Shown piece after piece: positions 1 through 64,000 of a stretch of DNA of 64,000 nt. Below the pieces are notes generated by a model, which worked only from the letters and a program-made list of their open reading frames with translations, did not search any database and was not told where the DNA came from. Position numbers and translations under genes: made by a program. The stretch is from Natrialbaceae archaeon AArc-T1-2. Lineage in GTDB: Archaea; Halobacteriota; Halobacteria; Halobacteriales; Natrialbaceae. Location: the NCBI RefSeq assembly GCF_030273315.1, contig NZ_CP127174.1:1426001-1490000 (forward strand). Direction: 5' to 3'. Each line of letters opens with the position of its first letter. Within the stretch, counting starts at the first letter, position 1.

Positions 1-373
1 TCGTCGGTTCCGTGGTCACGCTGGCTGTCTCGTCTGCACTCGAGGATCGATCCTCTGGTCGGCGTGCCGACTCCGGCCACTCCGGGAACGTCTCCGATGC
101 CGATCCGCCCTCGTCGGCCGGCGGCCACGACGTCTCGGAGTCGTCGTCGGACACCCACTCACGAACCGTCTCGGCCGCTCGAGAGACTGCCCCGTCTGTA
201 GACGGCGGTGGTGAACTCGAGTTCGGGTTTGGACTCGAGTTCAGGGAATCGTCGCCGGCGTCCGCTTTCGGGACGAACTGAAACGTGTTCCCGTCACAGC
301 TCGGACAGCCCGAGAGCATCTCCTTGGAGCCGTCTTCGAACTCGCGACCACAGTTCGTACACTGGTGAGGCAT
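1..373 (-). CDS. oapC: Origin-associated Zn-ribbon protein OapC (3' end outside window)
   Basis: The gene reads leftward from an ATG at 373 and runs off the left edge, so the C-terminus is missing. The N-terminus has two CxxC knuckles, CTNCG near residue 5 and CPSC near residue 27, which form a zinc ribbon. A long acidic, Ser/Pro-rich stretch follows and looks disordered. The start codon overlaps the stop of the DUF2073 gene (TAATG), so the two are probably translationally coupled. In haloarchaea this protein is the third member of the Era-like GTPase / DUF2073 / Zn-ribbon set named origin-associated proteins. Its biochemical function is not known from sequence. Identification rests on the N-terminal ribbon and the gene order. 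Confidence 0.8.
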   Translation of the reverse strand, partial: MPHQCTNCGREFEDGSKEMLSGCPSCDGNTFQFVPKADAGDDSLNSSPNPNSSSPPPSTDGAVSRAAETVREWVSDDDSETSWPPADEGGSASETFPEWPESARRPEDRSSSADETASVTTEPT

Positions 374-783
374 TAGTCTCGGGACACGAGCGCGCTAATC
401 AGCGTCTCGTCTTTGTGAAGCGTCTCGATCCGATCGGCCGGTCCGATGACGGTCAGTTTGGCGTCCGAGTCGTCGGAGCCCATCAGACGGCCAAGCAGTG
501 AAGAGCCGCTGCCGCTTCCTTTCGGATAGGTCTCGATCTCGATTCCGTTGAACTCGTCCGGGCTGATCTCGGACATCGTCACCTCGATGAGTTTACTCTC
601 CTCTTCCGGCGAGAGCCCCTCCTCTAAGATGACGATCTTTCCGTCGTGAACGCCGTCTAAGATCATCCTGATTTTCTCCATAGTCGCCATGCCGGCCATT
701 CGCTGGCCGCTGATCAGGTCGATCTGGACACCGTCTGCACCGTCGACGTCGTCGTGTTCTTTAGCTTCCGGCATCGGTATCAC
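373..783 (-). CDS. oapB: DUF2073 origin-associated protein OapB
   Basis: 136 residues, matching the usual size of archaeal DUF2073 proteins. The N-terminal part contains SGQRMAGMATMEKIRMILD followed by an acidic segment with DGKIVILEEGLSPEEES, the typical core of this family. There is no transmembrane segment or known catalytic motif. Its start overlaps the 3' end of the GTPase gene by four bases (ATGA) and its stop overlaps the oapC start, so oapA-oapB-oapC form a tightly coupled operon. The family always travels with the Era-like GTPase and lies beside the orc1-linked origin in haloarchaea, so a role with the GTPase is likely. The actual function is unknown. Confidence 0.85.
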   Translation of the reverse strand: MIPMPEAKEHDDVDGADGVQIDLISGQRMAGMATMEKIRMILDGVHDGKIVILEEGLSPEEESKLIEVTMSEISPDEFNGIEIETYPKGSGSGSSLLGRLMGSDDSDAKLTVIGPADRIETLHKDETLISALVSRD

Positions 784-1418
784 CCGAAATACTCCGCGAT
801 GCTCTCGTACACTTCATCCATGTTGTCGCCTTCTTTCGCCGAGAGTGGAATCGTCTTGTGCTGTGGAAACGCGTCTTCGATCCGCTTGACGCTTGCCTCG
901 TCGAGGTCGATCTTGTTTGCAAAGATCAACACGGGAAGATCGCGAGATTCGATGATACCGATGAGCATCGTGTTGACCTGCGTGATCGGATCCTCGGCGC
1001 TGTCGAGAACGTAGATGACGCCGTCGACGTCCTCACGGAGCCAGTGCATCGCTTCGGCGACGCCCTCGGTCGCCTCGCGGGACCGTCGGATGGCCTCGTC
1101 TTCCTCGAGTTCGTCGGTGAACTCCTCGTAATCGACCTTGGTCGTCACCCCCGGCGTGTCGACGATGTCGATGGTGACTGACTTACCGTTGCGCTCGATC
1201 TCGACATTTTCTTTCCGTCGCGCGCGTCTTGTTTCGTGAGGAACGTGGCTTTCCTTTCCGATTGCGTCACCGGTCCAGTCACGTGCGATACGGTTTGCCA
1301 GCGTCGTTTTTCCGGCGTTTGGCGGTCCGTAGATGCCGATTCGCTTCGGCTCCTGTTCGGAGAACAGGCGATCCGTAACGCGAGAGATACTATCTTTGAG
1401 TCCTGTGAACAGTCCCAT
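780..1418 (-). CDS. oapA: Era-like GTP-binding protein OapA
   Basis: 212-residue small GTPase. Visible G motifs: G1 IYGPPNAGKTTLANRIA near residue 30, G3 DIVDTPGV near residue 110, G4 FANKIDLDE near residue 168 and G5 LSAKEG near residue 194. No C-terminal KH domain is present, unlike bacterial Era. It is the first gene of the leftward oapABC operon and starts about 270 bp from the nearest ORB of the origin, so its promoter lies inside the origin region. The family is associated with the orc1 origin in haloarchaea. A link to replication or to RNA metabolism is unproven. Start chosen at the ATG giving MGLFTGLKDSI, just after a short gap from the origin DNA. Confidence 0.88.
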   Translation of the reverse strand: MGLFTGLKDSISRVTDRLFSEQEPKRIGIYGPPNAGKTTLANRIARDWTGDAIGKESHVPHETRRARRKENVEIERNGKSVTIDIVDTPGVTTKVDYEEFTDELEEDEAIRRSREATEGVAEAMHWLREDVDGVIYVLDSAEDPITQVNTMLIGIIESRDLPVLIFANKIDLDEASVKRIEDAFPQHKTIPLSAKEGDNMDEVYESIAEYFG

Positions 1419-1688
1419 CCTTAGGTCCTCCGGGCACCACGGGGTGCGTCTGCGCGTAATACTGCGCTCGATTCACTTAAGCCTACGTCAGACATGTTTA
1501 CTATCCAAAACTGCGGAATTATCGGTGACGATAACGACGCTTCGAACGCGAACGCCGATCGTGCGATCGTTCCCCAGGGACGGGTCGTGTTGGACAGCCT
1601 TCTGTGATTCACCCGACGGGAGTGTCAACGATATTAGGGATGGGCGAGGATAGCAAGCTGATGTGACGGTGGCCTACCCGATTGCCGA

Positions 1689-1718
1689 CCCCCCCACCCC
1701 TTCGTTTCGGGTGGAAAC
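1689..1718 (-). promoter_or_regulatory. Origin recognition box 1 (left, inverted)
   Basis: Read on the minus strand it contains CCCGAAACGAAGGGGT followed by seven G residues. This is the haloarchaeal ORB core with its G-string. It is inverted relative to the box at 1990-2018 and bounds the left side of the AT-rich core. It is a predicted Orc1/Cdc6 binding site. Confidence 0.85.
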
Positions 1719-1989
1719 TGCCGAACGTTCGTTCCGGAAATACGGGCAATACCACCTTTCGTTCCCATCGAACGCACGTTTACAGGTGTGAGATGCCGGA
1801 ATTTGGTCCGGAGATGGTTCTAGTAATTCGGGAGGCAGACAGCCGCGTTTTTGATTCTCTCTAGTAACTAAATACAACACATCTAGTAATAAGTTAGATC
1901 TGCTAGGACTGCGGATACTGTTTCTATTCGCTTCACTTGAATCTTCCTACTCTAGATACCCCCCCCTCTCCCCCCTCCCTTCTCACAGA

Positions 1990-2018
1990 GTTGCACTCGA
2001 AACGAAGGGGTGGGGGGG
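1990..2018 (+). promoter_or_regulatory. Origin recognition box 2 (right)
   Basis: Contains CACTCGAAACGAAGGGGT followed by a run of seven G. It shares the CGAAACGAAGGGGTGGGGGGG block exactly with the left box and has the opposite orientation. It bounds the right side of the candidate unwinding element. Confidence 0.85.
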
Positions 2019-2237
2019 TCCAGTATCTCTCTCCCATCTCAGATCCTTTCCAGCTGTCCTCAATACCATTCAATCTTCGACGGCAACAATGTGCAGGACA
2101 CACGCGGTCTCGCCGACACCTGCTGGATCACTATGGGATCTACACTCCGAACTCACACGGACACGTCAACGTATCCTCGTGGCGAACCGTTCTCACGGTC
2201 GCCACACTCGAGACACGTTTGACTCGTCCACGTTTCT

Positions 2238-2318
2238 GATACTGTCGGCTGTAACTGTGTGACGATTCTCGCCTCCGGTAACGGCGAGAGTCTCACACGA
2301 CGAACAGCTGGCAGTATG
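2238..2318. repeat. 81-bp imperfect palindrome, family 1 copy A
   Basis: Two 36-nt arms, starting GATACTGTCGGCTGT and ending AGCTGGCAGTATG, surround a loop of about 9 nt. The inner stem pairs TCTCGCC with GGCGAGA. It matches the elements at 4250-4331 and 54326-54406 in length, termini and inner stem. It lies inside the origin region between ORB2 and ORB3. It encodes nothing and could be a non-autonomous mobile hairpin or a 3' RNA structure. Confidence 0.8.
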
Positions 2319-2534
2319 ACTCGACCTCGAGAGAGACCGTACCGCACACATATTTCACTTCGTGCGCGTAACAACACTTAATAGAGGATAACAACGTTCA
2401 GCGGAAGGGAAGAATTTAATATCTAGTCTTTCCTCTGGTTCGATTGCATCAACTGGACCCGAGGGAACTATCGAAATCTCGATAACGGCTTTCTGTAGTC
2501 TGTACGAGCCGAAACACTCTCGCTCGGGTCGACC

Positions 2535-2555
2535 TTCCACCTGAAACGAGGGGGT
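2535..2555 (+). promoter_or_regulatory. Origin recognition box 3 at the orc1 start
   Basis: TTCCACCTGAAACGAGGGGG matches the ORB core with a slightly changed GAGGGGGT end. It ends 13 bp before the orc1 start codon, so it overlaps the expected transcription start region. Orc1 binding here could repress its own gene as well as serve the origin; that is inference. Confidence 0.75.
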
Positions 2556-2568
2556 ACGTGCACGCCAG

Positions 2569-4251
2569 ATGTCTGACGACGATCAGTACCGAACCGATCC
2601 GGGTCGTGACCTCGACCTCGAGTCGGCACGCGGGTTCGCGACGGACCTCGCGGAGACCGATCTAACCGAGGGAGAGCTGACCGACGAGGACTCGAGTCAG
2701 GGACTGTTCGACGATTTGCTCAGTGGCGAACCGATCTTCGAGAACAAGGAGGTACTTCGCCCCTCGTACACGCCACACGAACTTCCCCACCGAAGCGACC
2801 AGATCAACAAGATGGCGACGATCCTCGTCGCCGCGCTGCGTGGAGAAACGCCTTCGAACATCCTCATCTACGGCAAGACCGGCACGGGAAAGACCGCGAG
2901 TGCGAAGTTCGTCAGCAAGGAACTCGAGAGCACCTCCTCGAAGTACAGTGTTCCGTGTGACGTCGAGTACATCAACTGCGAGGTGACCGACACGCAGTAT
3001 CGCGTACTCGCCCAGCTCGCGAACAAGTTCATCGAGGAGAACGAACGGCTCATCGAGGATCGAATCGCCTCCCTCGAAGAACTTCGTGAGGCAGTCGAAA
3101 CCTACGAGGAGGGGTGTGCGGACTCGAGTACCGACTCGACGGCGGGTTCGCTGTTCGATCCCGACGATCCGGGCGTCGACGACCGAACCGACGCTTCGGA
3201 TGCGTTCGATACGGACGGTTCCACCTCGCCGTCCGGTGAATCTCCAGTCGAAACGAAGGGGTCTGACGGATCGGCCGAGGACCATCCGCTGGCGGAGACG
3301 GAGTTCTCTTCGGCCGCCGAGATCGACGGACGGATCGACTCGCTCGAGACCGATCGCGACTCCTTCGAGGAGGTGCCGATGACCGGATGGCCGACCGACC
3401 GGGTTTACAGCGTCTTCTTCGACGCTGTGGATTACTCAGAGCGCGTCGTCGTCATCATGTTAGACGAGATCGACAAACTCGTCGAGAAAAGCGGCGACGA
3501 CACCCTGTATAACCTCTCGCGGATGAACTCCGAACTCGAGAACTCCCGGGTGTCGATCATCGGCATCTCGAACGACCTGAAGTTCACCGACTTTCTCGAT
3601 CCCCGCGTCAAGTCCTCGCTCGGGGAGGAGGAGATCGTCTTCCCGCCCTATGACGCAAACCAGCTCCGGGACATCCTCCAGCACCGGGCCGAAGTGGCGT
3701 TCAAAGACGGTGCGCTCTCCGAGGACGTCATCCCGCTGTGTGCAGCCTTTGCCGCACAGGAACACGGAGACGCCCGGCGGGCGCTCGATCTCCTGCGGAC
3801 GGCGGGCGAACTCGCCGAACGCTCCCAGTCCGAGACGATCGTCGAGGATCACGTCCGCCGGGCACAGGACAAGATCGAACTCGATCGAGTCGTCGAGGTC
3901 GTCCGCACCCTGCCGACTCAGAGCAAACTCGTTCTATTCTCGATCATTCTACTCGAGAAAAACGGCGTCCACAGCATCAACACGGGCGAGGTCTACAACA
4001 TCTACAAACGCCTCTGTGAGGAGATCGACGCCGACGTCCTCACCCAGCGTCGCGTGACCGATCTCATCAGCGAACTCGACATGCTCGGCATCGTCAACGC
4101 CGTCGTCGTCTCGAAGGGACGGTACGGCCGCACGAAAGAGATCAGCCTCTCGGTTCCGCTCGAGGAGACGGAAGTCGTCTTGCAGTCGGACTCTCGGCTG
4201 TCGGATATCGAGGACGTCCAGCCGTTCGTCCAGGCGCGATTCGATAACTGA
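2569..4251 (+). CDS. orc1: Orc1/Cdc6 replication initiator
   Basis: 560-residue AAA+ initiator that recognises ORBs and loads the MCM helicase. Walker A YGKTGTGKTAS is at residues 101-111 and Walker B VVVIMLDEID at 293-302. Sensor and lid regions follow, and a C-terminal winged helix lies at about residues 455-545. Between Walker A and B, residues about 180-265 form an acidic Ser/Thr-rich insertion that looks disordered. The ORB at 3241-3262 is encoded inside it. The start is the first ATG after ORB3. The TGA stop is part of a TGATAC palindrome. The position next to oriC and upstream of the signal peptidase and DP1 identifies it as the origin-linked Orc1. Confidence 0.96.
   Translation: MSDDDQYRTDPGRDLDLESARGFATDLAETDLTEGELTDEDSSQGLFDDLLSGEPIFENKEVLRPSYTPHELPHRSDQINKMATILVAALRGETPSNILIYGKTGTGKTASAKFVSKELESTSSKYSVPCDVEYINCEVTDTQYRVLAQLANKFIEENERLIEDRIASLEELREAVETYEEGCADSSTDSTAGSLFDPDDPGVDDRTDASDAFDTDGSTSPSGESPVETKGSDGSAEDHPLAETEFSSAAEIDGRIDSLETDRDSFEEVPMTGWPTDRVYSVFFDAVDYSERVVVIMLDEIDKLVEKSGDDTLYNLSRMNSELENSRVSIIGISNDLKFTDFLDPRVKSSLGEEEIVFPPYDANQLRDILQHRAEVAFKDGALSEDVIPLCAAFAAQEHGDARRALDLLRTAGELAERSQSETIVEDHVRRAQDKIELDRVVEVVRTLPTQSKLVLFSIILLEKNGVHSINTGEVYNIYKRLCEEIDADVLTQRRVTDLISELDMLGIVNAVVVSKGRYGRTKEISLSVPLEETEVVLQSDSRLSDIEDVQPFVQARFDN
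3241..3262 (+). promoter_or_regulatory. ORB-like site inside the orc1 coding region
   Basis: CAGTCGAAACGAAGGGGT is an almost exact match to the CGAAACGAAGGGGT core of ORB1 and ORB2. It is encoded in frame as codons 225-232 (SPVETKGS) of orc1, inside the disordered acidic insertion. It lacks the extended G-string. Orc1 binding is inferred from the match. Confidence 0.7.
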
Positions 4252-4331
4252 TACTGCCGGACGTACGTCGTGAACGATTCGCGCCGCCCCGGGGTGGCGC
4301 GAATCGTCACACAGGTACGTCCGATAGTATG
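4250..4331. repeat. 82-bp palindrome, family 1 copy B
   Basis: Arms of 36 nt begin GATACTGCCGGACGTAC and end GTACGTCCGATAGTATG. The inner stem ATTCGCGCC pairs with GGCGCGAAT around a CCCCGGGG-type loop. Its first bases supply the TGA stop of orc1, and it ends 7 bp before the stop of the convergent signal peptidase gene. It may act as a two-way terminator. It is very similar to the copies at 2238-2318 and 54326-54406. Confidence 0.85.
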
Positions 4332-4338
4332 ACGCCCG

Positions 4339-5394
4339 CTACCAGCTTCCCGGACGACGGCTGCCGGCGATCGCGGCGACGCTCGCGACGGCGACGAGAC
4401 CGACCTGGAGGCCGCTCGAGCCGCCGGAGGCGGGTCCTCTGTCGGGACCGAGGTTGGGGCCAGGTCCGGGTGTGGAACCGGCCTGTGACGGCGAACTCAC
4501 GAGCAGCGAGTCAAACACCAGTCGAACGTGCCCGAGCCACGGAATGCGTACCGACGCTTTGCCGGTGACCCACTCCGGGCTGACGACGTCCGTCGGAGCA
4601 CCGCTGCCTGCCTGATCGTAGCCCGAGTTCGCGTCGCCTTTGGTGATGAATCCGTCGTGGTCGGCCGGACAGGTGGTGAGGTCCTCACAGGTAGCGCCGT
4701 TGAGATGCTCCGGATCCGCCTGTTCGTCGACCCAGTTGTCGTCTTCTTCGACCCAGTAGTGAGCTCGGTGTATCACGGGGGTCTGAAACTCGTCGCCGTT
4801 GGGCTCGAAGATGATCACGTCTCCGGGTTCGCCGAACTTCTCGTGGCCGCCGTTCTGGCCGTTCTCGTAGGTAACGACGCCGGTCCCGTCGATCGGCTCG
4901 TCGCCGACGAAGCGGTTCTCGTCGACGACGAAGATCATGTCGCCACGTTCCATGTTCGGCTCCATACTGCCGCTTTCGACGGCGACCAGCGGGGGCCAGA
5001 CGCCGCTGACCGCGAACAGCACGAGCCCGATCAGGAGGACGATCGCGACGCTGCTTGCGACGTCACGGATCATCGTCACCGTGCCGTCGTCCGACTTCAG
5101 AAACCAGCGCACGACGCCGTCGTCTTCGATCGTCACCCCGCCGGAACGGGTCGGTCGATCGCCGTCGGCGCGTCGACTGGACCCGGTGTCGTGAGGGCCT
5201 GAATCGCCACGTGGTTTGGCCCATCCGTCGCCGTCTGATCCACTGTCGTCGTCTCTCCCGTCGTGCTCCGACCGGGACAGGTCGTCACGTCGTCGATCGT
5301 CGTCGTGGTCGCCGTCGGACTCCCCTTCATCGTCACGGCTATTGCGACTATCGTGGGGGCCGCTGGAGGAGTCGTCCGGACCGGGACCGCTCAT
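4339..5394 (-). CDS. sec11: Signal peptidase I (archaeal Sec11-like, S26 family)
   Basis: Membrane-bound endopeptidase that removes Sec signal peptides. From the chosen ATG the protein has 351 residues; an ATG nine codons upstream is possible. A highly acidic, Asp/Ser/Arg-rich cytoplasmic tail of about 110 residues precedes a transmembrane helix (VAIVLLIGLVLFAVSGV). The catalytic serine box VESGSMEPNMERGD follows at about residues 140-152, and the conserved His box VIHRAHYWV lies further on. As in archaeal and ER enzymes, a His-based rather than Lys-based dyad is expected. A second hydrophobic stretch near the C-terminus (LQVGLVAVASVAAIAG) suggests a C-terminal anchor. The gene sits between orc1 and DP1 as in other haloarchaea. 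Confidence 0.9.
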   Translation of the reverse strand: MSGPGPDDSSSGPHDSRNSRDDEGESDGDHDDDRRRDDLSRSEHDGRDDDSGSDGDGWAKPRGDSGPHDTGSSRRADGDRPTRSGGVTIEDDGVVRWFLKSDDGTVTMIRDVASSVAIVLLIGLVLFAVSGVWPPLVAVESGSMEPNMERGDMIFVVDENRFVGDEPIDGTGVVTYENGQNGGHEKFGEPGDVIIFEPNGDEFQTPVIHRAHYWVEEDDNWVDEQADPEHLNGATCEDLTTCPADHDGFITKGDANSGYDQAGSGAPTDVVSPEWVTGKASVRIPWLGHVRLVFDSLLVSSPSQAGSTPGPGPNLGPDRGPASGGSSGLQVGLVAVASVAAIAGSRRPGSW

Positions 5395-5509
5395 CGCCTC
5401 CTTCTTTGCCGGGCCCGGCAATCAACCTTCTGTTCGTGCCAGTCGTGGACCGATGCCGATAGCCGGACATTCGTCACCCTTATTTCGAAACTCACGAAAC
5501 CCGACTGGT

Positions 5510-7078
5510 GTGCCACTCGAGGGGTCTGCCCGGATCGTCGACGCGTTCACGAGCCGTGGCTACAACGTCGAACGCGAGGCGGTGACCCTGATCGCGTCCT
5601 CGGAGAATCCGGCCGCGACGATCGAACGCGTCGTCGACGCCACAGCTGAGGGAACGCTCGTCGTGCGGACGGATCACGTCCGGTCGATCCTCGAGTCGTC
5701 CGATAGCGGGACTTCCGTCGACGGCGTCGACGACCCCCCCACTTCAACTGGAGCACCCCCCACCGAGACGCCACACGAAAGCGAGGCGTCTCCAGTTGAA
5801 ATGGAGGGGTCGGAGGTGGCAGAGGCCTCGGCGGGATCGACGCGAACGGTCGATCGGTCGGTCGACCCCACGCTTCGTGACCTCGAGATCGACGGCGACA
5901 TGACCGGCCAGAGTACGGGAACGGGCGAGTACGACGACTTCGTGTCGGTCTTTCGCGACCGGCTCGAGCGACTCGGCTCGAAACTCCGCGGGCGGGTCAA
6001 CCACCGGCCGGCGAGTGCGATCGCGGACATGCCCGGCGGCGAGGAGGTCGCGATGGTCGGACTGGTCAACGACGTGCGCTCGACGGCGAGTGGCCACTGG
6101 CTGATCGAACTCGAGGACGCCACCGGCACGTTCCCGTGGCTCGTCATGAAGGATCGGGAGTACGTCGACCTCGTCGACGAACTGCTGTACGACGAGGCCC
6201 TGGCGATGGCGGGGACGCTGTCGGACGATTCGGGGATCGCCTTCGTCGACTCGATGTACTTCCCGGACGTACCCCGAACGCACGAGCCCTCGACTGCGGA
6301 TCGACACGTGCAGGCGGCACTGATAAGCGACGTCCACGTCGGCAGCCAGGAGTTCATGGCCGGGGCCTGGAACCGGTTTGCCGACTGGCTGCACACCGAG
6401 GAGGCCCGCCACGTCGAGTACCTGCTGATCGCCGGCGACATGGTCGAAGGCGTCGGCGTCTACCCCGACCAGGACGAGGAACTCGAGATCGTCGACATCT
6501 ACGAGCAGTACGAGGCGTTCAGCGAGCACCTGAAGTCGGTTCCGGGGGATATGGAGATCGTCATGATTCCGGGCAACCACGACGCGGTCCGCCTCGCTGA
6601 GCCCCAACCCGGCTTCGACGAGGACCTGCGCGAGCTCATGTCGGCTCACGACGCTCGCATCGTGAGCAACCCCTCCACGGTGACGATCGAGGGCGTCTCC
6701 GTGCTGATGTACCACGGCGTCAGCTTAGACGAGGTGATCGCGGAACTCCCCGAGGAGAAAGCGAGCTACGACGACCCCCACAGGGCGATGTACCACCTCC
6801 TCAAGAAACGCCACGTCGCACCGCAGTTCGGCGGTCATACCCGGCTGGCTCCCGAGGAGAACGATTACCTCGTCATCGACGAGGTGCCCGACGTCTTCCA
6901 TACTGGCCACGTCCACAAACTCGGCTTCGGGAAGTACCACAACGTGCTCGCGATCAACTCCGGCTGCTGGCAGGCCCAGACCGACTTCCAGGAGAGTGTC
7001 AACATCGATCCTGACTCGGGGTATGCGCCGATCGTCGACCTCGACACGCTCGATGTGACCGTCCAGAAGTTCAGTTAG
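5510..7078 (+). CDS. polD1: DNA polymerase D small subunit DP1 (3'-5' exonuclease)
   Basis: 522 residues from a GTG start giving (M)PLEGSARIVDAF. A TATA-like CTTATTT lies about 30 bp upstream, so the mRNA is probably leaderless; a longer open frame upstream lacks the family's N-terminus. Order: N-terminal helical domain (1-60), acidic Pro/Ser linker (64-125), OB fold (about 170-255) and calcineurin-type phosphoesterase domain. Metal motifs: ISDVHVG at 272-278, AGDMVEG near 308, PGNHD at 354-358, YHG near 401 and GHVHK near 466. DP1 supplies proofreading for replicative polymerase D; the large subunit is not in this window. Two inverted ORB-like sites are encoded in the linker. Confidence 0.95.
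   Translation: MPLEGSARIVDAFTSRGYNVEREAVTLIASSENPAATIERVVDATAEGTLVVRTDHVRSILESSDSGTSVDGVDDPPTSTGAPPTETPHESEASPVEMEGSEVAEASAGSTRTVDRSVDPTLRDLEIDGDMTGQSTGTGEYDDFVSVFRDRLERLGSKLRGRVNHRPASAIADMPGGEEVAMVGLVNDVRSTASGHWLIELEDATGTFPWLVMKDREYVDLVDELLYDEALAMAGTLSDDSGIAFVDSMYFPDVPRTHEPSTADRHVQAALISDVHVGSQEFMAGAWNRFADWLHTEEARHVEYLLIAGDMVEGVGVYPDQDEELEIVDIYEQYEAFSEHLKSVPGDMEIVMIPGNHDAVRLAEPQPGFDEDLRELMSAHDARIVSNPSTVTIEGVSVLMYHGVSLDEVIAELPEEKASYDDPHRAMYHLLKKRHVAPQFGGHTRLAPEENDYLVIDEVPDVFHTGHVHKLGFGKYHNVLAINSGCWQAQTDFQESVNIDPDSGYAPIVDLDTLDVTVQKFS
5733..5753 (-). promoter_or_regulatory. ORB-like site inside DP1 coding region (inverted)
   Basis: On the minus strand this reads CTCCAGTTGAAGTGGGGGGG, similar to the ORB plan of a CCAGTTGAA half followed by a G-string. 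It lies in the disordered linker of DP1 (codons about 75-82) and is inverted relative to the site at 5790-5810. Confidence 0.55.
5790..5810 (+). promoter_or_regulatory. ORB-like site inside DP1 coding region (direct)
   Basis: CTCCAGTTGAAATGGAGGGG resembles ORB with a diverged centre. It forms an inverted pair with 5733-5753, sharing CTCCAGTTGAA exactly. In frame it encodes SPVEMEG, close to the SPVETKG encoded by the ORB inside orc1. Confidence 0.55.
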
Positions 7079-7526
7079 TCCCCCTCGAACTCGGCTCGAG
7101 TCGAAACCGGACCGTTCGTGCGCCGTCGAATCGCGGACCGAACCCGCGTTCGTCGAATCCGAGTTCCCTGGCGGCGTCTTCGACCCGGTCGTCCCCGAGT
7201 GGGACGAGCACCTCGACGTTCATCCCCTCGCGTTCGGCGAACCGAACCGGCTCGGCGAGCAGCCGTTTACAGGCGTCTTCGGTGCCGTCGATCTGTGTGA
7301 CGTGGACCGTCTCGGCCTGGGCGTCGAAGCTGATGAACCCGAGCAGATCCTCCGGGTTCGAGCCGTTGTACTGTGTTTCCGAGACGTCAGCGTTCGGATC
7401 GTGGGTTCGTTCTTCCGCCACGCGCACCGTGCGATCGTGGACGAGATTTCGCATTACGTCGGTCGGTGAGTCCGCGATCGCCGCCAGCGCGTCGGCGTCG
7501 GCCTCGAGCGCGTCCCGTACGTTCAT
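7071..7526 (-). CDS. GNAT-like acetyltransferase-domain protein
   Basis: 151 residues from the ATG giving MNVRDALEADADALAAIAD. The opening R-ALEADADALAAIAD and the strand LLGFISFDAQAETVHVTQIDGT resemble the beta strands of GNAT acetyltransferases, and CKRLLAEPVRFAEREGMNVEVLV fits the acetyl-CoA-binding and following regions. The substrate cannot be predicted. It converges on DP1, and the two reading frames overlap by 8 bp at their stop codons. The next 212 bp up to lysC hold no other gene. Confidence 0.6.
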   Translation of the reverse strand: MNVRDALEADADALAAIADSPTDVMRNLVHDRTVRVAEERTHDPNADVSETQYNGSNPEDLLGFISFDAQAETVHVTQIDGTEDACKRLLAEPVRFAEREGMNVEVLVPLGDDRVEDAARELGFDERGFGPRFDGARTVRFRLEPSSRGTN

Positions 7527-7738
7527 CGGCGTATGACAAGGACACCCACGGATGTGAATGTTACCCCGCCGACGGGCCGTCCGATCCGGTGGCGACCGAG
7601 AGAGGAGTACTCGAGACCAGCGGTAAACGACCCGGTTTCCGCGCTGTTTGGAGATGAACACAGTTATCTGCCCGCTCTGGTAACGGTAGTCCATATGACC
7701 GTATCCACCGGCTGTTCACACGTCAGTGGGGTGAACGT

Positions 7739-8917
7739 ATGCGCGTCGTAGCGAAGTTCGGCGGGACGAGCCTCGGCAGCGGCGACCGGATCAACCGCGC
7801 CGCCGACTCCATCGCCGCCGCCGTCGAGGACGGCCACGAGATCACCGTCGTCGCCAGCGCGATGGGGGCGACGACCGACAAACTCCTAGAAGAGATCACC
7901 TTCGACGTCGACGACGCCGACCGCGCCCAGATCGTCAGCATGGGCGAACGGACGTCGGTCCGCATGCTCAAGGCCGCGCTCTCGGCTCGTGGCGTCGACG
8001 CCCGCTTTTTCGAACCCGGAAGCGACGACTGGCCGGTCATCACCGACGAACACGGCGAGGTCGACGTCGAGACGACCCGCGAGCGTGCACGCGAGATCGC
8101 CTCGAATCTGGATTTGGAGGTTGCGGTCGTCACCGGCTTCCTCGCACAGGCTCACGACGGCTCGATCACGACGCTCGGCCGTGGGGGCAGCGACACGACG
8201 GCCGTCATGCTCGGCAACTACATGGACGCCGACGAGGTCGTCATCGTCACCGACGTCGAGGGCGTCATGACTGGCGACCCGAACGTCGTCGAAGGGGCCC
8301 GAAACGTCGGCGAGATCTCAGTCGACGAGCTCCGGAACCTCTCGTTCCGCGGAGCCGAAGTCGTCGCGCCCTCCGCGCTGTCGTACAAAGACAGCAACTT
8401 AGACGTCCGGGTCGTCCACTACCAACACGGCGACTTGCTCTCGGGCGGAACCAGCATCGAAGGCGAGTTCAGGAACCTCGTCGACATGCGCGAGAAACCG
8501 CTCGCCTGTCTCACTGTCGCCGGCCGCGCGATCCGCAACCAGCCCGGTGTTTTCCAGTCGCTGTCGGCCGCGCTCGGAAACAACGACGTCAACATCGACG
8601 CGGTCGCAAGCGGGATGGACACCATCACGTTCTACGTCGACGCCGACGAGGCCGAGTTCGCCGAGAACATCCTCCACCGCGAAGTCGTCGAACAGGACGC
8701 GCTCTCGAGTGTCACCGTCGACGAACCGCTCGCCGTGGTTCGGGTCACCGGTGGCGATCTCCCGAACCGGCCCGGCATCATCAGCGAGATCGTCTCTCCG
8801 CTTGCGGAGGCTCGCATCGACATCCACGACGTGATCACGAGCGCGACCAGCGTCGCCCTATTCGTCGACTGGGACGACCGTGAGGACACCCTCGAGACCA
8901 CACAGGAACTGCTGTAG
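7739..8917 (+). CDS. lysC: Aspartate kinase
   Basis: 392 residues. Phosphorylates aspartate, the first step to lysine, threonine and methionine. The N-terminus MRVVAKFGGTSLGS is the family's nucleotide-binding signature. VVTGFLAQAHDGSITTLGRGGSDTTA (residues about 135-160) is the kinase active-site region, and two ACT domains follow from residue about 255 (AIRNQPGVFQSL and LPNRPGIISEIV). Paired ACT domains in this family usually bring allosteric feedback by an end-product amino acid. The gene follows DP1 and the GNAT gene as in the Haloferax origin neighbourhood. The start is the ATG at the beginning of the conserved MRVV; no other candidate fits. Confidence 0.95.
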   Translation: MRVVAKFGGTSLGSGDRINRAADSIAAAVEDGHEITVVASAMGATTDKLLEEITFDVDDADRAQIVSMGERTSVRMLKAALSARGVDARFFEPGSDDWPVITDEHGEVDVETTRERAREIASNLDLEVAVVTGFLAQAHDGSITTLGRGGSDTTAVMLGNYMDADEVVIVTDVEGVMTGDPNVVEGARNVGEISVDELRNLSFRGAEVVAPSALSYKDSNLDVRVVHYQHGDLLSGGTSIEGEFRNLVDMREKPLACLTVAGRAIRNQPGVFQSLSAALGNNDVNIDAVASGMDTITFYVDADEAEFAENILHREVVEQDALSSVTVDEPLAVVRVTGGDLPNRPGIISEIVSPLAEARIDIHDVITSATSVALFVDWDDREDTLETTQELL

Positions 8918-8972
8918 ATACGTTCCTCTCGGGAGAACGGTTATCCCTCGACGCCGAATATCAACGGACGGA

Positions 8973-10181
8973 ATGGTTGCGCTCTCGTTCGCCGTTCTCG
9001 TCGCTGTTGCTGTTCTTACGTGCCTGTCGATGGCTTGGGTGCTCGGTGCGAACAGTAACTCACCACCGTTTGCACCTGCTATCGGCGCGAACGCGATCTC
9101 GACGATGCAGGCCGCGTTCGTCATCGGGGTGCTCGCGGCCGCGGGGGCGATCGCCCAGGGCGGGAGCATCTCCGAGACGGTCGGCGCGGATCTCATAGAC
9201 GGCGTGACGATCACGCCGCTTGCGGCTATCGCCGGCCTGTTGACTGCGGCGACGTTCATGGCGATCGGGATCTACACGCGCTATCCCATCCCCGCGGCGT
9301 TTGCGACGACGGGGGCGATGGTCGGTGTCGGCCTCTCGCTCGGTGGCGATCCCGCGATGGCCACCTACCGACGACTCGGCACGTTCTGGCTGCTCGTCCC
9401 GTTCATGTCCGGGGGGCTCGCCTACGCCACCGCGGTCGTCCTCCGTCGCGACGACGTTCCCGAAACGGTCGGCGTTCCGTTGCTTGCGGGTTTCGTCGGT
9501 GCGATCCTCGCGAACGTCCGCCTCGGCGTCATTCCCGACCCCGAGGCCGCCCAGGGGACGCTTGCAACCTTCCTCTCGCGTCGGCTCGGCGGCGGCCCTA
9601 CCATCGCCGGCACCGTCGATCTCGGCGTCGTCCTCGTGACCCTCGCGGCCGGTCTGCTTGCTGCCGTCTGGGTCCGTAGACGGGTGCTGGCTTCCGTCGA
9701 GCGCGGCATCCGTTCGTTCCTGCTCGTGCTCGGCGGCATCGTCGCCTTCTCCTCGGGGGGCTCCCAGGTCGGGCTCGCAACCGGTCCCCTCGAGAACCTC
9801 TTTCGGGAGGGACTGGGCCTGCCCGGAATCGCCCTGCTCTCGCTCGGTGCGGCCGGCATCCTCGCCGGCGCGTGGATGGGCGCGCCCCGACTGCTGCAGG
9901 CGACCTCGAGGGAGTACGCCCAGCTTGGCGTCCGTCGGTCGATCGCAGCGCTCGTCCCCGGGTTCGTCATCGCCCAGCTCGCGATCGCACTCGGTATCCC
10001 GATCTCGCTGAACAACATCATCCTCTCGGGGGTCGTCGGCGGCGGACTGGCCGGCGGCTCGGCCGGCGTCTCCCGGCGCAAGATCGGATTCACCGTCACG
10101 TTCTGGCTGCTCACGCTCGCGTCCTCGATCGCCGTCGGCTTCGGCGTCTATCGGCTGTTCGCGACCGTCGCCGGCGGGTAA
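8973..10181 (+). CDS. PiT-family inorganic phosphate transporter
   Basis: 402 residues, highly hydrophobic with about ten membrane helices. The N-terminal half contains GANSNSPPFAPAIGANAIS, the duplicated PiT signature region, and the C-terminal half contains a matching GIPISLNNIILSGVVGGGL. Members of the family import phosphate as a metal-phosphate complex with a cation. The longer open frame upstream overlaps lysC and lacks the family's N-terminus, so the ATG giving MVALSFAVLVAVAV was chosen. It lies 55 bp after lysC on the same strand. No PhoU-like partner gene is adjacent. Confidence 0.88.
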   Translation: MVALSFAVLVAVAVLTCLSMAWVLGANSNSPPFAPAIGANAISTMQAAFVIGVLAAAGAIAQGGSISETVGADLIDGVTITPLAAIAGLLTAATFMAIGIYTRYPIPAAFATTGAMVGVGLSLGGDPAMATYRRLGTFWLLVPFMSGGLAYATAVVLRRDDVPETVGVPLLAGFVGAILANVRLGVIPDPEAAQGTLATFLSRRLGGGPTIAGTVDLGVVLVTLAAGLLAAVWVRRRVLASVERGIRSFLLVLGGIVAFSSGGSQVGLATGPLENLFREGLGLPGIALLSLGAAGILAGAWMGAPRLLQATSREYAQLGVRRSIAALVPGFVIAQLAIALGIPISLNNIILSGVVGGGLAGGSAGVSRRKIGFTVTFWLLTLASSIAVGFGVYRLFATVAGG

Positions 10182-10203
10182 ACACGGCGATACCGACGCT
10201 CGA

Positions 10204-10422
10204 TCACTCGGCGGGTGTCACCAGATAACTGCCACCCATGGCGATGATTCCGGCGAAGATGCCGAAGAGACCGATCGGCGGCGAGACGAACGCGATCCCG
10301 GCACCGAAGATCACCAGCCCGGCACCGAAGCGTCTGATCGCCGAGCCGGGGTTGTAGCCACAGTCGGGACACTCGAGGTCGTGTCTCGAGATCTCCTCGC
10401 CGCAGTTCCGACACCGGACCAT
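10204..10422 (-). CDS. Small zinc-ribbon membrane protein
   Basis: 72 residues: MVRCRNCGEEIS, then CPDCGYNPGSAI, giving two CxxC knuckles of a zinc ribbon in the first 25 residues, followed by two hydrophobic segments (AGLVIFGAGIAFVSPPIGLFGIFAGIIAMGGSYLV). The predicted layout is a cytoplasmic zinc ribbon with a two-helix membrane hairpin. It converges with the phosphate transporter at 22 bp. Similar ribbon-plus-hairpin proteins are common in haloarchaea and mostly uncharacterised. No function can be assigned. Confidence 0.75.
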   Translation of the reverse strand: MVRCRNCGEEISRHDLECPDCGYNPGSAIRRFGAGLVIFGAGIAFVSPPIGLFGIFAGIIAMGGSYLVTPAE

Positions 10423-10474
10423 GGTACTCGAACGATCGCGGCGGACGGTGAACCCTTCGGATTCGGTCGTGAAA

Positions 10475-10906
10475 TCACTCGAGGACGGTGACGGGAACCG
10501 GGGTTCGCTCGACGACGGTCGTCGCGACGTCGCGGCCGAGGACCCGTCGCACGAGCCCGTTCGTCTCGGCCCTGTGACCACCCATGACGACGTGGTCGAA
10601 CCCCTCCTCGCTCGCGACACGCGGGACGACGGTTCCGGGTCGCTCTTCGGCCGTGATGATCTCGACTCGCCCGTTTCCATCGACGCGTTCGACGAGTTCG
10701 GTCGCGCTCTCGCGTGCCTGGCTCGTCCGGTCCTCGCTTCGCTCGAGGACGCCACCCTCGCTCAGCGGCGCGTCGAGCGGGGTGACGACGACGAGGACAG
10801 TGATCTCGGCGTCGGGAAACGTCTCGAGGGCGTAGGTCAGAGCCTCCGCTTCGCGGGGGAGACCCAGCGTGGGAACGAGGACGCGGTCCGGGTCGGGGTC
10901 GACCAT
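10475..10906 (-). CDS. Universal stress protein (UspA family)
   Basis: 143 residues. Starts with [25 protein letters not shown], the usual first strand and helix of the UspA fold. The C-terminal [20 protein letters not shown] and [18 protein letters not shown] give the G-2x-G-9x-G(S/T)-like ATP-binding region in altered form, ending with the canonical VPVTVL strand. Such proteins bind nucleotides and respond to stress; the specific role is unknown. A separate Usp gene lies at 29713-30162. Confidence 0.85.
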
Positions 10907-10996
10907 CAGCGTGTGATTCGGTCGCGACGTCTATCGGTCTATCGCCGCCAGTATTCATAAAGACACTACTGGTTCGAGCCGCTCGTATTCCTCAGT

Positions 10997-11680
10997 GTGT
11001 ACTCGTCGTGGAAGCGGTCGCAGACGGCGTTTGTCGCCGTTCTCCTCGCGAACCTCGCGTCGGTGGTCGCGATCTGGTGGTACGACTGGCAGGCACACGC
11101 TCTCCTGATGGTCTACTGGCTGGAAACCGGCGTCATTGGGGCGATCTACGTGGCGAAGATTCGCCGCGCAGCGGGCACCGACGACCCCGAAGCTATTCGG
11201 TCGTGGACGACAGTCGACGGCGAACCGCCCGAGTCGTACGTCGGGAAGTCGAACCGGACGGTCGCCGTCGCTCTCGTCCGGAACTACGCCGGATTCTGGC
11301 TCTTCGCGGGCGTGTTCTTCCTGATCATTCCGTTCGCCGAGGAGATGGCGCTCGAGCCGGCGAGTCCGGACGCTGTCGCCCTCGCGGCCGTCAGTCTCGT
11401 CGGCTATCACATCTTCTCGTACTGGTACGAGTACGTCGGGCTTCGAGAGTTCGAACACCGCGGTCCGGTGTCGTTGCTGGTCGAACCTGCACCGCGGTTC
11501 TGGGTGCTCGGGCTGACGCTCATCTTCGGGCTCGGCGCGACCTCGCTCACTCAGAGCCCGATGGGCGTGCTCGTCGTGCTGGTCGTGTTCAAGACCAGTG
11601 CCGACCTGTTGTTCCACAGGCGAGAGCGAAAGTGCGCTCTGGAGCGATCGTCCTCGAGCGAGCGAGAGACGACAGTTTAA
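10997..11680 (+). CDS. DUF6498-type multi-spanning membrane protein
   Basis: 227 residues beginning at a GTG ([20 protein letters not shown]). About six hydrophobic helices are visible, and the motif [29 protein letters not shown] near the start is typical of haloarchaeal DUF6498 proteins. The C-terminus is basic and soluble. It lies just upstream of hel308 on the same strand with a 26-bp gap. No catalytic motif is evident and the function is unknown. The GTG start is the first in frame after the divergent Usp gene, so it is only moderately certain. Confidence 0.7.
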
Positions 11681-11706
11681 ACCACTGGACGCGCCAACCC
11701 CGGATA

Positions 11707-14067
11707 ATGAACGTCGAGGAGCTGTCGGGGCTGCCCGCGGGTGCCCTCGAGCACTTCCGGACGGAGGGCATCGAGGAGCTGTACCCGCCACAGGCCGAGG
11801 CGGTCGAGGCCGGCGTCCTCGAGGGCGAGAACCTCGTCGCCGCGGTGCCGACCGCGAGCGGGAAGACGATGATCGCCGCCCTGGCGATGCTGTCGGCGAT
11901 CGAGCGTGGCGGGACGGCGCTGTACATCGTCCCGCTCCGAGCACTCGCCAGCGAGAAACGCGAGGAGTTTTCGGCCTACGAGGCATTCGACGTCTCCGTC
12001 GGCGTCGCGACGGGTAACTACGAATCGACGAGCGACTGGCTCGCGACGAAAGATATCGTCGTCGCCACCAGCGAGAAAGTCGACTCGCTGGTGCGAAACG
12101 ACGCCTCGTGGCTCTCGGAGCTCACCTGCGTCGTTTCCGACGAAGTTCACCTGGTCGACGACGCCTCCCGTGGGCCGACGCTCGAGGTCACGCTCGCGAA
12201 ACTCCGCAAACTCAATCCCGCGTTGCAGGTCGTCGCGCTCTCGGCGACGGTGGGCAACGCCGGCGAGATCGCCGACTGGCTCGAGGCCGACCTCGTCGAC
12301 ACCGACTGGCGGCCGATCGACCTCAAAACCGGCGTCCACTACGGCAACGCCGTCCAGTTCGACGACGGCTCGACCCGCGAAGTCCCGGTCGAGGGTACGG
12401 AAAAACAGGAGGAGGCACTCGTCCGGGACATCCTCGGCGAGGACGGTTCCTCGCTCGCGTTCGTCAACTCTCGACGCAACGCCGAGGCGGCGGCGAGTCG
12501 TCTCTCGGGGGTCACCACCCGGGCGCTGACGGACGCGGAACGCGAGCAACTCGCGGATCTGGCCGACGAGATTCGCGACGTCAGCGACACCGAGACGAGC
12601 GCGGATCTGGCAGACTGCGTCGAACGCGGCGCGGCCTTTCACCACGCCGGGCTCTCGAGCGATCATCGTTCGCTCGTCGAGGAGGCCTTCCGCGAGCGAC
12701 TGCTGAAGGTCATCGCCGCCACGCCGACGCTCGCGGCCGGGGTCAACACGCCCGCCCGGCGCGTGATCGTCCGCGACTGGCGGCGGTTCGACCCCAGCGC
12801 CGGCGGGATGGCACCGCTCGACGTCCTCGAGGTCCACCAGATGATGGGCCGGGCGGGCCGTCCCGGGCTCGATCCCTACGGCGAGGCGGTCTTGCTCGCG
12901 AGCAGTTACGACGAGAAAGACGAACTGTTCGATCGGTACGTCTGGGCCGATCCCGAACCCGTCCGCTCGAAACTCGCCGCCGAACCCGCCCTGCGCACCC
13001 ACGTGCTGGCGACGGTCGCCTCCGGCTTCGCCCGCACCCGCGAGGGGCTGCTCGACTTTCTCTCCGAGACCCTCTATGCGAGTCAGTCGAGCGAACCGGG
13101 CCGGCTCGAGGCTGTCACCGACGACGTACTCGCCTACCTCGAGCGAAACGACTTCATCGAGCGCGACGGTCCCGGCGAGCCCCGGGGAGAGAACGAGGAC
13201 GACGCGTTCGTCTCGGCGGCCGACCTCGACGACGCCGGGGGAACCGACGGGGCGACCGTCGACCTGCAGGCGACGAGTCTCGGCCACACCGTCTCTCGGC
13301 TCTACCTCGATCCCATGAGCGCCGCCGAGATCGTCTACGGCCTCGAGTCGGCCGACGAGCGCCCGACCGCGCTCGGACTCTACCAGCTCGTCGCCCGCAC
13401 GCCGGACATGTACGAACTCTACCTCCGGTCGGGCGAGGACGAGACCTACGGCGAGCTGTTCTACGAGCGCGAAGACGAACTGCTCGGAAACGCGCCGAGT
13501 GAGTTCGAAGACGACCGCTTCGAGGACTGGCTCGCCGCACTCAAGACGGGGACGCTGCTCGAGGACTGGGCGAGCGAAGACGACGAGGGGCGGATCACCG
13601 AGCGCTACAAGATCGGGCCCGGCGACCTCCGTGGGAAGGTCGACACCGCCGAGTGGTTGCTCGGTGCGGCCGAATCGCTGGCCGCCGAACTCGACAGCGA
13701 GTGGACTGCCGCCGTCCGTGAGGCCCGGGCACGCGTCGAACACGGCGTCCGCGAGGAGCTGCTCGAGCTCGTCTCGATACGTGGCGTCGGTCGCAAGCGC
13801 GCCCGCCGACTGTACGAGGTCGGCCTCGAGACGCCCGTCGATCTGCGTGAAGCGGACAAGGGAGTCGTTCTCGCGGCCCTGAGAGGTGAGAAGACGGCCG
13901 AGACCGTCCTCGAGAACGCCGGTCGCGAGAACCCCTCGATGGAGGGCGTCGAACCGCGGGCCGACGTCGACGGCGAACCGACCGAGCGCGACGAGACGAC
14001 CGACGGCGACGGCGCGGACGCAGACCCCGACCGCGCCGAGAGCCAGTCCAGCCTGGGTGATTTCTGA
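11707..14067 (+). CDS. hel308: Hel308 (Ski2-type) DNA helicase
   Basis: 786 residues. ATP-dependent 3'-5' DNA helicase acting at stalled forks and in recombination repair. Motifs: Q-motif region [12 protein letters not shown] at residues 22-33, Walker [10 protein letters not shown] near 44-52, DEVH box [10 protein letters not shown] near 143-152, motif III LSATVGN and motif [14 protein letters not shown] winged helix, ratchet domain and C-terminal helix-hairpin-helix ([16 protein letters not shown]) follow. The acidic tail ends QSSLGDF, which fits a PCNA-binding PIP box. The start is the ATG giving [12 protein letters not shown]; an upstream open frame is an artefact of GC bias. The stop overlaps the cgi121 start. 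Confidence 0.95.
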
Positions 14068-14564
14068 TGGAGCTACTCGAGACCCGGGTCGACGTCGACG
14101 ACCTCGATAGCTTCCTCGCCCGGCTGGACGAGATCGGTTCCCGCCACGGGGTGACGATCCAGGCGTTCGACGCCCGCTACGTCGCCGACCGTCGCCACCT
14201 CGAACGCGCCGTGGCACTCGCCGACCGGGCGGTCGACCGCGGCGAGAACGTCGCCCGCGATCGGGCCGTCGAGATCTTGCTGTACGCTGCGGGTCGTCGA
14301 CAGATCGACCGCGCCCTCGAGATGGGGCTCTCGCCGGGCGAGAACCGCGCCGTCATCCTGATCGAGGGCGAGGACGAAGACGACGCACTCGCAGACCTCG
14401 ACGCGCTCGAGGCGGTCGTCGACCGAGAACCGACACTCGGCGAGTACGACGAGGAAGTTCTGTGTTCGTTCTTCGGGATCACCGACGCCGAACGGGCGGC
14501 GACCGACGCGACCCTCGAGGAGCTGGTCCGTGAGCGGGTCGCGTTGCTCGAGGTCGCGAAGTGA
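14067..14564 (+). CDS. cgi121: KEOPS complex subunit Cgi121
   Basis: 165 residues. Cgi121 is the KEOPS/EKC subunit that binds tRNA substrates and stimulates Bud32 during t6A synthesis at position 37. The core ALADRAVDRGENVARDRAVEILLYAAGRRQIDRALEMGL is characteristic of the family, with the later CSFFGITDAE segment. It overlaps the hel308 stop by one base (TGATG), so the two are co-transcribed; this pairing is conserved in haloarchaea. The TGA stop lies within a TGATACTGTCGG sequence like the palindrome termini. Kae1-Bud32 is not in this window. Confidence 0.9.
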   Translation: MELLETRVDVDDLDSFLARLDEIGSRHGVTIQAFDARYVADRRHLERAVALADRAVDRGENVARDRAVEILLYAAGRRQIDRALEMGLSPGENRAVILIEGEDEDDALADLDALEAVVDREPTLGEYDEEVLCSFFGITDAERAATDATLEELVRERVALLEVAK

Positions 14565-14669
14565 TACTGTCGGTCATGGACCTGTGAGCTGGTGTCCGGG
14601 TGATCCGGCCGTTGAACGTGTGTCTGGCCTGCTGTCACCATCTTTTCTGTGACAGTCGTTCCGTCGGCC

Positions 14670-14924
14670 ATGATCGGACGGCTCGGGAAGATCGCTGGCG
14701 TGTTCGTCGTCGCCCTCGTCGTTTCCTTCGGTGGGCTCTACGCGACCGGCGTCGTCGGTGTGTCGGACGCCGGCCTTGAGTTCAACGACCGGTCCGTCGC
14801 CGAGTGGAACGTCCACGATCTCGAGTTGCTGGACGTCACCGACGACGCGGTGGCGTGGTTCGCGACGCACGTCGACGACGAGAATTGTTGCGCTAACAGC
14901 TCGACTGGGGTTCACAGCCTCTGA
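14670..14924 (+). CDS. Short membrane-anchored protein, possibly truncated
   Basis: 84 residues: a start MIGRLGKIAGVFVVALVVSFGGLYATG gives a signal anchor, then an acidic tail with two adjacent cysteines near the end. The first part resembles the N-termini of haloarchaeal LEA-like membrane-anchored proteins, which are normally much longer, but the C-terminal 50 residues do not continue as such a domain. It may be a decayed remnant with a new C-terminus. A GTG at 14649 in the same frame is an alternative start. Confidence 0.4.
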   Translation: MIGRLGKIAGVFVVALVVSFGGLYATGVVGVSDAGLEFNDRSVAEWNVHDLELLDVTDDAVAWFATHVDDENCCANSSTGVHSL

Positions 14925-15129
14925 GACGCGACTCCGTCTTTTATCCTCCCGTTCGTCGTGACGCCGGTATGGGTCGTGGGGATATTATCGAAAACGAATC
15001 GAAACCGCCGAAAATCCTGCGTACGGTCGTATCACCGCTCGGAAGACGTCCGGACCGAGAGACGAATCTTCCGGTTACCGTCGCGTGCTGGCTCGTCACG
15101 AAACTGCTCGCCCTCGCCAAGCGTCGAGC

Positions 15130-15891
15130 ATGACGGCCGGCCACGACCACGACCGCCAGTCCGCCGACGTCGGACGACGCCCGCAGGCACAGCCCGCGAG
15201 CTCCCCGCGAACGCCACACCTGTTCTCGATGACCTGGCGTGACGGATTGTTCGCACACTGGCCCGTCGATCCGGAATCGCTTAGACCGCACGTTCCGGAG
15301 CCGCTCGAGCTCGATATCCGCGACGGGAACGCGTGGGTGAGCGTACTCCCGTTCGTGCTCACCCGTGCCGGGATCCGGGCCTCGCCGGCCGTCTCGCGAC
15401 TCTCGTTTCCGGAACTCAACGTCCGGACCTACGTCCGCTACGCGGGCGACCCGGGGCTGTTTTTCTTCAGCATCGACGTCTCCAACGCGTTCATCGCTCG
15501 ATTTCTTCAGCGGGCGACGCGGCTGCCGGTGTATCACGCGAAAGGGAACGTCGCCGGCACCGGCGAGGGCGTCGCCTTCTCGAGTTCCAGACTCGGCGAC
15601 GACCACGCCGTCTTCTCGGCGGCGTATCGACCCGACGGCGAGGTCTACTACGCCGAACCCGGTTCGCTCGAGCGCTGGCTCACCGCGCGTCGTCGGTTCT
15701 ATGCGCCCGCAAACGGCGGCGTGCTGACCGGTGAGATCGGTCACGCGCCGTGGCCGCTTCGGCCCGTCTCCGTGACGATCGACGAGAATACGATGTTCGC
15801 CGCCAACGGCCTGCCGGAGCCGACGGGCGAGCCGGTCTGTCAGTTCTGTGGCTCGCTCGAGATGACGGGGTCGATCGTGCGACGACTCTAG
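15130..15891 (+). CDS. DUF2071 (YqjF-like) family protein
   Basis: 253 residues from ATG 15130; an in-frame start 15 codons earlier is possible. The core LFAHWPVDPESLRPHVPEPLELDIRDG followed by AWVSVLPFVLTRAGIR is diagnostic of DUF2071, and CQFCGSLEMTGS closes the chain. The family is predicted to adopt an acetoacetate-decarboxylase-like fold, with no established reaction. It converges on mutS, and the two stop codons overlap in CTAG. A His/Asp-rich leader precedes the domain. Confidence 0.8.
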   Translation: MTAGHDHDRQSADVGRRPQAQPASSPRTPHLFSMTWRDGLFAHWPVDPESLRPHVPEPLELDIRDGNAWVSVLPFVLTRAGIRASPAVSRLSFPELNVRTYVRYAGDPGLFFFSIDVSNAFIARFLQRATRLPVYHAKGNVAGTGEGVAFSSSRLGDDHAVFSAAYRPDGEVYYAEPGSLERWLTARRRFYAPANGGVLTGEIGHAPWPLRPVSVTIDENTMFAANGLPEPTGEPVCQFCGSLEMTGSIVRRL

Positions 15892-18500
15892 TCGAGCCGT
15901 CGTTGCCACTCCTGTACCTTCGCCATCAGCTCGACCGGCGACGTCTCGGCGACGTCGATCGACTCGAGATCCTCGAGGATCGTCTCCGTCTCGGGCTCGA
16001 GTTCCTCCCCCGATGCGGCGTCGCCGCCGTCGGTCGTCGCCCGCATCGTGCCACTCGAGAGATCGAAGACAGCCTGGACGGGCTCGCGGTCGCCGCTTCC
16101 TTTCGCCTCGATCGCTTTCTCCTCGCGCAGTCGATCCAGGACGTCTCGAGCCCGGTCGACGACGGGACCCGGAACGCCTGCGAGGTCGGCGACGTGAATG
16201 CCGTAGGAGCGATCTGTCGGGCCGTCCCGGATCGTTCGCAGGAAGGTGACGTCGCCGCCGCGTTCCTCGGCCGCCACGTGAACGTTCGCCACTCGCGGAA
16301 GCGTCTCGGCGAGCCCCGTCAGCTCGTGGTAGTGTGTCGCAAACAGCGTCTTCGCACCGACCTCGTTGTGCAGGTACTCGGTCGCCGCCCACGCGATCGA
16401 GATGCCGTCGTAGGTGGCCGTCCCGCGGCCGACCTCGTCTAAGATGACGAGCGACTCGTCGGTCGCCGTGTGGAGAATGTTCGAGAGTTCACTCATCTCG
16501 ACCATGAACGTCGATCGTCCCTGGGCGAGTTCGTCGAGCGCGCCCACGCGAGTAAAGATGCCGTCGACGAGCCCGATCCGTGCCTCGCGGGCCGGGACGA
16601 AACTACCGACCTGGGCGAGCAAAACGATCAGCGCGACCTGGCGCATGTACGTCGACTTGCCGGACATGTTCGGCCCGGTGACGACGAGGAATCGCCGGTC
16701 GTCGGTCAGGCGGACGTCGTTGGGGACGAACTCGGTCGTCTGTTCGACGACCGGATGGCGTCCCTGATCGATCGCGACGGCGTCGCCGTCGTGGAGGTCG
16801 GGTCGTACCCAGCGGTTCTCGGCGGCGTGAGTCGCCAGGCTCGCGAGGATGTCGACGGTTGCGAGCGTCCGTCCGACGTCCTGTAAGAGCTCGGCGTGGA
16901 CGGCGACCTCCTCGCGCAACTCCTCGAAGAGTTCGTACTCGAGCTCGCTCCGTCTCTCCTCGAGCCGAAGCAACTCGCGTTCGTTCTGCTCGAGCTCGTC
17001 GGTCGTGAACCGTTTCGAGTTCTTCAGCGTCTTGATCTCCTCGTACTCGTCGGGCACGCCGTCGGCTGCTGACTTGCCGACCTGAATGTAGTAGCCGTCG
17101 GTCTTGTTGCGGTCGACGGTGACGTGGCTCAGTCCGTGCTGGCGCTTCTCGCGGTCGGCGAGGTTCTCGAACCACCCCGTGACCTCCTCGTGGCGGTCGA
17201 TCACCTCGTCGAGGTCGTCGTCGTAGCCTCGCTCGAGCAGGCCGCCCTGGGTGACCGTTGACGGCGGCTCCTCGGCGATCGCTTCGGCGAGTGCCTCCCG
17301 AAGCGTCGCGGCGGCCTCGCGATCCGGTCGGTCGACGATCGCCGATAGCGGCGAGTCGGCAAGCCCCGGTTCGGCGGTGATCACGTCGGCGAGCTCCGGC
17401 AACAACGAGAGCGTGTCCGCCACTGCGAGCAGGTCCCGCGCGTCCGCGCTGCCGTGGGTCGCCTTCGAGGCGAGTCGCTCGAGGTCGTAGGCCTCCCCCA
17501 GCGTCTCCCGGAGCTCGTCGCGGGCCAGCGCGGCCTCGGCGAGTGCGCCGACGCTTTCCTGGCGGCGCTCGAGGACGTCGATCGATCGCCGGGGACGACA
17601 GAGCCACTCCGAAAGCAGGCGGCCGCCGGCACTGGTGACGGTGTGATCGAGCGTCGCGAACAGCGAGCCCTCGCCCTCGCCTTGCATCGTCTCGGTGAGC
17701 TCTAAGTTTCGCTGAGTGGTGCCGTCGAGGGTGACGTGGTCGTCGCTACGGTGGGTTCCGATACGGGTCATCGAGGCGAGTACGCCGGTGCCGGTCTCCT
17801 CGACGTACGCGAGTACCGCGCCCGCGGCGGCGACCGCGGACCCGGGGGCGGCGAGCCGGTCGACGGTCTCGCGGCCGAACTGCTCGTAGACGGCGTGGCG
17901 CGCCCGTTTCGGCGCGAACGATTCCGTGTCCTGAAGCGTCAGCGCCGCTCCGAGACGATCCCGAACCCGACTCACGAACTCGTCGTCGTTTCTGACGTCG
18001 GGACCGGGCAGCACCTCGACGGGATCGAACCGGTACAGTTCCGTCAGCGCCTCCTCGAGGTCCTCGGCGTCGGCGACGAGGAAGCGTCCGGTCGTGACGT
18101 CGGCGAACGCGAGCCCGTAGCCGTCGTTCTCGACGACGGCCGCCATGTACTGGGCGTCGGCGTCGCTCGTCTCGATGAGGGTTCCGGGACTCACCACGCG
18201 GACGATTTCGCGGGCGTGTCCGGCGTCGGTCTCGTACTGGTCGGCGACGGCGACGCGGTAGCCGCGTTCGACAAGCGCCGTGAGATAGGGGGTGAGATCG
18301 TCGACGGGAACGCCGGCCATCGGGTACGACGAGCCGTGCGAGGACTTCTGGGACACCTTCAGGTCGAGTTCCTCGCTGACGAGTTCGGCGTCCTCGCCGA
18401 AGAACTCGTAGAAGTCACCACACTGCATCGCCAGCAACCCCGCGTCGGTCTCTTCTTTGAGCGAGAAAAATTCCCCGACGATACCCGTCGCCTCGGTCAT
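15888..18500 (-). CDS. mutS: DNA mismatch repair protein MutS
   Basis: 870 residues, full-length MutS1 type. The mismatch-reading F-x-E motif is present in QCGDFYEFFGED near residue 32. Connector, lever and clamp domains follow. The ATPase domain has Walker A VTGPNMSGKSTYMRQ, Walker B SLVILDEVGRGTATYDG and the following FATHYHELTGL. The C-terminal region is acidic. The ATG giving MTEATGIVGEFF was chosen because upstream in-frame sequence is not family-like. No mutL lies next to it, which differs from the mutS-mutL pairing seen at other loci, so this may be one of several paralogues. Confidence 0.95.
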   Translation of the reverse strand: MTEATGIVGEFFSLKEETDAGLLAMQCGDFYEFFGEDAELVSEELDLKVSQKSSHGSSYPMAGVPVDDLTPYLTALVERGYRVAVADQYETDAGHAREIVRVVSPGTLIETSDADAQYMAAVVENDGYGLAFADVTTGRFLVADAEDLEEALTELYRFDPVEVLPGPDVRNDDEFVSRVRDRLGAALTLQDTESFAPKRARHAVYEQFGRETVDRLAAPGSAVAAAGAVLAYVEETGTGVLASMTRIGTHRSDDHVTLDGTTQRNLELTETMQGEGEGSLFATLDHTVTSAGGRLLSEWLCRPRRSIDVLERRQESVGALAEAALARDELRETLGEAYDLERLASKATHGSADARDLLAVADTLSLLPELADVITAEPGLADSPLSAIVDRPDREAAATLREALAEAIAEEPPSTVTQGGLLERGYDDDLDEVIDRHEEVTGWFENLADREKRQHGLSHVTVDRNKTDGYYIQVGKSAADGVPDEYEEIKTLKNSKRFTTDELEQNERELLRLEERRSELEYELFEELREEVAVHAELLQDVGRTLATVDILASLATHAAENRWVRPDLHDGDAVAIDQGRHPVVEQTTEFVPNDVRLTDDRRFLVVTGPNMSGKSTYMRQVALIVLLAQVGSFVPAREARIGLVDGIFTRVGALDELAQGRSTFMVEMSELSNILHTATDESLVILDEVGRGTATYDGISIAWAATEYLHNEVGAKTLFATHYHELTGLAETLPRVANVHVAAEERGGDVTFLRTIRDGPTDRSYGIHVADLAGVPGPVVDRARDVLDRLREEKAIEAKGSGDREPVQAVFDLSSGTMRATTDGGDAASGEELEPETETILEDLESIDVAETSPVELMAKVQEWQRRLD

Positions 18501-18612
18501 ATGCGGTTCACTGTCTCTCCACCGCAAAAGTCCTGCGGGTTTCGGTGTGAAAATGATCCATCCGGTCGGTTTCGTCTCGCGTGGTCCGACACGGCGCCCG
18601 GCCGAGGCCCGA

Positions 18613-18936
18613 TCAGAACAACAGCCCACCCAGGGGAACCTCCCGATCGGGTTCGACGAGTACGGGGTGGCCGTCTTCGTCGGGCACGCAGACGGTCAAC
18701 GCCTCCGACTCGAAGCCGGCGATCCGGACGGTACCGAGCGTCGTCGCACAGAGAACCTGACGTCCCGGCAGGGTGTCCGGATCGTGGTTGTAGCCGAGCT
18801 GTGCGGCCGACCGAACCTCCTCGTCTCCGAGGTCGATCCACAGCTTGACCATCCGTGGCTTGTTCGTCTCCGGAAACGCCGTCGCCTCACGCACTTCGCC
18901 GACGCGGATCTCGTCGTCGAACGGATTCTCGACCAT
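18613..18936 (-). CDS. tRNA-binding (EMAP/CsaA-like) domain protein
   Basis: 107 residues consisting of a single OB-fold tRNA-binding domain: EIRVGEVREATAFPETNKPRMVKLWIDLGDEE, then LGYNHDPDTLPGRQVLCATTLGTVRIAGFESEALTV. This pattern matches CsaA and the MetRS C-terminal domain, with the usual VGxV, KLxxDxG and GxxSEAL-type positions (here GFESEAL). It is likely a homodimer that binds structured RNA. The ATG 18936 gives the conserved beginning MVENPFDDEIRVGEV. The partner is unknown. Confidence 0.8.
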   Translation of the reverse strand: MVENPFDDEIRVGEVREATAFPETNKPRMVKLWIDLGDEEVRSAAQLGYNHDPDTLPGRQVLCATTLGTVRIAGFESEALTVCVPDEDGHPVLVEPDREVPLGGLLF

Positions 18937-19023
18937 GGCCTCGTGTGGACCCGATCCGGTAAAAACGCTGTGGGGCCCCGCAACGTCGGCTCCGTCCACG
19001 AGAGCGAGAGCGAGCTGTCCGTC

Positions 19024-20343
19024 TCACTCGAGCCGGCTGGCCAACTCGAGCGCCCCGTCGACGAGCGTCCCCGCGTCGGTGGCAAGCAGCGTCGTCGTCG
19101 CCACCCGACCGACGTCGTCGCGGTCGACCACGGCGACGGGGGCGTTCTCGAGGCTGTCGGCAGCGCTGCTTCCGACGGGTGCGTCGTCGCCGGCCTCTAT
19201 CACGGCCCACTCGAGGGCCGAAAGCGTCTCCTCGAGGCTCTCGTCGAACCGGACGCTCGCGGCGAATCGAAGTGCGGGGTCCGTTTCCCGTGCAGCGAGC
19301 AAGACGTCGGCGACGCGACTCGAGGCACCGAACCTGACGCCGCCGGGGGCGGCGACGCCGGAGGGGGTCCGGGTGAGTTTCCCCTCGACGGCGGCCGTCT
19401 CGGCGGGCGTCTCCGCGTACGGCGTCGCGCCGACGACGTCGGTGCCGACCGCGGGGACGAGCGAGGTGAAGTCGTCGGCCGCGACGAACCGGTCGACGAT
19501 CGATCGTACCGCCTCGGCGGTCTCCGTCCGCGCTGCATCGTTGCGGAGGGAAACGGCGTGGTTGACCGCGCCCTGACCCCGGCCGACGTCGTAGTGGTAG
19601 CGGATCGCTCGCGCGAGGAGGTCCGTCGCGCCCTCGACGGCCGTCTCGAGGTCTTCGCCCCGGGCCAGGCCCGCGACGATCGCCGCCGCGAGCGTACAGC
19701 CCGAGCCGTGGGTCGCGTCGGTGTCGACCCGGGGGTGCTCGAGGGTCCGGGTGCCGTCGTCGGTCACGAGCACGTCCCGGACCGTCTCGCCGGGGACGTG
19801 GCCGCCTTTCACGAGCGCGGCCTCGGCACCGAGCTCACGGAGGGCCTCGCCGGCCTCGATCGCACTCGCCTCGTCCTCGACGGCGATATCCGTCAGCACC
19901 TCGACCTCGTCGGCGTTGGGCGTGACGACCGCCGCCTCGCCGATCAGCGCCTCGTAGGCGCGTTCGGCGTCTGGATCGAGCAGTCGGTCCCCCGAGGTCG
20001 CGACCATCACGGGATCGACCACGAGCGGGAACCCGAACTCGAGAGCGCGCTCGGCGACGGTCTCGACGATCTCGGTCGTCGCGAGCATCCCCGTCTTCGC
20101 CGCGGCGACGTCGAAGTCGTCGGTGACGGCCTCGAGCTGGGCCCTGACCTCCGCGGACGGGAGCACGTGTGAGGACTCGACGCCCCGGGTGTGCTGGGCC
20201 GTGACCGCGGTCACGACGCTCGTGCCGTAGACGCCGCCTGCCGTCATCGTCGCGAGGTCGGCCTGGATGCCGGCCCCGCCGCCGGAGTCGCTGCCCGCGA
20301 TCGTGAGTCCGACGGGTCGGTCGTCGGGTGCTGGTCGTCGCAT
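19024..20343 (-). CDS. thiD: ThiD-ThiN fusion: HMP/HMP-P kinase with thiamine-phosphate synthase domain
   Basis: 439 residues. The N-terminal 260 residues are ThiD (ribokinase-like): LTIAGSDSGGGAGIQADLAT at the substrate site, KTGML near residue 85 and DTDATHGSGCTLAAAIVAGL as the ATP/anion-hole motif. The C-terminal 175 residues contain VPAVGTDVVGATPYAETPAETAAVEGK and GVRFGASSRVADVLLAARE, the ThiN domain that replaces ThiE in archaea. The fusion therefore phosphorylates hydroxymethylpyrimidine twice and condenses it with the thiazole phosphate. The ATG 20343 begins the conserved MRRPAPDDRPVGLTIAGSD. No TPP riboswitch is apparent upstream. Confidence 0.92.
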   Translation of the reverse strand: MRRPAPDDRPVGLTIAGSDSGGGAGIQADLATMTAGGVYGTSVVTAVTAQHTRGVESSHVLPSAEVRAQLEAVTDDFDVAAAKTGMLATTEIVETVAERALEFGFPLVVDPVMVATSGDRLLDPDAERAYEALIGEAAVVTPNADEVEVLTDIAVEDEASAIEAGEALRELGAEAALVKGGHVPGETVRDVLVTDDGTRTLEHPRVDTDATHGSGCTLAAAIVAGLARGEDLETAVEGATDLLARAIRYHYDVGRGQGAVNHAVSLRNDAARTETAEAVRSIVDRFVAADDFTSLVPAVGTDVVGATPYAETPAETAAVEGKLTRTPSGVAAPGGVRFGASSRVADVLLAARETDPALRFAASVRFDESLEETLSALEWAVIEAGDDAPVGSSAADSLENAPVAVVDRDDVGRVATTTLLATDAGTLVDGALELASRLE

Positions 20344-20401
20344 ACCCGTTGCTATTCGTCTGTTATACAAATCGATGATGGTCGACGACGCCGATCGCCG
20401 A

Positions 20402-21409
20402 CTATTCGCCCGCCAGTTCGGCGTACGCCTCCCAGGAAGGGTCGACCTCGGGATGCTCGAGCACCTCGCCGTCGACGACGACGCCCTCGCCGTCCTCGAC
20501 GCGGCCGATCTCCGCTGCGACGGTGCCCCGATCGGCGAGCGCCGCGAGGACGTCCCCCACGCCGTCGGGGTCGACGGCGACGAGGAGCGAGCCACAGCTC
20601 GTGACGTGCCAGGGGTCGATCTCGAGGTGGTCGGTGACCGCCCGGACGCCGGCTTTGACCGGGACGGCCTCGCGGTCGATCTCGAACCGGACCCCCGCGC
20701 CGTTTGCCATCTCGTTCAACGCGCCTGCCAGCCCGCCCTCGGTCACGTCGTGCATCGCCGTCACGGGGCCGGCCGCGGCGGCCGTGATGGCGTCCCGGAC
20801 GGCGTAGACGTCCTCGAGTCGCTCGCGGGCGTCTCCGAGGACGTCTTCGGGCAGGTCCAGCTCGTCGTCGAACAGCGTCGCGAACAGGCCGACGGCCTCG
20901 GCGGCGGGGCCGGTCGTCAGCACGAGTCGGTCGCCCGGATGTGCCCCGTCGGGGCGGACGAGCCGGTCGGGATCGCCCACCCCAAGCGCCGTCGCGCCGC
21001 CGACCCAGGGGTAGGCCGCGTCCGAGTAGCGGGCCGTGTGGCCGGCGACGATCGCGACGCCCAGCTCCCGGCACTCGGCGGCCATCGTCTCCTGGATCGT
21101 CGCGAACGCCCCGTCGTCCATCTCCGGGGGCAGCGTGAAGCTGATCGCGAGGTGGGTCGGCGCGATACCGCTGACCGCGACGTCTGCGAGCACGAGGTCG
21201 AGCGCGAACCGCGCGGCGCGCTCGAGGCCGATTTCCGGCAGGATCGAGATCGGGTCGGTCGCGACGACGACGGCCTCGCCGCCGACCTCGAGGACGCCGA
21301 AGTCGATCCCGTGGGTGGGTTCCAGCAGGACGTCGTCGCGGTCGGCCCCCAGACTCGAGGCGACGTGGCTGTCGAAGGTCTCCCGATCGATCTTGCCGAG
21401 GTCGGTCAC
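20402..21409 (-). CDS. AIR-synthase-fold protein (HypE/PurM-like)
   Basis: 335 residues with the two-domain AIR synthase fold. N-terminal part: DPISILPEIGLERAARFALDLVLADVAVSGIAPTH, the dimerisation and nucleotide region; C-terminal part: MHDVTEGGLAGALNEMANGAGVRFEIDREAVP, the hallmark HDVTEGG motif shared with HypE. No other hydrogenase maturation gene is nearby and the C-terminal Cys of HypE is absent, so it is not HypE. It lies 3 bp downstream of the M29 aminopeptidase gene, forming an operon. The reaction is unknown. Confidence 0.82.
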   Translation of the reverse strand: MTDLGKIDRETFDSHVASSLGADRDDVLLEPTHGIDFGVLEVGGEAVVVATDPISILPEIGLERAARFALDLVLADVAVSGIAPTHLAISFTLPPEMDDGAFATIQETMAAECRELGVAIVAGHTARYSDAAYPWVGGATALGVGDPDRLVRPDGAHPGDRLVLTTGPAAEAVGLFATLFDDELDLPEDVLGDARERLEDVYAVRDAITAAAAGPVTAMHDVTEGGLAGALNEMANGAGVRFEIDREAVPVKAGVRAVTDHLEIDPWHVTSCGSLLVAVDPDGVGDVLAALADRGTVAAEIGRVEDGEGVVVDGEVLEHPEVDPSWEAYAELAGE

Positions 21410-21412
21410 GGG

Positions 21413-22495
21413 TCAGCCCTCGAACCTGAAGGTCCCGTCGCGCTGGACGACCTCGCCGTCGACCTCGATGAACGAGTCCTCGCTCATGTCGACGATCATG
21501 TCGACGTGGACCGCCGACTCGTTTTGCTCGTTGTCCTCGCCGACGGTGTCGTCGTAGGCCCGGCCGACCGCCATGTGGACGGTGTCGCCCATCTTCTCGT
21601 CGAACAGCATGTTGTACGTGAACTGGTCGATCGCACGGTTCATCCCGATGCCGAGTTCGCCCAGCCGGCGGGCACCCTCGTCGGTCTCGAGCACTTCCGT
21701 CAGCACGTCCTCGTTTTTCGCCGCCGAATGCTCGACGACCTCGCCGTCCTCGAACTCGAGGAAGACGTCCGTGATCTCCCTGCCCTGGTGGTACAGCGGC
21801 ATGTCGAACAGCACCTCGCCCTCGACGCTGTCGGGGACGGGCGCGGTGAAGACCTCGCCGCCGGGGAGGTTGTGCTCGCCGTGGTCGTTGCGCGTGGGGT
21901 TGCCATCGACGCTCATCGTGACGTCGGTGGTGTCGCCGCTGACGATCCGGACCTCGTCGGCGGGATCCAAGATCTCGACCATGTTCGCCTGGTGGTCCCG
22001 CTGGGCCTCCCAGTCCTTGTTGACCGCGTCCCAGACGAACTCCTCGTAGGCCTCGGTGGACATCTCCGCCAGCTGGGCGTTCGCCGGCGCGGGAAACTGC
22101 GTGAGACACCACCGCTTCGAGAGTCGTTCCTCGAGGATGGGGTGGTGGGCCTGCTGGTAGGCTGCGCTGATCTCGGGGTCGACGTCTGCGGTCTGGGTGA
22201 CGTTGTCGCTCGCCCGGATCGCGATGTAGACGTCCGTCGCCTCGATCAGGGCGAGTTCGTGCTCGGGCGTCTCGAACTCCCCGTCAGACGCCCGGAGGTA
22301 GGCTCGCTGCTGGCGCTTGCCCGTGCGCTGGGTCATCGTGATCGGATTCGCACCCCGTTCGCCGATCACCTCGTGCAGGGCAACGACCAGATCCTCGGCG
22401 ACGGGGTGGGCGTCGACGACGACGTCGTCTCCCTCCTCGAGGTCGACGGAGTGGTCGGCGATGATCTCGGCGTGTTCGCGAATGCGTGGATCCAT
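21413..22495 (-). CDS. M29-family aminopeptidase
   Basis: 360 residues. Family M29 (thermophilic metallo-aminopeptidase) features are the N-terminal EIIADHSVDLEEGDDVVVDAHPVAEDL, the C-terminal metal-centre segments NLPGGEVFTAPV and EHSAAKNE-DVLTEVLETDEGARRLGELGIGMN, and the closing AVHVDMIVDMSEDSFIEVDGE. It releases N-terminal amino acids using two metal ions and acts in the cytoplasm, having no signal peptide. It is the upstream gene of a two-gene operon with the AIR-synthase-like gene. It is divergent from threonine aldolase across about 95 bp. Confidence 0.9.
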   Translation of the reverse strand: MDPRIREHAEIIADHSVDLEEGDDVVVDAHPVAEDLVVALHEVIGERGANPITMTQRTGKRQQRAYLRASDGEFETPEHELALIEATDVYIAIRASDNVTQTADVDPEISAAYQQAHHPILEERLSKRWCLTQFPAPANAQLAEMSTEAYEEFVWDAVNKDWEAQRDHQANMVEILDPADEVRIVSGDTTDVTMSVDGNPTRNDHGEHNLPGGEVFTAPVPDSVEGEVLFDMPLYHQGREITDVFLEFEDGEVVEHSAAKNEDVLTEVLETDEGARRLGELGIGMNRAIDQFTYNMLFDEKMGDTVHMAVGRAYDDTVGEDNEQNESAVHVDMIVDMSEDSFIEVDGEVVQRDGTFRFEG

Positions 22496-22589
22496 GCGAG
22501 GGATGTACCGTCAGCGGCCGCATACCGCTTTCGGCTTGTTCGCTCTCGCGAGCGCCGCCTATTTCTTCGCTCGTACAGTATCAGGTGGC

Positions 22590-23609
22590 ATGATCGATCT
22601 GCGTTCGGATACGGTCACGACGCCCGACGAGGAGATGCGCGAGGCCGCCGCCACTGCCGAGGTCGGAGACGACGTCTACGGCGAGGATCCGACGGTAACC
22701 GACCTCGAGGCCCAGGCTGCTGACCGACTGGGCATGGAGGCAGCGCTGTTCGTCCCGACGGGAACGATGGGAAATCAGATCGCCGCTTCCGTCCACACCG
22801 ATCCCGGCCAGGAGGTGATCACCGATCGGGAGAGTCACGTCGTGAAGTACGAACTCGGCGGGCTGGCGACACACTCGGGTCTCCAGGTGCGAATGGTCGA
22901 CGCCGATCCCCGCGGCGTCCCCGCTCCCGAGACCGTCGACGGGGCGTACGTCGAAGAGGGACCACACCGTCCCGGCACCGGACTCCTGTGTCTCGAGAAC
23001 ACCCACAACGCCCGGGGCGGGCTCGCGATCGAGCCCGAAGCGATCGACGCGGCAGCCGAGACGGCCCACGAGCGGGACGTGCCGGTCCACGTAGACGGCG
23101 CGCGGCTGTTCAACGCCGCGGTCGCACTCGACGTTCCCGTCACCGAATTCACCGAGCCGGCCGACTCGGTGATGTGCTGTCTCTCGAAGGGCCTCGGCGC
23201 GCCCGTCGGCTCGATACTCGCCGGCAGCGAGGCGTTTATCGAGCGGGCCCGACGCACACGCAAACTGTTCGGCGGCGGGATGCGCCAGGTGGGCGTGATC
23301 GCCGGCCCCGGCCTGCGCGCACTCGAGAACGTCTCCGACCTCGCGACCGATCACGTCACCGCCCGCGTCCTCGCCGAGGGACTCGACGCCATCGACGGGC
23401 TCTCGGTGACGGAGCCGGAGACGAACATCGTCCTCGCCGACGTCTCCGGAACGGGACTGGAGACAGGGGTCGTCCTCGAACGCCTGCGCGCGCACGATGT
23501 AGCAGCCACCCGGTTCGGGGAGACGACGCTTCGATTCTGCACTCACCGCGACGTCGACCGCGAGGACGTCGAGACGGCCGTCGACCGCGTCGGTTCGGCA
23601 CTCGGTTGA
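22590..23609 (+). CDS. Threonine aldolase family PLP enzyme
   Basis: 339 residues. Aminotransferase fold type I enzyme that splits L-threonine or related beta-hydroxy amino acids to glycine and an aldehyde. Features: N-terminal MIDLRSDTVTTPDEEMREA, PTGTMGNQIA, LENTHNARGG, VHVDGARLFNAA for PLP ring contact and CLSKGLGAPVGS with the Schiff-base lysine. The C-terminal small domain is complete. A longer open frame upstream overlaps the divergent aminopeptidase gene and is rejected. Its TGA stop begins TGATACTATCG, and it converges on a small membrane-protein gene only 2 bp away. Confidence 0.9.
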   Translation: MIDLRSDTVTTPDEEMREAAATAEVGDDVYGEDPTVTDLEAQAADRLGMEAALFVPTGTMGNQIAASVHTDPGQEVITDRESHVVKYELGGLATHSGLQVRMVDADPRGVPAPETVDGAYVEEGPHRPGTGLLCLENTHNARGGLAIEPEAIDAAAETAHERDVPVHVDGARLFNAAVALDVPVTEFTEPADSVMCCLSKGLGAPVGSILAGSEAFIERARRTRKLFGGGMRQVGVIAGPGLRALENVSDLATDHVTARVLAEGLDAIDGLSVTEPETNIVLADVSGTGLETGVVLERLRAHDVAATRFGETTLRFCTHRDVDREDVETAVDRVGSALG

Positions 23610-23611
23610 TA

Positions 23612-23740
23612 CTATCGACCCATCCCTTCGCGGAACTCGAGGACGGTCCGGCGAAGCAACAGGTACGTAAAGAAGATCAGGGCGAGCAAGATCGCGACGA
23701 TCGCGATGATGACGGGATCGTCGGGGAGGAAGCCGAGCAT
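23612..23740 (-). CDS. 42-residue single-span membrane protein
   Basis: The ATG at 23740 opens a 42-residue frame: MLGFLPDDPVIIAIVAILL, then hydrophobic ALIFFTYLLL, a basic RR and an amphipathic tail LEFREGMGR. One clear transmembrane helix with a positively charged cytoplasmic flank is predicted. It is too small for most gene callers. Codon usage is GC-biased like its neighbours, and the hydrophobic-then-basic design argues it is real. It converges on threonine aldolase with a 2-bp gap. The function is unknown. Confidence 0.65.
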   Translation of the reverse strand: MLGFLPDDPVIIAIVAILLALIFFTYLLLRRTVLEFREGMGR

Positions 23741-24042
23741 AGCGGCCGTACACGGTCGTCGATCAAAACCGTTTCGACGACCGACGGGTTCTGCCGACGC
23801 CTCGACTCGAATCGACCAGACTCTCGGTACGGACGATCCGAGTGGGTAGCTAAAACCCGTATTTTAGCTTTCGGTGACTACTTTTCAATTCGATACGTAT
23901 TCGTGGATGCGCCGCGGACTTCGGCCCTCCACCGCTGACGCGGCCGCCACGACACCCTCTGACGCCCAATCCCCTCCTCGGTCCGAGCCATGCGCTGCCT
24001 TCCGTCTCAGACCGACGCCATCCACCTGCTGGCGCAATTCTC
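23741..24042. other. Intergenic stretch without a credible gene
   Basis: About 300 bp. The longer frames crossing it are extensions of shadows and lack sensible amino acid content. A perfect 8-bp inverted repeat AGCTAAAA/TTTTAGCT with a 6-nt loop lies at 23848-23869, in a locally AT-rich patch that may hold promoter elements for the small membrane gene. Nothing else is recognisable. Confidence 0.5.
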
Positions 24043-24555
24043 TCACGCCGATTCGTACTCGAACGATTCGAGCACCGTCCCGTCCGGCTCGCGGAGCCGT
24101 CCCTCGAGCGCGTCGTTTTCCGCCTCGAGGGTCGCGAACCCGGGTCGGTTGCCACGCGGTTGAGCGTGACTGCCGGGGTTGAGCACCACGACGTCGCCCG
24201 CGTCACGGACCGCGGGTCGGTGGGTGTGGCCGGTGACGACGACGTCGGCTCGGCGCGAGCGGCCGAACATCGCCAGCCCGGTCTCGCCGCCGTCGTGGCG
24301 GTGCCTGACGGCGATCCGGATCCCCTCGGCCGCGACGACGCGTTCGGTCGGCAGCCGATCACGAACCGCCGGCTCGTCGGCGTTGCCGTGGACCGCAAAC
24401 AGGGTCGGACACGTCGCCTGGAACGCCTCGAGGACGCGTTCGGTCGTGAAATCGCCGGCGTGGACGACGACGTCGGCCTCGCGAGCCGCCTCGAGTGCGG
24501 CCCCCTCGAGGCCGTGGTCGTCGGTGCCGTGGGTGTCCGAGAAGATCGCGATCAT
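24043..24555 (-). CDS. MJ0936/YfcE-type metallophosphoesterase
   Basis: 170 residues from the ATG giving MIAIFSDTHGTDDHGLEG. The full set of calcineurin-like metal motifs is visible: FSDTHG at residues 5-10, VHAGDFT near 32, VHGNAD near 56, GHTHRP near 106-111 and LNPGSHAQPR near 122. This matches the small archaeal MJ0936 phosphodiesterase group, whose natural substrate is uncertain. It is divergent from the XPD-type helicase with 132 bp between the starts. An upstream in-frame start would add a non-conserved 22 residues. Confidence 0.9.
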   Translation of the reverse strand: MIAIFSDTHGTDDHGLEGAALEAAREADVVVHAGDFTTERVLEAFQATCPTLFAVHGNADEPAVRDRLPTERVVAAEGIRIAVRHRHDGGETGLAMFGRSRRADVVVTGHTHRPAVRDAGDVVVLNPGSHAQPRGNRPGFATLEAENDALEGRLREPDGTVLESFEYESA

Positions 24556-24687
24556 GGCAGACGGTCGGGGCTCGCCGGTGACGACCCTTTCGTCTCGCGG
24601 TCGTGCCCCCCGCGGCCCCACAACCGAGACGAACGCTTTTATCGCCGGCCCGACCTATCACCTGTTGTGTCCGGGACTGGCGGCTAC

Positions 24688-26841
24688 ATGCGGTTTTTCC
24701 CCTACGACCAGCCCTACGAGAACCAGCGCGAGGCGATGGACCGCATCTACAACACCCTCGCCCGCGGCCAGAACGTGCTGTTCGAGGGGGCCTGCGGGAC
24801 GGGCAAGACGCTCTCGTCGCTCGCGCCCGCCCTGGAAGTCGCCCGCGAACAGGAGAAGACGGTCATCATCACCACCGACGTCCACCAGCAGATGCGCCAG
24901 TTCGTCGCGGAAGCGAGCGCGATCACCCGCGAGGAGTCGATCCGGGCGGTCGTCTTCAAGGGGAAGGGATCGATGTGTCACATCGACGTCGGCTACGAGG
25001 AGTGCCAGACCCTGCGGGACAACACCCGCTCGCTCGTCGACGCCGAACGCGACCGCGAGCAACTCGAGGCCCGCCAGCGTGACCTGCTCGCCGAGAGCCA
25101 GGCCGGCGACGAGGGAGCCACCGAGGCCCGCAGCGCCGTGATGGACGAACTCGAGAACCTCGAGGAGCAAATCGAGGACCTTGAGGACGCGACCGTCTGT
25201 GACCACTACCGGAACAACCTCCGGGAGAACACCGACGACTTCTTCGAGTGGCTGTTCGAGGACGTCCGCACGCCCGCGGCGATCTACGAGTACGCCGACG
25301 ACCGCGAGCTCTGTGGCTACGAACTCTTAAAGGAGGGCCTCGAGGGCGTCGATCTCGTCGTCTGTAACTACCACCACCTGCTCGATCCCACCATCCGCGA
25401 GCAGTTCTTCCGGTGGCTCGGTCGCGACCCCGGAGACGTCATCGCCGTCTTCGACGAGGCCCACAACCTCGAGGACGCCGCCCGCGAACACGCCACCCGG
25501 ACCTGCTCGGAGCGGACGTTCGAGTCGGCACTCGAGGAACTCGACGACAGCGACGACCCACGGGCCGACGACGCGGCGAACGTTCTCGAGGCGTTTCGAG
25601 ACGCCGTAGTCGAGACCTACGAAGAGTCGATGGCGTTCGGACAGCGAGAACGGATCGACGAAGAGTGGGAAGACGTTCCAATCGCCAACGAGGACCGTCG
25701 GGACGACCTCACGCTCGCCTTTCTGCAGCGGTACTCGGGCCAGGGGATCGACGACGATCTCGAGGCCGCGGTCGCGCTCGGACAGCGCCTCGACGAGGAG
25801 TACGAGGAGGCCTACCGCAACGGCGAGACGACGACCCGCACCGAGTGCCAGACCCTCCAGGCCGCGGCGTTCGTCCGCGCGTGGATGGACGAGAGCGCGA
25901 GCCAGGGGCTGTACCCGGTCGTCTCCGTGCGCCGGGACGCCGGCACCGACGAGGTCTACGGCCGGGCGGAGCTTTTCACCTGCCTGCCGCGACAGGTGAC
26001 CGGCCGGCTGTTCGCGGAGGTCGCCGCCACGGTGTTGATGAGCGCCACCCTCCAGCCCTTCGAGGTGACCGAGGACGTCCTTGGACTCGAAGAACCGGTG
26101 ACGATGGCCTACGGTCTGCAGTTTCCCCCGGAGCACCGCCGCACCTACGCCGTCGAGACGCCGGCACTGTTCGCGAGCGAGCGGGACGATCCCGAGGTCC
26201 AGGCCGCAGTCGGCGAGACGATCCGTGACGCCGTTCGCTTCACGCCCGGGAACACGCTCGTTTTCTTCCCCAACTACGCCGAGGCGTCCCGGTACGCGAG
26301 TCGCCTCGAGGCTGCCGACCTCTCGACGACGGTCTATCTCGACGAGCCCGGCGTCGCGGCCGAAGAGCTCCGTTCGTCGTTCGTCGCGGACGACGATTCC
26401 GTCCTGTTGACCTCGCTGTGGGGCACCCTCGCGGAGGGGGTCAGCTTCGACGGCGAGGACGCTCGCACGGTGCTCGTCGTCGGCGTTCCCTACCCCCACC
26501 TCGACGACCGGGCCGAGGCGGTCCAGGAGGCCTACGACGCGACCTTCGAGGGGACCGACACCGGCTGGCGCTACGCCGTCGAGATCCCGACCGTCCGCAA
26601 GACCAGACAGGCGCTCGGTCGTGTGATCCGTTCGCCCGAGGACGTCGGCGTCCGGGCCCTGCTCGATCGACGCTACTCTCGACGGGCGAAGTCCGACCTG
26701 GGCAGATACAGCGTCAACGGTACCTTCCCACACGAGGACCGCGAGGAGTTGATCGACATCGAGCCCGAGAAACTCAAGTTCGCGATGCTCAACTTCTACG
26801 GCGATCACGACGCCTACGACGGCGATCCGCCGATGCCGTGA
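24688..26841 (+). CDS. XPD/Rad3-type superfamily 2 DNA helicase with Fe-S cluster
   Basis: 717 residues. 5'-3' DNA helicase of the XPD/DinG/Rad3 group, likely for repair. Motifs: Walker A EGACGTGKTLSSL near residue 35, DEAH box AVFDEAHNLED near 255 and late motif QALGRVIRSPEDVG. Four cysteines between motifs I and II fit an Fe-S cluster: GSMCHID, YEECQTL, TVCDHY and ELCGYE. A TATA-like CTTTTATC lies at 24636-24643. The ATG giving MRFFPYDQPYENQREAMD was chosen; a much longer upstream frame overlaps the divergent phosphoesterase gene and is spurious. Confidence 0.92.
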   Translation: MRFFPYDQPYENQREAMDRIYNTLARGQNVLFEGACGTGKTLSSLAPALEVAREQEKTVIITTDVHQQMRQFVAEASAITREESIRAVVFKGKGSMCHIDVGYEECQTLRDNTRSLVDAERDREQLEARQRDLLAESQAGDEGATEARSAVMDELENLEEQIEDLEDATVCDHYRNNLRENTDDFFEWLFEDVRTPAAIYEYADDRELCGYELLKEGLEGVDLVVCNYHHLLDPTIREQFFRWLGRDPGDVIAVFDEAHNLEDAAREHATRTCSERTFESALEELDDSDDPRADDAANVLEAFRDAVVETYEESMAFGQRERIDEEWEDVPIANEDRRDDLTLAFLQRYSGQGIDDDLEAAVALGQRLDEEYEEAYRNGETTTRTECQTLQAAAFVRAWMDESASQGLYPVVSVRRDAGTDEVYGRAELFTCLPRQVTGRLFAEVAATVLMSATLQPFEVTEDVLGLEEPVTMAYGLQFPPEHRRTYAVETPALFASERDDPEVQAAVGETIRDAVRFTPGNTLVFFPNYAEASRYASRLEAADLSTTVYLDEPGVAAEELRSSFVADDDSVLLTSLWGTLAEGVSFDGEDARTVLVVGVPYPHLDDRAEAVQEAYDATFEGTDTGWRYAVEIPTVRKTRQALGRVIRSPEDVGVRALLDRRYSRRAKSDLGRYSVNGTFPHEDREELIDIEPEKLKFAMLNFYGDHDAYDGDPPMP

Positions 26842-26967
26842 GTCCGTGAGTCGACCTCGACGTACGCGATCTCGAGCGTCGGAAGGCGACGGAAATCCCC
26901 GCGTAGCCGACACCTCATGAACAGCAGGGTGAGCCAGAACTAGATTATCCTTCGCCAGCGCGGTAGG

Positions 26968-28014
26968 TTAGTTAATTCTTGTCATCGCCTCGCTCAATGT
27001 GGTGATCTCGAGATCTCGGGCGAGAACGGATTCAATTGTAAATCGCGTTCGCTCTTCTGTCATCGTCTCGTACTGCGAATGTGCCCCGAAGATTGCGAGG
27101 ACATCGTTCTCGACCGCTTTATCGAGAAATACCTCGATATCCTCTTCAGACGCCGCGTCCTCTTCGATATACATTCGCCGCATTGTCGTTGGATCCAGTC
27201 CTTCAATCTCGTTCAGGCCACCGCCCCAGCGATGGTTCACAACCGCGTCGTAATGATCTCGGACTATCTCTTCAGCCACTCCATCATATCGGCCGTAAGG
27301 ATACACGAACCCCGACACGTCAAACCCCCATTCCGCTAGCTGAGTATCCGTCTTCTCTAACACTTCCTGAATCTTCCACTCCGGATATTTGGTGTATCCT
27401 GTGTCAGAAATATATGTACTTACCGAATTTGTCAACTCAATGAATTCTCCAGTGTCATTCGATCCCCGACCAGCGACCTCCGTAGCTATTCGATTCTCCT
27501 CGTCGAAAATAACCAACGGATCCTCATCGAACCGCCCGTGTCTGTTCCGGTCTACGTAGACTCGTTCATCTCCCGGTTCGAGTGATTGGTCAAGTCGAAT
27601 CTTCCCGAGCGCTCGGTGTTTGTACGTGTGAGATAGCACATCCCAACCAGCGTCAACCATCTCCTCCAGTTGGTCGGGTGTCAAGTAGGAGTCGGAGCTT
27701 CCCATCTGACCGGGATTGACTGCTGCGTTTCCAGGAACCTCGTACTCTTGATGGATCGAGAATGTCTGCGTGTAATCCTCAATCGGTGAATCATCGTAGG
27801 TAAACACGACCATTCCGTTGCTGTCTTCCGACTCTTCTGTCTCTTTCGGCTTTTCTGATTCCGTCCCTTCCTCTGACTTGTTGTCGTTATCACTCCTGTT
27901 TGTCTGTGACCTTTCATTCTCCTCATCACGATCCGGACTGCTCATGCACGCACTGAGGGGAATTAGTCCGCCTGCACCAGCGATTACTTTCCGTCGTGTG
28001 CGAGACCCCATCAT
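26968..28014 (-). CDS. Polysaccharide deacetylase (NodB-like) lipoprotein
   Basis: 348 residues. N-terminal SRTRRKVIAGAGGLIPLSAC combines a twin-arginine-like signal with a lipobox ending in Cys, so the product is exported and lipid-anchored. A charged Ser/Glu/Asn linker leads to a carbohydrate esterase 4 domain: FTYDDSP with metal-binding Asp pair near residue 72, LSHTYKHRALG with the S/T-H-x3-H-like motif, and VYPYGRYD later. It probably removes acetyl groups from an extracellular glycan. Codon use is noticeably more AT-rich than neighbours, and the flanking DNA is AT-rich too, suggesting recent acquisition. Confidence 0.82.
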   Translation of the reverse strand: MMGSRTRRKVIAGAGGLIPLSACMSSPDRDEENERSQTNRSDNDNKSEEGTESEKPKETEESEDSNGMVVFTYDDSPIEDYTQTFSIHQEYEVPGNAAVNPGQMGSSDSYLTPDQLEEMVDAGWDVLSHTYKHRALGKIRLDQSLEPGDERVYVDRNRHGRFDEDPLVIFDEENRIATEVAGRGSNDTGEFIELTNSVSTYISDTGYTKYPEWKIQEVLEKTDTQLAEWGFDVSGFVYPYGRYDGVAEEIVRDHYDAVVNHRWGGGLNEIEGLDPTTMRRMYIEEDAASEEDIEVFLDKAVENDVLAIFGAHSQYETMTEERTRFTIESVLARDLEITTLSEAMTRIN

Positions 28015-28414
28015 TGGTCAATCCTTGCACTCACCGTTGGATAATCTTCCGCTGTCCCTGTAGCATGATTATAGTCGTTTGAATTGTGGAGGGTCGACAT
28101 GCCAACGAACTGTTTAAAGGTAGACAGTATAACTGTGTTGGACTATTCACCCATTAGAGAGATTCGTTTAACACCTTGGAGATATAATAATTCACAGGCC
28201 CCGTAAACCTCGAGAAAGATGACAATCCTCGTTGTCGCAGCAACCTTTAATTAGATGATTGAAGTATATGTTGGTTAAATATAATGAGTGTGAGAAACCG
28301 ATTGGGGGAGAAAGGGTGTACGAAGCAACCGATGAGAATGACGGAGGTCTTGGTGTATCTCATCCGGAGTGTGCGCTCTAATTCTTATGTCTTTTGGGTT
28401 AATATAATTCACTA
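28015..28414. other. AT-rich intergenic region around a tiny ORF
   Basis: 400 bp of AT-rich DNA unlike the surrounding chromosome. Apart from the 37-residue frame at 28268-28381, nothing coding is evident. Several TATA-like runs occur, such as GATATAATAATT near 28182 and TTTAATTAG near 28246, the second of which suits the tiny ORF. No transposase fragment or terminal repeat could be seen. Confidence 0.5.
28268..28381 (+). CDS. 37-residue small protein with two cysteines
   Basis: The frame begins MLVKYNECEKPIGGERVYEA and ends GVSHPECAL. The acidic composition, the phrase VYEATDEN and cysteines in a CE-KPIGG and HPEC setting look like a haloarchaeal micro-protein of the zinc-binding type, although the second cysteine of each knuckle is missing, so one site would need two molecules. 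A TATA-like TTTAATTAG lies about 20 bp upstream. A different overlapping frame is longer but has no such character. It is too short for usual gene calling and could be chance. Confidence 0.4.
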   Translation: MLVKYNECEKPIGGERVYEATDENDGGLGVSHPECAL

Positions 28415-28915
28415 CTATGCCGGCAGCGAAACCCGGCTCACCGGCAGTTTGTACGTTCCGTCCCAGAACTCGAGTTCGCTTACCGTCCAGTCGATCGGCT
28501 CGATCTCGCGGTCGGCGACCTCTCGGGCGACCTCGAGGTTGCCGCCGCGAGCGAGCGTCACGTGGGGGACGTAATCGCCAGCCTCGAGTCCGTCGACCGC
28601 ACCGAAGGTGTCGACGAGGTCGTCGTGGATCGACTCGAGACCGGGGCTCTCGACGGCCAGGTAGACGACCGGCGCGTCGCCAAGCGGCGGCTCGGCGAAG
28701 TAGTCGATGCCGGTCACCCGGGCCTCGACGGCGGGAGCACCCTCGAGGGCGCGGTGAGCCCGGTGCTGGAGCTGGGTGACGTGGTCGGCGTCGCCGAGTC
28801 GCTTGAGCAACAGCGAGTGGTCCTCGCGGACGGCGTCGAACCGCGACAGCGACGGATAGAGATCGGCTGCGAGTTCGCGTACGCGGCCGGGGACCGGGAC
28901 GTTGACGCTGTACAC
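28415..28915 (-). CDS. 2'-5' RNA ligase / LigT-type phosphoesterase
   Basis: 166 residues from a GTG giving (M)YSVNVPVPGRVRELAAD. The two HxS/T-x signatures of the 2H phosphoesterase superfamily are visible: DHSLLLKR near residue 34 and PHVTLARG near 126. They sit at the usual spacing of about 90 residues. These enzymes open cyclic phosphates or ligate RNA ends through 2',5' bonds. The GTG start is preferred because the extra residues of an upstream ATG lack family character. It is followed downstream by the AT-rich accessory patch. Confidence 0.85.
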   Translation of the reverse strand: MYSVNVPVPGRVRELAADLYPSLSRFDAVREDHSLLLKRLGDADHVTQLQHRAHRALEGAPAVEARVTGIDYFAEPPLGDAPVVYLAVESPGLESIHDDLVDTFGAVDGLEAGDYVPHVTLARGGNLEVAREVADREIEPIDWTVSELEFWDGTYKLPVSRVSLPA

Positions 28916-29003
28916 TGAAGCGATACTAGGGCCGGTTCGGGTATGAGTTTGATGGTTGCCTGCGGCCGACGAGGCGACTCCTGCGGGTCGACCCCGAGGC
29001 GGG

Positions 29004-29645
29004 CTACGCTTCGAGGACGCCGTTTTCGAGTAACACGTCGTGAAGCTCGTCCATCGTCTCGACGACGACCTCACAGCTCGGCTCGACGGCCGGTTTTGGG
29101 TCGAACCCGATCGCGAGACCGGCGACCTCGAGCATCGGCAGATCGTTCGCGCCGTCGCCGACGGCGATCGTCTCGTCCATCTCGACGCCCCGGTCGGCGG
29201 CCAGCTCCTCGAGGGCGTCGTCTTTCGTTCCCTCGATCAGCGGTCCCTCGGCCTCGCCGGTGAGTTCGCCGTCGACGATCGGCAGGCGGTTCGAGAGGAT
29301 GTGATCGACCGACACGCCGTTTCGTTCGAGTGCCGACGCGACGCCGCGTTCGAAGCCGCCGGTGAGGATGGCGGTCGTGATCCCGTCGTCGTTGAGCGTC
29401 TCGATGAGGTCGGCTGCCCCCTCCCGGAGCTCGACGTTGTCGTAGGCGGCCTGAGCTTTCGCTTCTGGCAGTCCCTCGAGCAGGGCCGCCCGCTCGCGAA
29501 CGCTCTCGGCGTAGCCGATCTCGTCGTTCATTGCCCGTGACGTGATCTCTGCCATGTCGTCGGCGACGTCGATGCGTTCGCCAAGCAGTACGGTCATTTC
29601 GGAGTCCGATAGCGTCCCGTCGAAGTCGAAGGCGACGAGTGTCAT
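29004..29645 (-). CDS. serB: Phosphoserine phosphatase (HAD family)
   Basis: 213 residues. Last step of serine synthesis, hydrolysing phosphoserine. HAD motifs: I VAFDFDGTLSDSEM with nucleophile Asp at residue 6, II ILTGGFERG, III with the KDDALEELAADRG lysine and IV VGDGANDLPMLEVAG. The cap region MAEITSRAMNDEIGYAESVRERAALLEGL is typical of SerB. Start is the ATG giving MTLVAFDFDG. It lies downstream of the Usp gene on the same strand, with a 67-bp gap. Confidence 0.93.
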   Translation of the reverse strand: MTLVAFDFDGTLSDSEMTVLLGERIDVADDMAEITSRAMNDEIGYAESVRERAALLEGLPEAKAQAAYDNVELREGAADLIETLNDDGITTAILTGGFERGVASALERNGVSVDHILSNRLPIVDGELTGEAEGPLIEGTKDDALEELAADRGVEMDETIAVGDGANDLPMLEVAGLAIGFDPKPAVEPSCEVVVETMDELHDVLLENGVLEA

Positions 29646-29712
29646 CGCCTCGCTCTTGCGACCGACGGGATAAACCAGTTCATGTTTCGATTCCGGTCGC
29701 AATTCCGATGTG

Positions 29713-30162
29713 TTACTCCTCGACCGGTGTCTTGACGATCGTCACCGGGCGAGACGCCAGCCGAGCGACCCGTTCGGTGACGCTGCCGAGCAGGCGGCGG
29801 TACTCGCCGGGTCGTTCCTTCGAGCCCATCACCAGCAAGTCGATGTCTTCTTCGTCGGCGTACTCGAGGATCTGCTCGTGGGGCGACCCGTGTCGAATCT
29901 CCACCTCCGGCTCGAGGCCCGCTTCGCGGGCCTTGTCGGCGATCTCTTCGAGCGCTTCCTCGCCTTCCTGCTCGAGGGCCGACTCCAGTCCTTCGAACTC
30001 GTGGACGTATTCGTCGCCGGTGTAGGAGCCGTAGACGTCGCTGTCGACGACGTACAGCAGGTACAGGTCGGCGTCGTGGCTCTCGGCGACGGTGATCGCG
30101 TGTTCGATCGCCAGCTCGGTCCCCGCCTGGGCGTCCGTCGGAAGCAGTATGCGGTCGTACAT
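29713..30162 (-). CDS. Universal stress protein (UspA family)
   Basis: 149 residues beginning MYDRILLPTDAQAGTELAIEHAITVA. The ATP-binding loop is well preserved: LLVMGSKERPGEYRRLLGSVTERVARLASRPVTIVK gives G-2x-G-type and GSV-T residues and the terminal PVTIV strand. It probably binds ATP. A long in-frame N-terminal extension lacks family character and was excluded. It is divergent from the EamA transporter. Confidence 0.9.
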   Translation of the reverse strand: MYDRILLPTDAQAGTELAIEHAITVAESHDADLYLLYVVDSDVYGSYTGDEYVHEFEGLESALEQEGEEALEEIADKAREAGLEPEVEIRHGSPHEQILEYADEEDIDLLVMGSKERPGEYRRLLGSVTERVARLASRPVTIVKTPVEE

Positions 30163-30340
30163 CACGTAGCAGTACACGGCGGGTCGAGATAAGAGTCGGT
30201 GTCCTGTTTTTCCCTTCCGCTTCCCTTCGAGGTGCCGGTCGGCCGCCCGGATCCGCGGTGATCGCCGACATCGCAACGTTGACCCGTCGGCCGTCCCCAC
30301 TGTCATCGATGGCAGAGACGTCGGACCCGGTGGTCCCACG

Positions 30341-31240
30341 ATGACCGGCGCGACGCTCGAGGTCGTTGCGCTCGCGCTCGTGCCCGCGATCTTCTGGGGA
30401 CTCGCGCCGATTTTCGACAAGCGCGGGATGGCTGCCGGCGGCGACGCCGTCCAGGCGTCGCTGGTCGTCGTCACCGTCGAGTTGCTGTTGTACTGGGCCG
30501 CCATTGCCGTCGTCTACGGCCGGAGCGCGTTCGCGGGGCTCACTCTCGAGGTCGTGCTCGTGTTCGTCTTCGCGGGCGTCATTGGAACGGCGTTCGGCCG
30601 GATCACGATCTTCGTCGGCGTCGACAGGGTCGGAGCGAGTCTCAACAGCGCCATCTTGAGCACGCGGCCCCTGTTCGCGACGCTGATCGCACTCGCCGTC
30701 CTCGGGGAACCGCTCGGTCCGCTCACCGCGGCCGGCATCGTGATCCTCGTCGTCGGACTCACCTTGCTCGCCCTCTCGAAAGGCGGCGACCTCGAGGGCT
30801 GGACCCTGTTCGACCTCGTGTGGCCGATCGCCGCCGCGGCCACGTTTGCCGTCGCCAACGTCGCCCGCCGATACGGCATGCTTGAGGCCCCGATCACTGC
30901 TCTCGAGGCCGTCGCGATAAACGAGACTGCGGGACTGATAGCGCTCGTCGCCTACGTCCTCGCGCGTGACCGGGACGTCGACGTCCTCGCGATGCCCCGA
31001 GAGACGTACGTCTACTTTACGGGCAGTGGTTTGTTGACGACCGTCGCGATGGTATCGCTGATGGCCGCACTCGGCCTCGAGGCGGGCCGAATCGCGATCG
31101 TCGATCCGCTGGTCGCGACCGCGCCGCTTTTTACTATCGTCTTTGCCGCCGTGTTGTTGCGTGATCTCGAGCGCGTGACCAGCGGCGTCGTCGTCGGGGC
31201 GGCGCTGATCGTCGTCGGAGCCGTGTTGATCACGATCTGA
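30341..31240 (+). CDS. EamA/DMT-family transporter
   Basis: 299 residues with about ten membrane helices and an internal duplication typical of the drug/metabolite transporter superfamily. The first EamA repeat covers about residues 5-140, with FGRITIFVGVDRVGASLNSAILSTRPLFATLIALAVLGEP, and the second has AVAINETAGLIALVAY and ALGLEAGRIAIVDPLVATAPLFTIVFAAVLLRD. The substrate cannot be predicted. It stands alone between the Usp gene and small zinc-ribbon genes. Confidence 0.85.
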   Translation: MTGATLEVVALALVPAIFWGLAPIFDKRGMAAGGDAVQASLVVVTVELLLYWAAIAVVYGRSAFAGLTLEVVLVFVFAGVIGTAFGRITIFVGVDRVGASLNSAILSTRPLFATLIALAVLGEPLGPLTAAGIVILVVGLTLLALSKGGDLEGWTLFDLVWPIAAAATFAVANVARRYGMLEAPITALEAVAINETAGLIALVAYVLARDRDVDVLAMPRETYVYFTGSGLLTTVAMVSLMAALGLEAGRIAIVDPLVATAPLFTIVFAAVLLRDLERVTSGVVVGAALIVVGAVLITI

Positions 31241-31293
31241 CCGTCCCTCTCTCGGAGGCGAGTCGGTCGGAGCCGTAGACGACCGTCCGTTAC

Positions 31294-31437
31294 TCAGACC
31301 ACGGCCGTCACCCAGTTCGCGGTGACGAACTTGTAGCGACACCCCTCACAGAGGACGACCTCGACGACCTCGTTCGTATCGAGGTAGACGTGATACCGCT
31401 GGATCGGGACGTCGTCCCCACAGTTGGCACAGGTCAT
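31294..31437 (-). CDS. 47-residue zinc-ribbon protein
   Basis: MTCANCGDDVPIQRYHVYL starts the frame and CEGCRYKF lies near the end. The two CxxC knuckles, separated by 25 residues of strand-forming sequence, are the typical layout of haloarchaeal micro zinc-finger proteins, some of which regulate cellular states. A longer upstream frame in register is not family-like. It probably folds around a single zinc ion. Partner and function are unknown. Confidence 0.65.
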   Translation of the reverse strand: MTCANCGDDVPIQRYHVYLDTNEVVEVVLCEGCRYKFVTANWVTAVV

Positions 31438-31517
31438 GGCTGTGTCTGTCGGTACCGATACACACACTACGGCGGCAGCTGTAATAGATGCACCGCCGTC
31501 GTCGCGATACCCGACGG

Positions 31518-31808
31518 CTACTGTTCCTCGAGTCGATCGTACCGCTGTTCGACGAGGGCGACGTACCACTCGAGAAACGCCTCCTGGCTTCGGTCGCCGG
31601 TTCCGATCTCGACGAGCAACGCCTCGAGTTCGTCGCGGTCGTACCGACACAGCTCGCGGTCACAGTCCTTACAGAGGTGTTCGAACGTCTTGCCCTCGCG
31701 GTCCCAGCGGTCGCCGTACTTGTCGTACTCGCGTGCCTCCTCGCGCCGAACTGACGTGCCACAGGCGATACACGTCACCGTCGGTGGTTCCGTCCGGCGG
31801 GGCCACAT
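31518..31808 (-). CDS. Small zinc-finger protein
   Basis: 96 residues from the ATG giving MWPRRTEPPTVTCIACG. The CIAC and CKDC knuckles are separated by a highly charged segment (REEAREYDKYGDRWDREGKTFEHL) and followed by a helical C-terminus (ELEALLVEIGTGDRSQEAFLEWYVALVEQRYDRL). It likely binds one zinc ion. It lies 80 bp upstream of the 47-residue zinc-ribbon gene on the same strand. No function is known. Confidence 0.7.
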   Translation of the reverse strand: MWPRRTEPPTVTCIACGTSVRREEAREYDKYGDRWDREGKTFEHLCKDCDRELCRYDRDELEALLVEIGTGDRSQEAFLEWYVALVEQRYDRLEEQ

Positions 31809-31902
31809 ACGTCGTCTGTCATCGCGTGCCCACTTAGCGATTACCACACACCGAAGTTCACAGAACGGTCATTTTATGCAGACACCGGCCGTCGTCGAGA
31901 CT

Positions 31903-32385
31903 ATGCAGGTCAAGTCCAGACACCACCTTCGAAGTGACGCCGTCGCGGCGCTCGAGGACGGCCTCGAGGAGAAACTCGGCGTCGACCTCGAGGGGGAGGC
32001 CTACGAGCGCGTCGAGTTCGAGGACGCCGACTTAGAGGAGGTCGTCCTGGTCGACGGCGAGCCGCAGGTGGCGTACTTCGACGGCGAGGCGTTTCTGACT
32101 GTCCGGGGGGCAAACGACTACGAGATCGATCAACGGGTCGTCGTGGTCGACGCCGGTGCCGTCTCGTTCGTCAGCGGCGGCGCGGACGTGATGCGACCGG
32201 GTATCACGGCGGTCAGAGGCGACGTCTCCGACGGCAATCTCGTGGTGATCGCCGAAGAATCCCACGGCAAGGTGCTGGCGATCGGTCGCGCCCGCGTCGA
32301 CGGCGAGGAGATGCTCGGCGACGAGGGCAAAGTCGTCGACTCCATCCACCACGTCGGCGACGACCTCTACGAGTTCGCCGGCTGA
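31903..32385 (+). CDS. PUA-domain RNA-binding protein
   Basis: 160 residues. The C-terminal 80 residues form a PUA domain (VVVVDAGAVSFVSGGADVMRPGITAV, then VIAEESHGKVLAIGRARVDGEEM), the RNA-binding module of archaeosine transglycosylases and pseudouridine synthases; no catalytic domain is attached. TTTTATGC at 31871-31878 is a TATA box about 26 bp upstream of ATG 31903, so a leaderless mRNA starting at MQVKSRHHLRSD is likely. The last 19 bp overlap the convergent MFS gene. Such stand-alone PUA proteins may bind tRNA. Confidence 0.82.
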   Translation: MQVKSRHHLRSDAVAALEDGLEEKLGVDLEGEAYERVEFEDADLEEVVLVDGEPQVAYFDGEAFLTVRGANDYEIDQRVVVVDAGAVSFVSGGADVMRPGITAVRGDVSDGNLVVIAEESHGKVLAIGRARVDGEEMLGDEGKVVDSIHHVGDDLYEFAG

Positions 32386-33560
32386 GGCGTTCGGGCTCGC
32401 TCGAGTGCGATCACGGAGCCGAGTCCTGCCAGCGCACCGGCGGCCAGCGTCGGCCACGCCAGCGCGTAGCCGCCGACGTCGAGCGCCAGTCCGAAGACGA
32501 CCGGCGAAACGACCGTCGTCGAGAACCCGACGAACGACTGCACGGAGAGGGCGGTCCCGACCGCCTCGTCGTCGACGACCTCCGTGACGAGCGTCGAGGT
32601 TGGGGCGCTGTCGACGCTTAGTAACGCTCCGTACGCGAGCAGGAAGCCGACCAGCGCCCACGGCGGCAGCCAGCCGAGTACGCCGAGAACGGCGCTGCAG
32701 ATGGCGCTACTGCCCAGCCCGAGCGCGATCGTTCGCGTCCGACCGACCCGGTCCGAGAGGTAGCCGCCACTGACGTTTCCGACGCCGCTCATGGCCGTGA
32801 CGACCCCGACCACTAGACCGGCGGCCGTCGCCGACAGCCCACCCTCCGCGGCGAACGCAGGCGTCACGAGCAGGAAGGCGAGCAGCCAGTTTCTGACGCC
32901 GAACAGCTCCCAGTTGTGCCAGGAGTAGATGCTCACGGCCGAGAGGTAGGCACGATTGCGCAGGATCGAACTGTCCCAGCCGCCGCCTCGAGCCGTTCGA
33001 CCGGGACTGTCCGTCGCGAGTCCGAGCATCAGGGGTGGAACGGCAAGTGCCCCGACGCTCGTCGCGGCGATCGCGGTCCGCCACCCGATCGCGTCCGCGA
33101 CGGCCGTCGCGGCGAGAAACGAGAGGCCGCTGCCGACGGAGAACGTCCCGACGTAGATCCCCATCGCCCGACCGCGAACTGACGCCGGGTACCAGTCGCT
33201 GACAAAACGCATCCCGGGAACGTAGACGCCGGCCATGAACAGCCCCGACAGAAACCGCAGCAGCGACGCCGACGGGAATCCGGTCGCGAGCAGAGCAAAG
33301 AGCAGGCTAAACCCGCCCGTTCCGGCCGCGCCGATGCTTACCACCCACCGCGGCGAGTACCGATCCGCCAGCCACCCGGCGGGAACGATCGCGACGAGAT
33401 AGCCCGCCTGGAAGACGCCGAAGACGACCCCCGCCCGCGTCCCCGACAGCCCCCACTCGTCGACGATCAGGGGCAACACTGCAGAGTAGTTGAACCAGAC
33501 CAGAATCGAGCAAAACAGGGCGAGACAGGAAACGGCGAGCGCACGCGTTCGCGATCTCAC
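32367..33560 (-). CDS. Major facilitator superfamily transporter
   Basis: 397 residues and about twelve hydrophobic helices. The loop 2-3 signature is clear in GWLADRYSPRWVVSIG (G-x3-DR-x-SPR), and a second copy GYLSDRVGRTRTIALG lies between helices 8 and 9. The substrate is not predictable; the family transports sugars, drugs or organic anions. It is convergent with the PUA gene, overlapping it by 19 bp, and 89 bp separate its start from the DUF1028 stop. Confidence 0.88.
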   Translation of the reverse strand: MRSRTRALAVSCLALFCSILVWFNYSAVLPLIVDEWGLSGTRAGVVFGVFQAGYLVAIVPAGWLADRYSPRWVVSIGAAGTGGFSLLFALLATGFPSASLLRFLSGLFMAGVYVPGMRFVSDWYPASVRGRAMGIYVGTFSVGSGLSFLAATAVADAIGWRTAIAATSVGALAVPPLMLGLATDSPGRTARGGGWDSSILRNRAYLSAVSIYSWHNWELFGVRNWLLAFLLVTPAFAAEGGLSATAAGLVVGVVTAMSGVGNVSGGYLSDRVGRTRTIALGLGSSAICSAVLGVLGWLPPWALVGFLLAYGALLSVDSAPTSTLVTEVVDDEAVGTALSVQSFVGFSTTVVSPVVFGLALDVGGYALAWPTLAAGALAGLGSVIALERARTPQPANS

Positions 33561-33649
33561 GACCCCCCGTTCACAGGGATGATAGTTAACTCTGCTCGCT
33601 CGAGGCTCACCTCGTGGCTGGCACCCACCGCTTGCGTCTTCGACGCCGG

Positions 33650-34363
33650 TTATCCGTCGCTGCTCTCCTCGAGGTCGTCGTCGGCGAAGGCGTCTTCGTA
33701 TCGGGCCATCGTGTCGGCGTAGCTCCGGGCAGCGAGTTCGTAGGTCTCGTACAGGTCGGCGATCGGCTCCTCGCTCGCGTCGATCCGCAGGTCGTTGACG
33801 AACGGCTCGAGGACGTGCGATTCGGTCGTCTGGACGAGGATGGCGGCGCTTTGAACCGGCAACTCGGTGCGTTTGTCCCCGCCTGCCTCGTGGCCGGCCG
33901 CTAGCGTGTCGATCAGTCGCTTCGCGAGCGGTTCGCTCTCGTCGCCGGCCTCGTAGGCGTCGGCAGCCGCATCGAGAACGGACGGACCCGTGAGGAGGTT
34001 GCCTGCGACCGTGTAGCTCTCGCTCTCACGGTGGCCGTACCACTCCCCGCACGCCTCGCCGGAGAAGGCGAACGCGCCGTCGGCGTCGACGCCGTGGAGC
34101 TGGCGCTGGGGGGCGGCGTCGTCGGTAGTCAGCAGTGCTTCGAGGGCGTCTTCGATCGCGAGTCCCTCGTCGACGTACCGGATGCCACGCCGGCCGAGGT
34201 CGACGTTGACGAGACTCTGGGTCGCAACCGCGCCGTGCTCGCTGGCGAACGGACAGAGCGTGCCGACGCCGGCCAGTCTGGTCGTGACCGCGACGCCGAA
34301 CCGACGCTGTGTCGTTTCCGTCTCGTCCGTGTACTCTTCCCGAACGCAGATGCTGAATGTCAC
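33650..34363 (-). CDS. DUF1028 family protein (Ntn-hydrolase-like)
   Basis: 237 residues from a GTG start giving (M)TFSICVREEY. A TATA-like CTTTTTGG on the minus strand near 34390 fits a leaderless transcript. The family signature is visible: FGVAVTTRLAGVGTLCPFASEHGAVATQSLVNVDLGRRG and AGNLLTGPSVLDAAADAYE. DUF1028 has an Ntn-hydrolase-like fold, in which the internal threonine could act as nucleophile, but no reaction is established. An upstream ATG frame is non-conserved. It is divergent from the anion transporter. Confidence 0.82.
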   Translation of the reverse strand: MTFSICVREEYTDETETTQRRFGVAVTTRLAGVGTLCPFASEHGAVATQSLVNVDLGRRGIRYVDEGLAIEDALEALLTTDDAAPQRQLHGVDADGAFAFSGEACGEWYGHRESESYTVAGNLLTGPSVLDAAADAYEAGDESEPLAKRLIDTLAAGHEAGGDKRTELPVQSAAILVQTTESHVLEPFVNDLRIDASEEPIADLYETYELAARSYADTMARYEDAFADDDLEESSDG

Positions 34364-34472
34364 GGTAACGTGACATAGGTCCGACCACCCAAAAAGACGA
34401 CCGTCAGTCGAGCACAGCTCGTGTGTTCGCCATCGACACCACTTAACTGGCGTGCGTAAGATCATCAATCGG

Positions 34473-36269
34473 ATGTCGAACCTGGATAGCCACGTGCTCT
34501 GGTCGTATCTGTGGCGTCTCAACGCACAGACGAAGGCGTATCTTCAGCTCGATGGCAGCCGGATCGCCCAGGATCTAGACGGCGTGAGCGACGAGGCGCT
34601 CGCGAAAACTGCACGTTCGGACGGCGGGTACGACGAACCGACTGACGCGGGGGGGCCGGGCGGTGGGGACGACTCGCCGTTTGACGTCGGTGACGGTTAC
34701 GGACGCCGACAAAAGAGCGGGTTCGTGCTCGGACCCGTTCTCTTTGCCCTGATCTCTCTCTCGCCGACGCCTGCAGGACTCGAGCCGGAAGCACAGGCCG
34801 TCGCGGCCGTCACAGCATGGGTCGCCGTCTGGTGGATGTCCGAAGCGATCCCGATCCCGGCGACCTCGCTGCTTCCGATCGTTCTCTTTCCGCTGACCGG
34901 CGCGCTGCCGGTCGCGGAGACGACACCGTCGTACGCCCATCCGCTGATCTTCCTGTTCATGGGTGGCTTTTTCCTCGCGATGGCCATGCAGCGATGGGGT
35001 CTCCACAAGCGGATCGCCCTGCGGACGATCAAACTCGTCGGTACCCGGCCCTCGCAGCTCATCCTCGGGTTCATGCTCGCGACGGCGTTTCTCTCGATGT
35101 GGGTCTCGAACAGCGCGACCGTCATGATGATGGTCCCGATCGCGCTCGGAGTCATCTACCAGACCGGCGACCTGATCGACGACGCCGGCCTCGAGATCGA
35201 CACAAGCGAAGGCGAGTTCTCCTTCGGCGTCGCGTTGATGCTCTGTATCGCCTACGGGGCGTCGGTCGGCGGCGTCGCGACGCTCATCGGCACGCCACCG
35301 AACATCCTCTTTGCCAGCCAGGCCGAGACGCTGTTCGATCAGCGCATCACGTTCGGCGAGTGGATGGTCTACGGCGTCCCCATCGCCGTCCTCGGGCTCG
35401 GAATCGTCTACGTCTACGTCACCCGTATCGCGCTCTCGCCGGAGTTCGACCAGCTCCCGGTCGGCGTCGATACCATCGACCGCGAACTCGAGCGGCTGGG
35501 TGTGATGGGTCGTCAGGAACGACTGGTGCTCGTCGTCTTCGTCGGGATGGCGCTTTCGTGGATCGGAGCGAGTCTGGTCGATCAGGTCGGGCTCCTCTCC
35601 GTCCCCGACGACGCGGACACGATCGTCGCCATCGGCGGTGCGATGGTGCTTTTCTTGCTCCCAACCGAGACCGACGACGGAGAGTTCACGTTCCTGCTCG
35701 ACTGGACGAACGCGAAAGACATCCCCTGGGGCGTCATCCTGTTGTTCGGTGGCGGACTGGCGATCGCTGAGGGCTTCAGCGAGACCGGACTCGCAGTCTG
35801 GATCGGCGACGGACTCACCGCACTCGAGGGCGTCTCGCTGCTCGTGATCCTCTTCGTGGTCGTCGTCATGACCGTCTTCCTCACCGAAGTCACCTCGAAC
35901 ACGGCGACGACGGCGATGCTCATGCCGATCCTTGCCAGTGTCGCGGTCGGCATCAAGGTACACCCCTACGGGCTGATGATCGCCGGTGCGACCGCTGCCT
36001 CTTTCGCATTCATGCTTCCGGTCGCGACGCCGCCGAACGCGATCGTTTTCGGCAGCGGCTACATCACCATCCCGAAGATGGCGAAAGTCGGTGTCGGACT
36101 CAACGTGATCGGCATCCTCCTGATCACCGCGCTCGCGTTGCTGTGGCTCCCGATCGCCTGGGGAATCGACGTGACGACGGTCCCTGCCGAGTTCCTCGAG
36201 GCGGCTGGGAGTGACCAACACGGCGTGGCGGCCGACCCGTTGACTCTCCTGACACTCCGTCTGACGTAA
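34473..36269 (+). CDS. DASS/SLC13-family anion permease
   Basis: 598 residues. The two SNT signatures of the divalent anion:sodium symporters are present: SNSATVMMMVPIA in the first half and TSNTATTAMLMPIL in the second, each with its TPPN/TPPNA partner (GTPPNILFA and ATPPNAIVFG). These bind sodium and carboxylate. It therefore imports sulfate or dicarboxylates with sodium. The N-terminal 85 residues are a soluble, acidic, Gly-rich extension. ATG 34473 is preferred over an in-frame GTG seven codons earlier. Confidence 0.88.
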   Translation: MSNLDSHVLWSYLWRLNAQTKAYLQLDGSRIAQDLDGVSDEALAKTARSDGGYDEPTDAGGPGGGDDSPFDVGDGYGRRQKSGFVLGPVLFALISLSPTPAGLEPEAQAVAAVTAWVAVWWMSEAIPIPATSLLPIVLFPLTGALPVAETTPSYAHPLIFLFMGGFFLAMAMQRWGLHKRIALRTIKLVGTRPSQLILGFMLATAFLSMWVSNSATVMMMVPIALGVIYQTGDLIDDAGLEIDTSEGEFSFGVALMLCIAYGASVGGVATLIGTPPNILFASQAETLFDQRITFGEWMVYGVPIAVLGLGIVYVYVTRIALSPEFDQLPVGVDTIDRELERLGVMGRQERLVLVVFVGMALSWIGASLVDQVGLLSVPDDADTIVAIGGAMVLFLLPTETDDGEFTFLLDWTNAKDIPWGVILLFGGGLAIAEGFSETGLAVWIGDGLTALEGVSLLVILFVVVVMTVFLTEVTSNTATTAMLMPILASVAVGIKVHPYGLMIAGATAASFAFMLPVATPPNAIVFGSGYITIPKMAKVGVGLNVIGILLITALALLWLPIAWGIDVTTVPAEFLEAAGSDQHGVAADPLTLLTLRLT

Positions 36270-36302
36270 GAACTATACTGCCAGCGCGGGTGTCTGTCCG
36301 CT

Positions 36303-36659
36303 ATGGGCTTCATGGATACGATTCTCGGCGGCGGAACGTCGCGATCCACCGAGGATTACGTCGAACTCGACCTCGACGACGTCTCCGATCACGCCGGCGA
36401 CGCGACGATGCAGGTACACATCGCCGAAATCGACGGCCAGGCATCGGCGATCGACATCAAAGACGCCGTCTACGACGGCGATATCGTCATCGCTGACATC
36501 ACCCGTCTGCGGACGAACGACAGCACGTCCGAACACGTCATCGACGAACTCCGCCAGGTCGCCCGCGAGGTCGACGGCGACATCGTCCAGAAAGGCGACG
36601 ATCAGATCATCATCACCCCGACCGGCATCGCCATCAGTCGCGAGAAACTCGGCCGGTAA
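36303..36659 (+). CDS. sepF: Cell division protein SepF
   Basis: 118 residues, typical of archaeal SepF, which anchors FtsZ rings to the membrane. The N-terminus MGFMDTILGGGTS is the amphipathic membrane-targeting helix; a short linker leads to the SepF core HIAEIDGQASAIDIKDAVYDGDIVIADITRL and EHVIDELRQVAREVDGDIVQKGDDQIIITPTGIAI. It sits 33 bp after the anion permease. ATACTGCCAG before it resembles an end of the 81-bp palindromes. In haloarchaea it is usually a separate unit, as here. Confidence 0.93.
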   Translation: MGFMDTILGGGTSRSTEDYVELDLDDVSDHAGDATMQVHIAEIDGQASAIDIKDAVYDGDIVIADITRLRTNDSTSEHVIDELRQVAREVDGDIVQKGDDQIIITPTGIAISREKLGR

Positions 36660-36841
36660 TCCGGTCAGGGCCGCTGACTCGAGATTTCGACGGCGTCCTC
36701 TTCCATACGTGGCCGGTGTGGCAGCTCGCTGTCACTTCCCCTTCCCTTCCAGATCGCGCTTGAGCCACGGCTGATCGACCCTGACGTAGGCGTGGGCATG
36801 AACGTGAACGGTCGACGGCGAAATCCGAGCGCCGTCTAGAT

Positions 36842-39028
36842 CTAGATGTAGTCGATCGACTCGGGCAGCTCGAGCTTCATACCCTTGCGCTCGCGGATCT
36901 CCATGATCTTCTCGGTCTGCAGCGAGTCGGACATGACCTCGAAGCCGGCGTTTTCGGTGTTCCAGGACGCACGTCCTTCGGTCGCAGAGCGGATGTCGCT
37001 CGCGAAGCCGATCATCTCGTCGACGGGGGCGATACCCTCGACGACCATCAGGTCGCCTTCCTGGTACATGTCGTCGACGCGGCCACGACGACCCTGAATC
37101 TCGCCGCTTGCCGCACCCATGTGGTCGTTGGGCACGTCGATCCGGACGTCCTGCATCGGCTCGAGCATCTTGATCTCGGCGTCGATCATCGCCTTGTGGA
37201 CCGCCTCACGCGTTGCCGGGATGACCTGTGCCGGACCGCGGTGGATAGTGTCCTCGTGGAGCCGGGCGTCGTGCAGGCGGATGAGCGAGCCCTGGACCGG
37301 CTCGTTGGCGAGTGGACCGTTGTCGAGTGCCTCCTCGAGCCCTTCGACGACCAGCTCCATCGTCTCGTTTAGGTGCTGGATACCCTTCGTGTCGTCGATG
37401 AGGATGTTCGTCCCGTGGATGGTCTCGACGTTCTGGGACGTGTCCTTGTCCATGCCGGCCTCCTGTAGGGCCTCGCGGCGTTCCTGCTCGGGCATGTCCA
37501 TCGACGCCTCGCCGAGCCTGATCGTCTCGACAAGCTCCTCGCCCATCGGCTCGACGGAGATGTAGAAGCGGTTGTGACGGTTCGGCGAGATTCCCTCGAC
37601 CTCGGCGCTTGCCTGCTGGGGTGCCTCGCGGTAGACGACGATCGGCTCACCCGTGTTCACGGGGATGCCCTGGTTCTTCTCGATACGCTGGGTGATGACC
37701 TCGAGGTGGAGTTCACCCTGCCCGGAGATCAGGTGTTCGCCGGTGTCCTCGTTGATGTCGATCTGGATCGTCGGGTCTTCCTTGGAAACCTGCCGCAGGG
37801 TCTCGATGAGCTTCGGCAGGTCGTCCATGCTCTTTGCCTCGACGGACTTCGTGATGACCGGCTCGGAGATGTGCTCGATCGACTCGAAGGGCGTCATCTC
37901 CGCACTCGAGACGGTCGAGCCGGCGATGGCGTCCCGGAGACCGGTGACGGCGGCGATGTTACCAGCAGGAACTTCGTCGACTTCCTCGCGCTCGCCACCC
38001 ATGTAGATCCCGACGGACTGGACGCGGTTCTTGCCCGCGGTGCCGGAGACGTACAGCTCCTGGCCCTTCTCGAGGCTACCCGAGAAGACACGACCGGAGG
38101 CGATCTCGCCGGCGTGTGGGTCCATCGAGATGTCCGTGACCATGAAGACGACCTCGCCGGTCTCGTCGACGAGACGCATCCCTTCGGCGAGGTCGCTCTC
38201 GGCGTCACCGCGCCAGATGCGCGGGATACGGCGGGGCTGTGCGTCGACAGGGTTCGGGAAGTGCTCACAGACCATGTCGAGCACGACGTCCGACAACGGC
38301 GTGCGCTCGTGGAGTTCCTGGCGCTGGTCGCTGCGCTCCATCTCCATGATGTCGCCGAAGTCCATGCCGGTGCGCTGCATCGAGGGCATCGAGACGCCCC
38401 ACTTGTACAGCGCGGAGCCGAAGCCGACGGTGCCGTCTTCGACGGAGACGGTCCAGTCGTCGACGTCGTCCATCTCCTCGGTCATGCCGCGGATGAGTTC
38501 GTTGACGTCGTGGATGACGGCGAGGAGTCGCTCCTGCATCTCCTGGGGACCTTCCTGCAGTTCGGAGATCAAACGGTCGACCTTGTTGATGAAAAGCGTC
38601 GGCTTGACGCCCTCGCGCAGTGCCTGTCGCAACACCGTCTCGGTCTGGGGCATCGCCCCCTCGACGGCGTCGACGACCACCAACGCCCCGTCGACGGCAC
38701 GCATCGCACGCGTGACGTCGCCACCGAAGTCGACGTGGCCCGGCGTGTCGATGAGGTTGATGAGGTGGTTCGTCCCCTCGTACTCGTGGGTCATCGAGAC
38801 GTTCGCCGCGTCGATGGTGATCCCGCGTTCCTGTTCGTCTTCTTCGGTGTCCATCGCGAGCTGTTCTCCGGCGGTCTCGTCGGAGATCATGCCCGCGCCG
38901 GCGAGCAGATTGTCGGAGAGTGTCGTCTTGCCGTGGTCGACGTGAGCGGCGATGGCGATGTTCCGGATGTTCTCCGGCTCGTCCATCAGCCGTTCACACT
39001 CCTGTACGATCTTCTTGCGTCGGCCCAT
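36842..39028 (-). CDS. fusA: Translation elongation factor EF-2
   Basis: 728 residues, the archaeal translocation GTPase. G1 [16 protein letters not shown] near residue 26, G3 [11 protein letters not shown]4 INKVDRL and the C-terminal diphthamide loop [18 protein letters not shown], with the His modified by diphthamide, are all visible. On the minus strand CTTTTGA at 39055-39061 sits about 27 bp before the ATG and serves as the TATA box of a leaderless transcript. In many haloarchaea this gene follows rps12-rps7; here a 5.3-kb insertion separates them. Confidence 0.97.
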
Positions 39029-39235
39029 ATACGCCCTATTACCGGAAGCGGGGTCAAAAGGGTGCTGTTTCCAGCCGGCCAAATCCCGCGAATCTATCCG
39101 TTGGAACGAGTGACTGTCGGGTTTACGCGAGTGAATGCCACTCATCCGACGGCGCCTGACCGCAACGAACGACCATCCCAGCATGCGAGGACGGGCGTAA
39201 GACCCATATCGACTCAGCCCTTGGGAACGTCACGC

Positions 39236-39988
39236 ATGGATATACGAGTACACGGATCGGGCCCCGCGGCTCCCTTTCTCGGAGCCCGTGACCTCTTCGA
39301 GACCGAACGCGATCTCTCTCGACCCGTCCACGTCCGGATTCGCGACGATCCCGACGTTCGAACCTGGGCCGCCCACTACGACGATTGCCACGTGCTGAAC
39401 ATCTCCAGACAGGCCGCCTCGAGCGCGCTCGCCCGCGAACTCGCCATCCACGAGTTCGCCCACATGGCTCGTCACGAGGAGGCCCACCCCTCCCACACCC
39501 AGTCGACAGAGGAAGTGCTCTATCTCGCACTGGCCGGCAAGAGCGTCGAACGCCGCAAACTCTCTCACTGCTATCAGATCGCGAACCACATGAAAGACAT
39601 CTACGCCGACGACATTACGCTGGCCGTCGGCCCGGGCGAGAAACTGCTCGCCTTCCTCGAGTCCAGTCTCGCGACCGCGCTCGCGGATCGGCCACAGTCG
39701 CCACCCCGCCCCGGCCTCGAGCGCATCTCGCCTGCCGCCGACCCAGAGATCACAGCCGTCAACGCCGCGTTCGCACTCGCACTCTGTGAGCGTCACGACC
39801 TGCTCGAGGACGATCACCGGCTGTACGACCTTGCACACGCGGCCGCGATGGACGCCCCCGAGGTCGATTTCGAGTGGTTCCGCCGTCGATTTCGAGACCT
39901 CGTACGAGAGCCCGACTCGAGTACCTACCGCAAGCTGTTAGTCGAGGCGACGCGGTCGTACGTTGGTGGGCGGCCGGCAGCGGATTGA
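39236..39988 (+). CDS. DUF5781 protein with HExxH motif
   Basis: 250 residues from the ATG giving MDIRVHGSGPAAPFLGARDLFETE. ELAIHEFAHMARHEEAHPSHT contains a zinc-protease-type HEFAH motif near residue 83. The C-terminal part is helical and resembles haloarchaeal DUF5781. No signal peptide or membrane helix is present, so it is a cytoplasmic putative metallopeptidase. A very long in-frame extension upstream is antisense to EF-2 and is an artefact. It is divergent from EF-2 across 207 bp, which holds both promoters. Confidence 0.78.
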   Translation: MDIRVHGSGPAAPFLGARDLFETERDLSRPVHVRIRDDPDVRTWAAHYDDCHVLNISRQAASSALARELAIHEFAHMARHEEAHPSHTQSTEEVLYLALAGKSVERRKLSHCYQIANHMKDIYADDITLAVGPGEKLLAFLESSLATALADRPQSPPRPGLERISPAADPEITAVNAAFALALCERHDLLEDDHRLYDLAHAAAMDAPEVDFEWFRRRFRDLVREPDSSTYRKLLVEATRSYVGGRPAAD

Positions 39989-40066
39989 TTTTAGCACGCC
40001 CTTCCGTCATTTATGTGAGAACATTGAGCTTCTTGCGAACATTGCTAACTATTTGATGGTCTTTAT

Positions 40067-40288
40067 TTACTGTAGCAATACCCATAGGACCACCCAGAAA
40101 CAAAGCAAACTAACAAATAGCAACACTGCTCCGCCAAGATAAGAAAATAAGCGTTCTAACCCTCCGACTTCTTTGGATTCGATCGCGTTCGTATCACGTA
40201 ATAGCCCTAGCTTTGGATCTATAATAGCAAGAATACCACCCATCGCAGAAATAAGACCAAGACTAATTATTATTATGAGACCTCTCAT
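40067..40288 (-). CDS. Small two-helix membrane protein (third gene of accessory operon)
   Basis: 73 residues: MRGLIIIISLGLISAMGGIL forms one membrane helix and GGAVLLFVSLLCFWVVLWVLLQ the other, joined by an acidic loop of about 25 residues. No known domain. An in-frame TTG two codons earlier is possible. It follows the CARDB-like gene by 16 bp and lies in the same AT-rich block, so it is probably the last gene of that operon. It could be a membrane partner of the exported proteins; this is inference from position only. Confidence 0.6.
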   Translation of the reverse strand: MRGLIIIISLGLISAMGGILAIIDPKLGLLRDTNAIESKEVGGLERLFSYLGGAVLLFVSLLCFWVVLWVLLQ

Positions 40289-40304
40289 ACACAATTATAT
40301 TCGC

Positions 40305-41348
40305 TCACTTTATACTCTCCACGTCTGCTAGATGCTCAAGTATAATATTTATATGGTTTACGACTTTCCTATGAGGAAAAGACGATTCAGTGATTTGATC
40401 CCTACGATTTTTGTTGACCGAGTTCAGAAGCGACTCGAGCTGGTTCATGGCGGTCTTTATCGCATTACTTGCCTGTTTGTTTTGTCCACGTTCGATCGCT
40501 GTTAGTGCACGGTTCAGGCTTTGACTTGCTGCGTTAAGCTTCGACACGATTGAGCGTTTTGCTCCCTTCTGACCTAGCTCTTCTTTGACCAAATCTTCTA
40601 GACTTATGATCGTCTCTAGTGAAGTATTGACCACTGATTTTTCCGTCCGAACTGTCACAGTATCAGTTTCGGTCAGTGATCCTGCGTTCTCTGTTTCTAC
40701 TACTGCAGTCAGGTTGGCTGTGCCTTCTGTCGAAGCTTCTAGCTCAAATGTAGTTGTATGACTGTCATTTGGATCGAGACTATCGATCGTAACTGACTGC
40801 TCGACACCAAGCGTTTTTGATTTTAATTTAGCTGTGATTCCAGTAGCAGTATCATCACCAATATTTTTAATATCTATTTTAGATGTAACAAATTTGCCAA
40901 ATAATGGCGATTCAGTAGTTGAGAAGGATAGGATATCAATTTGTGATGGTAATTCAATACCCCGAAGTATCGAGTTGGCTTTATGAGTTGCATTTTTTAA
41001 CCCCATTTCCCGGCTAATGAGGTCTGAAACCATATCACTCAACTCGTTGGAGTCGATTTCTATCGGATCGATTAGGTATAGTTCGCTCGCTGTTAGAAAA
41101 CCTCCTCGGGCAAAAACCGTTGTAAGATACCATCTTTCGTATTCACTTAGCGGTTCAAGCTCCTCGTTTGTAAGATCGGACTCGTTTTTTGCTACCTGTA
41201 ACCGAGCCATCCGTGTTCGCTCCGTGGGTTTAACACCACTATACAGCTCATCCAAATAAGCGAGATTCTCATCGATATTCTTGAGGTCTTCGTTATCGAT
41301 CGCCTCGTCTACAGTGTTCAGCCCCGAAATGATATCATCATATCTCAT
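40305..41348 (-). CDS. Unrecognised protein with CARDB-like beta domain
   Basis: 347 residues. The N-terminal 130 residues are helical and charged, with no signal peptide. The middle (about 150-240) reads ITAKLKSKTLGVEQSVTIDSL followed by DSHTTTFELEASTEGTANLTAVVETENAGSLTETDTVTV, the alternating pattern of a CARDB/APHP adhesion-type beta sandwich. The C-terminal third is helical with repeated Asn/Ala turns. Base composition is AT-rich. The ATG at 41348 follows the TAA of the upstream gene by one base, and a GTG three codons earlier also exists. It is the second gene of the three-gene operon. The function is unknown. Confidence 0.65.
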   Translation of the reverse strand: MRYDDIISGLNTVDEAIDNEDLKNIDENLAYLDELYSGVKPTERTRMARLQVAKNESDLTNEELEPLSEYERWYLTTVFARGGFLTASELYLIDPIEIDSNELSDMVSDLISREMGLKNATHKANSILRGIELPSQIDILSFSTTESPLFGKFVTSKIDIKNIGDDTATGITAKLKSKTLGVEQSVTIDSLDPNDSHTTTFELEASTEGTANLTAVVETENAGSLTETDTVTVRTEKSVVNTSLETIISLEDLVKEELGQKGAKRSIVSKLNAASQSLNRALTAIERGQNKQASNAIKTAMNQLESLLNSVNKNRRDQITESSFPHRKVVNHINIILEHLADVESIK

Positions 41349-41349
41349 A

Positions 41350-43227
41350 TTACACACCCTCGCTTATCTCCATGAGACCATCGTCATGGAGATTTCGGAT
41401 AGTAAATATACTATTTGCGGCAGTCATTGAACCGAGGAACGCAAAGCTAGCTCCAACAAACGTCCCAATGATAGCCATTGCAGTGCCGACTGGAGCTCCT
41501 GTTCCCCATGATCCAAGAGTTAGTAGTGCACCGCCACCTGCTAGGTAGCCACCTGCTGCCGAAACGAATCCAGTCACGCGCAATTCGTCGTTGACGGCTT
41601 TGCATTCATCGATGATATCCTCTTGCACATTCACTTTTCTGTCTCCTGCAGTGTCATCAACTTCCAGGTCAAATTCATCATCGTCAATACCGATCTCACT
41701 ATCAAAGTGATCAAGCATAAACTCGACACCCGCTTCAAATCCCCCCATCACAAAGTTGGCGGCTGGATCCCGATACTCGTTATCGAATGTAGTTTTGATC
41801 AAACTGTAGAGTGTTTCTCCTTCGTCTTCCGGACTGTCCAATTCTTCTGCTTCTGTCTCAGCTTCCTCACTTAGATCTACAGATACTTCCCTCAGAAAAC
41901 CCTTAGCAAAAGGAAGAATATTAAAGATTTTGTTGATACCCTCATCGATATTCTCCAATGCATTGCCGACCCTCGGGCTAATCTTTGATATCCACGCTGC
42001 AATATGCTTGAGACCCCTTAGTGCAACGAACATACTCGCAGTGAGCATAGTTATATTCTCAACAGCTTTTCCAACAATAGTAAATGAATCATCTGTTGCT
42101 AGTGAGTCAGATGGTTCTCCAACCCGTGATATAGGATCTTCTGGGGAAGAAACCGAGACGGGACCTAGCCCCGCTAGTGATAATTCGGTTATGTCCCGGC
42201 CCATTATCATTCTCTCAACTGTCGAGTTCGCAGCCTCTACTTCGACAGTGCCCGCCTGAAGTTCGTCAGCAAGATCGTCCAACGTCGATTCGACTCGAGA
42301 CACCTCATCGATATCCTGGCTTATATCCGCGATGTGGCTCGCCATCTCCAGTTTCCCGGCTCGCAACTCCTCGAATCGATCCGGAAGCTCGCTGCCAGCG
42401 GATTCGGAACTGTTCGCGACTCGACTTCCCGTCCCGTCGTCGAGTTCGTAGGAGAGGAGATCGGAACTGAGCTCGCCTTCACCTGGATGAATCGCCGCTG
42501 GCGCCATCACGAACTGATCGTAGTCCACCATCGTCGACGAGCCCGATTCTCGTCCCATCACCCGAAACAGATCCCGAGCGACCCAGCCGTCACCGTTGTA
42601 ATGGCTCCGTCCGATCTCTTCGCCGTCGATGTAGACCGTGTACGTTTCGTCGCTAGCATCGAGGACGACTCGAACGTTGTACCAGCTTCCGTCCTGAACG
42701 TCGCGTCCGTACGCAACGTCGCTCCCGCCGAAGACGTTCCGGAAGTAGAGGCCGTCGCCTGCGATCCCGTTGGTGAACGCCCGAAAGCCGGAGCTCTCGC
42801 TGTCGAGGTCGTTGAACATGTAGGCCAGCTCACCGCCGGAGTGGTGTCGCCAGTGGTAATCGATCGTGAAATCGTCCGACGTCGAAAACCGAAACTCCGG
42901 TGCGACGCCGCCATCGTCGGTCAGCCTGAGCGCGTGGTCGGTGCCCGTCTCCGGCGCCCCATCCGGGAGCCACTCGTAATCGTTCGCTTCGATCGTTCCG
43001 TCCGGCGGCGATTCCGGATTCGTCGGCAGCGACTGGACTGTGACCGGCGCTCGCTCGTCGCTGTCGTCGATCGGTTCTCCACTGTCATCGAGTTCCGTTT
43101 CGTCTCCGTCGCTCGATTCGCCAGCCCCGCGTCTGACGCTCGAGAGACCGACTCCGACACTCGCGATTCCTGTGCTGCTGTACTTGAGAAACGTCCGCCG
43201 TCCAGGCGAATGGTTGTACCCATCCAT
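41350..43227 (-). CDS. Tat-exported protein with LamG/concanavalin-like domain and C-terminal membrane hairpin
   Basis: 625 residues, first gene of the accessory operon. HSPGRRTFLKYSSTGIASVG is a twin-arginine signal. An acidic low-complexity linker follows. Residues about 75-245 form a jelly-roll lectin-like domain (FTIDYHWRHHSGGELAYMFND, then GSWYNVRVVLDASDETYTVYIDGEEIGRS), similar to LamG or DUF1080 glycan-binding folds. A helical stalk (280-370), a hydrophobic helix near 390-420 and, after an acidic stretch, two strongly hydrophobic helices near the C-terminus anchor it. The lectin-like half is GC-rich like the chromosome, whereas the C-terminal half is AT-rich, so the gene looks like a fusion. 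Confidence 0.65.
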   Translation of the reverse strand: MDGYNHSPGRRTFLKYSSTGIASVGVGLSSVRRGAGESSDGDETELDDSGEPIDDSDERAPVTVQSLPTNPESPPDGTIEANDYEWLPDGAPETGTDHALRLTDDGGVAPEFRFSTSDDFTIDYHWRHHSGGELAYMFNDLDSESSGFRAFTNGIAGDGLYFRNVFGGSDVAYGRDVQDGSWYNVRVVLDASDETYTVYIDGEEIGRSHYNGDGWVARDLFRVMGRESGSSTMVDYDQFVMAPAAIHPGEGELSSDLLSYELDDGTGSRVANSSESAGSELPDRFEELRAGKLEMASHIADISQDIDEVSRVESTLDDLADELQAGTVEVEAANSTVERMIMGRDITELSLAGLGPVSVSSPEDPISRVGEPSDSLATDDSFTIVGKAVENITMLTASMFVALRGLKHIAAWISKISPRVGNALENIDEGINKIFNILPFAKGFLREVSVDLSEEAETEAEELDSPEDEGETLYSLIKTTFDNEYRDPAANFVMGGFEAGVEFMLDHFDSEIGIDDDEFDLEVDDTAGDRKVNVQEDIIDECKAVNDELRVTGFVSAAGGYLAGGGALLTLGSWGTGAPVGTAMAIIGTFVGASFAFLGSMTAANSIFTIRNLHDDGLMEISEGV

Positions 43228-43641
43228 ACAGAATATTTAACCTCTATATAGTATATATTTAACGGAAATAAATAAATTTAATATATTGAATTGGGCGTGG
43301 TGAAGTTCACGTTATAGTGGAAAATAGGCAGTATGGGTGCATTTTTCGAACACGAAAAACGTGTAACGATGGACGGGCACGAATGGTACAAATACTCAAA
43401 CGGCGGCGATACACCGCTCGAGTTCGACGCCGTACCGTCGGAGTCTATGACCGCCTTCAGAGAGCAGTCGAATTACCGACTCGTCCAGCCTGGACCTCCA
43501 CCTGAAAGGCGTATTGGCAAGCACATACCGCGTCGCGACCTCCGACTCCGTCGAGCTGTCTCTCCCTTTTCCGATTGCAACCGTTCGTACATAGTTTCAT
43601 TTCTGCAACAATCCCCCATACTAAAGCGTATTCGGAGTGCG
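43228..43641. other. AT-rich promoter region between accessory operon and DUF305 gene
   Basis: 414 bp. The segment 43228-43290 is extremely AT-rich, with several overlapping TATA-like runs, and probably drives the leftward accessory operon. From 43333 an open frame runs in phase with the DUF305 gene (MGAFFEHEKRVTMDGHEWYK onwards for about 100 codons), but its second half is unlike a normal protein. It may be a short real peptide that was fused or decayed, or chance. No repeat or transposase was recognised. Confidence 0.5.
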
Positions 43642-44277
43642 ATGTTTGATTCAATGGATAGTACAGCACGACGCCGGGTCCTGTATTTGGCGGGATCGAT
43701 AGGTATTGCTGGCGTGGCGGGCTTCGCTACTGCGAGCGACCACGAGAAAAACGACGGTCACGACTTTGACAAGGACAAACGAGGACACGACAAGGATGAT
43801 ATCGATTCAGAGGGCCCGTTCAACGACGCCGACATCCTGTTCATGCAGGGAATGATCCCCCATCACGAACAGGCGATCGAGATGGCCGAGCTCATTCCAG
43901 GACGAACCGACCGCGAGGAGCTGTGTGAGCTTGGCCCGGAGATAATCGAGGTCCAAGAGGCAGAGATCAAACAGTTGAATGAGTGGCTCGCCGAGGCTGG
44001 GGTCGATCCCGACGATCACGACATGGCTCACGAGGACATGGACGGTGTGTTGACCGACGACGAGATGGACGACCTCCGGGAGGCCGAGGACCAGGAGTTT
44101 GACTGTCTGTTTGCCGAGTACATGATCCGCCATCACGAGGGTGCGATCGTGATGTCCGAGGAGGTGCTCGAGGAGGGCCGATCACGACGCGTCGCAGATC
44201 TCGCGACGGAGATTATCGACGTCCAGCAAGAAGAGATCGAGATGATGGCGTGCTGGCGAGTGAACTGGGGTTGTTAA
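43642..44277 (+). CDS. DUF305 family exported protein
   Basis: 211 residues from the ATG giving MFDSMDSTARRRVLYLAGSIGIAGVAG, a Tat-like signal peptide. A His/Asp-rich linker leads to the DUF305 ferritin-like four-helix domain. It carries two copies of its hallmark: FMQGMIPHHEQAIEMAELIP and FAEYMIRHHEGAIVMSEEVL. The paired histidines can bind metal such as copper. Family members are periplasmic or surface proteins linked to metal stress. It lies between the accessory operon and rps7, is divergent from the former and convergent with the latter. Confidence 0.85.
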   Translation: MFDSMDSTARRRVLYLAGSIGIAGVAGFATASDHEKNDGHDFDKDKRGHDKDDIDSEGPFNDADILFMQGMIPHHEQAIEMAELIPGRTDREELCELGPEIIEVQEAEIKQLNEWLAEAGVDPDDHDMAHEDMDGVLTDDEMDDLREAEDQEFDCLFAEYMIRHHEGAIVMSEEVLEEGRSRRVADLATEIIDVQQEEIEMMACWRVNWGC

Positions 44278-44338
44278 CCTACGCTGCGTTCGTGTCAAGC
44301 ACGTCTCGAGAAAGCGATCCGAAACCGAAACGACGAGC

Positions 44339-44947
44339 TTAGCGTGCAGCTGCCGCCACGCGCTCTTTTTCTTCTTTCTGGCTGATCGCGTACGTACCGA
44401 CGTCGTAGTTGGCCGCGCCGACGAGCTGGTTGGCGATGGCCTCCTCGGCCGGGGTGGGCGATTTGAACGAGTCGTTCTGGACGCCTTCGGCGAGGAACTT
44501 AAGCGCCTGGTCGACCCGGCGCTGGGGGGCGACGTCGACCGCTTTCGGGACCGAGATGCCACCGTACTTGAGACGGACGGTCTCCTCGCGGGGTGCGGCG
44601 TTCTCGACGGCCGTGACGAGCACCTGGATGGGGTTCTCCTCGGTGCGCTCGTGGACGAGTTCGAACGCCTCGCGCACGAGGTTGAGCGTCTGTTGTTTCT
44701 TGCCCGTATTCTCCTCGGTCTGCATCAGACGGTTGATGAACCGTTCGACGATCGAGACCTCGCTTTTCTTGAACTGCTTGCTGGCGTGTCGACCCGCCGT
44801 GTGAGCCACGGGGGTAACGGAGATGTACCGCTCCGTCGAGGGATCGCCGTACTCGATCTCGTCGACGTCCCACCGACCGAACAGCTGTGCGGAGACGTCG
44901 CCGCCGCCGGCTGGGGCCTCGGGTTCGGGTTGGTCTTCTGCCGCCAT
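44339..44947 (-). CDS. rps7: Ribosomal protein S7 (uS7)
   Basis: 202 residues. Binds the 3' major domain of 16S rRNA. Hallmarks: KFKKSEVSIVERFINRLMQ-type first helix (here QFKKSEVSIVERFINRLMQ), GKKQQTLNLVREAFELV and NPIQVLVTAVENAAPREETV, ending YAISQKEEKERVAAAAR. An acidic N-terminal extension of about 25 residues is usual in haloarchaea. It starts 2 bp after the stop of rps12 and forms an operon with it. The following DUF305 gene is convergent. Confidence 0.97.
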   Translation of the reverse strand: MAAEDQPEPEAPAGGGDVSAQLFGRWDVDEIEYGDPSTERYISVTPVAHTAGRHASKQFKKSEVSIVERFINRLMQTEENTGKKQQTLNLVREAFELVHERTEENPIQVLVTAVENAAPREETVRLKYGGISVPKAVDVAPQRRVDQALKFLAEGVQNDSFKSPTPAEEAIANQLVGAANYDVGTYAISQKEEKERVAAAAR

Positions 44948-44949
44948 GA

Positions 44950-45378
44950 TTATCGCACCGGTTTCTCCGCGTTCCCGCGGACGAGTTCGATCAGCGAGAC
45001 GCCGTTTACCTTCTCGACCTTGTAGTTGACACCCGAGAGGTCGCCCATCGCACGACCCTTCGCACCACCGATCCCGGCGATGGTGACCTCGTCGTGTTCG
45101 TCGATGAACGAGATAGCGCCGTCACCGGGACAGAAGGCGGTGACCTGCTTGCCGTTTTTGATCAGCTGGACCCGGACGCACTTTCGGATCGCCGAGTTGG
45201 GCTGTTTCGCTTCGATACCGACTTTCTCGAGTACGATACCCCGGCCCTGGGGAGCGCCCTCGAGCGGGTCGGACTTCTCTCGAAGTCCGCGTTCGCGGCG
45301 CGCGTAGTCCGAGTCGGACCACCGCTGGTTCTGGCGGTCCTTCTTGAGCTTGCGCGCGGCGTACTTGCCGTTTGCCAT
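44950..45378 (-). CDS. rps12: Ribosomal protein S12 (uS12)
   Basis: 142 residues starting [20 protein letters not shown]. The decoding-centre region [20 protein letters not shown] and the loop [16 protein letters not shown] are diagnostic. It probably has its own leaderless promoter, a TATA-like CTTAAGTG on the minus strand around 45403-45411, 27 bp before the ATG. The 235 bp between it and rpoA2 contain no gene, although a NusA-like KH gene normally occupies that place in haloarchaea. Confidence 0.97.
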
Positions 45379-45402
45379 AGTACCCGCCGCTAACCGACGA
45401 AG

Positions 45403-45411
45403 GCACTTAAG
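45403..45411 (-). promoter_or_regulatory. TATA box of rps12-rps7
   Basis: The minus strand reads GCTTAAGTG centred about 28 bp upstream of the rps12 ATG, the canonical spacing for a leaderless haloarchaeal transcript. This suggests rps12-rps7 can be transcribed independently of the RNA polymerase operon. Confidence 0.6.
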
Positions 45412-45613
45412 CGTCCCTGTTCGGAGCGAGCGCGACGCCACGAGATCGCGTTAGGTACCCCTCTCGCGGAGTCTGCAGCCGTTTCGCCGATCTCGCGTGA
45501 CGCCCCGAGCGTGGGTTAGCGCCGCTTGGCGACGCACAGACGGGACGAGAAGTCATCGAGAGATGGACACTCGGAACGACCGCGTTGCGTTGTGAACTCG
45601 ACCGATCTCGAAG

Positions 45614-46816
45614 TCAGTCGGTCCGACCGGTACTCGAGCCCGTGCCCGCACTCGACCCCATCCGGAGGTCGACGTCGCCGGTGCCGAGTTTGATCGGCTT
45701 GCCGACGATGACGTTCTCCGTGACGCCGTCGAGTTCGTCTTCCTCGCCGTGAATCGCGGCGTTGAGCAGGTGATTGACCGTCACCTCGAACGCCGCGCGG
45801 GCGAGTACGGACTCCTTCGAGCCGGAGATGCCGTGGCGACCGATCGACTCGATCTCGCCGCGGTTCGTCATGATGTCTGAGACGAGCATCAGGTGGCGGA
45901 CGTTCACGTCGTCCAGTCCCTGTTCGGCGAGCGTATTGTGAGTCTCCTCGATGATCGCCTCGCGGGCCGCCTCGATGCCGAGGTTGCGGTGAATCTCGTG
46001 GATGTTGTTACACGTCGTCCGGGAGGCGTCGACGCCCTCGATCTCTAAGACGTCGCCGAATGCCGATCCTTCGGTGTAGAGGATGAACTCCTCGCTACCG
46101 TCGTCGAGTTCCTCTCGGCGGATCACGACACGGGAGACCTCCTCGATACCCTTGAACGTGATGTCCCGCAGTTCTTCGACCAGCTGGAGCAGGTCGCGAT
46201 AGGACGGCTCCTCGGGGCCGAACTCGATCGTCGCCCCCTGCTGGAGCGTCTCGACGCCGAGTTCGTCTTCGATGATCTCTGCGACCTCTTCTGCCGTGAT
46301 CATCCGCTCTTCGAGCGTATCGGGGTTCAACGAGATCTGGACGCGCATGTCCGCAACGTTCGTCGAGACGTCACCGAGTGCGAGGATCTTCGTCGCCTCG
46401 ATCTTCCAGACGACCTCGTGGGCCTTCTCGCGTCGCTTGGCGTACTCGTCCTCGAGGTGGACCGTCATCATCGGCGTGTCCGGCGTCTTCCGGGCGTCGA
46501 CCAGCTCGATCAGCCGGGGTAGCCCCTGGGTGACGTCGATCTCTGCGACCCCTGCGTAGTGGAACGTGTTCATCGTCAGCTGCGTTCCGGGTTCGCCGAT
46601 CGACTGGGCGGAGACGGTCCCGACGGGATCGAGCGGATCGATGCGCGTGTCGAGATACTGGTTCTCGACCGCCTGGGCGATCTCGTCTGCTTGCTCGAGG
46701 CTCACGTCGCGTTCCTCGACCGTCTCGTAGACCCGGTTTTTGAGCCGGCGAGGGAGCTCGGTGTCCTCGACGAGTGCGACGACGTCGTCGCCAACGTCGT
46801 ACTCGACGTTAGTCAT
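45614..46816 (-). CDS. rpoA2: RNA polymerase subunit A'' (Rpo1C)
   Basis: 400 residues forming the C-terminal part of the largest subunit. The trigger-loop region [47 protein letters not shown] is fully recognisable near residues 60-107, and the C-terminus includes [21 protein letters not shown]. Its start overlaps the rpoA1 3' end by 8 bp. It is the last gene of the rpo operon here, since nusA does not follow. Confidence 0.97.
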
Positions 46817-49733
46817 CGGAGCTCACCTCCGTGACGTCGCCGATGAGACGGCTGTCGGCGTGTTCGGAGAGGTTCGTCGGTTCGGGTTCAGAGCCGAGGA
46901 ACTGGGCCTTTTCCTCCTTGGTGTCGAACTCGGACTCGAGGATGCGATCTGCGATCTGTTCGACGTCGATGTCGCCGTCCTCGCTCGAGGAGACTTTCAC
47001 CGGCGAGGTGCCGTCCTCGCCGAACTCGAACTGGACGATCGTGTCGCTGGTGTCGCGAACGGTGCCGTCGTACTGTGTTTCGAGTTCCGAGAGGGCGTTG
47101 ATCAGCCGGCGCTGGAGGTAGCCGGATTTCGACGTTCGGACGGCGGTGTCGACCAGCCCCTCGCGGCCACCCATCGCGTGGAAGAAGAACTCCCGGGGGG
47201 TGAGCCCGCCGGTGTAGGAGTTCTCGACGAAGCCGTGTGCCTCGGCGGAGAGGTCGTTCGGCTGGTAGTGTGAGAGCGTGCGGTCCTCGTAGCCACGGTT
47301 GATCCGTTCGCCACGGACTGCCTGCTGGCCCACACAGCCGGCCATCTGGGTCAGGTTCAGCATCGAGCCACGCGCCCCGGATTCGGCCATGACGACCGCC
47401 GGGTTGTCGTCCTCGAAGTGCTCCTCGGCGATGTTGCCGGCGTTGTCACGCGCCCGCGAGAGCGTCTGCATGATCTTCATCTCGAGGGTCTCGTCGATGG
47501 TGCGGCCGGGCAGGGACTCGAGCTCGCCGCGCTCGTAGGCCGCGATCAGCTCCTCGACACGGTCGTAGGCGTCGTCGATCGTCTCGTCGATACGCGCTTG
47601 TGCTTCTTCGGGGATGGTTTCGTCGTCGATGCCGATCGAGAACCCGAAGTGCATGATCGCCCGCATCGCGAGCGTCGAGACCTCGTTGATGAAGATTCGG
47701 GCGCGGGTGGTGCTGTACACCTTCGTGATCGTGTCGACGATTTCGCCGCCGAACTCGCCGACCTCGTCTTCGGCGATGGTGCCGGAGACGAGTTGGCCCT
47801 CCTCGATGACCACGTCGTCGCCGACGGTTCCGGTGAACTCGAGGCTCAGGTCGTCTGGCAGCAGTTCCGAGAAGACGTCGAGGCCGGTCCAGAACGGCTC
47901 GCCTTCGTCGTCGATCCCGCTTGGCTCCGGTAACTCGTCGATCCGGGTCGCCCGCAGGAGGTCGAGTGCCTGGGTCTCGTTGAACCGGGGGTTGTCGTGG
48001 GTCAGCAGGTACATCCCGCTGATGTGGTCCTGGATGGCACCGATGATGTTCTCGCCGAACCGTGGGCTCAATATCTGCTCTTGCACGCGCATGAGCACGC
48101 GCGCTTCGGCACGTGCCTCCTCGTTTTGCAGCGCGTGCATGTTCATCTCGTCGCCGTCGAAGTCGGCGTTGTACGGCGGACAGACGACGGTGTTGAGCCG
48201 GAACGTCTTGTACGGCATCACGACGACCTCGTGAGCCATGATACTCATCCGGTGCAGCGACGGCTGGCGGTTGAAGATGACGATGTCGCCGTCGATGAGG
48301 TGTCGGTTGACTTCCCAGCCGGGTTCGACCTTCTCGGCGAGCTCCTCGCAGTTCTTCTCGGTCACCTTGAGTCGGCGACCGTCGTGTCTCCGGACGTAGT
48401 TTGCACCCGGATGGACCTCGGGCCCGTTCGAGACGTAGCGACGTGCCTCCGCGACGTTGCGCTCGGTGACGTTCATCGTCTGGGTCATCTCTGTCGCTAC
48501 GCGGTCGGGGACACCGACCTCGTTCAGGCTAAGCGTCGGGTCCGGCGAGATGACGGTTCGGGCCGAGAAGTTCACACGCTTGCCCGACAGCGAGCCACGG
48601 AACCGCCCTTCCTTGCCCTTCAGGCGCTGGGAGAGGGTCTTCAGCGGCCGTCCCGAGCGGTGACGGGCCGGCGGCGTGCCGCTGATCTCGTTGTCCATGA
48701 ACGTCGTCACGTGATACTGCAACAGCTCCCAGAGGTCCTCGATGATCAGCTGGGGGGCACCGGCCTCGCGGTTCTCCATGAACCGCTGGTTGATACGGAT
48801 GATGTCGACGAGCTTGTGGGTCAGATCGTCTTCGCTGCGCTGGCCGTTGTCCAGCGTGATCGACGGCCGCGCAGTGACGGGCGGGACCGGAAGCACGGTG
48901 AGGATCATCCACTCGGGTCGGGAGCGTTCGGGATTGATTCCGAGCACCTCGATGTCCTCGTCGGGGATCGCTTCGAACCAGTCCCGGATGTCACTGGGCA
49001 TCAGCTTGTTCGTGTCCTCCTCGGTGAGATCGACGTCTAAGGCCTTCTCGATCGCCTTGCGCTGGCTCTCGCGGGGCCGGAACGAGCCCGAGAGGATCTC
49101 GTTGATCCGGCCGAGTTCGATCTCTGTCTCCGCGGCGAGCTCGTCCGGCGACATCCGCTCGCGGTCCTCGCCGCCTTGCATCGCCGCGGCGATGCGCTGG
49201 GAGTACTCGCTTGTCAGGACCTGCTGGACTTCGTAGTACGTTGTCGGTTTCTCGTGGTCGATGTCGTACTGGATCTCGCCACAGTGGGGACAGCGATCCT
49301 TCTTGCGGGCCTGTCGGATCGCCGCCTTCGTCACGTCGTTTAAGTCGCGACCGAGTTCGCGGGACTCCTGGAGTTGGTCCCGGAACTCCGCTTTTTCGTC
49401 CTCGGTGAGCAGTAGTCGGGAACACTCCCGGCAGGTCCCCCGAAGCAGTCGTCGGATGAGCTTCGTGAAGCCGACGTGGATCACCGGTGCGGCGAGTTCG
49501 ATGTGCCCGAAGTGGCCCGGACACGAACCCGAGTGCTGCCCGCAGGTCTTACACTCGAGGCCGGGGTCGATGACGCCCAGCCGTGGATCCATCAGTCCCA
49601 TGTCGATAGGGAACCCGTCGTCGTCGTAGGTGTCCGCGGTGATGATCTTCGTCTCGCTCATCTCCCGGTACTCCTCGGGCTCCATCAGCCCGAAGGTGAT
49701 CGTATCGATGTCTTTGGGTGTCGTATCTCGCAT
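46809..49733 (-). CDS. rpoA1: RNA polymerase subunit A' (Rpo1N)
   Basis: 974 residues. The catalytic loop [13 protein letters not shown] binds the active-site magnesium. Upstream, [20 protein letters not shown] and a second [10 protein letters not shown] region form the zinc sites of the clamp; [34 protein letters not shown] is the switch region, and the bridge helix is near [13 protein letters not shown]. It starts 3 bp after the rpoB1 stop. Length and motifs are normal for a haloarchaeon. Confidence 0.98.
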
Positions 49734-49736
49734 GGT

Positions 49737-51566
49737 TTAGACGGCGTCTTCGAGTTCCAGTCGCGGTGCGATTCCGAGCGCTTTCATCTCGTCGAGCAAG
49801 AGCTTGAACGCGTAGCTCATCTCGATCTCGTGGATGTCCGTCTCTTCGCCACAGTTCGGACAGTACACCCGACGTTGCTCGACGTTCTCGGTTGCGGTCA
49901 TCCCACAGTTCCCACAGACGTTGATGAACTCCCGGTCGGACTCGTCGAGCAGCCGTTCTTTGAGCGTCATCGCCGCACCGTGGCCGATGAACACGTCGCG
50001 TTCCATCTCCCCGATCCGGAGGCCACCCTCGCGGGCACGTCCCTCGGTCGGCTGGCGGGTCAGCACCTGCACCGGCCCGCGCGACCGGGCGTGCAACTTG
50101 TTCGAGACCATGTGATACAGCTTCTGATAGAAGATGATTCCGACGAAGATCTCGGCCTCGATCTTCTCACCCGTGATGCCGGAGTACATGACCTCCTTGC
50201 CGGCGGAGTCGAAGCCGGCTTCCTCGAGACCCTTACGGAGCTCCGCTTCGTCTTCGCCCAGGAAGGGCGTTCCGTCGACGCGTCGGCCTTCGAGTGAGCC
50301 GAGTTTGCCGCCGATCATCTCTAAGATGTGTCCGACGGTCATCCGGGACGGCAGCGCGTGGGGGTTCAAGACGAGGTCGGGCACGACGCCTTCCTCGGTA
50401 AAGGGCATGTCCTCCTGGGGTGCGAGGTGACCGATAACTCCCTTCTGGCCGTGTCGAGACGCGAACTTGTCGCCCAGCTCCGGGATGCGCTCGTCACGTA
50501 CGGAGACCTTCGAGAGCTTCGAGCCGTCCTCGCCTTCCATCAGCGTGACGGTGTCGACGACGCCGGACTCGCCCGAGCGCATCGTCACCGACGTCTCCCG
50601 ACGCTTCTGGGGTGAGAGCCCGCCCATGTCGTCGGGTTCTTCGAGGAATCGTGGCGGCGAGGTCTTGCCCAGCAACACCGAGTTCTCGTCGACCGGCGTC
50701 TCCGGGTTCACGAGCCCGTCCTCGTCTAGGTGCGCGTAGGCTTCCTCGCCACGCGCGCCACGGACGTCCTGGGACGGAATCTCGAAGCGGTCCTCCTGAC
50801 CGCCCGGATACCGTCGTTCCTCGCCCTCGTAGGTCCGGAAGAAGTGCGACCGGGCGAGTGCCCGCTCGACGGAGGCTTCGTTCATCACGAGGGCGTCCTC
50901 AATGTTGAACCCCTCGTAGCTCATCACGGCGACGACGAAGTTCTGGGCTGCGGGCCGGTCGTCGAAGCCGATCTGTTCGGTGGTCTGGGTCTTGACCATC
51001 GACAGCTGGGGGTAATGCAGCAGGTGCTGGCGCGTATCCGGTCGGATCCGGTAGTTCGCACTCGGCAGTCCCAGCGACTGTTTGATCATCCCCGCACCCA
51101 TCGTAATCCGTGGCGAGGCGTTGTGCTCGGGATAGGGGATCATCCCCGCGCCGATCCCGAAGATCAGCTGCGGGTCGATCTCGAGGTGGGTGTGATCCGC
51201 GTTCAAGTCGTCCTCGTCGACGGCGACGTAGATGTCCTCTTCCTCCTCGGCGTCGATGAACTCGACGTAGCCGTGCTCGACCAGGTCCTCGAACTCGAGG
51301 TCGCCGTTTCGAAGCGCTTCGATCTCCTGGTCGGTGATGCGTGGCTCGCCATCTTCGACGACGAGCAGCGGGCGACGCGCCCGACCGGCGTCGGCGTTAA
51401 CGATGACCTCGCGGGTTCGGTCTTTCACCGAAACGTTGACCATCTCGCTGACGTCGCCCATACGACGCGCTTCCCGGATCTGTTCGGCCAGTTCGTGCGG
51501 GTTCGGGTGGGTCCCCACCAGCGACCCGTTGACGTACACCTTGGCTTCTCGCTGTTGGCTACTCAT
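49737..51566 (-). CDS. rpoB1: RNA polymerase subunit B' (Rpo2C)
   Basis: 609 residues, the C-terminal half of the second-largest subunit, split from B'' as in all haloarchaea. Hybrid-binding motif [16 protein letters not shown] and the C-terminal zinc site [23 protein letters not shown] are clear. Start is the ATG giving [18 protein letters not shown], one base after the rpoB2 stop; the longer frame upstream overlaps rpoB2. Confidence 0.97.
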
Positions 51567-51567
51567 G

Positions 51568-53142
51568 TTAGTCGTCTGCCGTGGTTCGGTTGACGCCCTC
51601 GATGCCCGGAATGCCCTGGACACCCATCGACGCCAGTTCTCGTTTGAGTTCCTGTTCGTCCTCGACGTTCTGGGAGAGCTCCATCGCCTGTGCGAAGTTT
51701 TTCACCAACCCACAGTTCGGTCCCTCCGGGGTCTCGGACGGACAGATGCGCCCCCACTGAGTCGCGTGTAAGTCCCGCGCTTCGAAGTGTGGCTGGCTGC
51801 GTGACAGCGGCGACCGAAGCCGTCGCAGATGCGAGAGCACCCCCATGAAGTCCGTTCGGTCGACTAGCTGGCTCACACCGGAGCGGCCACCGACCCAGTT
51901 CCCCGTCGCGATCGGGTGCTCGAGTCGCTCCGTGAGCACGTCAGAGCGCACGACCGTGTTGACAGAGAGCTGTCGGTTCCGCATGTTCGCCCGCTCGAGC
52001 TGGTATTTGACGTCCCGTGCCAGCTTGTTCAGCGCTGTCCGGAAGAGATCTTTCATCAGGTCGCCGCTGACCTTGAGACGCTTGTTCGCGTAGTGGTCCT
52101 TGTCGTCGGCTTCGCGTCGCCCCAGCGCGAGCTCGAAACACGCTTCTGCCATCCGACAGAGGTAGTGGGCCTTGTTGATCCGGACGTCCTCCTCGTCGAC
52201 ACCCTCCTCGTGGAGATGTGGCAGGAGATAGCGGTCGATCACGTAGTTGGCTCGCTTGAGCTGGTAGTTTTTCCCCTGGCCGGAGGCGACGCGTTTGCCC
52301 AGCGCCTCGATCGCTTCCTCTTCGGTCTGGACCTCCGCTTCCTCTAAGTTCTCGAGCATGTACTTGACGACCTCGGGATCGTTCGAGACCTTGTGGACGA
52401 TCTCCTCGTCGGATTCGAGGCCAAGCGCACGCACGAGCGTCACGAAGTTGACCGAGCCCGACACCGAGGGGAACGAGACCTCGAGCAGTCCGTCCCGACC
52501 TCGCTCACACAGCACGAGCGCACGGTAGCCACGACGCTGGGAGAAGGTCTTGGCGACCTGGATCTCGTCGCCGTATTTCGTGTCGTACTCCGCGAGGATC
52601 TTGTTTGGCGCTAAGTCCTCGCTCGTCATCAGGACTCGCTCGGAGCCGTTGACGATGAAGTAGCCGCCGGGGTCGGCGGGATCTTCACCGATCTCGATGA
52701 GTTCCTCCTCGGAGAAGCCTGCGATGTTACACTTGTCGGAGCCGACCATGACCGGCATCCGACCGATTTTCGTCTCCGTGGAGTCGACGACCCGCTGATC
52801 GCCCTCCTCGCCTTTGACGATCGACATCTCCATGAAAACCGGCGCGGAGTACGTGATGTTGCGAAGTCGCGCCTCCTGGGGATAGAGCAACTCCTCGGAG
52901 CCGTCGGCCTCGCGAACCCGTGGCGTCACGACCCGGACGTCCCCCAGCTCGACGTGGACGGGCTCTTCGCCTTCCTTGTCGCCGATGTCCGTATCGATTG
53001 TCGCCTTCTCGTCGACGACTTCCTGCATTCCCCGATTGAGGAAGGCGTTGAACGAGCGGTAATGGTGGTCGGCAAGTCGTTCCCTCGAGAAGTACTCTCG
53101 CGAGATGTCACGCCGTTTCGCTCGGTTCATTTCCATCGACAT
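51568..53142 (-). CDS. rpoB2: RNA polymerase subunit B'' (Rpo2N)
   Basis: 524 residues, N-terminal half of the second-largest subunit, containing the protrusion, lobe and part of the fork: the [24 protein letters not shown] start, [22 protein letters not shown] and the fork loop [36 protein letters not shown] has two near starts; the upstream one overlaps the rpoH stop by one base (TAATG). It is followed after one base by rpoB1. Confidence 0.97.
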
Positions 53143-53369
53143 TATTCTATCACGAGTCGGTACACGACGGCTTGGTCGGTTGTCCGTGAATCCCGGACGA
53201 TTTCGATGACGTCTCCCACCTCGGCTTCCTCCGGCAAAGCGGGATCGTTCGTTTTGATTTTCGGCAGGTCGGTGCGGTCGATGTCGTACTCCGCGAGCAC
53301 CTCCTCGAGGGCCTCTTCCTCGAGGACAGTGTGCTCCGGAACCAGTTCGTGTTGGCTTACGTCTACCAT
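53142..53369 (-). CDS. rpoH: RNA polymerase subunit H (Rpo5)
   Basis: 75 residues, equal to the C-terminal domain of eukaryotic Rpb5: [25 protein letters not shown] and [28 protein letters not shown], both hallmark segments. It is the first gene of the rpoH-B2-B1-A1-A2 operon and overlaps the next start. TTAAATAG on the minus strand at 53434-53441 is the likely TATA box, giving a 5' UTR of roughly 35-40 nt. Confidence 0.97.
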
Positions 53370-53433
53370 GTGTTGTGGGCTAACGGGAGAGAAGCGGCTG
53401 TCACGATATACTGCAGGGACCTACATCCGGGAC

Positions 53434-53441
53434 CTATTTAA
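53434..53441 (-). promoter_or_regulatory. TATA box of the rpo operon
   Basis: The minus strand reads TTAAATAG about 65 bp upstream of the rpoH start. It is the only strong TATA-like run in the otherwise GC-rich upstream region and would drive the five-gene RNA polymerase operon with a short leader. Confidence 0.55.
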
Positions 53442-53649
53442 CGGTTACTAACTCGAGCCGAGAAGCAGCGCTAACCGGCCGGGCGAACCTGACCGGGCCA
53501 GTCGTTCACAATGGAGGTTACCCCGTTCTGGTATATATCCCTTGCGGGACTGTGTGTCGATGACACCCATCGTATCGCCCGTGTCGGGCTACCACACGGC
53601 GCTCGAGTGGAAAGTCTTAATACTCCAACTGGGCAATGATGAGTTGCGA

Positions 53650-53722
53650 GCCCGGGTGGTGTAGTGGCCCATCATACAACCCTGTCACGGTTGTGACGCG
53701 GGTTCAAATCCCGCCTCGGGCG
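53650..53722 (+). tRNA. tRNA-Asp (GTC), copy 1
   Basis: 73 nt. Acceptor GCCCGGG pairs with CTCGGGC (one G-U), followed by discriminator G. The anticodon arm CAACC-CTGTCAC-GGTTG carries GTC, read as aspartate. The T arm GCGGG-TTCAAAT-CCCGC is perfect. No encoded CCA. TATA-like CTTAATAC at 53615-53622 lies about 30 bp upstream. A second identical gene lies at 54029-54101. Confidence 0.97.
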
Positions 53723-54028
53723 TTTTCCGCGAACAACACCGACGAGCACCGCGTAGCGTGTGCTCGTCACCCGTGTGCGGAAAACCGCGTCCGGGATTTG
53801 AACTACGGAACGAGCGAGCACTGCGACCGAAGTTCAGGTGGTTCAAATCCCGCCTTTCTCAACAGGTGTGTCTTCGAAGGAGGACAGCCGTGGTAGCATC
53901 CTGCCCGTCTCGAGCACGTGTCTGCTTACCGACATCTGGTATTCGGGAACGATACAAGTGCGAACGGAACCCAATGGAGAGCGGATACGGAAGTCTTAAT
54001 ACACCGACGAAGCAACGACGAGTTGCGA
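53723..54028. repeat. Palindromised tRNA-Asp tail region, copy 1
   Basis: No gene. Immediately after the tRNA, GTTTTCCGC (53722-53730) pairs with GCGGAAAAC (53777-53785), and an inner stem GACGAGCAC/GTGCTCGTC lies within. An inverted copy of the tRNA 3' half (GTCCGGGATTTGAAC, near 53789-53803) follows, then a short direct copy GGTTCAAATCCCGCCT at 53840-53855. The rest up to the second tRNA is unremarkable, ending with its TATA box near 53995. The identical block 53641-53789 is repeated at 54020-54168. Confidence 0.75.
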
Positions 54029-54101
54029 GCCCGGGTGGTGTAGTGGCCCATCATACAACCCTGTCACGGTTGTGACGCGGGTTCAAATCCCGCCTCGGGC
54101 G
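54029..54101 (+). tRNA. tRNA-Asp (GTC), copy 2
   Basis: Identical in all 73 nt to the gene at 53650-53722, including about 9 nt upstream and 67 nt downstream. Its own TATA-like AGTCTTAATAC lies at 53992-54002. The segmental repeat indicates a recent tandem duplication or gene conversion. Confidence 0.97.
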
Positions 54102-54274
54102 TTTTCCGCGAACAACACCGACGAGCACCGCGTAGCGTGTGCTCGTCACCCGTGTGCGGAAAACCGCGCCCGGGATTTGAACCACGGTCGTTCCGTTCGC
54201 TCGCTCACTGCACTCCCCGGTTCAAATCCCGCCTCGGGCGTACTTTTGCGGCGAGCAACTCCGCGAGCCGCAAA
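54102..54274. repeat. Palindromised tRNA-Asp tail region, copy 2
   Basis: After the tRNA, the hairpin 54101-54164 repeats that of copy 1. An inverted tRNA tail GCGCCCGGGATTTGAACC lies at 54166-54183. A direct tail at 54219-54240 is 22 bp identical to the tRNA 3' end, discriminator included. It is followed by another hairpin, TTTGCGGC/GCCGCAAA at 54245-54274. The order tail-hairpin-inverted tail-direct tail-hairpin is shared with the other tRNA loci. Confidence 0.75.
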
Positions 54275-54325
54275 TATCCCACGAACTGTCCCGCCGTCTC
54301 CCGTGACGGCTCGAGCCATCTAGTT

Positions 54326-54406
54326 CATACTATCGGCTGTCACTGTGTGACGATTCTCGCCCCCCGTAACGGCGAGAATCGTACACGACGTACAGCCGGC
54401 AGTATC
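54326..54406. repeat. 81-bp palindrome, family 1 copy C
   Basis: Arms begin CATACTATCGGCTGTCAC and end CAGCCGGCAGTATC; the inner stem GATTCTCGCC pairs with GGCGAGAATC around CCCCGTAAC. The loop CCGTAAC is shared with copy A (TCCGGTAAC). It lies between the tRNA-Asp tails and the RPA promoter. Confidence 0.85.
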
Positions 54407-54497
54407 AGTTTTACCCCAGTCACCCCGACAGATCACCGTTCAGACTGGCGGCTCGGGCCGTTCCGAGTCGCGTTCACTTTCGCTCCGGTGGCGGCAG

Positions 54498-54505
54498 TTT
54501 AAATA
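54498..54505 (+). promoter_or_regulatory. TATA box and SD of the RPA operon
   Basis: TTTAAATA lies about 60 bp before the first RPA gene, predicting a leader of about 35 nt. Within that leader AGGAGGAGG at 54545-54553 is a strong Shine-Dalgarno sequence, unusual in haloarchaea and best spaced for the ATG at 54565 rather than the GTG at 54556. Confidence 0.65.
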
Positions 54506-54564
54506 CCATCGGGCGCGAAACCCGGTATGCCTCCCGTCGAAACCCAGGAGGAGGCGTGACACCA

Positions 54565-55494
54565 ATGAGCGACGTACGAGAGCACGCAGAAGACATACAC
54601 GAGCAGTTTTCGGACCACCTCGAGGTCGACCTCGAAGACGTCGAGGATCGATTGGCGACGCTGGTCGAAGAGTACAAAGTGCCGATGGACGAGGCACGCC
54701 GGAGCGTTACCAACCACTACCTGGACGAGGCCGGCTTAGAGCGCGAGGACCTCGCCGGCGGCGGCAGCGACGAGGTCACCGTCGAGGACGTCGACGAACC
54801 CGAACAGTGGATCGACCTCACGGCGAAAGTGATCGAACTCTGGGAGCCCCGCAGCGACGCCGTCGCCCAGGTAGGGCTGCTGGGCGATCCCACGGGGACG
54901 ATCAAGTTCACCAAGTGGGCCAAATCCGACCTGCCCTCCCTCGAGGAAGGCGGCGTCTACCGGCTTCGAAACGTCGTCACCGACGAGTACCAGGGGCGGT
55001 ACTCGGTCAAGCTCAACTCGACGACGGTAATCGAGGAACGCGAGGAAGACCTCGAGGTCGGTAACGATACGAGCGAGATCGACGGTGCGCTGGTCGACAT
55101 GCAAAGCGGCAGCGGCCTGATCAAACGCTGTCCCCACGAGGACTGCACCCGCGTTCTCCAGAACGGCCGCTGTAGCGAACACGGCGAGGTCGAAGGCGAG
55201 TTCGACCTCCGGATCAAAGGCGTCGTCGACGACGGGATCGACGCCCACGAGGTCATCTTCGACCAGGAGGCTACCGAAGAGCTGACGGGACTCAGCCTGG
55301 AGGAAGCGAAGGACATGGCTATGGACGCGCTGGATACGACCGTTGTGGCCGACGAGATCGCAGACGAGATCATCGGCAGCTACTACCGGATCGAGGGGCC
55401 GACGTTCGGCCGCTACGTGCTGGCCGACGACGTCGAGGAACTGGGCGGGCCGACCGATCCTGACGACCTGCTGATCAAAGCGAGGTCGATGTGA
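54565..55494 (+). CDS. rpa3: Replication protein A (single-strand DNA-binding, Rpa3-like)
   Basis: 309 residues. The N-terminus is a helical domain (MSDVREHAEDIHEQFSDHLE) followed by an OB fold (about 75-150: WIDLTAKVIELWEPRSDAVAQVGLLGDPTGTIKFTKWA) and a second OB region. A zinc finger with CPHEDC and CSEH is near residue 190. This matches the haloarchaeal RPA subunit co-encoded with an RPA-associated protein. It binds single-stranded DNA in replication and repair. The next gene starts after one base, so an operon is certain. Haloferax Rpa3/Rpap3 are the nearest named relatives. Confidence 0.9.
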   Translation: MSDVREHAEDIHEQFSDHLEVDLEDVEDRLATLVEEYKVPMDEARRSVTNHYLDEAGLEREDLAGGGSDEVTVEDVDEPEQWIDLTAKVIELWEPRSDAVAQVGLLGDPTGTIKFTKWAKSDLPSLEEGGVYRLRNVVTDEYQGRYSVKLNSTTVIEEREEDLEVGNDTSEIDGALVDMQSGSGLIKRCPHEDCTRVLQNGRCSEHGEVEGEFDLRIKGVVDDGIDAHEVIFDQEATEELTGLSLEEAKDMAMDALDTTVVADEIADEIIGSYYRIEGPTFGRYVLADDVEELGGPTDPDDLLIKARSM

Positions 55495-55495
55495 C

Positions 55496-56122
55496 ATGAG
55501 CCAGGCAGAACTCACTCGCGAAGTCGCACGCCGCGTCTTCGCGTCGGAATTTAACGATTCGACGTACACGTTCAAAGAGAGCGACGACGACCGTGCGCCG
55601 AACTACGCGCTGTTGCCGACCGGCGACCGTGCCAACCGCGTCTTCGTCGTCGGCACCCTTACCGAGACCGAAGACGTCGGCGACGACAGCGAGTACTGGC
55701 GTGGCCGGATCGTCGATCCGACGGGGACGTTTTTCGTCTACGCCGGCCAGTACCAGCCCGAGGCCGCCTCGACGCTTCGGGAGACCGAACCGCCAGCGTA
55801 CGTCGCCGCCGTCGGCAAGCCCCGGACCTACGAACCCGAGGAGGGGACGGTAAACGTCTCGCTTCGCCCCGAGTCGATCGCCGTCGTCGACGACGACGTC
55901 CGCGACCGCTGGGTCGTCGAGACCGCCGAACGCACCTTGGAGCGCATCGAGGAGTTCGAGGCCTGGAAGGCCGAACAGGAAGCCCCCGAGAGCGCCTCGA
56001 CGGTTCCCAGCAACGAGTACGCCGAGATGGCCCGCGAACGGTACGACTCCCCCGTCGAGAACTACCGCCGCGACGTGATTCAGGCGCTCGAGAGCCTCGA
56101 ACAGACGGAAGCGACCGCCTAA
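55496..56122 (+). CDS. rpap3: RPA-associated protein (Rpap3-like)
   Basis: 208 residues. The N-terminal region MSQAELTREVARRVFASEFNDSTYTF and the OB fold RANRVFVVGTLTETEDVGDDSEYWRGRIVDPTGTFFVYAGQYQPEA match RPA-associated proteins, and the C-terminal third is a helical region rich in Glu. It stabilises the RPA trimer or heteromer with the upstream gene product. The start ATG follows the rpa3 TGA by one base. Co-occurrence of rpa3 and rpap3 is conserved in haloarchaea. Confidence 0.9.
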   Translation: MSQAELTREVARRVFASEFNDSTYTFKESDDDRAPNYALLPTGDRANRVFVVGTLTETEDVGDDSEYWRGRIVDPTGTFFVYAGQYQPEAASTLRETEPPAYVAAVGKPRTYEPEEGTVNVSLRPESIAVVDDDVRDRWVVETAERTLERIEEFEAWKAEQEAPESASTVPSNEYAEMARERYDSPVENYRRDVIQALESLEQTEATA

Positions 56123-56306
56123 CGACCGGACCGCTGACTGCGACCGACGGACCACCATTCCCACCACTACCATCCGTTTTTCACCGGAACCACGACCGAA
56201 GCCGGCGGGTCGGCGATACGGTCGATGACGTAGCCGAAACGTTCGAGCCCCGTTCGTGACCTGTCTCACGAATTGTTAAGTAGGACGACCGACGAGTACG
56301 GACACC

Positions 56307-56705
56307 ATGGGCAACAAGAACAAGACGATCTCGTTCCGGGTGAACGAAAAGGCGTTCGAGGCGCTCCAGGACATCGCCGAGGAACGCGATATCTCGTTGT
56401 CCGCAGTCTTCCGGGACTACGTCGACATGCTCGTCGAACACGACGGTCGGGTCGAGGTCGTGCCCGAGACCGAACTCGAGGAGCGCCGCCGCGACGACGG
56501 CGAACCGGCGTTTCCGCCGACCGTCGAGGTTCCAAAGAGCTTCGTACGCGAACACGAACGCCTCGAACTCGAGGCCGAACACCTCCGTGAGCAACTCGAA
56601 GAGCACAAAGCCTACGTGGCCGATCTCCGGGAACGACTCGAAGACGAAGAAGAGGTCCTGTTGCTCGACGATCTGGACGACGACGAACCCTATCAGGTCC
56701 GGTAG
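56307..56705 (+). CDS. Ribbon-helix-helix protein with coiled coil
   Basis: 132 residues. MGNKNKTISFRVNEKAFEALQDIAEERDISLSAVFRDYVDMLVE matches the RHH (CopG-type) fold: a short strand then two helices. Residues 75-115 (EHERLELEAEHLREQLEEHKAYVADLRERLEDEEE) are a strong coiled coil. It could be a dimeric transcription factor. It lies 184 bp downstream of the RPA pair on the same strand and may resemble the third gene of the Halobacterium rfa operon or the CdrL-type regulators, but this was not verifiable here. Confidence 0.6.
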   Translation: MGNKNKTISFRVNEKAFEALQDIAEERDISLSAVFRDYVDMLVEHDGRVEVVPETELEERRRDDGEPAFPPTVEVPKSFVREHERLELEAEHLREQLEEHKAYVADLRERLEDEEEVLLLDDLDDDEPYQVR

Positions 56706-56717
56706 CCCCTCTATTTG

Positions 56718-57173
56718 TCACTTCGCGAGATCCTGTTTCGTCCGTCTGATCTCTGCTTGCTTGTCCTCGTCACCTTCGACCGCGGCGAGTGCTTCGGCTG
56801 CCTCGAGCGTCCGGACGCCCTGGTCGAGAAACGAGAGGACGTCGCCGGGATAGGCATAAACCATGTAGTCGTCGCTCATTACGTCCACGATGGCGTCGGG
56901 GCCGAGTCCCTGTGCGCGCAACTCGAGGACGTAGCGGATGAACTTCCGTTCCGGACAGCCACAGTAGGGGTTGTTGTCACAGCCACAGTCGAGAAAGTCC
57001 CCGGCGAAGTCGAGCACCCGCTCGCGGGTGGCGTCGTCTAACTTCTCGAGGCCGTCGCCCTGAAACAACACGTCGAGCGTCGCTCCCTTGAACGCGCCTT
57101 TCGGAATGGATGTCTCGAGCTGGGAGCTTAGCTGCTGGTGGTTCTTGACGTAGATCTTGTCGGTGAGGGCCAC
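56718..57173 (-). CDS. DUF5814 short protein with Cys motif
   Basis: 151 residues. MALTDKIYVKNHQQLSSQLETSIPKGAFKGATLDVLFQGDGLEKL is followed by FAGDFLDCGCDNNPYCGCPERKFIRYVLELRAQGLGPDAIVDVM. The CxC...CxC cluster (DCGCDNNPYCGCPE) suggests a metal site. This is the DUF5814 core, which in other haloarchaeal proteins is attached to a helicase; here it stands alone and convergent with the RHH gene. No enzymatic motif is apparent. Confidence 0.72.
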   Translation of the reverse strand: MALTDKIYVKNHQQLSSQLETSIPKGAFKGATLDVLFQGDGLEKLDDATRERVLDFAGDFLDCGCDNNPYCGCPERKFIRYVLELRAQGLGPDAIVDVMSDDYMVYAYPGDVLSFLDQGVRTLEAAEALAAVEGDEDKQAEIRRTKQDLAK

Positions 57174-57326
57174 GCGTTGTCGGTCCTACGGGCGGGGCCG
57201 GCAAAAGCGCGATGGTCTCGTACGCGAGTGCGTTCGGCGAACGGACTGACCCCGTCGCGTCCGGCGACTGCGCCACGAGTCGTAACGTATTTCAGGCGCT
57301 CCCCGTTTAGCTACGGGTGCGAACGT

Positions 57327-57400
57327 GTCCGGGTTAGGGTAGTGGACTATCCTTCAGCCTTGTGGAGGCTGAGACGCGGGTTCGATTCTCGCACCCGGAC
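57327..57400 (+). tRNA. tRNA-His (GTG)
   Basis: Anticodon arm CAGCC-TTGTGGA-GGCTG with anticodon GTG. The acceptor is best read as TCCGGGT/ACCCGGA with an extra encoded G at position -1 (57327) pairing with C73 (57400), the identity element of tRNA-His. T arm GCGGG-TTCGATT-CTCGC. D stem GGGT/ATCC. No encoded CCA. It is single-copy in this window. Confidence 0.95.
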
Positions 57401-57505
57401 TTTTTCACGACGACCGAAGGGAGGAGTGGAAAAGCCGAAAGGCGAGATCGAACCACGCGAGACGAGCGAAGCGAGTCTCGCAGTCGGGTTCGATTCTCGC
57501 ACCCG
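57401..57505. repeat. Palindromised tRNA-His tail region
   Basis: Following the tRNA, CTTTTTCAC (57400-57408) pairs with GTGGAAAAG (57426-57434). An inverted tail GCGAGATCGAACC lies at 57442-57454. A palindrome GCGAGAC...GTCTCGC is at 57457-57481. A direct copy of the tRNA 3' end, CGGGTTCGATTCTCGCACCC, lies at 57485-57504 and matches 57377-57396. The layout parallels that after the tRNA-Asp genes. Confidence 0.75.
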
Positions 57506-57506
57506 T

Positions 57507-57586
57507 TACGGACTGCTGTAACTATTTCCCGGGACAACCGCGCCTCGTCTTGCGGTTGCCCCGGTACGGACTTACAGCAATCCGTA
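57507..57586. repeat. 80-bp palindrome, family 2
   Basis: TACGGACTGCTGTAA at the left pairs with TTACAGCAATCCGTA at the right; an inner stem GGGACAACCGC pairs with GCGGTTGCCCC. It abuts the direct tRNA-His tail on one side and supplies part of the TGATAC stop context of the M50 protease gene (minus strand) on the other. Arms differ from family 1, but size and design are alike. Confidence 0.75.
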
Positions 57587-58810
57587 TCAGTCTGCGGGCT
57601 GACTCGATTGCATCGGTTCGACCGCGCCGCTTTGTTGGATGATGTTCAGCGCTGTCATGACGTCGGTTCGGGTGATCAGCCCGACGAGATCGCCGTTTTC
57701 CGTGGGATCACCCTGTAGCTTCTCGCCCTCTGCGTCGTCGACGACCAGCAGGCGGCCGATTCGTTCCCGTTGCATGCGCTCGAGGGCGTCCATCGCATCC
57801 GCGTTGGGTGCGACGGTCTCGAGTTCGGTCGTCATCACGTCCTCGACGTGGTGGGCATCACGTTCGACGGGTTGGATCTGCTGGGCGTCGTCGAGCGTCA
57901 CGAGGCCGACGAGGCGGCCGTCCTCGACGACGGGATAGCCCGTGTGGCGTTCGCTGAACATCCGCTGGACGAGTTCTGCGACGGTCGTATCCGGGGAGAC
58001 GGTGTCCAGATCGGGTGCGGCCGTCATGATGTCGCTGACGGTGACGTCCGTGAATGCGGCTTTGATCACCACCTGCTGGGCCTCGCTCGAGGCGGCGATG
58101 TAGACGAAGACCGCGATACCGATGAGGATGATGTTGAACGTGAACAGGCCGAAGATTCCCATGAGGACGGCGAAGAACTTGCCGATGCCGGCGGCCTGTT
58201 GGGTCGCGCGCGTGTACGATTGATTACGAGCGAGCAGGGCTCGGAGCACGCGCCCACCGTCCATCGGGAACGCAGGGAGCATGTTGAAAATCGCAAGTGC
58301 GACGTTCAAGAATGCGAGATAGGCGAGGACGAACAGTGTACCGTTGAGCACCGTCGTCGGTGCGACGCCTTCGAGTACTGGTGTCAGCAAGAACAGCCCG
58401 TACGTGACGACGCCGACGAGGATGCTGACGATCGGACCGGCGATAGCGATGTTGAACTCCTTGCGCCAGTCTTCGGGCATCTCCGAGAGTGCGGCGATAC
58501 CACCGAACAGCCAGAGGGTGATCGAGTCGATCGGAAATCCGTACCGCTGTGCGACGAGCGAGTGACCGAGTTCGTGTAAGAGAACGCCGACAAACAGGCC
58601 GATCGCCGCGACGAGCCCGAGGATCCACGGCGTCGTCCCCTCGGTCAGCGGGGCGATAACGATTCCGGCTCCCATGAGCTCGTTTAGAATTTCCGCGACC
58701 GGCTCGAGCTGTGCACCGATGAGATAGGCGAAAATCGGCAGTATGAGCAGGAACGTCAGATCCAGTTTGATCGGAATGCCAAACAGCGATCCAATCCGGA
58801 AACTCTTCAT
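57587..58810 (-). CDS. Site-2 protease (M50) with two CBS domains
   Basis: 407 residues from the ATG giving MKSFRIGSLFGIPIKLDLTF. Intramembrane zinc protease: HELGH motif (VLLHELGHSLVAQRYGFPI) near residue 80 and the MDGG motif (MLPAFPMDGGRVLRALLARNQ) near 190, with about six membrane helices. Two CBS domains follow, VSDIMTAAPDLDTVSPDTTVAELV and VEDVMTTELETVAPNADAMDAL, which sense adenosyl ligands. It would cleave membrane-bound regulators; the substrate is unknown. Its TGA stop is part of the family 2 palindrome boundary. Confidence 0.92.
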   Translation of the reverse strand: MKSFRIGSLFGIPIKLDLTFLLILPIFAYLIGAQLEPVAEILNELMGAGIVIAPLTEGTTPWILGLVAAIGLFVGVLLHELGHSLVAQRYGFPIDSITLWLFGGIAALSEMPEDWRKEFNIAIAGPIVSILVGVVTYGLFLLTPVLEGVAPTTVLNGTLFVLAYLAFLNVALAIFNMLPAFPMDGGRVLRALLARNQSYTRATQQAAGIGKFFAVLMGIFGLFTFNIILIGIAVFVYIAASSEAQQVVIKAAFTDVTVSDIMTAAPDLDTVSPDTTVAELVQRMFSERHTGYPVVEDGRLVGLVTLDDAQQIQPVERDAHHVEDVMTTELETVAPNADAMDALERMQRERIGRLLVVDDAEGEKLQGDPTENGDLVGLITRTDVMTALNIIQQSGAVEPMQSSQPAD

Positions 58811-59142
58811 ACCGGAAGATACTGGTGGCAACGTCTTAAACGCGCTGCCAACGCCGGTGAGTTCGCCGAAAGCGGTGGGTAGGAGGCGGGGTAGCGTGTC
58901 GAATCGGGTGGGATCGATCGTTCCGAAATACCGTGTAGAATGTTGGCATATTCCTCGTGAGCGTTATCTACGATGACGTGGTACGGTCTCGACCGACGCG
59001 ACGATCGGTGGATCGTGGACTGACGTCTAGTTTTTGTTCGACTTTGGACAGTATATCGATATAATCTCATTAATATCGACTATGGTGTGTATACACAATG
59101 CAACGTAAGTTTATATGCAGTCGCGTCGTTCGTGTAGATACA
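58811..59142. other. Intergenic regulatory region upstream of the winged-helix gene
   Basis: 332 bp between two divergent genes. No ORF of quality. From 59050 it becomes AT-rich, with an imperfect inverted repeat CGATATA/AATATCG at 59057-59078 and a perfect 10-bp palindrome GTGTATACAC at 59087-59096. A TATA box AAGTTTATATG lies at 59107-59117, about 27 bp before the winged-helix ATG. The palindromes sit where an operator would, so autoregulation is possible. Confidence 0.55.
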
Positions 59143-59370
59143 ATGATGGAACAGCAAGCCACGACACGTATCGATCCCGTTCCCGAGGAGCTCGCCTCGC
59201 CTCGAGCCAAACTGGTGTACCTCTATCTCGACGCAGCCGGCGGTGCGACGGTCGACGATCTGAACCAGACACTTGCGATGAAGAAGATCGCCATTTTGAG
59301 CGTACTGAACGAGTTAGCGAGCAACGACCTCGTCGAGAAAAACGGTGACGAATACGTCGCGACGAACTGA
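59143..59370 (+). CDS. Small winged-helix DNA-binding protein
   Basis: 75 residues beginning MMEQQATTRIDPVPEELASPRAKLVYLYL, then DLNQTLAMKKIAILSVLNELASNDLVEKNGDEYVATN. The layout is a helix-turn-helix followed by a beta wing, as in MarR/TrmB-like small regulators. A TATA box 27 bp upstream favours the ATG at 59143 over an earlier in-frame one. The stop TGA begins TGATACTGCCG. It may regulate the neighbouring region, including its own operator-like palindromes. Confidence 0.7.
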   Translation: MMEQQATTRIDPVPEELASPRAKLVYLYLDAAGGATVDDLNQTLAMKKIAILSVLNELASNDLVEKNGDEYVATN

Positions 59371-59504
59371 TACTGCCGCTGTTTTCTTCCCAAGGACACG
59401 AGACGGTCTGGAACCGATCGCCCACGATTTCCCGCCGGCGTTACGGATCTTCGACGCTTCGAAGGCTTTATCCCCGCGGTAGGCTTCCTCTTCCGTAAGT
59501 AACC

Positions 59505-60035
59505 ATGTCGGAGAAACCCGCCTCCATGTACCGGGACATCAGTAAACCGGCCTACACGCGCCGCGAGTACATCACTGGAATCCCGGGCTCGAAGATCGCA
59601 CAGCACAAGATGGGTGACCTCGAGGCCGATTCCGAGGATTATCCCGTTCAGATCAGCCTCGTCACCGAAGAAGAAGTCCAGATCCGCCACGGCAGCCTCG
59701 AGGCCTCCCGCCTGTCGGCCAACCGCCACATGCTGAAAGAAGCCGGCGAAGGTAACTACAAGATGATCCTCCGGAAGTTCCCCCACCACGTCATCCGCGA
59801 GAACAAGCAGGCGACGGGTGCCGGGGCGGACCGCGTTTCCGACGGGATGCGTCAGTCGTTCGGCAAGATCGTCGGCACCGCTGCCCGCATTCAGCAGGGC
59901 GAACGGCTGTTTACGATCTGGTGTGACGTCGACGACGCCGACCACGCCAAGGAGGCGTTCCGTCGCGCCTACAACAAGATCACCCCGCCGTGTCGGATCG
60001 TCGTCGAGAAGGGCGAAGAGAAGCTGATCGCGTAA
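59505..60035 (+). CDS. rpl10e: Ribosomal protein L10e (uL16)
   Basis: 176 residues. Core archaeal uL16: [24 protein letters not shown] at the start, [51 protein letters not shown] and [16 protein letters not shown]. It helps form the peptidyl-transferase side of the large subunit. TATA-like GGCTTTATCC at 59464-59473 lies upstream. It is monocistronic, with the ATP-grasp gene 77 bp downstream. Confidence 0.96.
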
Positions 60036-60112
60036 CTCGACCGGTTACGCCGTACTCGTTTCGCACTGGGGCGACGGCCCACCTTTTTGCCCGCCCCGTT
60101 CGGACTACACGT

Positions 60113-60982
60113 ATGATCGACCTCGCTGTCGCCAACCGGCAGGAGACGTTCGAGCGAATGTGCGGTCCGCTCTCCGAGCGAGGGATTCGCGCCCATCACG
60201 TCCCGGTATCCGAGCGAACGGTTCCCCTGGGCGAGGATGCCCCGTGGTCGACAGACGAGTTCGACGTCGGCTTCGTCTATCCCGGCCGACTGATGGAAGG
60301 CGGGGTCGCTGACGCACTCCTCGAGGTATCCTGGCTCAATGACCGCAAGGCCGTCTTGACCTCACGGAACAAAGCCGAGGTACTCGCCCGGCTCGAACGT
60401 GCTGACCTGCCGGTGCCCGACTCGGTCTACGTCTCGAGCGACGTCGGCGAAGCCGAACTGACGGCGGTCTTCGAGCGGCTCGAGCCGCCGATCGTCGTGA
60501 AACCGAACTCGACGACCCGCGGCGTCGGCGTCGCCAAGGCGTACGACCTGGATTCGTTTCTGGGGATCTGTGATTATCTCTCGCTCGTCCACGACTACCG
60601 GGCGACCGGCGACAAGTCGTTTCTGGTCCAGGAGTTTCTGCCCGACGCGGTCGACTACCGGGTGATGGTACTCGAAGGCGAGTACGTCGGCGCCGTCGAG
60701 CGCCGGCTCCCCGAGGACGTACACGCCGGCGGCCAGTGGAAACACAACGTCCACCGTGGGGCGAAAGCGGCGGGCGTTTCGCTTCCCGAGCCGTGGCGAG
60801 AGATCGCCGAAGCGGTCGCGTGTGAACTCGAGATTCCGTTTCTCGGCGTCGACCTCCTCGTGACCGGCGATCGCGTCGTCGTCACCGAGACGAACGCCCG
60901 GCCGACGATCGACGCGGCGACGAAGTACGAACCCGGCTTCTACGATCGGCTGGCGGATTCGATACGCGCCGCTAGAGAGTGA
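60113..60982 (+). CDS. RimK-type ATP-grasp ligase
   Basis: 289 residues. ATP-grasp fold: lid region LEPPIVVKPNSTTRGVGVAKAYD, phosphate loop, adenine pocket SFLVQEFLPDAVDYRVMVLEGEYVGAVERR and metal-binding FLGVDLLVTGDRVVVTETNARPTID. It joins an amino acid or carboxylate to a substrate by an acyl phosphate, as in RimK, glutathione or lysine pathways; the substrate is unknown. Start at the ATG giving MIDLAVANRQETFE. It follows L10e but is probably independently transcribed. Confidence 0.85.
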   Translation: MIDLAVANRQETFERMCGPLSERGIRAHHVPVSERTVPLGEDAPWSTDEFDVGFVYPGRLMEGGVADALLEVSWLNDRKAVLTSRNKAEVLARLERADLPVPDSVYVSSDVGEAELTAVFERLEPPIVVKPNSTTRGVGVAKAYDLDSFLGICDYLSLVHDYRATGDKSFLVQEFLPDAVDYRVMVLEGEYVGAVERRLPEDVHAGGQWKHNVHRGAKAAGVSLPEPWREIAEAVACELEIPFLGVDLLVTGDRVVVTETNARPTIDAATKYEPGFYDRLADSIRAARE

Positions 60983-61009
60983 AGCCGGGAGAACCGCCGA
61001 GCGGGACCG

Positions 61010-61405
61010 CTACTCGAGGCTGATGTCCGAGGATCGATCGGCCGGCTCGAAGACGACCTCGAGGACGCCGTTGTTGTAGGAGGCGGTGGCGGTGTGTTCG
61101 TTGACCCGGCGGGGAAGCGAGACGCGTTCGTCGTACTCGCGGTGGTCGCTTCGAGCCGAGATGGTCAGGGTCTCCCCGTCGCACTCGAGGTCGATGTTGT
61201 CTTTCTCGACGCCGGGGAGGTCGGCGACGACGCGGATCTCGTCGTCGGTGTCGTGGACGTCGACGTGGGTATCCGTGCCGAATCCGGTATCGACGCTTGC
61301 GTTCGACTCGAAGTCGACGTTCGCACCGCTCATCATCTCGTTCATCATCCGTTCGATCTCTCTGAAAAAGTCGTCGAAGGGCTCGTCGCGGTCGTCTCGG
61401 CGCAT
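61010..61405 (-). CDS. hsp20: Hsp20 small heat-shock protein
   Basis: 131 residues. Alpha-crystallin core: DTDDEIRVVADLPGVEKDNIDLECDGETLTISARSDHREYDERVSLPRRVNEHTATASYNNGVLEVVFEPA, including the YNNGVLEV signature (GVLEVVF). The short N-terminus FDDFFREIERMMNEMM is amphipathic. It is an ATP-independent chaperone. The chosen ATG gives MRRDDRDEPFDDF; an upstream alternative adds nine non-conserved residues. The convergent neighbour is the ATP-grasp gene. Confidence 0.92.
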   Translation of the reverse strand: MRRDDRDEPFDDFFREIERMMNEMMSGANVDFESNASVDTGFGTDTHVDVHDTDDEIRVVADLPGVEKDNIDLECDGETLTISARSDHREYDERVSLPRRVNEHTATASYNNGVLEVVFEPADRSSDISLE

Positions 61406-61468
61406 ACTCGCCCGTAGCGGCCGACGCGGCAAAAACCTTCTGTCGGTGCGAATTTTCGAGCCCTTTAT

Positions 61469-62482
61469 CTAGAGGCCGATACCGAGCGTCTCGTCGGTCG
61501 TCTCCATGCTCTCTGTGGCGTCTGCCGTTCCGGTTACGGCGCGGATGGCGTCGATGTTTTCGGGGACGACGTCGCTTTCCTGGTGAATGCCCTGGAAGAG
61601 ATAGAGGTCCCGTCCGACGGTCGAGATCGACTCCTCCCAGATACAGTTCTCCCAGAGGTCGCCACGCGGGCGGCCGGCGTCTAAGGCGTACTCCTTGAGT
61701 TTGCCGCTGCCGTCGATGGCCATCCGCTCGGGGATCAGGAACAGCCGGCTCTCGTCGGCGAACAACTCGCGAACGTCCGCGGCGTCGACCTCCTCGGAGA
61801 GCGTGACGTTCAGGCTGTGCATGTGCATCAGCGTTGCGGGCACCTTCATCCCGAGCGTGTCGATCTTGAGGTCCGGGAAGATGGTGTTGACGTCGGGGCC
61901 GTGGTGAGACGGGACGGTGACCGGGTTCGGGAGGATGTCGTTGATCGGACCCCGCGAGGTCTGACCTGGGTCGCCACCGCGACGAACCAGCGTCGCGCGA
62001 ACCTTCTCGACGCCGTAGGTCTCGCGAAGCGGTGCGATGACCCGCGAGAGGCCGGTCGTGTTACAGGAGACGACCCGAACGTGGTCGGCACCCGTTGCCT
62101 CCGCGAAGTTCGACCGGGCGTTGAAACTGACCTCGGCTAAGTCGGCGTCCTCGCCACCCTGGTAGAGTGCGGGGGTGTCGTGTTCTTCATACAGCGCTTT
62201 GTTTTCGGCCCCGATTCCAGAGGGCGTCGCGTCGACGACGACGTCTGCTGCGTCGACCAGCTCGTCGACCTGTCCGGCGATCTCGAGGCCGGCCGCTGCG
62301 AACTGGTCGGCGCGCTCCTCGACGGCGGCATAGAGCGGAAATCCGTTCTCGATCGCGGTTTCTGCCTCGAAGTTCGGTCGGGTCTTCGCGACGCCGCGTA
62401 CCTCCATGTCCGGCTGTTGTCGGACGGCATCAGCGACGCGTTTCCCGATCGTGCCGTACCCGTTGATGGCGACCTGCAGCAT
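61469..62482 (-). CDS. gapB: Type II glyceraldehyde-3-phosphate dehydrogenase
   Basis: 337 residues. Archaeal GAPDH: Rossmann start [20 protein letters not shown], catalytic Cys in [16 protein letters not shown] near residue 140 and phosphate pocket [20 protein letters not shown]. The reaction interconverts glyceraldehyde-3-phosphate and 1,3-bisphosphoglycerate, mostly in gluconeogenesis in haloarchaea. The ATG giving MLQVAING was chosen over an upstream ATG whose added residues are not family-like. Confidence 0.95.
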
Positions 62483-62611
62483 GTACCCGAAAATCCAGTA
62501 CCGAGGCGGATAACCGTTTCGAGGCTTCTCGAGCGATTTTTTACTCACGGGGGAGTTCTCACTCGAGCCCCGGTCCGCCGAGAGCCACCATGGAATCGGC
62601 TCGACAACGCC

Positions 62612-62773
62612 CTACCGGCCGGTGATGATGTTCGTGCTCTCACAGCGAGGACACTGTGTCATCCGGCCGAGACCGGGGACCTCGACGCGGTTCCACTCGT
62701 CGTCGCCGCCCGGCGCTTCGAACCCACAGTTCAGACACCGTGATCGTTCGACTGCCGATGGTTCGCTGGCCAT
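62612..62773 (-). CDS. 53-residue zinc-ribbon protein
   Basis: MASEPSAVERSRCLNCGFEA, then TQCPRCESTNIITGR. Two CxxC knuckles separated by 25 residues form a zinc ribbon typical of haloarchaeal micro-proteins. A longer frame upstream is not plausible. It lies downstream of the HTH-like gene on the same strand, with a gap of about 100 bp. Confidence 0.7.
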   Translation of the reverse strand: MASEPSAVERSRCLNCGFEAPGGDDEWNRVEVPGLGRMTQCPRCESTNIITGR

Positions 62774-62870
62774 ACCTGCTATCACGGCTCGTGGTACCAT
62801 AGAACTTTCCACGCCGTCTCGAACTCGTCCACCGCTCGAGCGAAACGACCACGACCCGCGGCCTCGCCGT

Positions 62871-63410
62871 TTACCGGGGATAGCCGCGACGGTATCGCCG
62901 GGGCTGCTCGTCCGCCGATCGATCGCTCGAGTCGTCGAACGCGAGCGTCGGGTCCGTGGCCTCGCCGCAGACCAGCGCCTCGAGTCGATCGAGCACGTCG
63001 ATCGTTCGGTCGCCGTCGCGTGAGGGGGCGACGTGGACGACGTTCCCGCCGCGATACTCCGCCAGCGCGATCGACGGTAGCCGACAGATTTCGAAGGTCT
63101 CGCCGGTGAGTTTCGACTCGACGTGACGCATCCGGAAGAACGGCTCGAGCTGACGGCCGGTGCGGTCGGCCCACGTCTCGAACGACGCGATCGTCGTTTC
63201 GATCCGCTCGAGCTGTGGGATCGATCGCACGCGGTCGGTCCGCTGGAACGCCCGTCCCCAGACACCGACCCTGACCGAGTCGATCGAATCTCGCGTCTCG
63301 AGACGGTCGACGAACTCGAGGGCCCGGTCGTGTGCTGGCCCCGCAGTCATGGGATCGAACGACCGGAGCCAGAGTTCAACGGCCTTTCCGTCCGGCGAGT
63401 GATCGATCAC
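62871..63410 (-). CDS. Haloarchaeal HTH-domain regulator-like protein
   Basis: 179 residues from a GTG giving (M)IDHSPDGKAVELWLRSF. The family-like segment GPAHDRALEFVDRLETRDSIDSVRVGVWGRAFQRT is followed by EPFFRMRHVESKLTGETFEICRLPSIALAEYRGGNVVHVAPS. Such proteins are often annotated as HTH-domain proteins in haloarchaea; here the HTH is not obvious by eye. The C-terminal tail is Arg-rich. The start codon is moderately certain. No partner gene is evident. Confidence 0.6.
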   Translation of the reverse strand: MIDHSPDGKAVELWLRSFDPMTAGPAHDRALEFVDRLETRDSIDSVRVGVWGRAFQRTDRVRSIPQLERIETTIASFETWADRTGRQLEPFFRMRHVESKLTGETFEICRLPSIALAEYRGGNVVHVAPSRDGDRTIDVLDRLEALVCGEATDPTLAFDDSSDRSADEQPRRYRRGYPR

Positions 63411-63530
63411 GGGTGTTCTCCGTCGAGGCTGTCCACGGACTGTGTCAAAAGCGTTGTCGAGACGTCGTGATAGCTTACGCCGTTTTGGCGGAGGACAAAC
63501 GTTTTGGACGCAGGTCTGGTCACGAGGGAC

Positions 63531-64000
63531 ATGGTCGATAGCAGACGATACGAGTTCGAGGGGACCGAACCGTCGATCCACGAGGACGCACGTGTCAGTC
63601 GAGAGGCGACGCTGGTCGGAGACGTGACGATCGAAGCCGAGGCGAGCATCTGGCCGGGCGTCGTCTGCCGGGGTGACGTCGCGCCGGTCACCGTCGGCCG
63701 GATGACACACGTCGGGGACAACGCAACGTTGCACGCGTCGCAACTTGGCGAACAGGTGATGTGTGGCCACGGCGCGATACTCAACGACGCGGTCGTCGAG
63801 GACGACGCGCTCGTGGGGTTCAACGCGACGCTCAACTCCAGCGTACACGTCGGTGCGGGGAGTATCGTCGCCTCCGGGACGGTGGTGCCCGAAGGCTACG
63901 ACATTCCGCCCGAATCGTTCGTCAGAGGTGTCCCCGCCTCGGTGTCGCCGCTTTCTGAGACGACGATCGATCCCGACGAGATCTTCGAAGAGCACTCCTC
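63531..64000 (+). CDS. Gamma-carbonic anhydrase-like protein (3' end outside window)
   Basis: The ATG at 63531 opens MVDSRRYEFEGTEPSIHEDA and continues through 156 complete codons to the right edge, so the C-terminus is missing. Left-handed beta-helix hexapeptide repeats are visible (VTIEAEASIWPGVVCRGDVAPVTVG). Possible zinc ligands are in DNATLHAS and CGHGAILND. Related proteins are carbonic anhydrases or acyltransferase-like hydrolases. It is divergent from the HTH-like gene. Confidence 0.85.
   Translation, partial: MVDSRRYEFEGTEPSIHEDARVSREATLVGDVTIEAEASIWPGVVCRGDVAPVTVGRMTHVGDNATLHASQLGEQVMCGHGAILNDAVVEDDALVGFNATLNSSVHVGAGSIVASGTVVPEGYDIPPESFVRGVPASVSPLSETTIDPDEIFEEHS

Follow-up and report, generated by a model that had tools for sequence, protein, structure and literature searches.

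A class-wide inverted pair of ORB-like boxes inside the haloarchaeal DP1 gene, a putative Orc1-binding control element of oriC1

An inverted pair of ORB-like boxes within the DP1 gene was found to be conserved at the nucleotide level across the haloarchaeal class, with nearly fixed spacing. The boxes share the ORB core, are under selection as DNA, and have arms that evolve independently of one another. The explanation favoured here, with moderate confidence, is a conserved intragenic Orc1-binding control element of oriC1, acting in titration or initiation control; Orc1 binding and function are both inferred, and there are no binding or genetic data.

The pair was located in the window (the whole stretch of DNA analysed, 64,000 nt; table 1), in the DP1 linker at about residues 76-100. 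Copies of CTCCAGTTGAA were present at 5743-5753 (minus strand) and 5790-5800 (plus strand), in opposite orientations and with 36 bp between them; with at most one mismatch allowed, the window contained 3 such sites, chance alone predicting 0.48. The whole arms, of 23 nt each, were 91% complementary, and a G run lay outward of each box (GTGGGGGGG and ATGGAGGGG). The minus box matched the ORB consensus at 16/19 positions, its gene strand coding DPPTSTG (codon-recoding p=0.0003), and the plus box matched at 18/19, coding SPVEMEG (p=0.001). Only 11 sites within two mismatches of the ORB consensus were found in the whole genome (3.36 Mb), 6 of them in the 4 kb oriC1-orc1-DP1 block, and a reversed control pattern gave 0 sites in the same genome-wide scan. 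Chance origin of the pair was rejected on the window expectation, this genome-wide rarity and the class-wide scan described below, with its 0 control matches.

An earlier note, made from the sequence alone, had claimed inverted ORB-like boxes 36 bp apart in the DP1 linker, each with a G-rich run, and a direct copy coding SPVEMEG, nearly the SPVETKG of the ORB inside orc1. Both claims held, as did the gene identities behind them, DP1 and Orc1 being confirmed in the open reading frames by profile matches (NF003116 and NF001625). The further claim, that DP1 and orc1 use one peptide solution, held for the plus box only, and with a qualification: the orc1-internal box seldom occurs outside Natrialbaceae and the DP1 pair is class-wide, hence the more important element. 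The orc1-internal ORB has a codon-level signal like that of the DP1 boxes, yet this restricted distribution.

Table 1. Features of the oriC1-orc1-DP1 block, in window coordinates.
Feature	Position	Strand	Remarks
oriC1 ORB, left	1687..1716	-	with halophile G-string
oriC1 ORB, right	1991..2020	+	with halophile G-string
ORB at orc1 promoter position	2536..2555	+	33 bp upstream of orc1 start codon
orc1, oriC1 initiator	2569..4251	+	NCBIfam NF001625, E=3.7e-198
orc1-internal ORB	3243..3262	+	codes SPVETKG
Signal-peptidase-like gene	4339-5421	-	between orc1 and DP1
DP1, small subunit of family D DNA polymerase (PolD)	5510..7078	+	NCBIfam NF003116, E=1.6e-291
DP1 minus box	5734..5752	-	ORB core TCCAGTTGAAGTGGGGGGG; arm 5731-5753
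Spacer between DP1 box cores	5753..5790		38 bp; sequence variable, length nearly fixed, not AT-rich
DP1 plus box	5791..5809	+	ORB core TCCAGTTGAAATGGAGGGG; arm 5790-5812

The DP1 boxes have the ORB core of oriC1 and are separated by 3.7-4.1 kb from the ORB pair there, which supports the earlier suggestion of extra initiator binding up to 3-4 kb from the origin, with Orc1 binding itself still inferred and without binding data. They are placed 1.5 kb beyond the orc1 stop codon, and the arrangement is similar in most relatives, with ORBs downstream of the initiator gene and outside the origin. The offset from the ORB at the orc1 promoter position to the orc1 start was 33 bp in most Natrialbaceae loci compared (e.g. 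L001-L011); possibly orc1 is autoregulated by its own product through this ORB, an inference drawn from sequence only. Separately, an isolated good ORB, TTTCCAGTTGAAACGAGGGGGT, was observed about 155 kb from oriC1 (L083 position 1501; G000:C1:1272108); the surrounding 3 kb contained no homologue of orc1.

Conservation in relatives had been named beforehand as the test that could refute the proposal, and the boxes were conserved class-wide at the nucleotide level. At 80 DP1 loci of further haloarchaea, the pair was nearly always present in inverted orientation and in the same reading phase, and the box starts were 57 bp apart in 73/81 sequences. An unbiased scan for the strict inverted ORB pair with 57-bp spacing gave matches in 212/391 haloarchaeal genomes and 58/86 genera, almost always one per positive genome, and the reversed control pattern had 0 matches in any of the 391. 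When compared by eye with DP1 positions, strict matches lay just upstream of the DP1 core; not every match was so compared, and G295 and the second matches of G191 and G375 were exceptions or unresolved. The G295 match, from a deep-branching family, is an inverted ORB pair in the same 57-bp register but outside DP1 (L184, G295:C17:27014-27089).

Genomes negative for the strict pattern mostly carried versions that were degenerate or had another spacing. Once degenerate boxes and spacings of 54-78 bp were admitted, both boxes were recognisable (14/19 or better to the ORB consensus) in at least 160 of 218 haloarchaeal DP1 regions, a set enriched for strict-negative genomes and sharing species with the 80 loci. 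Start-to-start spacing in the 160 pairs was 57 bp in 121, 54 bp in 25 and 69 bp in 8, and more rarely 75 bp (3), 78 bp (2) or 72 bp (1). The spacing of the oriC1 ORB pair spans 182-351 bp, far looser than the DP1 register. The first box lies about 191-371 bp from the DP1 start, varying among loci, which argues against protein length as the cause of the fixed box spacing.

The pair was absent from 23 outgroup genomes of the same phylum (best pair 21-25/38) and from 3 genomes of the haloarchaeal family f11, and family f5 had one box only. Since the pair is absent in the phylum outgroups and widespread in haloarchaea, an early haloarchaeal origin of the element is indicated. Halorubrum genomes carried the plus box only, near 19/19 and without the other arm, and many Halobellus genomes kept mainly the minus box (e.g. 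among the Halorubrum/Halobellus DP1 genes L216-L226 and L207-L214); the two genera thus erode opposite boxes, and each box is maintainable alone.

Selection in the boxes was shown to act at the DNA level. Under synonymous recoding of the same peptides, with the expectation conditioned on the encoded peptides and on each gene's codon usage, the ORB match was 16.7/19 observed versus 11.8 for the minus box and 17.5/19 versus 13.4 for the plus box, with p<0.01 in 69/81 and 76/81 sequences, respectively. Rare codons were held in the boxes: ACT (background 5%) in 64/81 sequences, GTT (8%) in 57 of 81 and GGA (12%) in 61 of 81, and CCA (9%) was used for 76/77 prolines. The third base T of the first plus-box codon was kept across residues S, T, A, V, D, G or P. 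When 497 aligned DP1 codon columns were scanned without bias, the six strongest codon anomalies fell at residues 78, 80, 81, 94, 95 and 97, all within the two boxes. Box DNA without the consensus peptide was found in 43/164 and 37/112 cases, and the consensus peptide without box DNA in none of the same two case sets; because the DNA is in part dictated by the peptide pattern, the zero count lends support without being decisive. Nine apparent out-of-phase boxes were excluded as probably wrong frame guesses in short fragments.

Two other causes were rejected. An RNA hairpin was not supported by arm covariation (15.32 paired positions observed versus 15.29 permuted, with 671/2000 permutations as high as the observed pairing). 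A peptide linear motif was ruled out as the cause, synonymous sites not being free in the recoding, codon-column and peptide/box tests.

The DP1 boxes match the core of the cognate oriC1 ORBs, TCCA..(N)GAAAC..GGGG, and lack the extended halophile G-string that follows it: oriC1 ORBs continue into TGGGGG and the DP1 boxes end GGGGTC, with a G fraction at positions 19-26 of 0.32-0.33 versus 0.75 at oriC1. No AT-rich element was present between the boxes, where mean spacer GC was 0.60 (139 pairs); GC between the oriC1 ORBs of the window was 0.48. The halophile G-string is reported to be essential for oriC1 autonomous replication (PMC4010727). Because the G-string and a flanked AT-rich element are both missing, the DP1 pair is probably not an origin. 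An active second origin at DP1, lacking both features, was accordingly judged unlikely.

DP1 usually adjoins orc1, and the pair usually lies within about 4 kb of oriC1. Boxes were retained in Haladaptatus, Natrarchaeobius, Halobellus and some Halorubrum, in which DP1 is 13-44 kb from orc1 and often inverted, and were mostly lost or weakened where DP1 is more than about 100 kb from orc1 or on a different contig. They were lost in G183, with 144 kb between the two genes, and in G355, with the genes on separate contigs, and were weaker in G133 and G315; in genus g73, three genomes with DP1 and orc1 on different contigs had lost the boxes and the linked one had kept them. A good pair was kept in G054 with DP1 194 kb from orc1, which shows that strict closeness to the origin is dispensable, and five genomes with DP1 beside orc1 had lost the pair (G084, G024, G326, G231, G390). 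Strict dependence on closeness to oriC1 was thus tested and, given the G054 exception and the five linked losses, not established. Loss with distance may hint at a link to the origin, but it rests on about four independent events and is suggestive only.

Orc1 binding is inferred because the DP1 boxes match the cognate ORB, and a control function because of the absent origin features, the position and the known precedents. The proposed element would consist of two mini-ORB type sites for the initiator Orc1, set in the variable linker of DP1 with opposite polarity, outward G runs and a 57-bp register that is nearly fixed. The pair would be occupied by two Orc1 molecules as a geometrically defined unit, without firing replication because no halophile G-string and no neighbouring AT-rich unwinding element are present. 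The pair would then serve as an origin-proximal control site, by titration, by sequestration or as a partner of oriC1, and would be duplicated very soon after initiation along with the ORB in the orc1 promoter. A bolder reading, which we regard as slightly more likely to fail than to hold, is that this conserved intragenic Orc1 control locus is a register-fixed two-Orc1 assembly site that serves the primary origin as a functional archaeal equivalent of datA, dates from early haloarchaea and was missed by intergenic origin surveys; here too Orc1 binding and function are inferred. Against the control reading stand the number of boxes, two being few for titration when oriC2D has 11, the single-box state of Halorubrum (plus) and many Halobellus (mainly minus), the linked losses, and the lack of the pair in f11 and the outgroups.

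The alternative that survives best is a positive element, in which the pair would aid firing by recruiting Orc1 or MCM close to oriC1 or by looping to the ORBs there. This remains possible: the inverted G-outward layout is that of the oriC1 ORB pair, so fixed a register points to a structured complex, and the pair is usually near oriC1; against it are the missing AT-rich spacer and G-string and the persistence of the pair with DP1 13-44 kb away in either orientation. Regulation of DP1 transcription by Orc1 binding within the 5' portion of the gene, as a roadblock or as autoregulatory polymerase-initiator coupling, is considered unlikely. The element does travel with DP1, including in genomes with DP1 13-194 kb from orc1, and Orc1-family proteins can serve as transcription regulators (PMC9738581), but the boxes are 190-370 bp inside the gene and not at the promoter, and the pair was lost in the three g73 genomes and in 2/3 g64 genomes with DP1 still there. 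Reading of the pair by a protein that is not Orc1, whether a nucleoid protein or a different Orc paralogue, would be compatible with the missing G-string and the spacing unlike that of the origin, but is improbable, as the core is that of the cognate oriC1 ORBs in the same genomes and ORBs are reported to be specific to the linked Orc/Cdc6 (PMC3528665). That a protein motif or RNA hairpin is the conserved feature and ORB likeness a by-product, as the pairing capacity of the arms and the recurrence of the peptides DPSVSTG and SPVETKG might suggest, is practically excluded as a sole explanation by the codon tests, by DNA retained through peptide change with the reverse never seen, and by the single near-19/19 arm kept in Halorubrum without a partner.

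With the Orc1 control element as the preferred reading, the DP1 pair would point to an overlooked replication control site, its function being inferred. Little is settled about how archaeal origins restrict their own initiation, and oriC2D, the only tested case of titration that was found, belongs to another origin. The DP1 pair, a compact element of the primary origin oriC1 that is consistently placed and can be recoded with the DP1 protein unchanged, opens initiator control to direct tests in common laboratory haloarchaea. Initiator-like sites can evidently persist for very long inside a core replication gene, and surveys limited to intergenic regions (such as PMC3528665) skip the coding DNA that holds them. 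No earlier description of ORBs inside DP1 was found in the open-access literature searched, subscription papers being outside its scope.

Among known systems, the haloarchaeal oriC1 ORB pair shares with the DP1 pair its core TCCASTYGAAACGRAGGGG, the inverted G-outward orientation and the chromosomal block; the DP1 pair differs in lying inside a coding gene, in its 57-bp versus 182-351-bp spacing and in having neither halophile G-string nor AT-rich unwinding element. Precedent comes from Haloarcula hispanica, where the ORB-rich oriC2D, located downstream of cdc6E, was proposed to titrate Cdc6E; it lowers oriC2 activity and is itself inactive as an origin (PMC3936714). Its authors also noted ORBs downstream of other initiator genes (PMC3936714), citing a survey that covered intergenic regions (PMC3528665). 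Both oriC2D and the DP1 pair present extra ORBs beyond the origin and downstream of an initiator gene, with initiator binding expected without origin activity. The many intergenically clustered ORBs of the oriC2D type are not met by the DP1 pair: oriC2D is an oriC2-Cdc6E element whose 11 ORBs are intergenic, whereas the DP1 pair has two boxes, is intragenic, belongs to oriC1-Orc1 and is class-wide in a near-fixed register. In E. coli, datA is a DnaA-titrating locus, a non-origin cluster of initiator boxes; it is also mentioned in PMC4010727. The DP1 pair likewise consists of non-origin initiator-type boxes, its function being inferred, although the initiator and boxes of datA are unrelated to it. 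By analogy, the ORB upstream of orc1 together with the DP1 pair may resemble the bacterial combination of dnaA-promoter boxes and a titration site.
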